Shown here one piece after another: positions 1-42,559 of a stretch of 42,559 nt of DNA (position 1 is its first letter; each line of letters starts with the position of its first letter). The position numbers and the translations under genes are program-made. The DNA is taken from contig WJMD01000134.1 of the NCBI GenBank assembly GCA_014728125.1, positions 1-42,559 on the forward strand, given 5' to 3'. The notes under the pieces were generated by a model. The model was not told where the DNA came from. It ran no database searches and saw only the letters and a list, made by a program, of their open reading frames with translations. This DNA comes from Candidatus Effluviviaceae Genus V sp. Its GTDB lineage: Bacteria > Joyebacterota > Joyebacteria > Joyebacterales > Joyebacteraceae.

Positions 1-25
1 GCCGGAGCCTCACTGAGGCTCCGGC
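1..25 (-). terminator. Hairpin terminator after the minus-strand lipoprotein operon
   Basis: The first 25 bases form a perfect inverted repeat: two 12-base arms (GCCGGAGCCTCA and its complement) around one central base, folding to a stem of about 11 bp. It lies 33 bases past the stop codon of the minus-strand lipoprotein gene, as expected for a rho-independent terminator of that operon. Any downstream U-run would be beyond the window edge, so termination strength cannot be judged. Confidence 0.7.
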
Positions 26-58
26 GCGTCGCTGTCTGTTCTGTCAGTGGGTCCTGCG

Positions 59-2071
59 CTACTCGACCGCGACCTTCTCCTCGCCCATGTAGGTCAGCAG
101 CCTGTCGACGAGGTCGCGCGCGTGGGCGGTCTGCAGATAGTAGAACGGGAACCCGAAGTAGGCGACGTTGCTGTGATTCGTCCCAGAGAGATAGAGCTGC
201 CCGCACGGGGCTCCCTCGAACTGCGGGTTGATGAAGGAGTCCATTTCGAAGATCGTCACGGCCGAGTTCTGATAGGGCTCGACCCGTTCAACCTCGAGAG
301 GTCCGCACCTCAGGTAGGCTCCACCTCCGCCGCCAAACGTGTAGAACGGCCACTTCCCGCGGCTGGGCCATCCCGACGGCCCGACGCTGTCGATGTAGAC
401 GCCGTTGAAGCCGAGTGCTGCGCCCTCCGCGGTCGGCTCGGCGCCGTGGAAGCAGTAGCCGTACGAGTACGGTGCGTTCTTGTTGGAGTTCTTCCCGCTG
501 TTCACGGCGTAGCCGACGTGCAGGAAGTCCCTGAGGAAGGTCATGTTCTTCAGGGTGTCGGACGCAGTGGGCTCGATCGGGTCGCCGTTCTGCGGTGTGT
601 AGGTCGCCACGTCGGCGATGGCCCCGATGCCCTTGAACCCGCTCAGTACGAGGTTCCCGCCGACTCGGACGTATCCGGAGAGGGCGTTGTAGACGACGTC
701 GGAGGCGTGGAATGTCCTCCACAGGACCGGCGCGCTACCCGGGTCGTCGATGGGCTCACCGTCGGCGTACCAGATGACGGTCGACGCGTTGGCGAGAGCC
801 TCGACGTCCGGCGGCTGGGGGAGGTTCTCCTCCAGCTGCTGCTCGGGCGTCCAGACGACGCGTTCACGCTCGAAGGGCGCCGTGAGCTCGAAGTAGAAGA
901 GGTCCCTCGCGCTGTCGGTCTCCCACAGGCCCAGACCCTCGTTGAGGTCGTAGTCATCGACGATGAGTATGTAGTCGTCGAGGCTCGCCTCGACCACCTC
1001 GAACGTGATGCGGGACCTCGTGACCGCGTTCGCGTTGTCGATCGACTGGACGAACAGGGAGTGGACGCCGACATCCGGCGTCACAGCGAACTCCTTGTCG
1101 AAGATCGACCAGGCGGGCCAGATCGTCGTGTCATCGTAGGCGTGGCGGTAGCCGACGACCTCGCCGCCGTAGCTCTCCGCCGTGGCGGCCCAATCGAAGC
1201 GGAGGCGCTCGCCGAGGAAGATGGGCTCGGGGATGTTGAACTCCGTCGGCCAGGTCGGGCCTCTGAACCTGAAGGTCCCGAACACATTGGATCTGACGAA
1301 GAGCTGGGGACCGAGAGCCAGGTCGGGGTTCGATGTGAAGATCGACGTGGCCGGTGTTCTGTCGAATGCACCGGCGTCGTCTATCGCCCAGACCTCAAAG
1401 CGGTGCTTGCCGGAGATCGGACCGAAGATGACCTCGGTCTCCTCCGCCGAGAGCGTGTCGCTCTCGACCACCGGGAACCACTCGCCGTCCTCCTGTCGCG
1501 ACAGTCGGTACATGTAGCCGATGATGACGCCGTCGCGGTCGACGGCCGTCCACTCGAACGACACCATGGTTCCGGTCACTGTCGCCGGTCCCCTGAGAAT
1601 GTCGGTGTCGGGCACGAATGTGAAGGCGGTGAAGGCGACCTCCTCGGGCGTCGGATCCCAGGCGCCCTCGTCGTCGACGGCGCGGACAGCGAAGCGGTGC
1701 TGCTGGAATCCCTTGGCGGTCGTAACCGTCTCGGCCGAGGCGTCGACGTAGAAGACGCTATCCGTACTGATGACGGTGCGCCACTCGACCTGGTCCCAAT
1801 CGACGCCCTCCACGGGGTCGACGAGCGAGTCGGGCCAGTCCCAGACCGTCTGGTAGTAGTCGATCTTCCCGTCGACGTCCCACCCGAACCAGTTCATCCG
1901 GACCTCATAGTTCGCGGTGTCTCCCTCGTCCGGTGAGAACGAAAGCGTGGTCTCGGGTGCCATGTTGTCATTCGGATCGCCCGGGTCGAACTTGCTGCAC
2001 CCCCCGATGAAGGCGCTCGCCACAAGGGCGATCAGTGCGAGCAGTCCGAGGAATCGTCTGGCCGAACGCAT
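59..2071 (-). CDS. Surface lipoprotein with Fn3/Ig-like repeats and a C-terminal amidotransferase-like domain
   Basis: This is a 670-residue predicted lipoprotein of unknown function. A hydrophobic signal runs through residues 8-22 and ends in a lipobox-like IGGC with Cys25 as the candidate lipidation site. Residues about 38-360 hold several beta-sandwich repeats of Fn3/Ig type; one repeat contains FAVRAVDDEGAWDPTP, a signature of such domains in FCB bacteria. From about residue 365 the pattern ILIVDDYD, then STVIWYADG, then YVRVGGNLVLSG suggests an alpha/beta domain like those in DUF4350/class I amidotransferase-like proteins. This part is absent from the upstream paralogue at 2131. The ATG is preceded by a purine-rich AAGGA. 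The gene lies 59 bases downstream of its paralogue on the same strand and is probably co-transcribed. Fold assignments are family-level inferences; no catalytic residues are claimed. Confidence 0.75.
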   Translation of the reverse strand: MRSARRFLGLLALIALVASAFIGGCSKFDPGDPNDNMAPETTLSFSPDEGDTANYEVRMNWFGWDVDGKIDYYQTVWDWPDSLVDPVEGVDWDQVEWRTVISTDSVFYVDASAETVTTAKGFQQHRFAVRAVDDEGAWDPTPEEVAFTAFTFVPDTDILRGPATVTGTMVSFEWTAVDRDGVIIGYMYRLSRQEDGEWFPVVESDTLSAEETEVIFGPISGKHRFEVWAIDDAGAFDRTPATSIFTSNPDLALGPQLFVRSNVFGTFRFRGPTWPTEFNIPEPIFLGERLRFDWAATAESYGGEVVGYRHAYDDTTIWPAWSIFDKEFAVTPDVGVHSLFVQSIDNANAVTRSRITFEVVEASLDDYILIVDDYDLNEGLGLWETDSARDLFYFELTAPFERERVVWTPEQQLEENLPQPPDVEALANASTVIWYADGEPIDDPGSAPVLWRTFHASDVVYNALSGYVRVGGNLVLSGFKGIGAIADVATYTPQNGDPIEPTASDTLKNMTFLRDFLHVGYAVNSGKNSNKNAPYSYGYCFHGAEPTAEGAALGFNGVYIDSVGPSGWPSRGKWPFYTFGGGGGAYLRCGPLEVERVEPYQNSAVTIFEMDSFINPQFEGAPCGQLYLSGTNHSNVAYFGFPFYYLQTAHARDLVDRLLTYMGEEKVAVE

Positions 2072-2130
2072 GTCTCTCTCGTCCTTTCTTTCCTGTCGCC
2101 AGGACCTGCTAGCGTTGCTCGAAAGGGGGG

Positions 2131-3603
2131 CTATTCACACTCGCCGATGTAGAACTGGATGATCTGGTAGTTCTCCTCCCAGCAGTCACTCTGGTCCCTC
2201 GAGCGTACCCGGAACTCATGCACTCCCGGCGTGAACGGCAGCGCGCCGTCCGGTGTCACGAGCGGGAGCTGCTCGTTGGGATAGGTGACGCTGTTGTCCG
2301 AGGACGACACGTAGCCCCAGAACCGCGGGTCGTAGACATACTGGTACGCCTCGATCGAACCGTCGACGTCCGTCCCATCCCACTCGATCGTGAAGGTGCT
2401 CGGGGTGAGCGTGCTGTCCGCCCAGCTCCAGCAGGCGACGGTCTCCATGGGTGCCGGCTGGATGATCTCCGTGGTCGGCGGGTAGTTGTACCAGAAGACG
2501 TACTGCTCGCGGTCGTCCGGATTCTGACTCGGGGTCTCGAAGCGATTCTCGACGTCCTTCGCGTAGATCGTGAACGTGTGCGGCCGGTTGCCGCCGGTCG
2601 GCTCGTTCTGGCTCTTGATGTAGTGCGGGTCATCAGGGCTGACCGACGATGTGAAGTACCAGCGGTTCTCGTACCCGGGGTTGTCAAGCGGCAGGCGGAG
2701 CAACAGCGTTCTGTCCAGCCTGATCCAGACCTCGACGACGCCTCCCTCGAGGCCCTCGAGTTCCTCCCTGTCCCGCAGCTCCCACTCGAACCAGATGGTG
2801 TCGCCGTCGGACACCGTCAGCGTCCCGCTCTCCTCCTCGGGGAGTATGAGCTGGCTGTCGGGCGAGTAGTTCATGACGAACTTGTAGTTCTCCGGGAAGC
2901 TCTCGGCGCCCGTCTCGTCCTGCGCCTTGACGTAGAAGAAGTGCGTTCCGCTCGAGATGTCGTCGACCTCGGCGGTGGTCACGTCGTTCCAGTCCGTGAA
3001 CGGGTTGCTGTCGAGGCGGTAGCTGAACTCGACCGGTGCACCCTCACCGTCGGGATCGTATCCCGTCCAGGCGAACTGGCACGGCGTGCCCATGAGAACG
3101 GTGTCCTTGGCCGTCGGATCGTAGATCGGACTCGTTGGGTCGAGGGGACCTTCGAGGCGGCGGAGCGAGTCCACGACCGGGACGACGGTCCAGGCGTCGA
3201 ACCGGATCCTCGCGGGAGACGGATCGAGCTTGCCTTCATTGTCGACAGAGCGCACGTAGAACGTGTGGCGACGCGTTTCGCCGGCCGTGTCGATCACGGC
3301 CTTGAAAAGGCTGTCGGTGGCCGAGGTGAACTCCCACGCCGTTCCGATGGTGTCGTCCCACGCGTAGAAGAAGCCGTTCACGTACCCGTCGGGATCGCTT
3401 CCCTCCCAGTACATATGGACACGGTAGTTCGCCTGGTCGAGCGGCCCCGGTGCGCTGGTGAGGCGCGTGTCGGGGGCGAGGTTCGTGTCGATGAAGACCT
3501 CGTCCTTCTTCCGGCATCCGCTCAGGAAGAGCATCCCGACCACTGCCACGCCGAGTACCAGGAACATGAGTACGCGGGCTGCCGGTGTTCTGTACAACGT
3601 CAT
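2131..3603 (-). CDS. Surface lipoprotein with Fn3/Ig-like repeats
   Basis: This 490-residue predicted lipoprotein has a signal segment at residues 11-28 and a good lipobox (LSGC, Cys30). Just after the cysteine it shares with its downstream neighbour the pattern LAPDTRL, ANYRVHMYWEGSDPDG and FYVRSVDNEGKLDPSP, so the two genes are paralogues from a duplication. The rest is a series of about four beta-sandwich domains with recurring D-x-DG and W-x-G-x-D-x-DG motifs, typical of cell-surface Fn3/Ig-like or PKD-like repeats. There is no enzymatic motif. It lacks the amidotransferase-like C-terminus of the neighbour. Its ATG has a GGAGG at 3614-3618 (read on the minus strand), and a consensus promoter lies at 3745-3772. 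The likely role is surface display or adhesion, which is inference only. Confidence 0.75.
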   Translation of the reverse strand: MTLYRTPAARVLMFLVLGVAVVGMLFLSGCRKKDEVFIDTNLAPDTRLTSAPGPLDQANYRVHMYWEGSDPDGYVNGFFYAWDDTIGTAWEFTSATDSLFKAVIDTAGETRRHTFYVRSVDNEGKLDPSPARIRFDAWTVVPVVDSLRRLEGPLDPTSPIYDPTAKDTVLMGTPCQFAWTGYDPDGEGAPVEFSYRLDSNPFTDWNDVTTAEVDDISSGTHFFYVKAQDETGAESFPENYKFVMNYSPDSQLILPEEESGTLTVSDGDTIWFEWELRDREELEGLEGGVVEVWIRLDRTLLLRLPLDNPGYENRWYFTSSVSPDDPHYIKSQNEPTGGNRPHTFTIYAKDVENRFETPSQNPDDREQYVFWYNYPPTTEIIQPAPMETVACWSWADSTLTPSTFTIEWDGTDVDGSIEAYQYVYDPRFWGYVSSSDNSVTYPNEQLPLVTPDGALPFTPGVHEFRVRSRDQSDCWEENYQIIQFYIGECE

Positions 3604-3698
3604 GGTAGCGTGTCCTCCGGAATCGATAAGTGATCCGCGGGTCAGCCGAGCGGGGCGGGGCCGCCGCCGACCGTGTGCTCCACGGCCGGATGGTCATG

Positions 3699-3733
3699 CC
3701 CCCCCCACGGAGACCTCTCCGGGCATGGGGGGG
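3699..3733 (-). other. Hairpin at the 5' end of the lipoprotein transcript
   Basis: Eight C at 3699-3706 face seven G at 3727-3733, enclosing a second stem CGGAGA/TCTCCG (3708-3713 with 3716-3721). Transcription from the minus-strand promoter at 3745-3772 should start near 3738, so this stem would sit at the extreme 5' end of the mRNA, about 95 bases before the start codon. Such hairpins commonly protect mRNAs from 5'-dependent decay; that role is inference. Confidence 0.5.
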
Positions 3734-3744
3734 ATACACAAATC

Positions 3745-3772
3745 ATTATACCCTGAGCCCCTGAGGTGTCAA
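3745..3772 (-). promoter_or_regulatory. Consensus sigma-70-type promoter for the lipoprotein operon
   Basis: On the minus strand, TTGACA (complement of 3767-3772) and TATAAT (complement of 3745-3750) are separated by 16 bases. Both hexamers match the housekeeping consensus exactly, which is rare in such GC-rich DNA. It points at the lipoprotein pair, giving a leader of about 135 bases. It stands back to back with the plus-strand promoters of the exbB operon. Confidence 0.8.
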
Positions 3773-3799
3773 CCCAAAAAGGGCGGCCGAACGTGAGGG

Positions 3800-3828
3800 T
3801 TGCGCGCCCGCAAGAGTTGTGCTAGCTT
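3800..3828 (+). promoter_or_regulatory. Possible upstream promoter of the exbB operon (extended -10)
   Basis: TTGCGC (3800-3805) and TAGCTT (3823-3828) are 17 bases apart, with TGC just before the -10 (extended -10 form TGnTAGCTT). The -35 is weak. It is nearly the same -10 as that of the bamA promoter at 41712. It may act together with the stronger promoter at 3848-3876. Confidence 0.4.
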
Positions 3829-3847
3829 TGAGTTGGAACAAAACTGG

Positions 3848-3876
3848 TTGACACTTCATCAGCCGGTGTGTAGAAT
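3848..3876 (+). promoter_or_regulatory. Main promoter of the exbB-exbD-exbD-tonB operon
   Basis: TTGACA (3848-3853) and TAGAAT (3871-3876) are separated by exactly 17 bases, close to the housekeeping consensus. Transcription would begin near 3883, leaving an unusually long leader of about 260 bases before the exbB ATG at 4145. This placement also argues against the far-upstream GTG at 3800 being the real start of the gene. Confidence 0.75.
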
Positions 3877-3882
3877 CCCTCC

Positions 3883-4144
3883 CCTGAACCAAGACCGGAC
3901 TGAAGGCGTGCGATCGTGTGCGCTGAGCCCGTGTGTGCTCTGGTATCGGCAGCGCCGGTGCCGAGGTTCAGTCCCGTGCGGCGCTCCCGTCTGGGCGTTC
4001 CGAAGGGCGCGGACCGCAGGGGGATCCGGAGGTGACGTCCGGGAGTCAGGTTCCCGGCAGGCATTCTTGAGAGCAGGTGACAAACCGAGGCTTCGCGCAG
4101 TCCGTAAGGGGCGGACGGCGCGATCGGGGAGGAGATGCGCGGCA
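3883..4144 (+). other. Long structured 5' leader of the exbB operon, no recognised riboswitch
   Basis: The stretch between the promoter and the exbB start codon has no credible gene. It contains possible stems such as AGCGCCG (3951-3957) with CGGCGCT (3979-3985), and CCGGA (4026-4030) with TCCGG (4038-4042). I looked for cobalamin, TPP and cyclic-di-GMP riboswitch signatures by eye and found none. The ribosome-binding site GGGGAGGAG is at 4126-4134, ten bases before the ATG. Confidence 0.4.
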
Positions 4145-4993
4145 ATGAAGAGACACTTCATCATCTCGACGGCGCTCGTGGTGCTTGTGGCTCTCTGCAC
4201 CGTCATGCCCGCTTCGGCCCAGATGGATGAGACGATGGGCGAAGAGGCCATGACCGAGACCACGGCCGTGGACACAGCGGCTGTCGACACGACGGCCGTT
4301 GACACGCTGGCCGCCGCCATGGAAGAGGAACCCACCGAGCCTGAGCCGCAGCCGCAGTCCGGCTTCGCTCAGAGCGGGCTCGTCGAGTTCTTCAATAAGG
4401 GCGGCAACTTCATGTGGGCCCTTTTGGTGCTCGCGATCATCGGCCTGGCCGTGATCATCGAGCGCGCGATCACGCTCCAGCGGGCCAAGGCCGACGTCAA
4501 GAGCCTCATGGAGAGGGTGGTCGGAGCGCTCAAGCGCGGGAAGTACGAGGAGGCCGTCCAGATCTGCGCCGACACGACCGGTCCCATTCCGCAGATCCTG
4601 CACGCGGGACTCCGTCAGGCGAAGAAGGGCACCGTCGCGGTCGAGAAGGCCATCGAGACGGCGGGCATCATCGAGATGTCGTTCCTCGAGCGAGGCCTGA
4701 TCATCCTGGCGACGGTCGCGAACGTCGCGCCGCTCGTCGGGTTCCTGGGAACGGTCTCCGGCATGGTCTCGGCGTTCGAGGCGATCGCGCAGGCCGAGCA
4801 GGTCAGCGCCAAGCTCGTCGCGAGTGGTATCTCCGAGGCCCTCATCACGACGATGACGGGTCTCATCATCGCCGTTCCGACGCAGATCGGTCACAACCTG
4901 TTCGTGCAGCGCATCGACCGCTTTGTGGTCGAGATGGAGGACAGCGCCGCCGAGCTGGTCGACACACTGGCGACCATGGAGTCCGGAGAGTAG
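4145..4993 (+). CDS. exbB: ExbB/TolQ/MotA-family proton channel protein
   Basis: This inner-membrane subunit, together with the two ExbD proteins, should use proton-motive force to energise TonB. I start it at ATG 4145 (282 residues): the ribosome-binding site GGGGAGGAG and a signal sequence (residues 1-26, ending ASAQ) fit there, while the longer frame from 3800 would overlap the promoter. Residues 27-75 are an acidic, threonine/proline-rich periplasmic extension with a small VDT repeat (AVDTAAVDTTAVDT). TM1 is about 88-105, TM2 about 184-206 (with NVAPLVGFLGTVSGM, the family hallmark) and TM3 about 230-250 (ITTMTGLIIAVPTQIGHN). The N-terminal signal plus extension is common in ExbB of FCB and gliding bacteria but absent from E. 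coli ExbB. It is first in the operon and is followed by two exbD genes. Confidence 0.92.
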   Translation: MKRHFIISTALVVLVALCTVMPASAQMDETMGEEAMTETTAVDTAAVDTTAVDTLAAAMEEEPTEPEPQPQSGFAQSGLVEFFNKGGNFMWALLVLAIIGLAVIIERAITLQRAKADVKSLMERVVGALKRGKYEEAVQICADTTGPIPQILHAGLRQAKKGTVAVEKAIETAGIIEMSFLERGLIILATVANVAPLVGFLGTVSGMVSAFEAIAQAEQVSAKLVASGISEALITTMTGLIIAVPTQIGHNLFVQRIDRFVVEMEDSAAELVDTLATMESGE

Positions 4994-5056
4994 CGGACCG
5001 GGTCCGCGGCTCGTCCAGAGGACACGCGACAGAGCAGCACGAGGAAGGCTACCGAT

Positions 5057-5503
5057 ATGGCACACTTCAAGAAGAGATCGAAGATCTCGGCCGAACTGGT
5101 CGGCGAATCCTCGATGTCGGATGTCGCCTTCCTGCTTCTCGTCTTCTTCATCGTGAGCACGACGTTCCCGGAGGTCGGCCTGCCGCTCATCCTTCCGAGC
5201 AAGCAGGGCGACGTCAAGCAGGTGAAGCGGTCGAACGTCCTGCAGATCGTCACAGGCAGAACCGGCGCCTACTTCATCGACGTCGAGGAGACGTCGACGC
5301 CCCTCTCGCAGCTCAAGGGCCTCGTGAGGGAGCGGCTCACCGAGAACGAGAATCTGATCATCTCCCTGGAGACTCATCCCGAGGCTCCGTACGGGAACAT
5401 GATCAACGCGCTCGATGAGGTGATGCTGGCTTACAACGAGGTTGAGGCTGCCGGTGTCAAGAGAGAGAAACGCATCTCGCTCAAGATGCTCGAGGTGCAG
5501 TAG
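5057..5503 (+). CDS. exbD: ExbD/TolR-family biopolymer transport protein (first copy)
   Basis: This 148-residue single-pass inner-membrane protein has a short cytoplasmic N-terminus and a TM helix at about 21-37 (SMSDVAFLLLVFFIVSTTF). Asp22 in that helix corresponds to the essential proton-carrying aspartate of ExbD/TolR. The periplasmic part (about 40-148) is the usual small alpha/beta domain. It is slightly longer than the second copy and differs strongly in sequence, so the two may form a heterodimer within one motor. It lies 63 bases after exbB and 18 bases before the second exbD. Family assignment is firm; the partner arrangement is inferred from gene order. Confidence 0.9.
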   Translation: MAHFKKRSKISAELVGESSMSDVAFLLLVFFIVSTTFPEVGLPLILPSKQGDVKQVKRSNVLQIVTGRTGAYFIDVEETSTPLSQLKGLVRERLTENENLIISLETHPEAPYGNMINALDEVMLAYNEVEAAGVKREKRISLKMLEVQ

Positions 5504-5521
5504 GCGGTCGGAGGTGAAGAA

Positions 5522-5929
5522 GTGCAGCTGAACAGAAAAGCAGGGAGTGGCGCGAGGATCCCGACGTCGTCGATGGCGGACATCGCGTTCCTGCTGATCA
5601 TCTTCTTCATGGTGACGACGATCTTCAAGCTGGAGCAGGGCCTGGCGATCACGCTGCCGAGGTCCGAGGCCGGCGAGAAGATCCCCCGTGAGAAGGTGGC
5701 GCACATCTGGATCGACAGGAACGGCACGATCTCCATCGACGATCTGATCATCGACGTTCAGGACATCGAGCCGATGATCCTCAGGAAGATCCGTGAGAAC
5801 CCCGCGTTGATCGTCTCGTTCAACACGGACGAGGATGCCTCATACCAGGTGGTCAACCTGGCTATGGACAGGCTGAAGCTGGCGAACGCGCTCAGGGTCT
5901 CGTTCACGACGCAGCCACAGGAAGGGTAG
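5522..5929 (+). CDS. exbD: ExbD/TolR-family biopolymer transport protein (second copy)
   Basis: This 135-residue ExbD homologue starts at GTG, with GGAGGTGA upstream at 5510-5517. The TM helix is at about 19-35 (SMADIAFLLIIFFMVTTIF), with the proton-relay aspartate at Asp20. The periplasmic region carries IWIDRNGTISIDD and ends in the typical VNLAMDRLKLANALRVSF region. Tandem exbD genes in front of a TonB-family gene are a common arrangement in FCB bacteria. This copy keeps all residues expected for function, so it does not look like a decaying duplicate. Confidence 0.9.
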   Translation: MQLNRKAGSGARIPTSSMADIAFLLIIFFMVTTIFKLEQGLAITLPRSEAGEKIPREKVAHIWIDRNGTISIDDLIIDVQDIEPMILRKIRENPALIVSFNTDEDASYQVVNLAMDRLKLANALRVSFTTQPQEG

Positions 5930-5978
5930 CGGTTTCGCCCTCAGCGAACGCGGACGCCAGGAATCGCGAGGCAGATAG

Positions 5979-6611
5979 ATGAGTCCTTATCTTCAGATGC
6001 ACATGACCGCGGAACAGCGTCTCAAGGACGCTTACCCGAGGACGTTCCGTCTGGCGGTCATCGTCGCGATCGTGATCCACGCTCTGATGTTCCTGCTCAT
6101 CCCGGAGATCCAGGTCAAGCCCTACAAGCTCCGGGAGCGACAGGAGATCGTGGCGGTCGAGATCCCGGACCAGATCAAGGTGCCGCCGCCTCCGAAGGAG
6201 GAGGCGAAGCCCCAGGTCCCGACGGAGATCGAGCCGAGCGAGGAGGCGACCGCAGAGGAGACCATTGCCTCGACGGAGCTTGACATCGAGGCGCCGCCGG
6301 AGATTCCGCCGCCGCCCACAAGGACCGAGTTCTTCACTGCCTACGACACCCCGCCTCAGGTCGTGAGGCAGGTGCCGCCCGAGTACCCCGAGCTCGCGAA
6401 GATGTCCGAGCTCGAGGGTGTCGTCATGGTGCAGATCGGCGTCGACGAGTTCGGCAACGTCGTCGAGGCCAAGGTCCTTCAGGGCATCGAGGGGCTGAAC
6501 GACGCGGCGATCGAAGCGGTCATGCAGTGGAAGTTCACGCCGGCGAAGCAGCGCGATGTGCCGGTACCGGTGCGCATCGTTGTGCCGATCAGATTCGTCC
6601 TCCGGGGCTAG
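5979..6611 (+). CDS. tonB: TonB-family energy transducer
   Basis: This 210-residue protein links the ExbB/ExbD motor to outer-membrane receptors across the periplasm. It has a cytoplasmic start, one signal-anchor helix at about 24-41 (LAVIVAIVIHALMFLLIP), a proline- and glutamate-rich spacer at about 55-115, and a C-terminal TonB domain at about 120-210. That domain has the hallmark stretches YPELAKMSELEGVVMVQIGV, GLNDAAIEAVMQWKFTPA and PVPVRIVVPIRF. The order exbB-exbD-exbD-tonB makes it the last intact gene of the operon. A degenerate second copy of its last 33 or so residues follows in the spacer. The periplasmic spacer is short. The cognate receptor is not in this window. Confidence 0.92.
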   Translation: MSPYLQMHMTAEQRLKDAYPRTFRLAVIVAIVIHALMFLLIPEIQVKPYKLRERQEIVAVEIPDQIKVPPPPKEEAKPQVPTEIEPSEEATAEETIASTELDIEAPPEIPPPPTRTEFFTAYDTPPQVVRQVPPEYPELAKMSELEGVVMVQIGVDEFGNVVEAKVLQGIEGLNDAAIEAVMQWKFTPAKQRDVPVPVRIVVPIRFVLRG

Positions 6612-6681
6612 AGAGGGCGCGAGCGGCGCACCGGCGATGCAGTCGCACGGGCGCGAGCGCTCTCGAGCGCGCCGCGGCGGA

Positions 6682-6780
6682 GGAGTGAACGCGGCTGTCG
6701 TCGAATCATCGCAGTGGAAGTTCGAACCGGCCGGACGGCGCAACATGCCGGTTCCAGTGCGGAGCGTCGTCCAGACCAGT
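6682..6780 (+). pseudogene. Remnant of a second TonB C-terminal domain
   Basis: In a reading frame different from tonB, this stretch encodes GVNAAVVESSQWKFEPAG, then RRNMPVPVRSVV. It lines up with GLNDAAIEAVMQWKFTPAKQ and RDVPVPVRIVV of the TonB protein just upstream, with one codon missing. The frame continues to a stop at 6936 with a low-complexity arginine-rich tail unlike any TonB, and there is no TM or proline-rich part upstream. It is best read as the remains of a tandem-duplicated tonB 3' end, or of a second TonB-family gene. A short GTG-started peptide beginning at 6685 cannot be excluded. Confidence 0.6.
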
Positions 6781-6860
6781 TCGCTCTCCAGGGACCTCAG
6801 AGGTCCGGACCCGGGCGGTTCGGGGGAGTCGGCCCGGGTTCGAGCGAACAGACGACCGTC

Positions 6861-6911
6861 GGTCGTGTTTCCGCGCCGCGCACCTCGCAGCCGTCGGCGG
6901 CGGAAACGACC
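6861..6911 (+). other. Inverted repeat with an alternative pairing partner
   Basis: GGTCG plus TTTCCGC (6861-6865, 6868-6874) pairs with GCGGAAACGACC (6900-6911). The left arm can instead pair with ACGACC at 6852-6857. No promoter was found nearby, so any regulatory role is uncertain. Confidence 0.3.
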
Positions 6912-6940
6912 GGCAAACCCGACAGGTGTTGAGTGAGTCT

Positions 6941-6974
6941 CAAGGGGCAGCGCGGGCCTTCGTGCTGCCCTTTG
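6941..6974 (+). terminator. Probable rho-independent terminator after the tonB region
   Basis: CAAGGGGCAGC (6941-6951) and GCTGCCCTTTG (6964-6974) form an 11-bp stem with one G-U pair and a 12-base loop, followed by TTGTGTT. It separates the tonB operon and remnant from the YIP1 gene starting at 7013. Together with the remnant and the inverted repeat it accounts for the non-coding stretch 6612-7012, where I see no other gene. Confidence 0.6.
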
Positions 6975-7012
6975 TTGTGTTCCGGGCCCGCTGTCGCTGG
7001 AGGAGCCAGACA

Positions 7013-7801
7013 ATGAACGAGGAGAGGACGATGGCAGAGAGCTCGCCGAACGAGGCGAAGCCGAGTCCGTGGGAGTGGATGCTCGGGATCATCACCGATC
7101 CGAAAGGGACGTTCCAGGCAATCGAGGCCAATCTCAGGCGGCCGCATCCGACCGATCCGGCGAAGACGACCGACCGGACCCGATGGTGGATACCCGTTGT
7201 CATGGCAGCCGTCGTCGGCGCCGTCGTAGCCGTCTACACCGTTCCGAACATCGTCATGCCGATGCAGGAGGATACGATCCGGGAATCGGTGCTGGAGCGC
7301 GGCGGGACGATGGAACAGGCCGAAGAGGCCATCGATATGTCATCGACCATCGGCGTGCCGGCCGGGATCATCGGGGCGGCGGCGCAGGTGTTCGTCATGC
7401 TCTTCATCATCGCCGGCGTCCTGCATCTGATCGTGAAGATGCTGGGGGGCAAGGGTGGGTTCAGAGGGGCCAGAGCAATCGTCGCCTATGCCATGGTCAT
7501 CTCCGGCATCATCGCCCCGCTCGTCAAACTGCCCATCATGGTGGCCCGGCAGACGATATTCGTCGAGACCGGCCCGACCGTGCTCCCCTTCTTCCGCGAC
7601 CTCGAGCCGTCGGACACGCTCTACAAGTTCCTCTTCAGCGGCTTCGACATCTTCTCGCTCTGGTGGTACGTGGTCATCGCCGTCGGCGTCGCGGTCTGTT
7701 ATCGCGTCAAGGCCGGCAAGGCCGCGGCCGCGTCCATCATCATCTGGGCCGCCATGACGGCCCTGTTCACGTTTACGAACCTTGGAGGATACGGTGGCTA
7801 G
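7013..7801 (+). CDS. YIP1-family integral membrane protein
   Basis: This 262-residue polytopic membrane protein resembles the YIP1 family. The N-terminus has PWEWMLGIITDPKGTFQAI, a typical family opening, followed by about five hydrophobic segments: near residues 57-80, 117-140, 155-178, 210-232 and 238-255. ATG 7013 is chosen because GGAGGAG lies at 6999-7005; ATG 7031 is a close alternative. The function of bacterial YIP1 proteins is not established, and they often sit next to transport genes. Its stop overlaps the start of the tolC-like gene, so the two are translationally coupled and it probably belongs to the exporter operon. Confidence 0.75.
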   Translation: MNEERTMAESSPNEAKPSPWEWMLGIITDPKGTFQAIEANLRRPHPTDPAKTTDRTRWWIPVVMAAVVGAVVAVYTVPNIVMPMQEDTIRESVLERGGTMEQAEEAIDMSSTIGVPAGIIGAAAQVFVMLFIIAGVLHLIVKMLGGKGGFRGARAIVAYAMVISGIIAPLVKLPIMVARQTIFVETGPTVLPFFRDLEPSDTLYKFLFSGFDIFSLWWYVVIAVGVAVCYRVKAGKAAAASIIIWAAMTALFTFTNLGGYGG

Positions 7802-9095
7802 AAAGGAAGGAAACGCGCCGCGCGGCATGATCGTGCTGGCGGCGCTCGTAGTGATCGCGGCCGCGTGGAGCACGGCGTCCGCCGGGGTCTACACGCTCGA
7901 CGAGTGTATCGAGCAGACCCTCGAGTGGAACACGACGCTCGCACGAGCGAGAGAGTCGGTCTCCAGTGCGGATGCCGGCGTGCTCTCCAGCTGGTCCGGC
8001 GTCCTCCCCGGCATCTCGGCGGGCCTCTCGACCGGCGACAACCTGACCGTCACCGACGGAGATGAGCTGTCCGGGACGTCCGCCTCGGGGAGTCTCACGC
8101 TCCGGCAGACGCTCTTCGACGGAACGACGTTCGCGAACATCTCGGGAGCGCTGCACAGCCGGGCCGCGACCGAGCTCAGTCTGGAGGAGACACGCCGGCA
8201 GGTCATCCTCAACGTGAAGTCCGCGTACTACGGCCTGTTGAAGGCGGAGGAACTCAGAGACGTTCAGGAGGAGGCGCTCGGACTCGCCCGCGAGCAGCTC
8301 AGAAAGACGCAGAGCCTCTACGATCTCGGTTCGGCCTCGAAGTCGGATCTTCTGAAGGCGAAGGTCCAGGTCGCCCAGTCCGAGCTCGCGCTGATCACGG
8401 CCGAGAGGAGCGCCGAGACGGCCAGGGCCTCGCTCCGCCTGACGATGGGCGTGCCCGCGAACGGCGTTGTCGAGGTGGCTCATCCGGAGGAAACGCGTAC
8501 CGAGCGCGAGATGCTCCAGTTCGATCTCGAGGAGGCGATCGCCCGGAGACCGGACATCCGGGCATACAGGGAGAGCTACACCGCGGCCCGTCGGTCGCTT
8601 CTGGCGGCGAAGGCCGGCAGGTGGCCTGACCTCGATCTGACCGTGTCGTACTCGAGGACCGGAGAGGACCTCGGCGATGTCCTCGAGACGGACGACTTCA
8701 AGGAGAACTACTCGCGTTCGATCGGTCTCTCGGTCTCGGTCCCCATTTTCAACGGACTGGCCACGAAGGCGTCGATCGACGCCTCCAAGTCGAATCTCAG
8801 GGAGTACGAGATCGTGCTGAGAGAGGCGCGGTTGAACGCCGAATACGAGATCGAGACGGCGCGTCTCGGGGTGGTCGAGCAGAGCGAGCGCGTCGCCGTG
8901 GCTGAGCAGTCGGTCGAGTCGGCGGAGGAGGACCTGAGGCTCTCCGAGGAGCGCTTCAGGCTTCGGGCCGCCAGCATGCTGGAGCTCATCGATGCGCGGG
9001 TCGCCTACTCCCAGGCCCGTGTCGACCTCGTCGAGGCGCGGTACGATTACGAGATCGCGAAGGCTGAGCTCCTGAACGCGATCGGCCTGGAATAG
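7794..9095 (+). CDS. TolC-family outer-membrane efflux protein
   Basis: This 433-residue outer-membrane channel supplies the exit duct of the ABC exporter encoded downstream. I take GTG 7794 as the start: GGAGG at 7784-7788 is five bases upstream, whereas the TTG at 7782 would overlap that site. A signal peptide covers about residues 1-30 (IVLAALVVIAAAWSTASAG). Two OEP repeats follow. The helical regions are rich in Ala/Glu/Arg, with AREQLRKTQSLYDLGSASKS in the first repeat and SEERFRLRAASMLELIDARV in the second, the classic paired hairpin signature. It overlaps the YIP1 stop by 8 bases and is followed 29 bases later by the adaptor gene. Confidence 0.92.
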   Translation: MARKEGNAPRGMIVLAALVVIAAAWSTASAGVYTLDECIEQTLEWNTTLARARESVSSADAGVLSSWSGVLPGISAGLSTGDNLTVTDGDELSGTSASGSLTLRQTLFDGTTFANISGALHSRAATELSLEETRRQVILNVKSAYYGLLKAEELRDVQEEALGLAREQLRKTQSLYDLGSASKSDLLKAKVQVAQSELALITAERSAETARASLRLTMGVPANGVVEVAHPEETRTEREMLQFDLEEAIARRPDIRAYRESYTAARRSLLAAKAGRWPDLDLTVSYSRTGEDLGDVLETDDFKENYSRSIGLSVSVPIFNGLATKASIDASKSNLREYEIVLREARLNAEYEIETARLGVVEQSERVAVAEQSVESAEEDLRLSEERFRLRAASMLELIDARVAYSQARVDLVEARYDYEIAKAELLNAIGLE

Positions 9096-9124
9096 CGTCA
9101 CCTTCGAAGAGGAGCCGTGAGCCG

Positions 9125-10393
9125 ATGGACAAGAAGAGACGGAACATCCTGGTCCTCGTGGCGATCGCCGTCATCGTCGGGGCGACGCTCTGGGCGAACC
9201 TGGGGATCGACCGGAAGGACCGGACCGAGGTCGACGTCGACCGCGTCGAGCGCGGTACGATCGTCGCGAAGGTCTCGGGCCCCGGCCGGGTACGGGCCGT
9301 GACGACCGTCCAGATCAGCTCGAGCCTCATGGGACGCATCACCGAGCTGGGTGTCGACGAGGGTGACATGGTCGAGCGGGGCGACTTCCTGCTCCGGCTC
9401 GAGGACGTCTGGTACGTGTCGCAGGTGGAGCAGTCGCGCGCCCAGGTCGACCGCGCCCGCGCCGAGCTGGCGACGGCCGAGCGGGAGCTATCGGATCTGA
9501 CGGAGCAGTACAGGCTCGACCTGGCCTCGGAGAAGGATCTGCATGACGCCCAGCGCATGGTCGAGGCTCTCACCAAGTCGCTCGAGTCTGCGAAGGCGTC
9601 GCTTCGGGCCGCCGAGGACCAGCTCGACAAGACGGTCTTCCACTCGCCGATCGACGGCGTCGTCACGCGTCTGAACGTCGAGGAGGGCGAGAACGTGGTC
9701 ACCGGCACGATGAACGCGCCGGGCACCGTGATCATGACGATATCCGACCTCCCGAACATGGAGGTCGAGGCCGAGATCGACGAGACGGACATCGTCGATG
9801 TCCGCGTCGGCCAGCCGGCCGAGATCGAGGTCGAGGCGCTGGCCGACACGCTCCTTCCGGGCACGGTCACCGAGGTGGGGAACTCCGGTGTGACGAGCAT
9901 GGCCGGTACCCAGGAGGAGGTGACGAACTTCCTCGTGACCGTTCGCGTCGACAGGCCGCACCAGGCTCTCAAGCCCGGCATGACGGCCACCGTCGAGATC
10001 ACGACGGCCGTGCACGAGGACGTGCTGAACGTCCCGATCCAGGCGGTCGCGCTCAGGAAGCCCTCGGAGCTCGAGAGGAGCGAGGACGAAGACGAGGCAG
10101 AGGAGCCGAGGAGGCTCCGCAGTGATCGCGACGACGAAGAGGAGGAGATCGAGGGTGTCTTCGTGGTCGAGGACGAGGAGGCCCGTTTCGTGCCCGTCGC
10201 TACCGGCATCGCGGACGAGCTTTCCATCGAGGTCGAGGGCGAGCTCGAGGACGGACAGCTCGTGGTGTCGGGTCCCTACCGCGAGCTCAGAGAGCTCCGG
10301 AACGGCGACGCGCTCGAGTACGACGAGGATGAAGTGACGACCGAGGGCGGGAACATCGACGCCGAGGACGCGCCCGATGAAGCGACCGAGTAG
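9125..10393 (+). CDS. MacA-like periplasmic adaptor (membrane fusion protein) with an acidic insert
   Basis: This 422-residue adaptor should bridge the inner-membrane permeases and the TolC-like channel. One TM anchor lies at about 8-25. The lipoyl/barrel-sandwich halves surround a coiled-coil hairpin at about 96-165 (AQVDRARAELATAERELSDL), followed by VFHSPIDGVVTRLNVEEGE, the family hallmark. The beta-barrel part includes LKPGMTATVEI. From about 315 to 345 there is a strongly charged, mostly acidic insert (SEDEDEAEEPRRLRSDRDDE) interrupting the membrane-proximal domain, and the C-terminus is also acidic; neither is usual for MacA. The gene sits between tolC and the ATPase gene, as in MacAB-TolC-like systems. 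The substrate cannot be read from the sequence. Confidence 0.9.
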   Translation: MDKKRRNILVLVAIAVIVGATLWANLGIDRKDRTEVDVDRVERGTIVAKVSGPGRVRAVTTVQISSSLMGRITELGVDEGDMVERGDFLLRLEDVWYVSQVEQSRAQVDRARAELATAERELSDLTEQYRLDLASEKDLHDAQRMVEALTKSLESAKASLRAAEDQLDKTVFHSPIDGVVTRLNVEEGENVVTGTMNAPGTVIMTISDLPNMEVEAEIDETDIVDVRVGQPAEIEVEALADTLLPGTVTEVGNSGVTSMAGTQEEVTNFLVTVRVDRPHQALKPGMTATVEITTAVHEDVLNVPIQAVALRKPSELERSEDEDEAEEPRRLRSDRDDEEEEIEGVFVVEDEEARFVPVATGIADELSIEVEGELEDGQLVVSGPYRELRELRNGDALEYDEDEVTTEGGNIDAEDAPDEATE

Positions 10394-10423
10394 ACCACCG
10401 GCAACCGCACGAAGGAGCGGCAC

Positions 10424-11101
10424 GTGCTCATCGAGCTGAAGGGCCTCGCGAAGGTCTACGAGGTCGGCACGGAGAAGGTCCACGCGCTCATGGACATCGA
10501 TATGAACGTCGACGAGAACGAGTACGTGGCCATCATGGGCCCCTCGGGCTCGGGCAAGTCGACGCTCATGAACATCGTCGGGTGTCTCGACACCCCGACG
10601 GCCGGGATCTACCGGCTGAAGGGACACGGAATCTCGACCCTCGATGACGACGCCCTGGCCGACATCAGGAGCGCCGAGATCGGATTCGTGTTCCAGACCT
10701 TCAACCTCCTGCCGAGAATGACCGCCTTCCAGAACGTCGAACTACCCCTCATCTACGGTCACGGCGACCGCCGGTCCCGTGCCGACCGCGTGTGGGAGAC
10801 CCTTGATGCCGTGGGTCTCCGGGAGCGCGCGCACCACAGACCGAACGAACTCTCCGGAGGTCAGCGACAGCGCGTGGCCATCGCCCGTGCGCTCATCAAC
10901 CGGCCCTCGATCATCCTGGCCGACGAGCCGACCGGCAACCTCGACTCGAGGACGGGCGAGGAGATCATGGGCATCTTCAACGAGCTTCGTGCGCGTGGGA
11001 ACACGATCATCCTCGTAACGCACGAGGAGTACATCGCAGAGCATGCGCACCGGATCATCCGACTTCGCGACGGCCGCATCGAGAGCGACCGGGCGACGTA
11101 G
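10424..11101 (+). CDS. MacB/LolD-type ABC transporter ATPase
   Basis: This 225-residue cytoplasmic ATPase, with a GTG start, has Walker [10 protein letters not shown], a Q-loop in [20 protein letters not shown], signature [15 protein letters not shown], Walker [13 protein letters not shown] and the H-loop THEEY. All catalytic elements are intact. The sequence belongs to the MacB/LolD/FtsE group that powers mechanotransmission permeases with extracytoplasmic domains. Here the ATPase is a separate protein, unlike E. coli MacB where it is fused to the permease. It lies between the adaptor gene and two permease genes and should serve both. Confidence 0.92.
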
Positions 11102-11118
11102 CCACATGAGGGAGCGAC

Positions 11119-12330
11119 ATGGACCTCCGTGAGACGCTCTTCTCCGCGGTCAGGACGCTGCTGTCACACAAGCTGAGGACGGCCCTGACGATGCTCGGCA
11201 TCGTCATCGGCTCGTCGGCGCTCGTGGCCGTCATGTCGCTCATCGCGGGCCTGAACTCCAGCGTCGCGGCCCAGTTCCAGTCGATCGGGACCGACATCAT
11301 CTCTGTGGGGAAGTACCCCTGGGTCCAGATGGGCGACGAGGAGGACTACGGTCGCAGGAAGGACATCACCCTGGAGGACAGTGAGGCGGTCGGCCGTCTG
11401 CCGTCGATCGGTCTCGTCGCCCCCAACATCCACACGCGCAGAAACGTCTCGCACGACGGGACCACGCTCCGGTTCACGCTGGTGAGCGGGAGCACACCCG
11501 AGTACGAGACGATCGACAACTTCCCGGTCGAGGAGGGGCGCTTCGTCACAGGCATCGACGTCGACAGGCGGCGCCAGGTCGCCGTCATCGGGGCCGACAT
11601 CGTCGCCGAGCTCTTCCCCGTGCGGGACCCGATAGGCAGCGACGTGAGGATCGGCGGGAAGCGGTTCACGGTCGTGGGCATTCTCGAGGCCAAGGGGGAG
11701 ATCCTCGGGTCGAGCCAGGACGACATCGTCATCATCCCGATCACGACCTTCGAGAAGGCCTTCGGCAGCAGACGCTCCGTCGTGATCGATGCGCAGCCGG
11801 CCGACGGCGTGCCTGTCAATGAGGCCGTCGACGACATCCGGCAGCTGATGAGGCTCAGACGGAAGGTGCCGCGGGGCGAGCCGGACGACTTCGCCGTCAA
11901 CACGCAGGACGACCTGATGAGCTCCTACGAAGCGCTGACAGGCGTGCTCTACATCGCCATGACGGGGATCGTGGGGCTCGCGCTCCTCGTGGGCGGCATC
12001 GGCGTGATGAACGTGATGCTCGTTTCGGTCGCGGAGCGGACGCGGGAGATCGGCGTGAGGAAGGCCATCGGAGCGAAGCGGCGCGACATCACGATGCAGT
12101 TCCTCGTCGAGTCGATCATCCTGACGTTCCTCGGGGGCGCCGTGGGGATCGGCGTCGGGGCCGGACTCGGACTCCTCGTCAAGGCGGCGACGCCGCTCCC
12201 GGCTACGATCACGCCGACCTCCGTCGCGCTCGCTGCAGGGTTCGCGCTGGTGACGGGGCTCCTGTTCGGCGTCTACCCGGCGTCCCGAGCCGGCCGACTC
12301 AATCCAATCGAAGCGCTGAGGTACGAGTGA
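11119..12330 (+). CDS. MacB/FtsX-type ABC permease, first subunit
   Basis: This 403-residue inner-membrane permease has an N-terminal TM at about 17-42 (LRTALTMLGIVIGSSALVAV), a large periplasmic MacB-type core domain at about 45-260, and three C-terminal TMs. The third group begins with GLALLVGGIGVMNVMLVSVA followed by ERTREIGVRKAIGAKRRDI, the coupling-helix signature of the FtsX/MacB family. It ends with PASRAGRLNPIEALRYE. The next gene encodes a diverged paralogue of nearly the same length, so the transporter is probably a heterodimer rather than the homodimer of MacB. Its stop overlaps the next start. Confidence 0.9.
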   Translation: MDLRETLFSAVRTLLSHKLRTALTMLGIVIGSSALVAVMSLIAGLNSSVAAQFQSIGTDIISVGKYPWVQMGDEEDYGRRKDITLEDSEAVGRLPSIGLVAPNIHTRRNVSHDGTTLRFTLVSGSTPEYETIDNFPVEEGRFVTGIDVDRRRQVAVIGADIVAELFPVRDPIGSDVRIGGKRFTVVGILEAKGEILGSSQDDIVIIPITTFEKAFGSRRSVVIDAQPADGVPVNEAVDDIRQLMRLRRKVPRGEPDDFAVNTQDDLMSSYEALTGVLYIAMTGIVGLALLVGGIGVMNVMLVSVAERTREIGVRKAIGAKRRDITMQFLVESIILTFLGGAVGIGVGAGLGLLVKAATPLPATITPTSVALAAGFALVTGLLFGVYPASRAGRLNPIEALRYE

Positions 12331-13607
12331 TGACGCAGCCGAACGACAACCCAGGCGCAGCTCACCGCGAGCCCCGTTCGGGTGTCGACCGCATGCGGGA
12401 GAACGTCATCGCGGCCGGCAAGGCGATCTGGGCGAACAGGATGCGGTCGCTTCTGACCTCGGTCGGCATCCTGATCGGCGTCATGAACGTCGTCGCCATG
12501 GTCGGCCTCATCTCCGGCGTTAACGAGAGCGTCCTCGACGTCTTTCGCCAGCTCGGCACGAACACCTTCATCGTTCAGAAGTTCCCGGCGGCGAACGTCA
12601 ACTGGGAGCAGTACCTCGAGTACTCCCGGCGTCCTGACTTCACGATGGCGGACGCCGAGGCGATCCTCGAGACCTGTCCCGCGGTCGAGGCCATCTCCCC
12701 CCAATCGATCGTCAGCCAGAAGGTGCGCTATCGGAACGTCTCCACGCGTGAGATCGCGATCATGGGGGCGACGCCGGAACAGCAGTACATCTCCGACAGC
12801 GAGGTCGGTGACGGACGCTTCTTCGCGAGGCCTGAGGCCGAGCGCCGCCGGCAGGTCGTGGTTCTCGGCGATGCGGTCAGGCAGCACCTGTTCGGGTCGA
12901 ACGACCCGATCGGCGAGGACGTCCGCATCGGAGGCCGCCGCTTCAGGGTCGTCGGCACCATGGAGCCGCTCGGAGAGATGTTCGGGCAGAGCATGGACGA
13001 TTACTGCATCATCCCGTTCCAGACGGTCCGGAAGCTCTACGGAGAGAGGTTGACGACCCGCCTGTCGATCAAGGCGACGAGCGGCGACGAGATCGACGAT
13101 GCCATGGCGCAGGTCGAGCGGCTGCTGCGCTCGCGCCGCGGGCTCCGGGCCGACGACCCGAACAACTTCGAACTCATCACACAGGCGCAGCTCGTGGAGA
13201 TGTACGAGAACTTGACCCGCGTTACATGGATCGTCATGATAGGAATATCGGCGATCGCGCTCGTCGTGGGAGGAGTGGGCATCATGAACATCATGCTCGT
13301 CTCGGTGACCGAGCGGACGCGTGAGATCGGCATCAGGAAGGCCGTCGGAGCGCGCTCGAGGGACATCCTCTCGCAGTTCCTCGTCGAGTCGTCGGTGCTT
13401 TCGGGTCTCGGCGGCCTCTTCGGTTTCGGTGTCGCCGTCGGGCTTCTCGAGTTCGTGTCGACCGTCACGCCGATCCCGGCGGCCGTGGAGCCCTGGTCGG
13501 TCGCGCTCGCCATAGGAGTATCCGTGTCCGTCGGCATCTTCTTCGGACTCTACCCGGCGTCGAAGGCGGCGCGCCTCGATCCGATCGTCGCCCTGAGGTA
13601 CGAGTGA
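12330..13607 (+). CDS. MacB/FtsX-type ABC permease, second subunit
   Basis: This 425-residue paralogue of the preceding permease has the same layout: TM at about 37-62, a periplasmic domain, and three TMs at the C-terminus with GGVGIMNIMLVSVTERTREI and GIRKAVGARSRDIL. ATG 12330 overlaps the previous stop as ATGA; a GTG three bases earlier is equally possible. It has a slightly longer N-terminus than its partner. The pair is similar enough to be from an old duplication but clearly diverged in the periplasmic domain, which suggests two specialised subunits. The gene downstream starts at an overlapping ATG, so translation is coupled. Confidence 0.9.
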   Translation: MTQPNDNPGAAHREPRSGVDRMRENVIAAGKAIWANRMRSLLTSVGILIGVMNVVAMVGLISGVNESVLDVFRQLGTNTFIVQKFPAANVNWEQYLEYSRRPDFTMADAEAILETCPAVEAISPQSIVSQKVRYRNVSTREIAIMGATPEQQYISDSEVGDGRFFARPEAERRRQVVVLGDAVRQHLFGSNDPIGEDVRIGGRRFRVVGTMEPLGEMFGQSMDDYCIIPFQTVRKLYGERLTTRLSIKATSGDEIDDAMAQVERLLRSRRGLRADDPNNFELITQAQLVEMYENLTRVTWIVMIGISAIALVVGGVGIMNIMLVSVTERTREIGIRKAVGARSRDILSQFLVESSVLSGLGGLFGFGVAVGLLEFVSTVTPIPAAVEPWSVALAIGVSVSVGIFFGLYPASKAARLDPIVALRYE

Positions 13608-14863
13608 TGACCCTCCATCGAGCCCTTCCCCTCATCCTGATACCGCTTCTGACCGTCGCGGCCGCGGCCCAGCCGGTCGACCGGGGCGGGTCCGCGAGCT
13701 TCGGTGAGATCCGGTTCCAGGGCGACGCGACGGCGATACCGCACCCCGACGGCACGGCCACCATCGAGATCAGTTACCAGGTTCCCTACGACGAGCTCGT
13801 GTTCCTGCGTGAGCCCGAAGGCTACGTGGCCCGATACGACCTGACGGCCATCGCCTACGACGGCGACGGGCGTCAGATCGCGGGCGACAGCTGGCGCGAG
13901 ACGGTGCGGGTCGACCGCTATGCCGACACGAACTCGCGCGCGAAGAGCCACGGCGGCGTGCTCTCGCTCGGCGTCGGTCCCGGCCGGCACAGCCTGAAGC
14001 TGGAGCTCGAGAGCGTCGACACCCCGGCCTTCGGCTACATCGAGCGGGTCATTATGGTCCCCGAGATCGAGCGGGGGAAGGTGACGCTCGGTACGCCGAT
14101 CTTCGAGGCCCGCTCGATCCGACCGGACGGGAAGCGCGGTGCCTACGTGCCGAACCCGCTCAGGGACTACGGCGAGGACCGTCCGGTGGTCCGGGTCCGC
14201 GTTCCGGTCTACGGCGACAGCGCGGCTGTCTACGATGTGACGACCGATGTGCTGAGCGAGCGGGGCGAGCACATCGAGACGTTCACCGACACCGTCAAGC
14301 CGTCGGGTTTCAGGACCGATCTTATCCGGGAGTTCGGGGTGCTCGACTACGAGGTCGGCGCGTACGACCTGAGGATCCGGGCGGACGAGCGGGACGACGA
14401 ACCCTCCGCATCTGTGCGGGCGAGCTTCCGCGTGGTGACCTCGCCGAAGAGCTGGGGCGGCGACTTCGATGTGATGATCGAGCAGATAGGGTACGTCGCC
14501 TCGCGGGACGAGGTCGAGCGGCTCCTCGACACGCCCCCCGACCAGCGCGACGAGGCATGGGAGGCGTTCTGGGCCTCGCGCGACCCGACGCCCGACGACG
14601 GTGTCAACGAGTTCAGGCGCGAGTTCATCCGGCGCATCGGATACGCGAACCTGCACTTCCGCTCGACGGTGCCGGGCTGGCGGACCGACATGGGACGCAT
14701 CTACATACAGTACGGCGAGCCCGACGACGTCGAGTCTCAGCCGGTCGGCCGCATGCTGAACGCCTGGGAGGTCTGGTACTACTACAGGGAGCACACCAAG
14801 TTCGTGTTCGTCGATCGCGAGGGTTTCGGCGAGTTCGCGCTCGTCGAGAGAACGAGGATCTAG
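13607..14863 (+). CDS. GWxTD-domain exported protein
   Basis: This 418-residue secreted protein has a signal peptide at about 1-20 (ALPLILIPLLTVAAAAQ). The N-terminal two thirds look like beta-sandwich domains. Near the C-terminus, residues 357-361 are GWRTD, followed by MGRIYIQYGEPDDVE, which is the defining motif of the GWxTD family. The family is found mainly in FCB and Acidobacteria-like phyla and has no established function; this copy supports the phylum guess more than it explains a role. Its start overlaps the stop of the preceding permease gene, so it may work with the exporter. About ten bases separate it from the amidohydrolase gene. Confidence 0.85.
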   Translation: MTLHRALPLILIPLLTVAAAAQPVDRGGSASFGEIRFQGDATAIPHPDGTATIEISYQVPYDELVFLREPEGYVARYDLTAIAYDGDGRQIAGDSWRETVRVDRYADTNSRAKSHGGVLSLGVGPGRHSLKLELESVDTPAFGYIERVIMVPEIERGKVTLGTPIFEARSIRPDGKRGAYVPNPLRDYGEDRPVVRVRVPVYGDSAAVYDVTTDVLSERGEHIETFTDTVKPSGFRTDLIREFGVLDYEVGAYDLRIRADERDDEPSASVRASFRVVTSPKSWGGDFDVMIEQIGYVASRDEVERLLDTPPDQRDEAWEAFWASRDPTPDDGVNEFRREFIRRIGYANLHFRSTVPGWRTDMGRIYIQYGEPDDVESQPVGRMLNAWEVWYYYREHTKFVFVDREGFGEFALVERTRI

Positions 14864-14872
14864 GACGCTCCC

Positions 14873-16402
14873 TTGCCGCACTCGAAGACCCTTCTCACCG
14901 GCACCATCCGCACGACCGCCTTCGATGACCCGGCCGATTGGCTGATCTTCTCGGACGGTCGCGTCCAGCGGTCGGGCCGAGGACGCCCGCCCGACGAGCC
15001 GGACTCCGTCTGCCGAACGCTCTCTCTTCCCCGCGGCGCCGTTGCCGTCCCCGTCCTGCACGACGCACACGTCCATCTGATGGGCACGGGACTTCTCGGT
15101 CTCGGCGTCGACCTCTCCGGAGTCTCCGAGGTCGCGGAAGCACTGGAGCTGCTGCGTTCCGCGGCCCGAGACCACGAAGGTCCGGTTCTGAGGGCACATT
15201 CGTTCGAGCCCGACACGCTGACCGAGCCGCGCTACCCGACGATGTCGGAACTCGACTCGGCCGTCGGAGAACGCCCGGTCTTCGTTCGCCGGAGGGACGG
15301 TCACAGCTCGGCCGTCAACAGCGCGGCCTTCGAGCTGATGGGGCTGACGGCCGAGACGACGGGGGTCGTGACCGACGCCGCCGGAGCGCCCAACGGGACG
15401 CTCACGCGCGACGCGCACTCCCTCGCGGCGTCCGTCTCGGCGGAGCTCGTGACGCGGGAGGAGGCGGTCGGGGCGCTCCGTCTCGCCTCGGAGGCGGCGC
15501 TTCGTGCCGGGGCGGGCGTCGTTCACGCCCTCGTCGGACGCTCCGACCCGGAGGACCGGGAGATCGAACTCGTGCTCGACGTCGAGGACGAGCTCCCGGT
15601 CGACGTCGTTGTCTATCCACAGACGACCGACGTCGACCGCGTGGCCGCCCTCGGCCTGCCGAGGATCGGCGGCTGTATCCTCCTCGACGGTTCGTTCGGG
15701 TCGCGCAGCGCAGCGCTGATGAGCCCGTACGACGACGGCGAGGGCGACGGCACCCTCTACTTCGACGACGATGAGCTGGTCTCGTTCCTCAGGAGGGCGC
15801 ACGCCCGCGGGATGCAGACCGCGCTCCACGCCATCGGCGACCGTGCGATCCTCCAGGCCGTCCGGTGTCTCGAGAGGGCGGCCGGCGGCGAGGCGGCCGA
15901 CGCGCGGCACAGGATCGAACACTGCGAACTCGTCGGCCCTGCGGCACTGAGCCGGATCGCCCGGCTCGGGGTCGGCGTGTGCGTGCAGCCGGCGTTCGAG
16001 CGGTTCTGGGGTGGACCCGGTGGGCTCTACGAGCGGCGCCTGGGGGCGGCGCGCATGCGCTCGACGAACCCACTCAGAGCGATGCTCGACGCCGGGATCC
16101 CGCTGGGCGGCGGCTCGGACTCGTACGTCACCCCGATCGACCCGCTCGGCGGGATGGCCGCGGCCGTCGCGCACCCGACCCCCGAGCACCGCATCGAGCC
16201 CGCCGAGGCGCTCGACCTCTTCACGCGGGGCGCCGCCCGGCTGGCGTTCGACGAGGCCAGGGTCGGCACGCTGCTGCCGGGCGCCGAGGCCAGCTTCACG
16301 GTCCTGGGCCGCGACCCGGTCGAGGCGGGTGGGGAAGTGGACGGGATCTCGGTGCTGGGTGTCTACCTGCGTGGAAGGCGGGTCTACTCCGGTCCGTCGT
16401 AG
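14873..16402 (+). CDS. Metal-dependent amidohydrolase, YtcJ-like
   Basis: This 509-residue amidohydrolase-superfamily enzyme (amidohydrolase 3 type) is predicted to be a cytoplasmic hydrolase of C-N bonds. The metal-binding DAHVHL is at residues 64-69. Later come [21 protein letters not shown], and [20 protein letters not shown] with the catalytic aspartate. The C-terminus [15 protein letters not shown] is the usual closing beta-sandwich. No Lys-carboxylation lysine was assigned. The start is TTG, with AGGA at 14862-14865; no ATG fits near the N-terminus. The true substrate is unknown. The last 19 bases overlap the end of the convergent aspartate kinase gene, an unusually tight tail-to-tail arrangement. 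Confidence 0.85.
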
Positions 16403-17520
16403 AAGAGCTCCTCGTGAACAGCCCGAAGCACCTCGTCGGGCGTCTCCGTCTCGACGGCCGCCCTGGCGGTTCTGGCGGAGCCGGCCGCCGCCACGATGCG
16501 CCCTCCGGCACGCTCGACGCCTGAGAGGATAGCCCTCATCGACCGGGGCGAGCCGGCCTCACATCCCGTCAGACACACGAGGGTCACGTCGAGCGCCCCG
16601 TCGGGCCGGGCGATTCCGGGCGCGCCCTCGACCGCGACGGCCGTGCGTCCCTCCACGGAGAACGTCGCGACGGGACGAAGCCCTGAGTCCTCGAGTCGCG
16701 AGACCGCGTCGGCCGAACGGTTCTCGTCGGAGACGACGAGCCAGGCTCCCGTCAGGTGCGTCACGGCCGTCACGCCGTCGTCGCACGCGGGGCGTTCGAG
16801 GACGATCGTCCCGGGCACGTCGCGGTCGCTGGCGCCGATGCTGAGCGCGATCCCGTTACGCTCGGCGAAGAGGATCGCGTCCTCCTTGAGCACGGTCGCG
16901 CCGAAGCGCGCCAGCTCGGCCATGTCCTCGTAGGAGAGCTCCGACACCGGGCGCGCCTCCGGCACGCGTCGCGGATCGGCCGTGTAGACCGCGTCGACAT
17001 CGGTCAGGATCTCACAGCGCTCGGCCTCGAGCGCCGCGGCGAGCGCGACGGCCGTCGTGTCGGAGCCGCCCCGCCCGAGCGTCGTCACTTCCTTGGTGGT
17101 GCTGACGCCCTGGAAGCCCCCGACGACCACGACCGCTCCTCGTTCGAGTTCCTTCCTGACGCGATGTGGACGCACCTCGAGAATGCGGGCCGCCGTGTGG
17201 CGCGTGTCCGTGATGATGCCGACCTGTGAGCCTGTGAACGATATCGCGGGACAGCCGATGGCGTTGAGGGCGATGGCCAGAAGCGACATGGAGATCCGCT
17301 CGCCTGCGGTCATCAGCATGTCGAGCTCCCGCTGGACCGGAGCCGGCGTGATGGCGCGGGCCTCCTCGAGCAGCAGGTCGGTCGTGCCGCCGCGTGCCGA
17401 CACGACAACGACCACGTCGTGGCCCTCCGCGCGGAGCGCGGCGACCCGCTCTGCGACGTTCATGATGCGGTCGCGACCCTCGAGCGAGGTGCCACCGTAT
17501 TTTCTGACGATCAGCCCCAC
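16384..17520 (-). CDS. lysC: Aspartate kinase
   Basis: This 378-residue enzyme phosphorylates L-aspartate with ATP, the first step towards lysine, threonine, methionine and diaminopimelate. It opens with VRKYGGTS, the ATP-binding start of the family, and contains [31 protein letters not shown] (aspartate binding) and [14 protein letters not shown]. Two ACT regulatory domains are expected; the C-terminal portion after about residue 245 is compact and about 25 residues shorter than in E. coli-type monofunctional enzymes, so feedback control could differ. I start at GTG 17520 because GGAGGG precedes it by eight bases; a longer frame adds an unlikely [12 protein letters not shown]. It is divergent from lpdA and stands alone. 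Confidence 0.9.
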
Positions 17521-17546
17521 GATGCTCCCTCCGTTGGCGGCGTTCT

Positions 17547-17575
17547 CCTGTAGCACATCCCGTGAGACGGGTCAA
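17547..17575 (-). promoter_or_regulatory. Likely promoter of the aspartate kinase gene
   Basis: On the minus strand, TTGACC (complement of 17570-17575) and TACAGG (complement of 17547-17552) are 17 bases apart, with TGC before the -10. The -10 is imperfect. The start point would be about 17540, just 20 bases from the GTG. Confidence 0.45.
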
Positions 17576-17628
17576 TGCCGCGCGTGCTTCGGGGGTCCGA
17601 TGCCGTGGACCGCGGTCCCGCCAGCCCG

Positions 17629-17658
17629 TTGACACGGGATGCCGCGGGCCGATACGCT
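17629..17658 (+). promoter_or_regulatory. Promoter of the lpdA gene
   Basis: A perfect TTGACA (17629-17634) is followed after 18 bases by TACGCT (17653-17658). It lies about 50 bases upstream of the lpdA ATG and is transcribed divergently from the aspartate kinase promoter. Confidence 0.55.
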
Positions 17659-17708
17659 CGCGACGGACGCACGCGGACCGGTGCCGGCAGGTTGAGAGGG
17701 AGGACGCG

Positions 17709-19091
17709 ATGGGGAAGAGATACGACCTTGTGGTCGTCGGGGGAGGCCCCGGCGGTTATGTCGCCGCGATCCGTGCGGCACAGCTCGGGCTCGACGTCGC
17801 GCTCGTCGAGAAGGAGGACGTCGGGGGCGTCTGCCTGAACTGGGGCTGCATTCCGACCAAGACCCTGCTGCGAAGCGCCGCCGTACTGGACGCCGCGAGG
17901 AACGCCGGGGACTATGGTCTGGTCGTCGAGGACGCGAGACCCGATCAGGACCTCCTCAGACAGCGCAAGGAGAGCGTCGTCGAGCGGCTCAGGAGCGGGA
18001 CCGAGAAGATCCTCTCGAAACGCGGCGTCGACATCGTCCGGGGAGACGCGTCCGTCGCGGAGCCCGGGGCCGTCGTCGTCAGCGGCGACGGGGAGCGCGT
18101 CGACATCGAGTCCGGGCACATCATCCTGGCGACAGGTTCCGGCCCCCTCGTTCCGTCGTCCTTCCCGTACGACGGGGACAGGGTCTGGACGAGTCGGGAC
18201 GCGCTCGACGGGCTCCGGATCCCCGGGAGCATCGTCGTCATAGGCGGCGGCGCGGTCGGTTGTGAGTTCGCCGGCTTCTACTCGTCGATGGGGACCGACG
18301 TGACGCTCGTGGAGATGCTGGATGAGATCCTGCCCGGAGAGGACCCCGGTGCGGCACGGCTGCTCCGGGCGGCTTTCAGGAAGCGCGGCGTCGACGTGCG
18401 GCCCGGGACCCGCGTCGAGGGGATCGAAATCGGCGACGACTCGGTCACGACGACGCTCGAGGGGGGCGACGAGGTCAACACCGAGCGCGTCCTGCTGGCC
18501 ATGGGGCGGCGTCCGGCGATCGACGGCGCGGGGATCCCGGAGCTCGGTCTGGCGACGAAGGACGGGGCCGTCGTGGTCGACGACGCCATGCGGACGTCGG
18601 TCGAGGGGATCGCTGCCGTCGGCGACCTCGTCGGCGGGTGGCTTCTCGCCCACGTCGCGTCGCGCGAGGGGATCGTTGCGGCCGAGCGGGCGGCCGGCCG
18701 GGAGACGACGATGAGCTACCGGACCGTGCCGCGCGTCACCTTCACGCACCCCGAGGTGGCCAGCGTGGGCGTGACGGAGAGCGAGGCCCGGGATCAGGGC
18801 CTCGACATCTCGACGGGGCGCTTCCCGTTCGCCGCCTCGGGCAAAGCGGTCGCGGAGGGCGAGGGCACGGGATTCGTCAAGGTGATCGCAGACGCGGACG
18901 ACGGCGTCCTGCTGGGCGGCGTCATCGCGGGACCGGGCGCCAGCGAACTGGTGCACGAGATCGCTCTCGGGGTGCAGATGCGGGTCCAGGCGGAGGCGGT
19001 CGCGGAGATGATCCACGCGCATCCGACACTTCCCGAGGCCGTCATGGAGGCGTGCGAGGCCGTCGACGGTCTCTCGATCCACTCGCTGTGA
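17709..19091 (+). CDS. lpdA: Dihydrolipoamide dehydrogenase
   Basis: This 460-residue flavoprotein reoxidises the dihydrolipoyl groups of 2-oxoacid dehydrogenase complexes or the glycine cleavage system, passing electrons to NAD+. The FAD-binding GGGPGGYVAA is at residues 11-20. The redox disulfide is in CLNWGCIPTK (Cys42 and Cys47). The NAD-binding VVIGGGAVGCEF is in the middle, and the C-terminal dimer domain ends with HAHPTLPEAVMEA, holding the catalytic histidine. All essential residues are present. ATG 17709 is supported by GAGGGAGG at 17696-17703. It stands alone, with its own promoter and a strong terminator, so partner E1/E2 or glycine-cleavage genes must lie elsewhere. Confidence 0.95.
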   Translation: MGKRYDLVVVGGGPGGYVAAIRAAQLGLDVALVEKEDVGGVCLNWGCIPTKTLLRSAAVLDAARNAGDYGLVVEDARPDQDLLRQRKESVVERLRSGTEKILSKRGVDIVRGDASVAEPGAVVVSGDGERVDIESGHIILATGSGPLVPSSFPYDGDRVWTSRDALDGLRIPGSIVVIGGGAVGCEFAGFYSSMGTDVTLVEMLDEILPGEDPGAARLLRAAFRKRGVDVRPGTRVEGIEIGDDSVTTTLEGGDEVNTERVLLAMGRRPAIDGAGIPELGLATKDGAVVVDDAMRTSVEGIAAVGDLVGGWLLAHVASREGIVAAERAAGRETTMSYRTVPRVTFTHPEVASVGVTESEARDQGLDISTGRFPFAASGKAVAEGEGTGFVKVIADADDGVLLGGVIAGPGASELVHEIALGVQMRVQAEAVAEMIHAHPTLPEAVMEACEAVDGLSIHSL

Positions 19092-19114
19092 CGCCCAGGG
19101 GCGTCGCCGACACG

Positions 19115-19146
19115 ACAATGCCGCGCCCGGTCGGGCGCGGCGTTGT
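19115..19146. terminator. Strong bidirectional rho-independent terminator
   Basis: ACAATGCCGCGCCCG (19115-19129) is followed by GT and then CGGGCGCGGCGTTGT (19132-19146), a 15-bp stem with a single G-U pair. CCTGTTT follows on the plus strand. It sits between convergent genes (lpdA ending at 19091, a minus-strand gene ending at 19175), so it can stop transcription from both sides. Confidence 0.75.
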
Positions 19147-19174
19147 CCTGTTTCGTACGTGAAGGCGGTCGGTG

Positions 19175-19687
19175 CTAGTCGAGGCAGTCCCGGCGACCCA
19201 GCCGTTCGTTCCTCGTATCGAGGTCGACCAGCGTGACGACGACGTCGGTGATCGGGTCGAGGCGTGACCTGGGGATGCAGTCGCTGTAGAGTTCGTGGGC
19301 GACGGCGGCTGAGCTCTCCTTGAGGAGGATGTTCTCCATGACGAGATCGGGATCCTCGGGGACGAACCAGAGGTCGATCGTCACGTCGCTCCCGTAGTCG
19401 ATCAGCTCGGTCATCTCGAAGGTGCCGTCGACCTCGACGGGCGCCTCGCTCATCAGAAGGCCGCCGACGTAGAGCTTGACTGTCACGTCGGTGATCGGCG
19501 TACCGTCCTTGCCGGTCACGAGTCCTGTGATGGTCGTCTCGCTGGCACCGCCGAAGCCCGCCCTGCTCGCAGCACGGCCCGCCGGGGGCGATGAAGACCC
19601 CGTATCGGGCGTGCCGGACGGGGGCGCGGCGGCCGCGACCGAAACGACGAGAGCCAGAAGCATCACGACGTAGATGCTCCGTTTCAT
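19175..19687 (-). CDS. Small exported protein with a carboxypeptidase-regulatory-like beta-sandwich
   Basis: This 170-residue protein of unknown function is chosen from ATG 19687, because a signal peptide (residues 2-22, VVMLLALVVSVAAAA) starts there and AAGGTGGG lies upstream. The mature part begins with a Pro/Ser/Gly-rich linker (about 24-45). It is followed by TTITGLVTGKDGTPITDVTV, the pattern of carboxypeptidase regulatory-like/transthyretin-fold domains. A second strand-rich part contains the conserved-looking SDCIPRSRLDPITDV and ends with a Cys. There is no catalytic motif. The protein is probably periplasmic or surface-bound, and the role is unclear. It is monocistronic and divergent from the PorV-like gene. 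Confidence 0.65.
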   Translation of the reverse strand: MKRSIYVVMLLALVVSVAAAAPPSGTPDTGSSSPPAGRAASRAGFGGASETTITGLVTGKDGTPITDVTVKLYVGGLLMSEAPVEVDGTFEMTELIDYGSDVTIDLWFVPEDPDLVMENILLKESSAAVAHELYSDCIPRSRLDPITDVVVTLVDLDTRNERLGRRDCLD

Positions 19688-19739
19688 GTGAATCCCACCT
19701 TTCTGCATTGCACGCGAACGAGCCTGAGCTTCCCTTCAG

Positions 19740-19768
19740 ATGGTACGAGCGGCCGCGCGGGCTGTCAA
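19740..19768 (-). promoter_or_regulatory. Promoter of the small exported-protein gene
   Basis: On the minus strand, TTGACA (complement of 19763-19768) and TACCAT (complement of 19740-19745) have exactly 17 bases between them. Transcription would start near 19733, giving a leader of about 46 bases. It is back to back with the PorV-like gene promoter. Confidence 0.65.
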
Positions 19769-19810
19769 CGGCAATCAGAAGGCGCGACGGTGGCGGGCGC
19801 CCCGGCCGGG

Positions 19811-19819
19811 TGCTATACT
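19811..19819 (+). promoter_or_regulatory. Extended -10 promoter of the PorV-like gene
   Basis: TGCTATACT is an extended -10 element (TGnTATAnT type). No good -35 is found 17 bases upstream, which extended -10 promoters tolerate. The start point would be at 19826 or 19827, exactly at the first ATG of the gene. Confidence 0.5.
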
Positions 19820-19826
19820 CCGCACC

Positions 19827-20873
19827 ATGGAAGGGATGGACGTGAAGGTCCGCAGAACGGTCCTCTCGACGGCGCTCGTCGCCACGCTGTTCCTGACGCC
19901 GGTGGCCTGCCGCGGCGTCGGAAGCGTAAGCACCAGCGCAGCGCGGCCGCTCGGCATGGGAGGGGCCTTCATGGCCGTCGAGGACCAGATCGCCGGCGCG
20001 CTCTGGAACCCCGCGGCGTTCAGTCCGCCGGACTGCATCACATCGGGCGGCTTCCGCGCGCATGTCAACATCCTCGGCGGGCCCGCCGTCATCCGGGAGA
20101 CCGGCCTTCTGACGGGCGTCGAGAGCGATCAGTTCGAAGAACTCGATCTTCCCGAGCGGACGCTCGTCGCGGTGGGCGCCCTCCTCAAGTCGGCTTCTTT
20201 CCGAAGGGGAGGTTTCTCGGCGGGCGTCGTCCTCCTCGAGGAGCACCTCGATCCGGTGGCGCTCGTCGAGTCGCAGGGCCTGGCCGACGCGGGTGATCTT
20301 CTGTCCGCCTACTACTCGACCGCCGTCGTCTCCTTCCGCCTCGATTCCCGTGTTTCGATAGGGATGGCGCTGACGCTCTTCACTCGGGACGACGGCGGCG
20401 AGCGCCGCTTCGGGACGGGCCGTTCCTACGGGGCGCTTCTGAGGCCGAACGACGAGGTCACCGTCGGACTGACCTACGTCGACGTCCCCGCGGAGTTCGG
20501 GGACTACCGCAGCAGGATAGAGGGAATCGGGCCGAGGACGATGAACGCCGGTATCGCCTGGCGCCCGCGGGAGCCCCTCGCCATCACGCTCGACCTCAGG
20601 GACCTCGCGGAGAAGAGCGGAGAGACCTCGCTCGAACCGAGAGCCGGCCTCGAGTGGAATCTCTGGAACCGCGGCGCACTGCGCGCCGGGGCGTTCAGGG
20701 AGGACGGGGGCGACCGGAACGTCCTGAGCATCGGGGCCGGAGCGATCCCGATGAGGCCGTGTTGGCGCGCTCGCGGAGCGCCGCCGGGCGACGAGTACGT
20801 TCTCAACTACGCGGTGCTTCTGGCGGACGGAGGGCGTCCTCGGCATCTCCTGTCGGCCGTGCTTCATTTCTGA
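19827..20873 (+). CDS. PorV-like (UPF0164/FadL-type) outer-membrane beta-barrel protein
   Basis: This protein of about 348 residues is predicted to be an outer-membrane barrel. An N-terminal signal segment (about 10-28, VLSTALVATLFLTPVAC) is followed by ARPLGMGGAFMAVEDQIAGA and LWNPAAF, the hallmark of PorV/UPF0164 proteins found in FCB bacteria and often tied to surface-protein export. The rest alternates hydrophobic strands with turns and ends in LLSAVLHF, a terminal aromatic as in outer-membrane barrels. Starts at ATG 19827, ATG 19836 and GTG 19842 are all possible; GGAAGG at 19829-19834 would favour the GTG. The cysteine at the end of the signal is not a good lipobox. It is followed by the FlgD-Ig gene, with its own promoter between. 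Confidence 0.7.
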   Translation: MEGMDVKVRRTVLSTALVATLFLTPVACRGVGSVSTSAARPLGMGGAFMAVEDQIAGALWNPAAFSPPDCITSGGFRAHVNILGGPAVIRETGLLTGVESDQFEELDLPERTLVAVGALLKSASFRRGGFSAGVVLLEEHLDPVALVESQGLADAGDLLSAYYSTAVVSFRLDSRVSIGMALTLFTRDDGGERRFGTGRSYGALLRPNDEVTVGLTYVDVPAEFGDYRSRIEGIGPRTMNAGIAWRPREPLAITLDLRDLAEKSGETSLEPRAGLEWNLWNRGALRAGAFREDGGDRNVLSIGAGAIPMRPCWRARGAPPGDEYVLNYAVLLADGGRPRHLLSAVLHF

Positions 20874-20883
20874 GGCTTTGCTC

Positions 20884-20914
20884 TTGACACCTCCGCCGTC
20901 GGACGTTGTATCCT
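20884..20914 (+). promoter_or_regulatory. Possible promoter of the FlgD-Ig/PorV-fusion operon
   Basis: A perfect TTGACA (20884-20889) lies 19 bases before TATCCT (20909-20914); TTGTAT at 20906-20911 with a 16-base spacer is an alternative. The leader of about 80 bases includes a direct repeat of TCACCTTA. Confidence 0.45.
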
Positions 20915-21001
20915 CTGGCGGAGTATCACCTTAAGTCACCTTACGCGCCGCTCGGGGCGCGGGACGACCGCTCTCTCAAGGAAGCTGGAGGAGGCTCTGT
21001 G

Positions 21002-22642
21002 ATGTCGAAGCCGCTCGGACCCGGCGGCGTGGCTCTCCTGGTCGTGCTGGCCGCCGCATTGCCCGTCCGGTGCGCACTTCTGAGCGACCTGTCCGTCATC
21101 CCGAACCCCTTCTCACCGAACGGGGACGGGACGTACGACCAGACGGTCCTGTCGTACACGCTCTCCGACTCGGTCTGGACCGTGGTCGCCGTCGAGGACA
21201 CCGCGGGCGGTACCGTCCGTGAGCTCTGGTCGGGCTTCCAGAACGCCGGGGATTACGGCTTCGCCTGGGACGGGCGCGGAACGGGAGGTACGGTCGTCGA
21301 CGACGGGGTCTATACCTTCGCCGCGACCGCCGACGAGGAGCGGAGAACACTGTCCGTCGTGCTCGACACGCGGGCGCCCGAGATCACGGGGCTGAGCGTT
21401 ACGCCGAGCCGCTTCACGCCGGACGGGGACGGCGTCTCGGACAGCCTGTTCGTCAGGTTCGTCGTCAGCGGCGCCGAGTCGGGCGATCTGGTGACCGTCG
21501 ACGTCCTCGATGATAGTGAATCCCTCGTCGAGTCCCTCTTCCAGTCGACGAACGCCGGGAGCGTCTCGGTGACATGGGACGGGATGAGCGGCGGCGAGAC
21601 GGTCGCCGACACGACATACAGTATCAGCGTCGAGACGCTCGACGCGGCCGGGAACGGCGCCATGGAAGGCGGCATCATCGACGTCGACACGGACCCGCCG
21701 TCGATCGGCTCGAGCGCCCCCGACACGACCGGAATCGTCGCGACCGACACGACCACGGTCACGCTGACCGGCTGGGTCTACGACCGGGCCGGCGTGGACT
21801 CGCTCCAGTACACCGCGGACGACTCAACGTGGACACGGGTTTCCCTCGTGGAGCACGGGTCGGTGCCCGGCGCCTTCACGTGGTCGTTCGACGTCAGCTG
21901 CCCCGCGTGCACTCTCGACGTGGCCGAGGAGTCGGTCGGCATCAGACTGAGGGCGTACGACGGCACACTCACGGCCGACGGGAAGGGGCATGTCAACACG
22001 GACTCGAGCACGCCCGCTCCTCTGGAGTTCGATGTCTACTTCGATGTCGCCGTTCCCGTGCTTTCGTCCTCCTCCGTCACCGACGACGATTCCGTCTACG
22101 AGCCGGGGGAGACCGTCACGATTGAGACGATCTGGGACCAGGGCGGCTACAATATCGACGCGTTCTTCTACCAGATCGACAGCGAGTTCGATGAGGAGGG
22201 CGTGACGGTCAGCGACTTCGGCAACGGAAGCTACGAGGTGACGTACACGGTATCCGCGTCGAACACCTACGTTCCAGTCGGTCCCGAGCGCGTGCGCATC
22301 GTCGCCTCCGACTACTTCCACTCCGTTGCGGACTCGTCGGTTCTCGTCTCGGTCGAGGATACGCCGGCCTCATCGTCGGGCTTCTCGGTCGACCGGAACA
22401 GTTTCGATCCGGGCGAGGGTGAGACCGTGACCGTCGATCCGGGCGACTCGTCCGGCGCCGTCGAGGTCGACATCTACAGCATATCGGGTGCGCTCATCGT
22501 CTCGCTCTCCGCGGAGGCCGGCTCCGCCGTGACATGGGACGGCACGAACGCCGACGGCGAGACCGTCGCGAGCGGGGTCTACTTCCTTCTGACGCGTGTG
22601 GACGGTGATGAGATCGTCCGCAAGGTCGCCGTCGTCAAATAG
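21002..22642 (+). CDS. Exported FlgD-Ig-like repeat protein with a sorting-type C-terminus
   Basis: This 546-residue secreted protein starts at ATG 21002, with GGAGGAGG at 20987-20994. A signal peptide is at about 8-25 (GVALLVVLAAALPVRCA). Near the N-terminus, PNPFSPNGDG (34-43) and, at about 135, PSRFTPDGDG are the entry motifs of FlgD-type Ig-like domains (pattern of WDG plus GVYT). Middle domains are Asp/Thr-rich beta-sandwiches. The last 80 residues repeat the fold with VTWDGTNADGETVASGVYFL and end in KVAVVK, which resembles the C-terminal tails used for surface sorting in type IX-like systems. I cannot confirm type IX secretion. Neighbouring PorV-like genes make a surface-attachment role plausible. 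Confidence 0.75.
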   Translation: MSKPLGPGGVALLVVLAAALPVRCALLSDLSVIPNPFSPNGDGTYDQTVLSYTLSDSVWTVVAVEDTAGGTVRELWSGFQNAGDYGFAWDGRGTGGTVVDDGVYTFAATADEERRTLSVVLDTRAPEITGLSVTPSRFTPDGDGVSDSLFVRFVVSGAESGDLVTVDVLDDSESLVESLFQSTNAGSVSVTWDGMSGGETVADTTYSISVETLDAAGNGAMEGGIIDVDTDPPSIGSSAPDTTGIVATDTTTVTLTGWVYDRAGVDSLQYTADDSTWTRVSLVEHGSVPGAFTWSFDVSCPACTLDVAEESVGIRLRAYDGTLTADGKGHVNTDSSTPAPLEFDVYFDVAVPVLSSSSVTDDDSVYEPGETVTIETIWDQGGYNIDAFFYQIDSEFDEEGVTVSDFGNGSYEVTYTVSASNTYVPVGPERVRIVASDYFHSVADSSVLVSVEDTPASSSGFSVDRNSFDPGEGETVTVDPGDSSGAVEVDIYSISGALIVSLSAEAGSAVTWDGTNADGETVASGVYFLLTRVDGDEIVRKVAVVK

Positions 22643-22668
22643 CATCACTTGGTCGGGAGGTTCACGAC

Positions 22669-24183
22669 ATGTCGAAGATGAGCATCGCGGTCCTTCTCTG
22701 CGTCATCCTCGCCGCGGCCGGAGCCGATGAGGCCGTGTCGGCGGGAACATCGGGCGCGCAGTTCCTCGGCGTCGGTCTCGGGGCACGGTCGGCGGCGATG
22801 GGCGGAGCATCCGCCGCGATCGTCGACGGCAGAGCCGCCCTCGTCTGGAACCCCGCGGGCCTGTCCCGAGTGGGGGGACAGCTCGTGTCGGTCGCGCACG
22901 CCTCCTGGCTCGACGACGCGTCGTACCAGTACGCGACCTACGCCCGCCCGCTCGGATCGAGCGGGGTCGTCGGAGTGGCGCTCGAACAGGGCTCGCTGTC
23001 CTGGGACAACACGGGAGAGGGCTCGTTCGAGGCGGGCGACTTCGCCGGTGCCGTCGGCTACTCGCACCTGCTTCGCGCGAACCTCGCGGTGGGCGCCGAC
23101 GTCAGGTACATCGCGAGCACGCTCGGCGACGACGACGCCTCGTCGTATGCGCTCGACGCCGGCGTCGTCTACCTTCCAACCGACAGGCTGTCGTTCGGCG
23201 CGGCCGTCAGACACCTCGGTCCCGGAATGGAGTTCGGCGACGAGAGCGACCCGCTCCCGGTGACGCTCGTCGGCGGCGCTTCGTATCGCTGGCGCGACGT
23301 TCTGCTGGCGCTCGACGTCGAGAAGCAGAACGACATGGATGCGGGCGTGCGGTTCGGCGTGGAGTACTCGCCGCTGCCGTACCTCGACCTGCGGGCCGGC
23401 CTGACCGGAGGCGCCGACTCGGCGCTCTCGCCGTACTCGGCGGGCGTCGGCTTCAGCTGGTCCGAGAGCTGGATGCTCGACTACGCCTACCGGCCGTCGG
23501 ACCTCGGCGCCACGCACCAGGTCGCTCTGTCGGCGGCCTTCGGCGGACCCGCCGCGATGGGCTCCGTCACCGAGGAAGGGGAGGGTCTGAGCGAGCCACC
23601 GGTACCGAAGACGAACCTCACGGTGCTCAGCGACCTCGTCGCGGAGACGATCGAGGAAGCGGTCGACCGGATGAACATCCCGGAGGGTGCCCCCGTCTAC
23701 ATTCAGCAGTCGGAGTCGCACGGGGCGGGCTGGCTCGTGCAGTCGCTTCTGACGGCGGAGCTGACCGACCGCGGGCATCCCGTTCGCTCGGGCAAGATGA
23801 CCGGCGGGAACGCCGACGATTCGGAGGACCCGGAGGTGACCTATCAGGTCTCGTACCGCATCGTCGCCTGCGAGATGTCCTATCCGAGGGTCTGGAGAGA
23901 GTGGCTCGTCGGAACGAGGAAGGTCGAGCGTCGCGCGGCCGTCGACATCCACTTTCAGCTCTCCGATCTCTCGCAGTCCGTGCTCTGGGCCGGAAGCGCG
24001 AAGCGGGAGCGACGGGACGTCGTCCGGGGGTCGAGGATCCCCGAGCTTGTGACGCCCGGGCAGGAGTTCACGACGCCGCCCCTCGAAGCCGGCGGATGGG
24101 ACAAGGTGCTCGAGCCCGTCGTCGTGGCCGGTATCGTCGGGGGCCTGATCTACCTCTTCTACACAAGCAGATCGTCCGATTAG
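22669..24183 (+). CDS. PorV-like barrel fused to an unknown C-terminal domain with a terminal helix
   Basis: This 504-residue protein has a signal peptide (about 1-25, IAVLLCVILAAAGADEAVSA). The PorV/UPF0164 hallmark ARSAAMGGASAAIVDGRAAL then VWNPAGL begins about residue 44, and the barrel-like part continues to about residue 300. Unlike typical PorV proteins, a second domain of about 190 residues follows from residue 314 (NLTVLSDLVAETIEEAVDRM). It contains VYIQQSESHGAGWLVQSLLT and VDIHFQLSDLSQSVLWAGSA, somewhat reminiscent of CsgG/LpoB/FlgO-type periplasmic folds, and it ends with one hydrophobic segment (about 480-498, VVVAGIVGGLIYLFYTS). The function is unknown. It is preceded by the FlgD-Ig gene and followed by a BamD-like gene, so an envelope role is likely. 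Confidence 0.75.
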   Translation: MSKMSIAVLLCVILAAAGADEAVSAGTSGAQFLGVGLGARSAAMGGASAAIVDGRAALVWNPAGLSRVGGQLVSVAHASWLDDASYQYATYARPLGSSGVVGVALEQGSLSWDNTGEGSFEAGDFAGAVGYSHLLRANLAVGADVRYIASTLGDDDASSYALDAGVVYLPTDRLSFGAAVRHLGPGMEFGDESDPLPVTLVGGASYRWRDVLLALDVEKQNDMDAGVRFGVEYSPLPYLDLRAGLTGGADSALSPYSAGVGFSWSESWMLDYAYRPSDLGATHQVALSAAFGGPAAMGSVTEEGEGLSEPPVPKTNLTVLSDLVAETIEEAVDRMNIPEGAPVYIQQSESHGAGWLVQSLLTAELTDRGHPVRSGKMTGGNADDSEDPEVTYQVSYRIVACEMSYPRVWREWLVGTRKVERRAAVDIHFQLSDLSQSVLWAGSAKRERRDVVRGSRIPELVTPGQEFTTPPLEAGGWDKVLEPVVVAGIVGGLIYLFYTSRSSD

Positions 24184-24196
24184 CACGGGGGGACGT

Positions 24197-24955
24197 GTGA
24201 CGACACCATCCAGAAGGCTGACAGTGGCCCTGTCGCTCGGTCTCATCGTAGCGGCGTTCTTCGGGTGCTCGCCGATGCCCGACCTGTCCGAGGCGACGGC
24301 CGAGAGCGCCTACGAGGCAGGCGTCGCGGCGATGGCCGCCGAGGACTATCTCATCGCGGTCGAGGCCTTCCGGCGCGTGACGGACACGTACCCGCTCTCG
24401 CCGGAGGCGGACGACGCCCTGCTCGGTCTCGCAGACGCGCACAGAGCGGTCCGGGAGTACGCCCTCGCCGAGAACGAGTACCTTCGCCTGACGCAGGAGT
24501 ATCCAGAGTCGCCGCTTGTGCCGGAGGCCCGCTACAAGCTCGGGGTCACCTACTATGAGCAGTCGCTGCCCGCGTCACTCGATCAGACGATGACCCGGAG
24601 GGCGCTCTCGCAGCTCAACAGCTTCCTGGCGACCTATCCAGCCAGCGCGTTCGCTTCGGACGCCGAGGAACTCGTTGACGAGCTGCGTGCCCGTCTGGCG
24701 GAGAAGCTCTTTCTCTCGGCCGAGCTCTATCTGTCGCTGAACGACGTCGACGCGGCGGGTGTCTACTTCGAGCAGGTCGTCGAGGACTATCCCGACACCC
24801 CCTGGGCGCCGCGCGCGCTCCGGACGTGGGAGCGGAGCCTGAGGGAGGCGGGCGAGACGGCGCGGGCCGACGAGGTCCGCGGCCGGCTGGACGAACTCTA
24901 CCCCGAAGAGGCCGGCGAACCGAGCCCTCAGGACGGCGGCGGGTCCGGTTCATAG
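24197..24955 (+). CDS. BamD-like TPR lipoprotein
   Basis: This 252-residue lipoprotein has a signal at about 9-23 and a lipobox (FFGC, Cys24), followed by TPR-like helical repeats from about residue 36: ESAYEAGVAAMAAEDYLIAV, AENEYLRLTQEYPESPLVPE, then VEDYPDTPWAPRA. This is the architecture of BamD (YfiO), the essential Bam-complex lipoprotein that helps insert outer-membrane barrels, although generic TPR lipoproteins look similar. The GTG start follows GGGGGGA. The C-terminal tail is Gly/Ser-rich. bamA lies about 17 kb downstream, so the Bam genes are split. Confidence that it is BamD rather than another TPR lipoprotein is moderate. Confidence 0.7.
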   Translation: MTTPSRRLTVALSLGLIVAAFFGCSPMPDLSEATAESAYEAGVAAMAAEDYLIAVEAFRRVTDTYPLSPEADDALLGLADAHRAVREYALAENEYLRLTQEYPESPLVPEARYKLGVTYYEQSLPASLDQTMTRRALSQLNSFLATYPASAFASDAEELVDELRARLAEKLFLSAELYLSLNDVDAAGVYFEQVVEDYPDTPWAPRALRTWERSLREAGETARADEVRGRLDELYPEEAGEPSPQDGGGSGS

Positions 24956-24986
24956 CGCGCTGGCCCTCGAGAGGGAGGCGATCGGT

Positions 24987-25565
24987 CTGGCACTCGGTAT
25001 TCTGGGGGGTACGTTCGACCCCGTGCACGTCGCTCACCTGATCGCCGCCGAGACGGCCGTCGACGAACTCGGCCTCGACTCCGTGGTTCTCATCCCGGCA
25101 GCGCGCCCTCCGCACAAGGAGGGCGAGTCGGTCTCACCGTTCGAGGACCGTCTCGAGATGGTCCGGCTGGCGATCGCGGACAACCCCGCGCTCGAGGCTT
25201 CCGATCTCGAGGCGTCGCGTCCCGGCGCCTCCTACACGATCCAGACGGTCCGCGAGGTCAGGACCAGGTACGCCGTCGACGACCTCTGGTTCGTCATGGG
25301 CGCCGACAGCCTCACGCAGTTCCTCACCTGGAAGGACCCCGAGGCCCTGCTCGAGGAGTGCCGCTTCGCGGTGGTTCCAAGGCCCGGCGTCGATCCGGGT
25401 GACGCCGATCCACGCGTTCTCGGGCGCACCGTTATGCTCGACATGCCCTTCGTCGGTGTCTCGGCGACAGACATTCGCAGCAGGGTCCGCGCGGGCCGCA
25501 CGATCCGCTACCAGGTTCCGGCCTCCGTCGAGTCCTACATAAGAGAGAAGAGCCTCTACTCATGA
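24987..25565 (+). CDS. nadD: Nicotinate-nucleotide adenylyltransferase, CTG start
   Basis: This 192-residue enzyme adenylates nicotinate mononucleotide to give deamido-NAD, a key step of NAD synthesis. Its frame from CTG 24987 reads LALGILGGTFDPVHVAHL, the adenylyltransferase signature. No ATG, GTG or TTG exists in this frame for more than 80 bases upstream of the motif; the next GTG at 25023 would cut into the active-site motif. GGGAGG at 24973-24978 lies eight bases before the CTG. The other hallmark FVGVSATDIRSRVRAG and LIPAARPPHKE are intact, so the gene looks functional. The stop overlaps the polA start (ATGA). Confidence 0.85.
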   Translation: MALGILGGTFDPVHVAHLIAAETAVDELGLDSVVLIPAARPPHKEGESVSPFEDRLEMVRLAIADNPALEASDLEASRPGASYTIQTVREVRTRYAVDDLWFVMGADSLTQFLTWKDPEALLEECRFAVVPRPGVDPGDADPRVLGRTVMLDMPFVGVSATDIRSRVRAGRTIRYQVPASVESYIREKSLYS

Positions 25566-28258
25566 CGAACCCCGCGACGAGCGGCCGCGGCGGCCCCGTT
25601 CTGGCGCTGGTCGACGGGACCGCTCTGGCCTACAGATCTCATTACGCTTTCATCCGGCGCCCACTGACGGACGACTCCGGTAGAAACGTGAGCGCCCTGT
25701 ACGGGTTCGCGACCTCGCTCCTGAAGATACTCGACGAACTCGAGCCGTCGCACGCGGCCGTCGCATTCGACCGGCCGGAGCCGACGTTCCGTCACGAGGA
25801 GTACGAGGACTACAAGGCGACACGCGAGGCGCCGCCCGACGAACTCATCGACCAGCTCCCGGACATCCAGGAACTCGTCGGTGCCCTGGGACTCCGCGTC
25901 CTTGAGCTTCCGGGGTACGAGGCGGACGATGTCATCGGGACGCTGGCTGTCGCCGGTGTCGAACGCGGCTTCCGGCCCGTCATCGTCTCGGGCGACAAGG
26001 ACTTCCTTCAGCTCGTCAGCGACGAGGTCAGCGTGGTCGATCCCCGGAAGGACATCACGTACGATCCGGAGACGGTCGTCGAGCGCTTCGGCGTGTCGCC
26101 CGAGCGGGTCGTCGATGTCCTGGCCCTCATGGGCGACACCTCCGACAACGTTCCCGGGGTTCCGGGAATCGGCAAGAAGACGGCCGTCTCGCTCGTTCGG
26201 GAGTTCGGGGCGGTCGAGGACATCCTGGAGAACATCGAGAGCGTCGGCGGGACCAAACGGCGCGAGAAGCTCACGACGCACGCCGACGACGCGCTCCGCT
26301 CGAGGTCGCTCGTGACCATCGCGACCGACGCGCCCGTCGAGGTCGAGCTCGACGAGCTTGAGCTCGGGCCGTTCGACGGGAGACGCGCGGCGGACTTCTT
26401 CAGGCGGTACGGCTTCAATTCGCTCGTCCGCCGCGTCGCCCCCGGGAGCGGCGAGCGGGACGACGACTACCGTCTCGTCGACTCGCTGGAAGCGCTCGAC
26501 CGGCTCGTCGGCGAGCTCGGTTCGTCCGGCGGGTTCGCGGTCGACCTCGAGACGACATCGCTCGACCCGATCTCGGCCGACATCGCCGGAGTGGCCGTCT
26601 CGACGAGCGCCGGAAAGGGTTGGTACGTGCCGATCGGTCACGAGAGCGGCGTGTCGCTCGACCGCGCTCCGGTGCTCGACCGTCTCGGGCCGCTCCTCGA
26701 GGACCCGACGGTCGAGAAGTACGGTCAGAATCTCAAGTTCGACTACCGCGTCCTCATGGCGGCGGGCGTCACCCTTGCCCCGATCAGCTTCGATACGATG
26801 ATCGCCTCGTACCTGCTGGACCCCGGTCGGAGGCAGCACGGACTCGACGCGCTGGCGATGGACTACCTGTCGCTTCGCGTGACGCCGATCGAGGAGCTCA
26901 TCGGAAAAGGGAGGAACCAGCTCTCGTTCGACGCCGTCCCGTCGGACGGAGCGCGCGACTATGCGTGCGAGGACGCCGACGTCGCCTATCGTCTGACCGA
27001 GCTCCTGCGGGGCCGGATCGAGGACGAGGGGCTGGGCCCGCTCCTGCGTGACGTCGAACTGAGGCTGGTGCCCGTGCTGGCGCACATGGAGCAGCGGGGC
27101 GTGCTGATCGACGCGGCCTTCCTCGACGAGCTGGGCGAGCGGTTCGGCGGCGAGCTCGACGACCTCAGGGCCCGGATCTGCGACTGCGCCGGGGTCGAGT
27201 TCAACATCGATTCACCGAAGCAGGTCGGAGAGGTCCTGTTCGAGCGACTGGGACTTCCGAAGGGGAAGCGGACCAAGACCGGATACTCGACGGACGTCCG
27301 GGTTCTCGAGGGACTCCGCGGGCTTCACGAGGTTCCGGAGCTCATTCTCTCGTACCGCCAGCTCATCAAACTCAAGAGCGGCTACCTCGACGCGCTTCCG
27401 AAGCTGGTCCACCCGGAGACGGGGCGGGTGCACACAACGTTCAATCAGACGGTCGCGTCGACAGGGCGGCTGTCGAGCTCGGACCCGAACCTCCAGAACA
27501 TCCCCATCAGGACCGAGCTCGGACGGCAGATCAGGAAGGCCTTCATCGCGGAGCGCGGACGCGTGCTCCTCTCGGCCGACTACTCGCAGATCGAGCTCAG
27601 GCTGATGGCCCATCTCTCGGGCGACGAGACGCTCATCAGGGCCTTCAGAGAGGGCAAGGACGTCCACCTGTCGACGGCCGCCCTCATCCTGGCCAAGGAT
27701 GAAAGCGATGTCGAGCCGGGCGAGCGCGACCTCGCGAAGACGGTCAACTTCGGCATCATGTACGGCATGAGCCCGTACGGACTCGCGAGACAGCTCTCGA
27801 TCGACGTCGACGAGGCGGCCGACTTCATCGAGCGCTACTTCGAGACGTATCCCGGCGTCGCCGAGTATACCGACGAGGTCGTCGAACGGGCGGCCGCCGA
27901 GGGGTACGCCACGACGATCCTCGGCAGGAAGAGGCCGATCTCGGGACTCGACTCGGAGAACGCCCGGATCCGCGGCCTCGCCGAGCGGACCGCGGTCAAT
28001 ACGCCGATCCAGGGGAGCGCCGCCGATATGATCAAGGTCGCCATGATCGGACTCGACGAACGGCTGGCGTCGGACGGTCTCCCGGCCGACATGGTGCTTC
28101 AGGTGCACGATGAACTGGTGCTCGAGGTCGACGCAGACGCCGTCGAGCACGTCGACGCGGCCGTCCGCGAGGAGATGGAGGCGCCGGCCGGCTTCGAGCT
28201 CGACGTCCCCATCGTCGTCAACACGTTCACCGGCCCGAACTGGTACGAGGCGCATTGA
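25562..28258 (+). CDS. polA: DNA polymerase I
   Basis: This 898-residue polymerase removes RNA primers and fills gaps. All three domains are present. The 5'-3' exonuclease (about 1-290) has LALVDGTALAYRSHYAF, PGYEADDVIGTL and VSGDKDFLQLVSD. The 3'-5' proofreading domain (about 310-490) has FAVDLETTSLD, YGQNLKFDYRVL and DYACEDADVAYRL, so its catalytic acids are intact; many bacterial homologues have lost them. The polymerase (about 500-898) has motif A LLSADYSQIELRLMAHLSG, motif B RDLAKTVNFGIMYGMSPYG and motif C QVHDELVLEV. Motif B has Phe, so it should discriminate against dideoxynucleotides. ATG 25562 overlaps the nadD stop, and coaE follows three bases later. Confidence 0.96.
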   Translation: MTNPATSGRGGPVLALVDGTALAYRSHYAFIRRPLTDDSGRNVSALYGFATSLLKILDELEPSHAAVAFDRPEPTFRHEEYEDYKATREAPPDELIDQLPDIQELVGALGLRVLELPGYEADDVIGTLAVAGVERGFRPVIVSGDKDFLQLVSDEVSVVDPRKDITYDPETVVERFGVSPERVVDVLALMGDTSDNVPGVPGIGKKTAVSLVREFGAVEDILENIESVGGTKRREKLTTHADDALRSRSLVTIATDAPVEVELDELELGPFDGRRAADFFRRYGFNSLVRRVAPGSGERDDDYRLVDSLEALDRLVGELGSSGGFAVDLETTSLDPISADIAGVAVSTSAGKGWYVPIGHESGVSLDRAPVLDRLGPLLEDPTVEKYGQNLKFDYRVLMAAGVTLAPISFDTMIASYLLDPGRRQHGLDALAMDYLSLRVTPIEELIGKGRNQLSFDAVPSDGARDYACEDADVAYRLTELLRGRIEDEGLGPLLRDVELRLVPVLAHMEQRGVLIDAAFLDELGERFGGELDDLRARICDCAGVEFNIDSPKQVGEVLFERLGLPKGKRTKTGYSTDVRVLEGLRGLHEVPELILSYRQLIKLKSGYLDALPKLVHPETGRVHTTFNQTVASTGRLSSSDPNLQNIPIRTELGRQIRKAFIAERGRVLLSADYSQIELRLMAHLSGDETLIRAFREGKDVHLSTAALILAKDESDVEPGERDLAKTVNFGIMYGMSPYGLARQLSIDVDEAADFIERYFETYPGVAEYTDEVVERAAAEGYATTILGRKRPISGLDSENARIRGLAERTAVNTPIQGSAADMIKVAMIGLDERLASDGLPADMVLQVHDELVLEVDADAVEHVDAAVREEMEAPAGFELDVPIVVNTFTGPNWYEAH

Positions 28259-28261
28259 CCG

Positions 28262-28870
28262 ATGACCCGATTCGCGGTGGGATTGACAGGGGGCATGGGC
28301 GCCGGGAAGAGCGTCGTCGCGGCGCGCTTCGCCTCGCACGGTGCGGACGTTCTGACGGCCGACGACATCGCCCGCGAGCTTCTCGAACCGGGCGGTCCGC
28401 TCCTCGACCGCCTCGTCGGGGCGTTCGGGGAGGACATCGTCCGGTCGGACGGAACGCTCGACCGCGCCCGGCTGGCGGAGCTCGCGTTCGCCTCAGAGGT
28501 CGCGACCGACCGGCTGAACACGATCGTCCATCCGCCGCTCGTCGATGAGCTCCTGCGCCGGCTCCGCGAGAACGACGCAGAGATAGTGGTCGTCGACGCC
28601 GCGCTCCTGGCCGAATGGGGCATCCTCGACGCGTTCGACGTCGTCGTCGCGGTCGTGGCCCCGGTCGAGGACCGGGTGAAGCGGCTCGTCGCCGCCGGGT
28701 ACACGCGTGAGGACGTCCTGGCCCGCATGGCGCGGCAGATGGACCCGGAAGCGGTGGCGAACATGTCCGATATCGTGATAAGGAACGAGGGGACGCTGGC
28801 CGAGCTCGAGGAGCGCGCGGACGAGGTCTGGCGCCGCATCCTCGCCCTCGCCCGGAAGGAGGAGGCATGA
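28262..28870 (+). CDS. coaE: Dephospho-CoA kinase
   Basis: This 202-residue enzyme performs the last step of coenzyme A synthesis, phosphorylating the 3'-hydroxyl of dephospho-CoA. The P-loop GLTGGMGAGKS is at the N-terminus. The family pattern DVLTADDIARELLEPGGP and RLNTIVHPPLVDEL (the substrate-binding HP) follow, then VVDAALLAEWG. The length is normal. It starts three bases after the polA stop and its stop overlaps the prfB start (ATGA), so the three genes are translationally linked. Confidence 0.93.
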   Translation: MTRFAVGLTGGMGAGKSVVAARFASHGADVLTADDIARELLEPGGPLLDRLVGAFGEDIVRSDGTLDRARLAELAFASEVATDRLNTIVHPPLVDELLRRLRENDAEIVVVDAALLAEWGILDAFDVVVAVVAPVEDRVKRLVAAGYTREDVLARMARQMDPEAVANMSDIVIRNEGTLAELEERADEVWRRILALARKEEA

Positions 28871-29959
28871 GCAGCGAGCACACGCGCAGGAACGAAGAGC
28901 TTCTTCGGCGGCTGAAGGAACTCGAGGACCATCTTTGACGTCGCCGACAAGGAGAGGCGCCGCGCCGAGCTCGAGGCTCTGACCGCGGAGCCCGATTTCT
29001 GGAACGACCAGGAGAGGGCCAAGACCGTTCTCGACGAGCTCAACGCCGTCAAGGCGTGGCTCGAGCCGCTGGCCGAGGTCGCCGGACGGCTGGAGGACGC
29101 CGCCGCGCTGGCTGAGATGGCCGAGGAGGAGGGCGGAGAGGCGGAGGAGGCGGCCCGCGCCGAGACCGAGAAGGTGGAGAAGCTCCTGAGCGAGCTCGAG
29201 TTCCGGAAGATGCTGTCGGGACCGAACGACAGCCGGAACGCGATCCTCGCGATCCACCCCGGCGCAGGCGGGACCGAGTCGGCCGACTGGGCGGGAATGC
29301 TGCTCAGGATGTACACGGCGTGGTGCGACGGCCGCGGATACGAGTCAAGCGTGATCGATCTGCAGCCCGGGGACGAGGCCGGCATCAAGAGCGCGACGCT
29401 CCTCGTCAAGGGGCCGTACGCGTACGGCTACCTTCGGGCGGAGTCGGGCGTCCACCGTCTGGTCAGGATCTCGCCGTTCGATGCCGCGCACCGCCGGCAC
29501 ACGTCGTTCGCGTCGGTGGCGGCGTATCCCGAGGTCGAGGACGACGTCGAGATCGAGATCTCGGACGCCGACATCAAGTTGGACTTCTTCAGGGCGAGCG
29601 GCCCGGGCGGACAGCACGTCAACAAGAGCTCGACGGCCGTGCGCATCACGCACGAGCCGACCGGGATCGTCGTCTCCTCGCAGGCCGAGCGATCGCAGTT
29701 CCGCAACCGCGAGAACGCGATGAAGGTCCTGAGGTCCCGGCTGTACGCGCTCAAGGAGGAGGAACAGCGCAAGGAGCAGGAGAAGGCGGCCGGGGAGAAG
29801 CAGGAGATCGCGTGGGGAAGCCAGATCCGGTCGTACGTTCTGCACCCGTACCAGCTCGTGAAGGACACACGCACCGGCGCCGAGACGTCGGACGTCGACG
29901 GCGTCCTCGACGGTGACATCGACGCGTTCATCGAGGCGTATCTGAAGGCGACCGGCTAG
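28867..29959 (+). CDS. prfB: Peptide chain release factor 2, with programmed +1 frameshift
   Basis: RF2 releases completed peptides at UGA and UAA. The ATG at 28867 opens a 23-codon frame (MSSEHTRRNEELLRRLKELE, then DHL) that ends at TGA 28936-28938, in the context CTTTGAC. Slipping one base forward resumes at GAC 28937 and continues DVADKERRRAELEALTAE to 29959, a total of about 363 residues, the normal RF2 length. A GAGGA four bases before the slippery CTT acts like the stimulating Shine-Dalgarno element. The protein has SPF (UGA recognition, in LVRISPFDAAHRRH) and GGQ (in ASGPGGQHVNKSSTA), so it is RF2, not RF1. It is followed by lysS, as in many bacteria. Confidence 0.94.
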
Positions 29960-30026
29960 CGAACGCTCCGGTCAGAAGGCGCCCGCCGGAACCGGTCGGT
30001 CGGCCGCGCGGGCGGGAGGGAGTTCC

Positions 30027-31490
30027 GTGGAGAGCAGCGAACGCGGCGTGACGGCCGAGATGAGGCATCACCTGGAGGAACTGAGGGAGGCGGGCGTCGA
30101 CCCGTACCCGCGGCGCTTCGCCAGAACGCACTTCACCGGTGAGATCGTCGACGCGTTCGACGAGCTCGAGGGGGAGCGCGTGACGGTCGCCGGACGGCTC
30201 ATGAGCATCAGGTCGCACGGGAAGGCCGGCTTCGCCGACATCGCCGACGCCGGAGGGAAGGTCCAGCTCTTCGTTCGGCAGAACGATGTGGGCGACGAGG
30301 CGTTCGCGGTGTGGAAGCTCCTCGACGTCGGAGACCACGTCGGTGCGGAGGGCGAGGTCATGAAGACGCGGACGGGGGAGATCAGCGTCCGCGTGAAGTC
30401 GGTCGTCGTCCTGTCGAAGGCGCTCAGGCCGCTGCCCGAGAAGTGGCACGGCATCAAGGACGTCGAGGTCCGGTCGAGGCGCCGGTACCTCGATCTGATC
30501 GCGAACCCGGAGAGCCGGCGCGTCTTCCTGGCGAGGAGCGCCGTCGTCCGGTCGATCCGCGATTTCCTCGACGAGCGCGGCTTCCTTGAGGTGGAGACGC
30601 CGATCCTCCAGCCGATCTACGGGGGCGCCTTCGCGTCGCCGTTCGTGACCCACCATCACGCCCTCGACGCCGACCTTTACCTCCGCATCGCGGACGAGCT
30701 CTATCTCAAGCGGTTGATCGTCGGCGGGCTCGAACGGGTCTTCGAGATCGGCAAGGACTTCAGGAACGAGGGGATGGACAGGACCCACAGCCCCGAGTTC
30801 ACCCAGCTCGAGCTCTACCAGGCGTACGCCGACTACGAGGACATGATGGAGCTGACCGAGGCGATGATCGTCGCGGCGGCGACGGAGGCGACCGGCGGCA
30901 CGACGGTGTCCTGGCAGGGCACCGAGATCGACCTGTCGCCGCCGTGGCGGAGGCTGACCGTCGACGACGCGCTCAGAGGGGCCCTCGGGGTGGGGGCGGA
31001 CGCCCCGGCCGACGACCTCAGGAGCGCGCTCCGGAAGGCAGGCGTCGAGATGCCGGAGGACGCAGACCGCGCCGGGCTCATCGAGGAGGCTCTCTCCGAA
31101 CTCGTCGAGCCGAACCTCGTGCAGCCGACCTTCCTGATGGACTACCCGAAGGAGATCTCGCCGCTGGCGAAGGAGAAGCCGGAGACGCCCGGCATCGTCG
31201 AGAGGTTCGAGCCGTTCATCGCAGGGATCGAGATCGGGAACTCCTTCACGGAACTCAACGATCCGGTGGAGCAGCGCGCCAGGCTGGAGCTCCAGGAGAA
31301 GCAGCGCGCAGGAGGCGACGCGGAGGCTCAGGGCATCGACGAGGACTTCCTGATGGCCCTCGAACACGGCATGCCGCCGACGGGGGGCTTAGGGATAGGC
31401 GTCGACCGGCTCGTCATGCTGCTCACCGACTCCGCACACATCCGCGACGTGATCCTCTTCCCCGCGATGCGGCACGAGGCGGGGGACTAA
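30027..31490 (+). CDS. lysS: Lysyl-tRNA synthetase, class II
   Basis: This 487-residue class II synthetase charges tRNA-Lys. An N-terminal OB-fold anticodon-binding domain (about 40-140, ERVTVAGRLMSIRSHGKAGF) precedes the catalytic core. The core has FASPFVTHHHALDADLYLRI, motif 2 FRNEGMDRTHSPEFTQLELY and motif 3 GGLGIGVDRLVML. Here PIYGGAFASPF stands in the place of the usual family region. The start is GTG 30027, with GGGAGGG upstream. It sits 67 bases after prfB, matching the prfB-lysS pairing of E. coli. Confidence 0.95.
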   Translation: MESSERGVTAEMRHHLEELREAGVDPYPRRFARTHFTGEIVDAFDELEGERVTVAGRLMSIRSHGKAGFADIADAGGKVQLFVRQNDVGDEAFAVWKLLDVGDHVGAEGEVMKTRTGEISVRVKSVVVLSKALRPLPEKWHGIKDVEVRSRRRYLDLIANPESRRVFLARSAVVRSIRDFLDERGFLEVETPILQPIYGGAFASPFVTHHHALDADLYLRIADELYLKRLIVGGLERVFEIGKDFRNEGMDRTHSPEFTQLELYQAYADYEDMMELTEAMIVAAATEATGGTTVSWQGTEIDLSPPWRRLTVDDALRGALGVGADAPADDLRSALRKAGVEMPEDADRAGLIEEALSELVEPNLVQPTFLMDYPKEISPLAKEKPETPGIVERFEPFIAGIEIGNSFTELNDPVEQRARLELQEKQRAGGDAEAQGIDEDFLMALEHGMPPTGGLGIGVDRLVMLLTDSAHIRDVILFPAMRHEAGD

Positions 31491-31521
31491 ACGACGTACG
31501 GCAAGGGACCTGGAGACGGGG

Positions 31522-32754
31522 ATGTCGTTCGAGTGGTTCGTCGCCTGGAGGTACCTCCGGGCGAAGCGTCAGACGAAGTTCATCTCGATCATCACGGTGA
31601 TCTCGATCGTCGGGGTCATGGTCGGCGTGATGGCACTCGTCGTCGTGCTCGGGGTGATGAACGGGTTCGAACAGGAGATCCACGAGCGCATCATCGGGAT
31701 CAACGCTCACGTTATCCTGCTGCGGTACGGCAGCGATCCCATCCGCGACTATCAAGGCGTCACGGAGCGACTCGCCGCGGTCGACGGCGTGGTCGCCGCG
31801 TCCCCGTTCACGTACTCGAAGGCCATTCTCAAGGGTCCGGGAAGCTCGGACGGCGTCGTCGTGCGGGGCATCGACGTCGCGCTGGAGTCTGAGGTGACCG
31901 ACTTCGACGCGAACGTCGAGCCGAGGATCGAGACGCTCGAGGCACCCGGGGGAGCGACGCCGAAGATCGTCCTCGGCGACGAGCTCGCGGAGCGCGTCCG
32001 CGCGACCGTCGGCGACACGGTGGCGATCTCGTCGCCGTTCGACTACCGGGTCACGCCGATGGGCATCATGCCTTCTGTGCGGTCCTTCGAGGTGGCCGCG
32101 CTCTACAACTCGGGGATGTTTGAATACGATCAGATGCTCGTGTACATTGACCTGGCGAATGCCCAGTCACTTTTCAGGCTGGGAGACGGCGTGACGGGCG
32201 TCTCGGCCCGCATCGACGATCCGTACGAGGCGCCGTCGGTCGCGCGGTCGGCCGTGGAGGCCCTCGGCGGCTTCCCGTACAGAGCGAACAACTGGATCGA
32301 GCTCAACAGGAACCTCTTCACCTGGATGCGGACCGAGAGGAAGGTGATGTTCTGGATCCTGTCGCTCATCATCATGGTGGCCGCCTTCAATATCGCGAGC
32401 ACGCTCATCATGGTCGTGATGGAGAAGACGAAGGACATCGGCATCATGAAGTCGATGGGCGCGGGGGCCGGGTCGATCCTCAGGATCTTCGTTTTCGAGG
32501 GGCTGGTCGTCGGCTTCTTCGGTACGATTCTCGGGCTGGTCGGCGGCTGGGTACTCGCGACGCTCATCGACCGCTACCAGTTCGTGACGCTGCCGGGCGA
32601 CGTCTACCCGATCGAGACCCTGCCGGTCGAGATGCGTCCCATCGACTTCGTCGTCGTCGCGGCCGCCGCCATCGCCATCAGCTTCGCGGCGGCCCTCTAT
32701 CCAGCCTGGAAGGCCTCGCGTCTCGAGCCGGTCGAGGCCATCAGGAGGGAGTAG
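31522..32754 (+). CDS. lolC: Lipoprotein-releasing ABC permease, LolC/LolE type
   Basis: This 410-residue inner-membrane permease of the Lol system frees lipoproteins from the inner membrane for transfer to the outer membrane. It opens with FEWFVAWRYLRAKRQTKFIS, the characteristic LolC/E start, then TM1 at about 23-48. A periplasmic domain runs from about 50 to 270. Three TMs follow, the first with NIASTLIMVVMEKTKDIGIM and KSMGAGAGSI (coupling helix). It ends with PAWKASRLEPVEAIRRE. Only one permease gene is adjacent to lolD, so it may be a homodimer (LolF type) or its partner may be elsewhere; the symbol is by family. Confidence 0.88.
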   Translation: MSFEWFVAWRYLRAKRQTKFISIITVISIVGVMVGVMALVVVLGVMNGFEQEIHERIIGINAHVILLRYGSDPIRDYQGVTERLAAVDGVVAASPFTYSKAILKGPGSSDGVVVRGIDVALESEVTDFDANVEPRIETLEAPGGATPKIVLGDELAERVRATVGDTVAISSPFDYRVTPMGIMPSVRSFEVAALYNSGMFEYDQMLVYIDLANAQSLFRLGDGVTGVSARIDDPYEAPSVARSAVEALGGFPYRANNWIELNRNLFTWMRTERKVMFWILSLIIMVAAFNIASTLIMVVMEKTKDIGIMKSMGAGAGSILRIFVFEGLVVGFFGTILGLVGGWVLATLIDRYQFVTLPGDVYPIETLPVEMRPIDFVVVAAAAIAISFAAALYPAWKASRLEPVEAIRRE

Positions 32755-32758
32755 TCGC

Positions 32759-33475
32759 GTGCACGAGGTGAGGGCACGGCTCGAGGTCGCCGACGTGACG
32801 AAGAGCTTTGAGACGGGAGGAAAGCGTCTCGAGGTTCTTCGCGGCGTGAGCATGGACGTCGGCGCCGGTGAGATCATCGCCATCGTCGGGCCCTCCGGGG
32901 TCGGGAAGAGCACGCTCCTCCACATCATGGGGGCGCTCGACCGGCCGACGACAGGGTCGGTCCGCATCGACGGCGTCGACGTCTTCGATCTGCCCGACGC
33001 CCGTGTGGCGGCGTTCCGGAACAGGACCATCGGGTTCGTCTTCCAGTTCCATCATCTGATGCGAGAGCTCTCGGCCGTTGAGAACGTCATGATGCCGTGT
33101 CTGATCGCGGGGAGGTCGAGGCCCGAGGCCCGCGAGCGCGCTTCGGAGCTCCTCGGACGCGTCGGGCTCTCCGAGAGGGCCGATCATCTCCCGGGCGAGC
33201 TTTCCGGCGGAGAGGAGCAGCGTGTCGCCGTCGCCCGGGCGCTCGCCGTCGACCCCCTGGTCGTGCTCGCCGACGAGCCGTCGGGGAACCTCGATCGAGC
33301 GGGGAGCGAGGAGCTGCACGATCTCATCTGGGAACTGAGGGACTCCTTCGGGCAGACGTTCGTCATCGTGACGCACAACCGGTCGCTCTCGTCCCGGGCC
33401 GACCGCGTGGTCGTGCTCCGTGACGGGTTGGTGGTCGACGCCGAGAGGGAGGTCTCCGGTGCCGCAGCCGTGTGA
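32759..33475 (+). CDS. lolD: Lipoprotein-releasing system ATPase LolD
   Basis: This 238-residue ABC ATPase has a GTG start four bases after the permease stop. Walker A is GPSGVGKST, the Q-loop region is GFVFQFHHLMRELSAVENVM, the signature is LSGGEEQRVAVARAL (E in place of Q, as in LolD), Walker B is VVLADEPSGNLD, and the H-loop is VTHNRSL. It partners the preceding permease. The last 17 bases overlap the beginning of mcsA. It differs from the MacB-type ATPase of the exporter at 10424 in its signature and C-terminus. Confidence 0.92.
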   Translation: MHEVRARLEVADVTKSFETGGKRLEVLRGVSMDVGAGEIIAIVGPSGVGKSTLLHIMGALDRPTTGSVRIDGVDVFDLPDARVAAFRNRTIGFVFQFHHLMRELSAVENVMMPCLIAGRSRPEARERASELLGRVGLSERADHLPGELSGGEEQRVAVARALAVDPLVVLADEPSGNLDRAGSEELHDLIWELRDSFGQTFVIVTHNRSLSSRADRVVVLRDGLVVDAEREVSGAAAV

Positions 33476-33989
33476 CAGATGTGGGAAGGCGCCGGCCGCC
33501 GTGCACTACGCCGAGGTCGTGGACGGGCGGCTGTCCGTCTGGGCGCTCTGCGAGACGTGCGCGCACGAACGCGGCGTCGCGACGACCCTCCCGTCGTTCG
33601 CCGGTCCGCTCGTCGGCATCCTGATGGGGCTTCTCGAGGACGACTCTCTCGAGGAGACGCCCCCCGACGCGGCGTGTGACGAGTGCGGGATGAGCTACGC
33701 GGACTTCCGGAGAACGGGCAGGCTTGGATGCGGTGCCTGCTACGACCGTTTCTCATCGGAGCTGGCTCCGCTCCTCCGCCGCATCCACGGCAGCACCCAG
33801 CACCTCGGGCGCATGCCGTCGGGCTTCGAGGCTCAGTCCGTCAGAAGAGAGGAACTCCGGCGTCTGAAGGCCGACCTCCGAAGGGCCGTGTTCCGGGAGG
33901 AGTACGAACGCGCCGCCGAGCTCAGGGACGCTATCCGGTCGATCGAGCGCGCATCCGGGGAAGAGGGCGATGGCAGCAGCCAGGCTTGA
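33459..33989 (+). CDS. mcsA: McsA-like zinc-finger activator of the McsB arginine kinase
   Basis: This 176-residue protein has four CxxC pairs: CDRC, CETC, CDEC and CGAC. The C-terminus contains a UVR motif ([20 protein letters not shown]). In Firmicutes McsA binds zinc and activates McsB. It starts at GTG 33459, because GGGAGG at 33447-33452 is six bases upstream and the first CDRC is only residues 5-8 from it; the ORF could extend further but into lolD. It overlaps lolD by 17 bases and the mcsB start by 20, so the three should be translated together. The role in a diderm is inferred from the family. Confidence 0.88.
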   Translation: MPQPCDRCGKAPAAVHYAEVVDGRLSVWALCETCAHERGVATTLPSFAGPLVGILMGLLEDDSLEETPPDAACDECGMSYADFRRTGRLGCGACYDRFSSELAPLLRRIHGSTQHLGRMPSGFEAQSVRREELRRLKADLRRAVFREEYERAAELRDAIRSIERASGEEGDGSSQA

Positions 33990-35034
33990 CGCGATCATGA
34001 GCGGCCCAGCCGCCTGGCTCTCAGGCGCCGGGCCGCACTCCGAGGTCTTCCTCTCGACGCGCGTGCGCGTCGCGCGGAACCTCGACAACGTCCCGTTCCC
34101 CGAGCGGGCCTCGAACGACGCGCTCGTTCGCGTCCGGGAGCGCGTGCTCGACGCGGTCGCCAGGAACAACTACCTGATGAACGCCCGCGTCGTCGTGATG
34201 GACGATGCCGATTCCGCAGGTCGCCAGGCGCTGGTCGAACGTCACATCATCAGTCCCGCCTTCGCGGCGTGCGGCGAGGGAAGGGCCTGCATCATCGGCG
34301 AGCGCGAGGTCGTCTCGGGCATGATCAACGAGGAGGACCACCTCAGGCTGCACTGCATCCGCTCGGGACTTCAACCCGTCGATGCCTGGCGGCTCCTCGA
34401 GAGAGTCGACTCCGAGCTGGACCGGAACTTGCATTATGCCTTCTCCAGCGACTGGGGTTTTCTCACGGCCTGTCCGACGAACGTCGGCACGGGGATCCGT
34501 GTGTCGGTGCTGGCGCACCTGGCGGCCCTCGCACGCATGAGGAGGGCCACGTCGGTGCTCGCCGGGATCTCGAAGCTCGGGCTGTCCGTCCGGGGCTTCT
34601 ACGGCGAGGGCAGCCAGGCGACCGGCAGCTTCTTCCAGATATCGAACCAGACGACGCTCGGTCAGTCGGAGGACGACATCGCGTACACGGTGGAGCGGGT
34701 CGCCGGCCAGCTGGTGTCCCTCGAGGAGGAGGCCCGGGAGGACCTCCTGGAGCGGGAGCCGCGCCGCCTCGAGGACGAGGTGTTCCGCGCCTACGGGGCG
34801 CTCAGGAACGCGCGGCTTCTCAAGGCCGAGGAGGTCATGGAGCTCTGCTCGGTGCTCCGCCTCGGCGTGGCGCTCGGTCTCATCGACGAGGTGTCGCTCG
34901 GCACGGTCAACAGACTGCTCGTTGTCACGCAGCCCGGACACCTGATGATGACCCACGGCCGCTCGGACGCGTCGGCCGCATGGGACGCGGCCAGAGCCGA
35001 GCTGGTCAGACGCGAGCTCTCCGAACCGAACTGA
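33970..35034 (+). CDS. mcsB: McsB-like protein-arginine kinase
   Basis: This 354-residue enzyme of the ATP:guanido phosphotransferase family phosphorylates arginine residues of proteins, marking them for ClpC. It shows LSTRVRVARNL, INEEDHLRLHCIRSGL (substrate-binding acids), TACPTNVGTGIRVSV, and RGFYGEGSQATGSFFQISNQ. The domain order and length match Firmicutes McsB. ATG 33970 is chosen for a GGGGAAGAGG just upstream; ATG 33997 is an alternative that still keeps all the motifs. It overlaps mcsA and is 48 bases upstream of clpC. No ctsR-type repressor gene, which precedes this set in Firmicutes, is found in the window. Confidence 0.88.
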   Translation: MAAARLDAIMSGPAAWLSGAGPHSEVFLSTRVRVARNLDNVPFPERASNDALVRVRERVLDAVARNNYLMNARVVVMDDADSAGRQALVERHIISPAFAACGEGRACIIGEREVVSGMINEEDHLRLHCIRSGLQPVDAWRLLERVDSELDRNLHYAFSSDWGFLTACPTNVGTGIRVSVLAHLAALARMRRATSVLAGISKLGLSVRGFYGEGSQATGSFFQISNQTTLGQSEDDIAYTVERVAGQLVSLEEEAREDLLEREPRRLEDEVFRAYGALRNARLLKAEEVMELCSVLRLGVALGLIDEVSLGTVNRLLVVTQPGHLMMTHGRSDASAAWDAARAELVRRELSEPN

Positions 35035-35082
35035 TGGTCACTCTGCGCCTTCGGCGCGACGAGGTTCCCAGGGAGGGGACGG

Positions 35083-37545
35083 ATGCAGAGACGACAGAGG
35101 GAGTTCACGCCGCGGGTTCGCCGTGTTCTCTACTTCGCGAGGGAGGAGTCGATCCGCCTCCACCACGACTACCAGGGGACGGAGCATCTGCTCCTCGGCA
35201 TCGTGCGCGAGGGCGAGGGCGTGGCCGCCACCGTTCTCCGCGAACTCGGCATCGATCTCGACACGGTCCGTGAGATGGTCGAGTCGTACGTGGCTCGCGG
35301 TTCCTACGGGACCTCCATGAAGGAGAGCCAGTGGACCCCCCGGGCCAAGACCGTCCTCGAACTCGCGCGGGAGGAGGCCCGGATCCTCCACCACCAGTAC
35401 ATCGGCACGGAACATCTCCTTCTCGCACTGATCCGCGAGGGTGAGGGGGTCGCGGCCAAGGTCCTGCGCGATCTGGATGTCGATCTCCGAACGGCCCGCG
35501 AAATGGTCATGCGCGTCCTGGGCGGCGGCACCGGCGGCGAGACGACGGAGCAGGCGGCGGAGCGGGCCGCGGAGACGCCGACGCTCGACCAGTTCGGGCG
35601 GGATCTGACGGAGCTGGCTCGGCGCGGCGAACTCGACCCGGTCATCGGCCGCCAGCGGGAGATCGAGCGCGTCATCCAGGTGCTCTCGCGCCGCAAGAAG
35701 AACAACCCGGTGCTCATCGGCGAGCCGGGCGTCGGGAAGACCGCTATCGTCGAGGGGCTGGCGCAGAAGATCGTCGCGAGCGACGTTCCCACGACGCTCA
35801 AGGACAAACGGCTCGTGATGCTCGACCTGTCCTCGACGGTCGCGGGCACGAAGTACCGCGGACAGTTCGAGGAGCGTCTCAAGACACTGATCAGCGAGAT
35901 AGGGGACAGCGACAACGTCATCATCTTCATCGACGAACTGCACACGATCGTCGGCGCGGGCGGCGCCGAGGGTGCGATCGACGCGGCCAGCATGCTGAAG
36001 CCGGCTCTCGCCAGGGGCGAGCTGCAGGCGATCGGCGCGACGACGCTCGACGAGTACAGGAAGCACATCGAGAAGGACGGAGCGCTGGAGCGCAGGTTCC
36101 AGCCGATCATCGTCGATCCGCCGAGCGTCGATGAGACGATCGGGATCCTCAAGGGGCTTCGCTGTCGATACGAGGAGCATCACTCCGCCGAGATCACGGA
36201 CGGGGCGATCGTCTCCGCGGCGAAGCTCGCCGACCGTTACATCTCGGACCGCTTTCTCCCGGACAAGGCGATCGATGTGATCGACGAGGCCGGCGCGCGC
36301 GCCCGCCTCGAGATGAGTGCCATTCCGAACGAGGTCCGCGAGCTCGAGAGGGAACTCGACCGCATCTCCTGTGAGAAGAGGACGGCGAGCGATGACCAGG
36401 AGTTCGAACGCGCGGCGGAGCTTCGTGACGAGGAACGCGAGGTCCAGGAGAAGCTCGAGACGGCGCGGAAGGATCTTGTCCAGTCGAAGCACACGAGGAA
36501 GGCGCAGGTCGACACCGAGGACGTCGCCGAGGTCGTCTCCAGCATGACCGGCATTCCGGTCAGACGGCTCGCTCAGGAGGAGAGCGAGAAGCTCCTGCAC
36601 ATGGAGGACGAGCTCAGGAAGCGCGTGGTCGGACAGGACGAGGCCCTCAACATCGTGTCGAAGGCCGTCCGCCGGAACCGCGCCGGACTCCGTGACCCGC
36701 GCAGACCGATCGGGTCGTTCATCTTCCTCGGTCCGACCGGCGTGGGGAAGACGGAGCTCGCCAGGACACTCGCGTCGTTCCTCTTCGAGGACGAGACGGC
36801 TCTCATCCGGCTCGACATGTCAGAGTACATGGAGCGTTTCGCGGTGTCCCGACTCGTCGGGGCGCCCCCCGGCTACGTCGGGTATGAGGAGGGCGGCCAG
36901 CTGACAGAGAAGGTCCGGCGGCGGCCCTACTGCGTCGTGCTGCTCGACGAGATCGAAAAGGCTCATCCCGACGTCTTCAACATCCTCCTTCAGGTGCTGG
37001 AGGACGGTCAGCTGACCGACAGCTTCGGCCGCACGGTCGACTTCCGCAATACCGTCATCATCATGACCTCGAACGTCGGAGCTCGCGACATCGCGCAGGG
37101 TCCCGGCATCGGCTTCAAGCTGGGCGAGGAGATCGACATCTACGAGAGGATGAAGGGGCAGGCGACCGAGGCCCTGAAGCGCGTCTTCAATCCCGAGTTC
37201 CTGAACCGCGTCGACGGCACCGTCGTCTTCCACGCCCTGGGCGTCGAGGAGATGGGCAGCATCGTCGAGATCCTCCTCCGGGATGTCGAGAACCGCCTGA
37301 AGGAGGCCGGCATCAGGCTCAGGATCAGCGCGAGCGCCAAGGAGCTTCTGATCGAGAAGGGCTTCGACCCGGCGTACGGAGCGCGGCCGCTGAGGCGCGC
37401 CATCCAGCGCTACCTGGAGGACCCTCTGTCCGAGGAGGTCCTCAAGGGCAAGCACGACGAGGGCGGTCTGATCCTCGTCGAACGCCGGGGCGAGGAACTG
37501 GCGTTCAAGACGTCCCGCAAGAAGATGGAGACGGCGGCCCGCTAG
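35083..37545 (+). CDS. clpC: ClpC-type AAA+ protease ATPase
   Basis: This 820-residue Hsp100 ATPase unfolds substrates, including arginine-phosphorylated ones, for the ClpP peptidase. The N-terminal double Clp-N repeat (about 1-145) is followed by AAA1 with Walker A GEPGVGKT (213-220) and the Walker B region [18 protein letters not shown] middle UVR-type coiled coil is at about 425-470 ([20 protein letters not shown]), which identifies ClpC rather than ClpA or ClpB. AAA2 has Walker A GPTGVGKT (550-557) and [20 protein letters not shown]. It ends with a D2-small domain. clpP is not in the window. It is the last gene of the mcsA-mcsB-clpC set. Confidence 0.94.
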
Positions 37546-37560
37546 GGCCGCCGTCCCGCA

Positions 37561-37595
37561 CCTCCGCCTCCGGCGCGAGGGGCGCCGGGCGGAGG
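37561..37595 (+). terminator. GC-rich hairpin between clpC and tamB
   Basis: CCTCCGC and CCGGCGC pair with GCGCCGG and GCGGAGG (left arm with a two-base CT bulge), around a GAGGG loop. It is followed by only GTTCCC, without a proper U-run. It could act as a partial terminator or mRNA-end stabiliser. tamB begins 30 bases later. Confidence 0.4.
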
Positions 37596-37624
37596 GTTCC
37601 CGCCGACCGAGGAGCGCGGCACGC

Positions 37625-40600
37625 ATGCGTCACCGCCGCTGGGTGATCTTCGTCATCCTCGTGCTGATACTGCTTCCTCCAATGGCAGTCGTATCGGTCA
37701 GGGTCGCCTCCGAGCGGCCCGGCTTCCGCGAGGCCGTGCTCGCGCGCATCCTCCCGGAATCGGGCGCCGAGCTGTCGGTCGGGGACCTCTCGCTCGGACT
37801 GGCCTCTCTCACCATGTCGGACATCGTCGTCGACCTGGGCGAGCGCGGGTCGCTGCGCGTACCGCGCGCGTCGGTCGACGTCAGCATCCAGAAGCTCCTG
37901 ACGAGCGGCTTCGACGTTCGCCGCGCCGTCAGCTCCATCCTCATCGACTCTCCACGCGCCGAGCTTGTCATCGACGCCGGTGACGCCGATTCGACCGCTC
38001 CCGCTCCGTCCCCAAGGGAACTCGACGAGCTCATTCCGGACTACGTCGCGGTGTCGGACGGCGAGCTCAGGCTGTCGTCGCGGTCAGGCGGGACGCTGCT
38101 TCTGAGCTCGTTCGATGCGCTTGCGTCCAGGGATGCCTCGGGCGATGTCACGGGGAGCTTCAGCGGCAGTCTGCTCGGGGGCAAGGGGAACCTGACGGGC
38201 GACATCGTGTCCGGCGCGGCGGGGCTCACGGTGACGCTCAGCGTCGACGAAGCCGCCCTGCGTCCCGGACTCCCGTTGCCGCGGGGGATGGTGCTCGACG
38301 TCACGGACGGCGTCGCGACGGTCCGGGCCTCTGCCGCCGTCGACACCTCCGGCTTCGATCTGGCGGTCTCGGGAACGCTCGAGGAGGGCCTTCTCGAGTT
38401 CGAACGACCCGAGGCGCGCCTGACCGGCGTCTCCGCGGAGGCGTCCTACCGCAGCGACACGCTGACGGTCGGGAGGTTCGACGGCGATCTCGACGGGACG
38501 GCGGTCGCCCTCCGGGGAAAGGCGGACGTCGCCCGGGGCCGCTTCGCAGGCTTCAAGGTCGAACTGGACGGCGTCGCCATCGATCGGCTGCTGACGCTGG
38601 CCGGGGCCGAGAGCCTCGAAGTCCGCGGCGTCGCCGACGCCACCGTCGTGCTCGACGGGCCGTTCGACGACGCGGGGGCGGCAGCGGTCGTCCGGCGGGC
38701 CCGCGGAAGGGCGCGCGGCGTGGCGTTCTCGGAGCTGCGCGCCGAGCTGGCGTTCCGCGACGGCGTCCTGACGGTCCGGGAACTGACGTCGGCGGCACTC
38801 GGCGGAAACCTCATGCTCAGTGGAACGGCCGACCTCGACGCCGGTGAAGTGAGTCTCACCGGCGGCGCGTTCGGCGTCGACGCCCGTGAGCTCGCGGAGC
38901 TTGTGGGCGATGTCGAGGCCGACGGCTCGGTCGATGTCAGGGACCTCTTCGCCCGCTACGAGGGGGGACGTCTGGAAGGTGAGGCGCTCGTCGCGTGGGG
39001 CGATCTGCGAGTCGGAGAGCTCCGTCCCGGTGCGGGCGCCGGAGGGGTCGTCCTGGCCGACGAACTCCTGGCGGCCACGCTGGAGTCACGCTCGGGTGAC
39101 TGGCGCGTGACCGCGGAGGTCGAGTTCGTAGGCGCGGAACCCAACGTCGCGCTCTCCGCTGCTCTCGAGAACTTCGCGGTCGACTCTCTGGCCCCGCTTC
39201 CGCCTGCACTTTCGGGAACGGTGCTCGACGGCGAGGCCGGCCTCCGCGGGCCGGCCGACAGCCTGGTCCTCTCGGGGACACTCAGAGCCCTGAGCCCATG
39301 GTTCGCCGCGGACATCGACCTCGACGGGGAGGCCGACCTGGCGGGTGCGGAGCGGCGTCTGGCAGCCGCCTTCGCTGCAGTACCGTTCGAGATCAGAGGT
39401 TTCGAGACCGAGCTCCGCGGACGTCTCGAGATCAACGGTGACGGTGGTCTCGGGGGCTGGGCGACGGTCGACCGCCTCGGTCGTGTCGAGGCCGAGGTGG
39501 GGCCGGGTCCCGGCCGGACGCTCTCGGCCGGTCTCGTCGTTTCCGAGGCGCGTCTCGAGGACGTCTTCGCCGTCGCCACGGGCGGGGTCCCGCCCCCCGG
39601 GCTCGCAGGCTTCGTGTTCGTCTCGGCGTCCGCGTCCGGAACTCTCGAGAGGCCGGTCGTCACGGGGCAGCTTGAGATTGCGGACGCCGTTGTAGGCGCG
39701 GTAGGCGACCTCTCTGCGAGCGGCGAGGTCGCGATCGAGGGTGACTCGCTGCGCATCGAGGGACTCACCGTCCGCGAAGGCGGGAACGTGTTCCTGCGGG
39801 GTGCGGGGTCGGCCGTAGCCGACGGCCCGCTGTCGTTCTCCATCGCCGGGGAGGGCGTGCCTGGACAGCTTCTGCGGGGCACAGAACGGACGCGATTCGA
39901 TGCGACGGTCGGCATCGGGGGAACGACGTCCGACCCGACGGTGGACGCGCGCCTCGAGTCCGAGGGCGGCACGTTCCTCGGGATCCCGTTCGACGATCTG
40001 GTCGCGCGCGTGACGGGGGCCCGCGGGACGTTGACACTCGACCCGCTCGCTCTCGAGCGGCGGAACGCCTACAGGCTCTCCGCCGAGGGAAACATGCCGC
40101 TCGAGCTTCTCGGAGAGGGGGAGGGCGACGGGGAAGCGACGCTCGACATCACCGTCGATGGTGACCCCATCGCCCTCCTGGTCGAGGCGTCGGGACTCGG
40201 GACGAGCCACGGAGGACGCGGCTCGCTCCACGCCAGTCTCGTGGGAGAACCCGATGAGATGGTGGTGGCGAACGCCGAGGTCGACGCGACGGCCACGCTC
40301 GTGCGGCCGTCCGAGATCATCGAGGAGCTGCGCGACGTGTCGCTCGAGCTTGAGATCGTCGACGGGGCCGTCGTCGACGGGTCCGTCTCCGGTACGATCG
40401 ACGGCCGCACTGGGACACTCGAGAGCGTCCGTCGGCGGGTCGTGGACGGCCGCATACTCCCGCCGCTCGACATCGGCGGCGTCGATGCCGGTGTCCTCGC
40501 GCTGGGCACGGACGGGGGTGTCCGCGTCAACATCCCGGGGCTCATGACCGAGGGGGAGTACGGCAGACTGGATGTCGCCGGGCCGGCGGGCGGAGACCAC

Positions 40601-41632
40601 TTCTACTTCACGGGCCCCGGGAGCCGGGCGACGCTTCTCGGGCAGGTGGAGTTCTCCGACCTATCGTTCATCTACCCTTTCGAAGATGACGACGGGGATG
40701 AAGACGGCGGGACGAACCCGATCATGGACGCCGAATGGGCCATCACGATGCGGGCCGGGCGCAATGTCTGGTACAGGAGGGCGGACGCCGATGTGAAGGT
40801 CGAGGAGGGCGGCTCTCTCGAGTTCAGGGGCAGCCCGGACGGAGGGACCCTCTGCGTTCGCGGGCGTCTCGAGTCGACCCGAGGAACAGTGACCTATCTC
40901 AACAGGGACTTCGACCTCCGGACGGCCTTCGTCGACTTCCCGTTCTTCTGCGAGCCGCCACGCTTCTTCGTGGAGGCGGAGACGCGAGTGGAGGACGGGA
41001 CGACCGTCACGCTGACGATGGACTCGTACGAGCCGGCCCTCACCTTCGCCGGTACGGGGGCGACGCTCGATGAGAGCGCCATCACGCTCGCGTCCGACGC
41101 GCCGGAGGACGATTCGGAGGAGGAGATCCTCTCGCGCCTCCAGTACGGCATGGGGTTCGCCCTGCTCGAGGGCGAGGAACAGGCCGCGCTGGAGCGGCGA
41201 CAGGCGCTCGATGTGGTCGGGGGGCAGCTCTCGATGAGGGTTGTTCGGCCGATCCTCGCGCCGGTCGAGACCCGGATCCGCAGGAACCTGAATCTCGATC
41301 TCGTGCGCATCGACGTCGATTTCGTCGAGCACTTCCTGTCCCAGCTCGATCTGTGGCGTGCACAGGAGGGGAGTGCGCAGTACCTGCCGTTCCTCGTAAG
41401 GTCGAGAATAACGCTCGGCAAGTACCTATCGCGCGACTGGCTCATGTCGTACGTCGGCACCACGAGAGCCTATCAGGACGACGTCGCCGAGCAGAGCCTC
41501 GGGCTCCGTCACGAGCTCGGCATTGAATACGAGGTGTCCCGCAATACGTCTCTCTCCATGCGGGTCGTGTACGACCCGGTCATCCAGGACTGGGACCGTC
41601 GGCTCTCCATCGAGAACCGCTACGAGTTCTGA
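37625..41632 (+). CDS. tamB: TamB-like translocation and assembly module protein
   Basis: This 1335-residue protein has an N-terminal membrane anchor (about 6-26, WVIFVILVLILLPPMAVVSV) and a very long, Asp/Gly/Leu-rich beta-helical body typical of AsmA/TamB proteins that bridge the periplasm. The C-terminus (about 940-1335) matches the TamB/DUF490 domain in character; it contains NRDFDLRTAFVDFPFFCEPP and EILSRLQYGMGFALLEGEEQ, and ends in aromatic SIENRYEF. The body shows repeated patterns ending LSGTA or LEG. It is followed by bamA, an arrangement common in diderms. The role is in outer-membrane protein or lipid transport and assembly; the exact cargo is not settled for the family. It is 1335 residues, similar to E. 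coli TamB (about 1250). Confidence 0.85.
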   Translation: MRHRRWVIFVILVLILLPPMAVVSVRVASERPGFREAVLARILPESGAELSVGDLSLGLASLTMSDIVVDLGERGSLRVPRASVDVSIQKLLTSGFDVRRAVSSILIDSPRAELVIDAGDADSTAPAPSPRELDELIPDYVAVSDGELRLSSRSGGTLLLSSFDALASRDASGDVTGSFSGSLLGGKGNLTGDIVSGAAGLTVTLSVDEAALRPGLPLPRGMVLDVTDGVATVRASAAVDTSGFDLAVSGTLEEGLLEFERPEARLTGVSAEASYRSDTLTVGRFDGDLDGTAVALRGKADVARGRFAGFKVELDGVAIDRLLTLAGAESLEVRGVADATVVLDGPFDDAGAAAVVRRARGRARGVAFSELRAELAFRDGVLTVRELTSAALGGNLMLSGTADLDAGEVSLTGGAFGVDARELAELVGDVEADGSVDVRDLFARYEGGRLEGEALVAWGDLRVGELRPGAGAGGVVLADELLAATLESRSGDWRVTAEVEFVGAEPNVALSAALENFAVDSLAPLPPALSGTVLDGEAGLRGPADSLVLSGTLRALSPWFAADIDLDGEADLAGAERRLAAAFAAVPFEIRGFETELRGRLEINGDGGLGGWATVDRLGRVEAEVGPGPGRTLSAGLVVSEARLEDVFAVATGGVPPPGLAGFVFVSASASGTLERPVVTGQLEIADAVVGAVGDLSASGEVAIEGDSLRIEGLTVREGGNVFLRGAGSAVADGPLSFSIAGEGVPGQLLRGTERTRFDATVGIGGTTSDPTVDARLESEGGTFLGIPFDDLVARVTGARGTLTLDPLALERRNAYRLSAEGNMPLELLGEGEGDGEATLDITVDGDPIALLVEASGLGTSHGGRGSLHASLVGEPDEMVVANAEVDATATLVRPSEIIEELRDVSLELEIVDGAVVDGSVSGTIDGRTGTLESVRRRVVDGRILPPLDIGGVDAGVLALGTDGGVRVNIPGLMTEGEYGRLDVAGPAGGDHFYFTGPGSRATLLGQVEFSDLSFIYPFEDDDGDEDGGTNPIMDAEWAITMRAGRNVWYRRADADVKVEEGGSLEFRGSPDGGTLCVRGRLESTRGTVTYLNRDFDLRTAFVDFPFFCEPPRFFVEAETRVEDGTTVTLTMDSYEPALTFAGTGATLDESAITLASDAPEDDSEEEILSRLQYGMGFALLEGEEQAALERRQALDVVGGQLSMRVVRPILAPVETRIRRNLNLDLVRIDVDFVEHFLSQLDLWRAQEGSAQYLPFLVRSRITLGKYLSRDWLMSYVGTTRAYQDDVAEQSLGLRHELGIEYEVSRNTSLSMRVVYDPVIQDWDRRLSIENRYEF

Positions 41633-41688
41633 CCCGCCGAAGGCCGGAAGCCCTTATCACATCTTGATTTGCGCGTTCCAACTCAGGG

Positions 41689-41717
41689 TTTACACGTTCG
41701 GAACGCTGTGCTAGCAT
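41689..41717 (+). promoter_or_regulatory. Promoter of the bamA gene
   Basis: TTTACA (41689-41694) and TAGCAT (41712-41717) are 17 bases apart, with TGC before the -10, making an extended -10 element. The start point would fall around 41724, where a first ATG in the bamA frame occurs. Just upstream, 41675-41685 is GTTCCAACTCA, the complement of a site near the exbB promoter. Confidence 0.7.
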
Positions 41718-41753
41718 TCGCGGATGACCAGCCGGTCACACGGGGGTAACTGT

Positions 41754-42559
41754 ATGCGAACACGCTGCTACATCGTGCCCGCTCTCGTTCTGGGGCTCCT
41801 GCTCGCGACCACCGTCCTCTCGTTCGCTCAGACGGTGTCGGTCGTCGATGTCGAGGGGAACTCGCGCGTCAGCAGAGACCGCGTTCTCCTGACGTTCGGC
41901 GTTCGTGCGGGCGAGGAACTGCGGCCCGAAAGTCTCCGCGAGGGCATCCGGAGACTCTACGAGACAGGGCAGTTCTCCGACGTCGACGTCTACGCCGAGC
42001 AGGCGGCTGACGGTCTCAGGCTGATCGTCACGGTCGAGGAGCGGCCGCGGGTCGCCGGGATCGAGGTCGAGGGCGTCGACGACCTGTCCGAGGACGAGGT
42101 CCTCGAGAAGATGGCGATCACCGAGGGCGATCCGTACGACCGGGGGCGCGTCGAGGATTCCCGCGTTGCGATCGTCGAGCTCCTTCGGGAGAAGGGGTTC
42201 GTGTCGGGAACGGTCGAGATCGAATCGGACCGGACGGCGGCCGACGCCGTCAGACTCCGCGTGGTCGTCGACGAGGGCACGCGTGTCGTCGTCCGCCGCA
42301 TCGAGTTCGTCGGCAACGAGGCCCTCGAGGGGGCAGATCTCGAGAAGGCGATGGAGACGAAGGAGGACCGCTGGTGGCGCACCGACGCGTTCCTCGATGA
42401 GGATGTGCTGGAGGAAGACCTTCTGCGCATCGCGGAGCGCTATCGTGCGGAGGGTTACATCAACGCGAGGGCGACCGGCTACGACCTCGAGTTCGAGGAA
42501 GAGGGTCAGCGGGTCGTCATCAGGATCACGATCGACGAGGGAAAACTCTACGAGGTCGC
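41754..42559 (+). CDS. bamA: BamA (Omp85), N-terminal POTRA part, cut by the window edge
   Basis: This is the first 268 residues of the outer-membrane insertase BamA. A signal peptide is at about 1-24 (YIVPALVLGLLLATTVLSFA). Then come three POTRA domains: VSVVDVEGNSRVSRDRVLLT with VTVEERP, then PRVAGIEVEGVDDLSEDEVL, then VVVRRIEFVGNEALEGADLE. RWWRTDAFLDEDVLEEDLLR in the third is typical of BamA POTRA3. Only the POTRA part is visible; the barrel and the remaining POTRA domains would be beyond 42559. ATG 41754 is preferred for a GGGGG seven bases upstream (41742-41746) and the signal peptide, though an in-frame ATG at 41724 would be leaderless. It is the partner of the tamB gene upstream. Confidence 0.9.
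   Translation, partial: MRTRCYIVPALVLGLLLATTVLSFAQTVSVVDVEGNSRVSRDRVLLTFGVRAGEELRPESLREGIRRLYETGQFSDVDVYAEQAADGLRLIVTVEERPRVAGIEVEGVDDLSEDEVLEKMAITEGDPYDRGRVEDSRVAIVELLREKGFVSGTVEIESDRTAADAVRLRVVVDEGTRVVVRRIEFVGNEALEGADLEKAMETKEDRWWRTDAFLDEDVLEEDLLRIAERYRAEGYINARATGYDLEFEEEGQRVVIRITIDEGKLYEV

Follow-up and report, generated by a model that had tools for sequence, protein, structure and literature searches.

Results

The locus and its neighbourhood

The window, that is the whole stretch of 42,559 nucleotides under analysis, holds a run of forward-strand genes in which a surface protein with a FlgD-Ig domain, a two-domain PorV-like protein, the lipoprotein BamD and NadD are encoded in this order (Table 1). 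The two-domain protein is read from a real open reading frame (ORF) in the ORF listing of the window, and the antisense ORF at 22645-24246 (533 aa) appears to be a shadow ORF produced by GC-rich coding DNA. Only 26 bases separate the end of the FlgD-Ig gene from this ORF and bamD starts 13 bases past it, both neighbours being as the initial annotation had named them. The FlgD-Ig protein is a probable partner or cargo of the barrel; its sorting domain reached 20.5 bits with TIGR04183, under the cut-off of 23, and 0.0032 with Por_Secre_tail. The start codon of nadD is likely CTG (24987) or ATC (24981), behind GAGAGGGAGG (window 24981-25023), and the conserved GGTFDPVH motif precedes the first ATG, GTG or TTG. 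The genes after nadD are presumably polA and coaE, judged from their translations. On the reverse strand, divergent from the barrel gene that begins at 19740, a gene at 19175-19708 encodes a small protein that is secreted and whose CarboxypepD_reg-like match is weak (E=0.0082).

Table 1. Genes and protein features of the locus in window coordinates.
Feature	Coordinates	Strand	Evidence
Second, divergent PorV-like barrel gene (PORX)	19740..20873	+	NF033709 4.9e-6, below cut-off
FlgD-Ig surface protein, T9SS-type-A-like C-terminus	20906..22642	+	PF13860 1.5e-26
PorV-family barrel, LptE/CsgG-fold domain and hydrophobic tail helix in one gene	22669..24183	+	504 aa; ORF, NF033709, relatives
Predicted signal peptide, residues 1-26	22669..22746	+	Hydrophobic segment; barrel model begins at 27
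PorV/FadL-type 14-strand barrel, residues 27-292	22747..23544	+	NF033709, AF2 strands, Foldseek, PDB profile
Flexible linker, little conserved, residues 293-311	23545..23601	+	pLDDT <50; conservation 38% over 293-312
C-terminal domain (CTD) core, LptE/CsgG/HpaA-type alpha/beta fold (predicted), residues 312-462	23602..24054	+	AF2, Foldseek
Tail helix EPVVVAGIVGGLIYLFYTS, very conserved, residues 477-500	24097..24168	+	AF2, conservation, hydropathy
BamD lipoprotein gene	24197..24955	+	TIGR03302 157.6 vs 81.4 bits; PF13525 1.8e-28
nadD, third gene of the conserved cluster	24987..25565	+	Non-canonical start codon, placed by inference

A conserved GTSG marks the start of the barrel right behind the predicted signal peptide. 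AlphaFold2 (AF2) modelled the full-length protein as 14 strands (residues 71-291, moderate confidence) and an unstructured linker, followed by an alpha/beta domain (316-460; pLDDT mostly 87-91, lower in the loops) and a helix at 477-500, where a final hydrophobic helix had been noticed from the sequence. Among relatives the columns of the barrel are conserved at 0.74 on average, those of the linker at 0.38, those of the CTD core at 0.66 and those of the tail helix at 0.91. A separate domain thus does follow the barrel as had been proposed, and it contains both motifs quoted at that time, VYIQQSESHGAGWLVQSLLT and LSDLSQSVLWAGSA; its size, given as about 190 residues, needs correction, as about 210 residues lie beyond the barrel end including a 20-residue linker, and CTD plus tail without the linker make up 193. 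That the C-terminal part might be a mere repeat of the barrel is excluded by the predicted structure, in which it is an alpha/beta domain of its own with a helix.

The barrel belongs to the PorV/PorQ subfamily

The PorV-like character claimed for the first 300 or so residues was borne out. NCBIfam model PorV_fam (NF033709, PorV/PorQ subfamily) matched residues 27-289 with E=3.4e-40 and 138.6 bits vs a curated cut-off of 90, and together with the 14 predicted strands and PorV at the top of the Foldseek matches this makes the barrel a member of the subfamily. The best Foldseek match of the full-length model was PorV of the type IX secretion system (T9SS; 8gl6_F, E=2.1e-11), followed by FadL-type channels and by BamG (9hiv_F) at 8.7e-7. 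When the family profile was searched against the PDB, PorV alone was significant (6h3i_F, E=2.8e-11), with no significant match to BamG or FadL, and the sequence therefore gives no support to a barrel that is BamG itself. Among the narrower NCBIfam models neither the T9SS PorV equivalog NF033710 (39.8 vs 250 bits) nor the T9SS PorQ equivalog (89.6 vs 220) was reached, and Pfam Toluene_X stayed below its cut-off on the window protein (E=0.57). In Pfam and NCBIfam no family of assigned role matched over the full length.

The C-terminal domain: fold and family

The isolated CTD (residues 312-504), modelled by AF2 from a diverse alignment, gave a confident fold of LptE/CsgG/HpaA type with mean pLDDT 92.5 and pTM 0.81. 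Foldseek matched it to HpaA (1.9e-5), LptE (about 1e-4), CsgG (4uv2, 1.4e-4) and FlgT (1.6e-3). As the TM-scores against these solved folds are low (0.20-0.52), the CTD is assigned to the fold class only, and the CsgG match, with probability 1.00 and TM 0.29-0.34, holds at the superfamily level only. The guess of a CsgG/LpoB-type domain in the initial annotation consequently stands as a matter of fold and fails as one of family: residues 312-504 of the window protein matched nothing in Pfam or NCBIfam, the CTD profile found no Pfam, NCBIfam or PDB family, CsgG-type Pfam and NCBIfam models gave zero matches among 36 diverse CTD members, and sequence membership in the CsgG, LpoB or LptE families was not found. 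No description of the CTD family or of its fusion to PorV was found in the protein families and open-access papers searched, and the CTD is here regarded as a new domain family and the fusion as a variant on the known PorV barrel.

LptE being among the nearest folds, PorV lying within the FadL fold family and lptE standing near nadD in E. coli, the CTD could be taken for a lipid or LPS handling factor, a paralogue of LptE, with the barrel as a FadL-type lipid channel. This is very unlikely in view of the missing match of the CTD to PF04390 (LptE) and of the separate PF04390 LptE that is encoded in 22 of 24 CTD genomes; in the window genome that gene is followed by holA and has leuS nearby. With a distinct LptE in the same genome, the identification of the CTD as LptE was rejected.

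Partial profile matches without the tail (G228, G033, G288, G087, G151) were classed separately as CsgG-like lipoproteins, some of which (among L109-L116) show PEGA or weak DUF4136 matches. Three of these lipoproteins (L109, L111, L116) bear PEGA, some of them also TPR, with the hairpin core of the CTD and no tail motif. Such distant tail-less cousins, some with PEGA/TPR, link the CTD to CsgG-like lipoproteins. A TonB C-terminal domain interrupts the CTD in family f99, where it is inserted after the N-terminal part and before the hairpin (PF03544, 5.6e-10 in L069 8070-9044; L071 and L074 are similar by eye).

The tail helix

The tail is the most conserved piece of the 504-aa protein: over residues 479-500 mean conservation is 91% and 16 of 22 positions are invariant, which exceeds the need of a generic hydrophobic anchor. 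Its best 19-residue GRAVY is 1.95. Flank charges summed over 31 proteins are +52/-26 before the helix and +27/-20 after it, and judged by the positive-inside rule these flanks give no support to simple anchoring of the C-terminus in the inner membrane; the rule was discarded as proof of such anchoring. Since Sec should retain a segment whose GRAVY is near 2, a partner of the helix would somewhat more likely be found in the inner membrane, an outer-membrane partner being possible to a lesser degree.

Distribution, fusion and synteny

Searches with the CTD profile covered 386 genomes. In the family of the window (f1) one copy each was detected in 19 of 20 genomes, the window's own counted, and the exception is only 73% complete. 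The named relatives in this family are 'Candidatus Eisenbacteria' MAGs, and the CTD is fused to the barrel in all 18 other extracted members wherever the contig permits a view (L022 is truncated by the contig end and L015 begins within the barrel). Outside f1 the fusion occurs in four genomes of two families, G290 in f215 and G226, G085 and G356 in f67 (loci L066, L078, L105 and L106), every one with a FlgD-Ig gene 5' and bamD-nadD 3'. The profile search for proteins with both domains and for their neighbourhoods thus found the fusion in three families, between FlgD-Ig and bamD-nadD. As it recurs in the 18 relatives and in these four genomes, the architecture is not a product of chance or of assembly.

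In roughly 35 genomes outside f1 the CTD is mostly a stand-alone protein of 200-400 aa with a signal sequence and a hydrophobic tail related to the window form EPVVVAGIVGGLIYLFYTSR. Among 35 genomes read there, bamD lies downstream on the same strand in 28 and nadD comes next after bamD in 25, with one intervening ORF between CTD and bamD in L073 and possibly L068. Genes that we take from their translations to be rimO or lnt are often upstream of the CTD in other families. An unfused relative of PORX is found directly upstream of a stand-alone CTD in L094, L101 and L102, and within 3.2 kb of one in L084 and L108. A phylum-level sample around G346, of nine genomes only, contained the CTD in two. 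In family f137 a membrane-anchored SLT lytic transglycosylase is encoded directly 5' of the stand-alone CTD (L072 8710-9390, PF01464 1.8e-24, with a similar gene in L070), as expected for trans-envelope machines. The order CTD-bamD-nadD may be a frozen ancestral operon.

The fused barrels form one group in the barrel tree (77/92, 78% of bootstraps), which favours a single group of fused barrels, and the CTD tree does not resolve a single from a multiple origin of the fusion. The simplest origin is probably that a cargo-PorV cassette was placed 5' of a pre-existing CTD gene. Such an event could have been fortuitous, the cassette having come to stand 5' of a periplasmic gene unrelated to it, with loss of the stop codon, so that the halves work separately in an inherited order. 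Most families indeed have the CTD without fusion, the linker lacks structure and varies in sequence, and several cargo-PorV pairs exist in the window genome. A fortuitous fusion is nonetheless unlikely, given that it is kept in all viewable relatives of the same family, without split copies there, and in three families in total, and that PorV-like barrels stand directly 5' of unfused CTD genes in the three loci mentioned above.

SprA, PorV paralogues and the T9SS context

Of the 38 genomes outside f1 whose CTD bears the tail, all have the T9SS translocon gene sprA, vs 94 of 366 overall (hypergeometric 4e-26; by family 28 of 28, 1e-18), these statistics ignoring kinship. Conversely, 56 SprA genomes outside f1 had no detected tail-bearing CTD. 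SprA is reported to be specific to the FCB superphylum, and its co-occurrence with the CTD may for that reason reflect shared ancestry and not function. All of the 34 CTD genomes sampled for PorV (27 of them outside f1) carry 6-26 matches to the PorV family. Five PorV-rich genomes in which SprA was not detected (G037, G046, G048, G228, G288) had no tail-bearing CTD, in the direction expected of a T9SS link, and they are too few to prove one. The CTD and sprA lie on one contig, 14-33 kb apart, in five genomes of three families (G153, G255, G117, G383, G139), which is no more than suggestive.

In the window genome SprA scores 540.6 bits with TIGR04189 against a cut-off of 200. PorV paralogues are located there just after or near large surface proteins at three places (L124 4274-9999, L125 3452-7950, L127 4119-9149), and two of these surface proteins pass the cut-off for the T9SS type A sorting domain: one is a C25 peptidase, one short ORF away from its PorV gene, and the other a sorting-domain cargo that adjoins another PorV gene. 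The cargo-PorV pair is a recurring gene pair in this genome, and the FlgD-Ig and PorV genes of the window show the same layout, followed by CTD-bamD-nadD.

The motor genes gldL (TIGR03513) and gldM (PF12081) were both over their cut-offs in only 2 of 78 SprA genomes, G222 and G352, and neither of these has the CTD. Divergent GldL/GldM motors may have been missed by the models. In SprA-bearing bacteria that lack GldL/GldM the CTD might form a trans-envelope link which, by way of the BamD module, positions type IX export that has no motor or supplies its power. Its tail helix would then anchor it in the inner membrane, and its other end would be tied to the outer membrane by the PorV barrel or, in a few stand-alone forms, possibly by a lipid. 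Such a role is decidedly unlikely. The CTD-PorV fusion also raises the question of how SprA lineages without detected GldL/GldM power their T9SS-type export.

Discussion

A proposed coupler between a T9SS-type barrel and BamD

A domain for which Pfam and NCBIfam hold no model is conserved 5' of bamD-nadD across many bacterial families, all of its tail-bearing carriers found outside f1 have SprA, and in three families it is fused to a barrel of the PorV type, the class of the T9SS shuttle. The initial annotation had proposed a dedicated surface-export or barrel-anchoring component, which is plausible from the T9SS genome context and the synteny with bamD. As a tentative account, with a chance approaching even, the PorV-type barrel and the ancient BamD-linked periplasmic CTD would together couple a T9SS-type barrel to BamD and the BAM complex. 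The barrel would sit in the outer membrane and bind clients of the T9SS type, for example the product of the FlgD-Ig gene immediately 5', the CTD would reach into the periplasm and dock on the neighbouring BamD/BAM module, and the conserved tail helix would pack on a specific membrane partner. The outcome would be a physical coupler that holds a surface-export barrel where outer-membrane barrels get assembled.

A connection between BAM and T9SS is suspected for Bacteroidota, although BAM as purified there was free of T9SS components (PMC12611786). Chlorobiota are reported to be without BamG and BamH and also without SprA (PMC12611786, PMC12578637). No literature that links PorV or T9SS with a CsgG-like or LptE protein and BamD was found among open-access papers. 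The natural CTD-PorV fusion is a concrete, testable candidate for the suspected connection and may point to a relation, so far undescribed, between two machines of the outer membrane.

The CTD could instead serve BAM only, as a periplasmic subunit on the BamD side in FCB bacteria other than Bacteroidota, with the fused barrel bound to BamA in the part of BamG and with T9SS irrelevant. It directly adjoins bamD in most families, and the barrel resembles BamG in fold at the Foldseek value given above. BamG is moreover a FadL-family barrel of the Bacteroidota BAM core whose C-tail touches BamD (PMC12611786, PMC12578637). This is rather unlikely in light of the sequence profile, which is significant for PorV and not for BamG or FadL, with Toluene_X under its cut-off; the fused barrel is furthermore confined to few lineages whereas the CTD is widespread without it, and the PorV paralogues of the genome adjoin T9SS-type cargo.

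Comparison with known systems

The LptE/CsgG/HpaA/FlgT class shares with the CTD a predicted order of helix-strand-helix-strand-long hairpin, with Foldseek probability near 1.0, and its members are outer-membrane-associated; the CTD differs in having no sequence membership and TM-scores of 0.20-0.52, and the window protein lacks a lipobox and ends in a conserved hydrophobic helix. The tail-less CsgG-like lipoproteins (L109-L116) have the beta-hairpin core in common with the CTD (E=1e-6 to 1e-16) and are without its conserved EPxxV tail motif; a bamD-like gene adjoins in L114 and L115 only, and several carry PEGA/TPR.

BamG of the Bacteroidota BAM is likewise a FadL-fold barrel, tied to BAM as the window gene adjoins bamD, but the profile of the window barrel finds PorV and not BamG, and the window protein has a folded C-terminal domain of which none is described for BamG in the available text (PMC12611786, PMC12578637). 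PorV of T9SS (NF033709; 6h3i_F, 8gl6_F) has the same 14-strand FadL-type barrel and N-terminal GTSG...MGG, and the window genome encodes SprA and T9SS-type cargo. In contrast to that PorV, the window barrel scores below the equivalog cut-off, its gene adjoins bamD, and the protein adds a domain of 190 residues and a tail helix.
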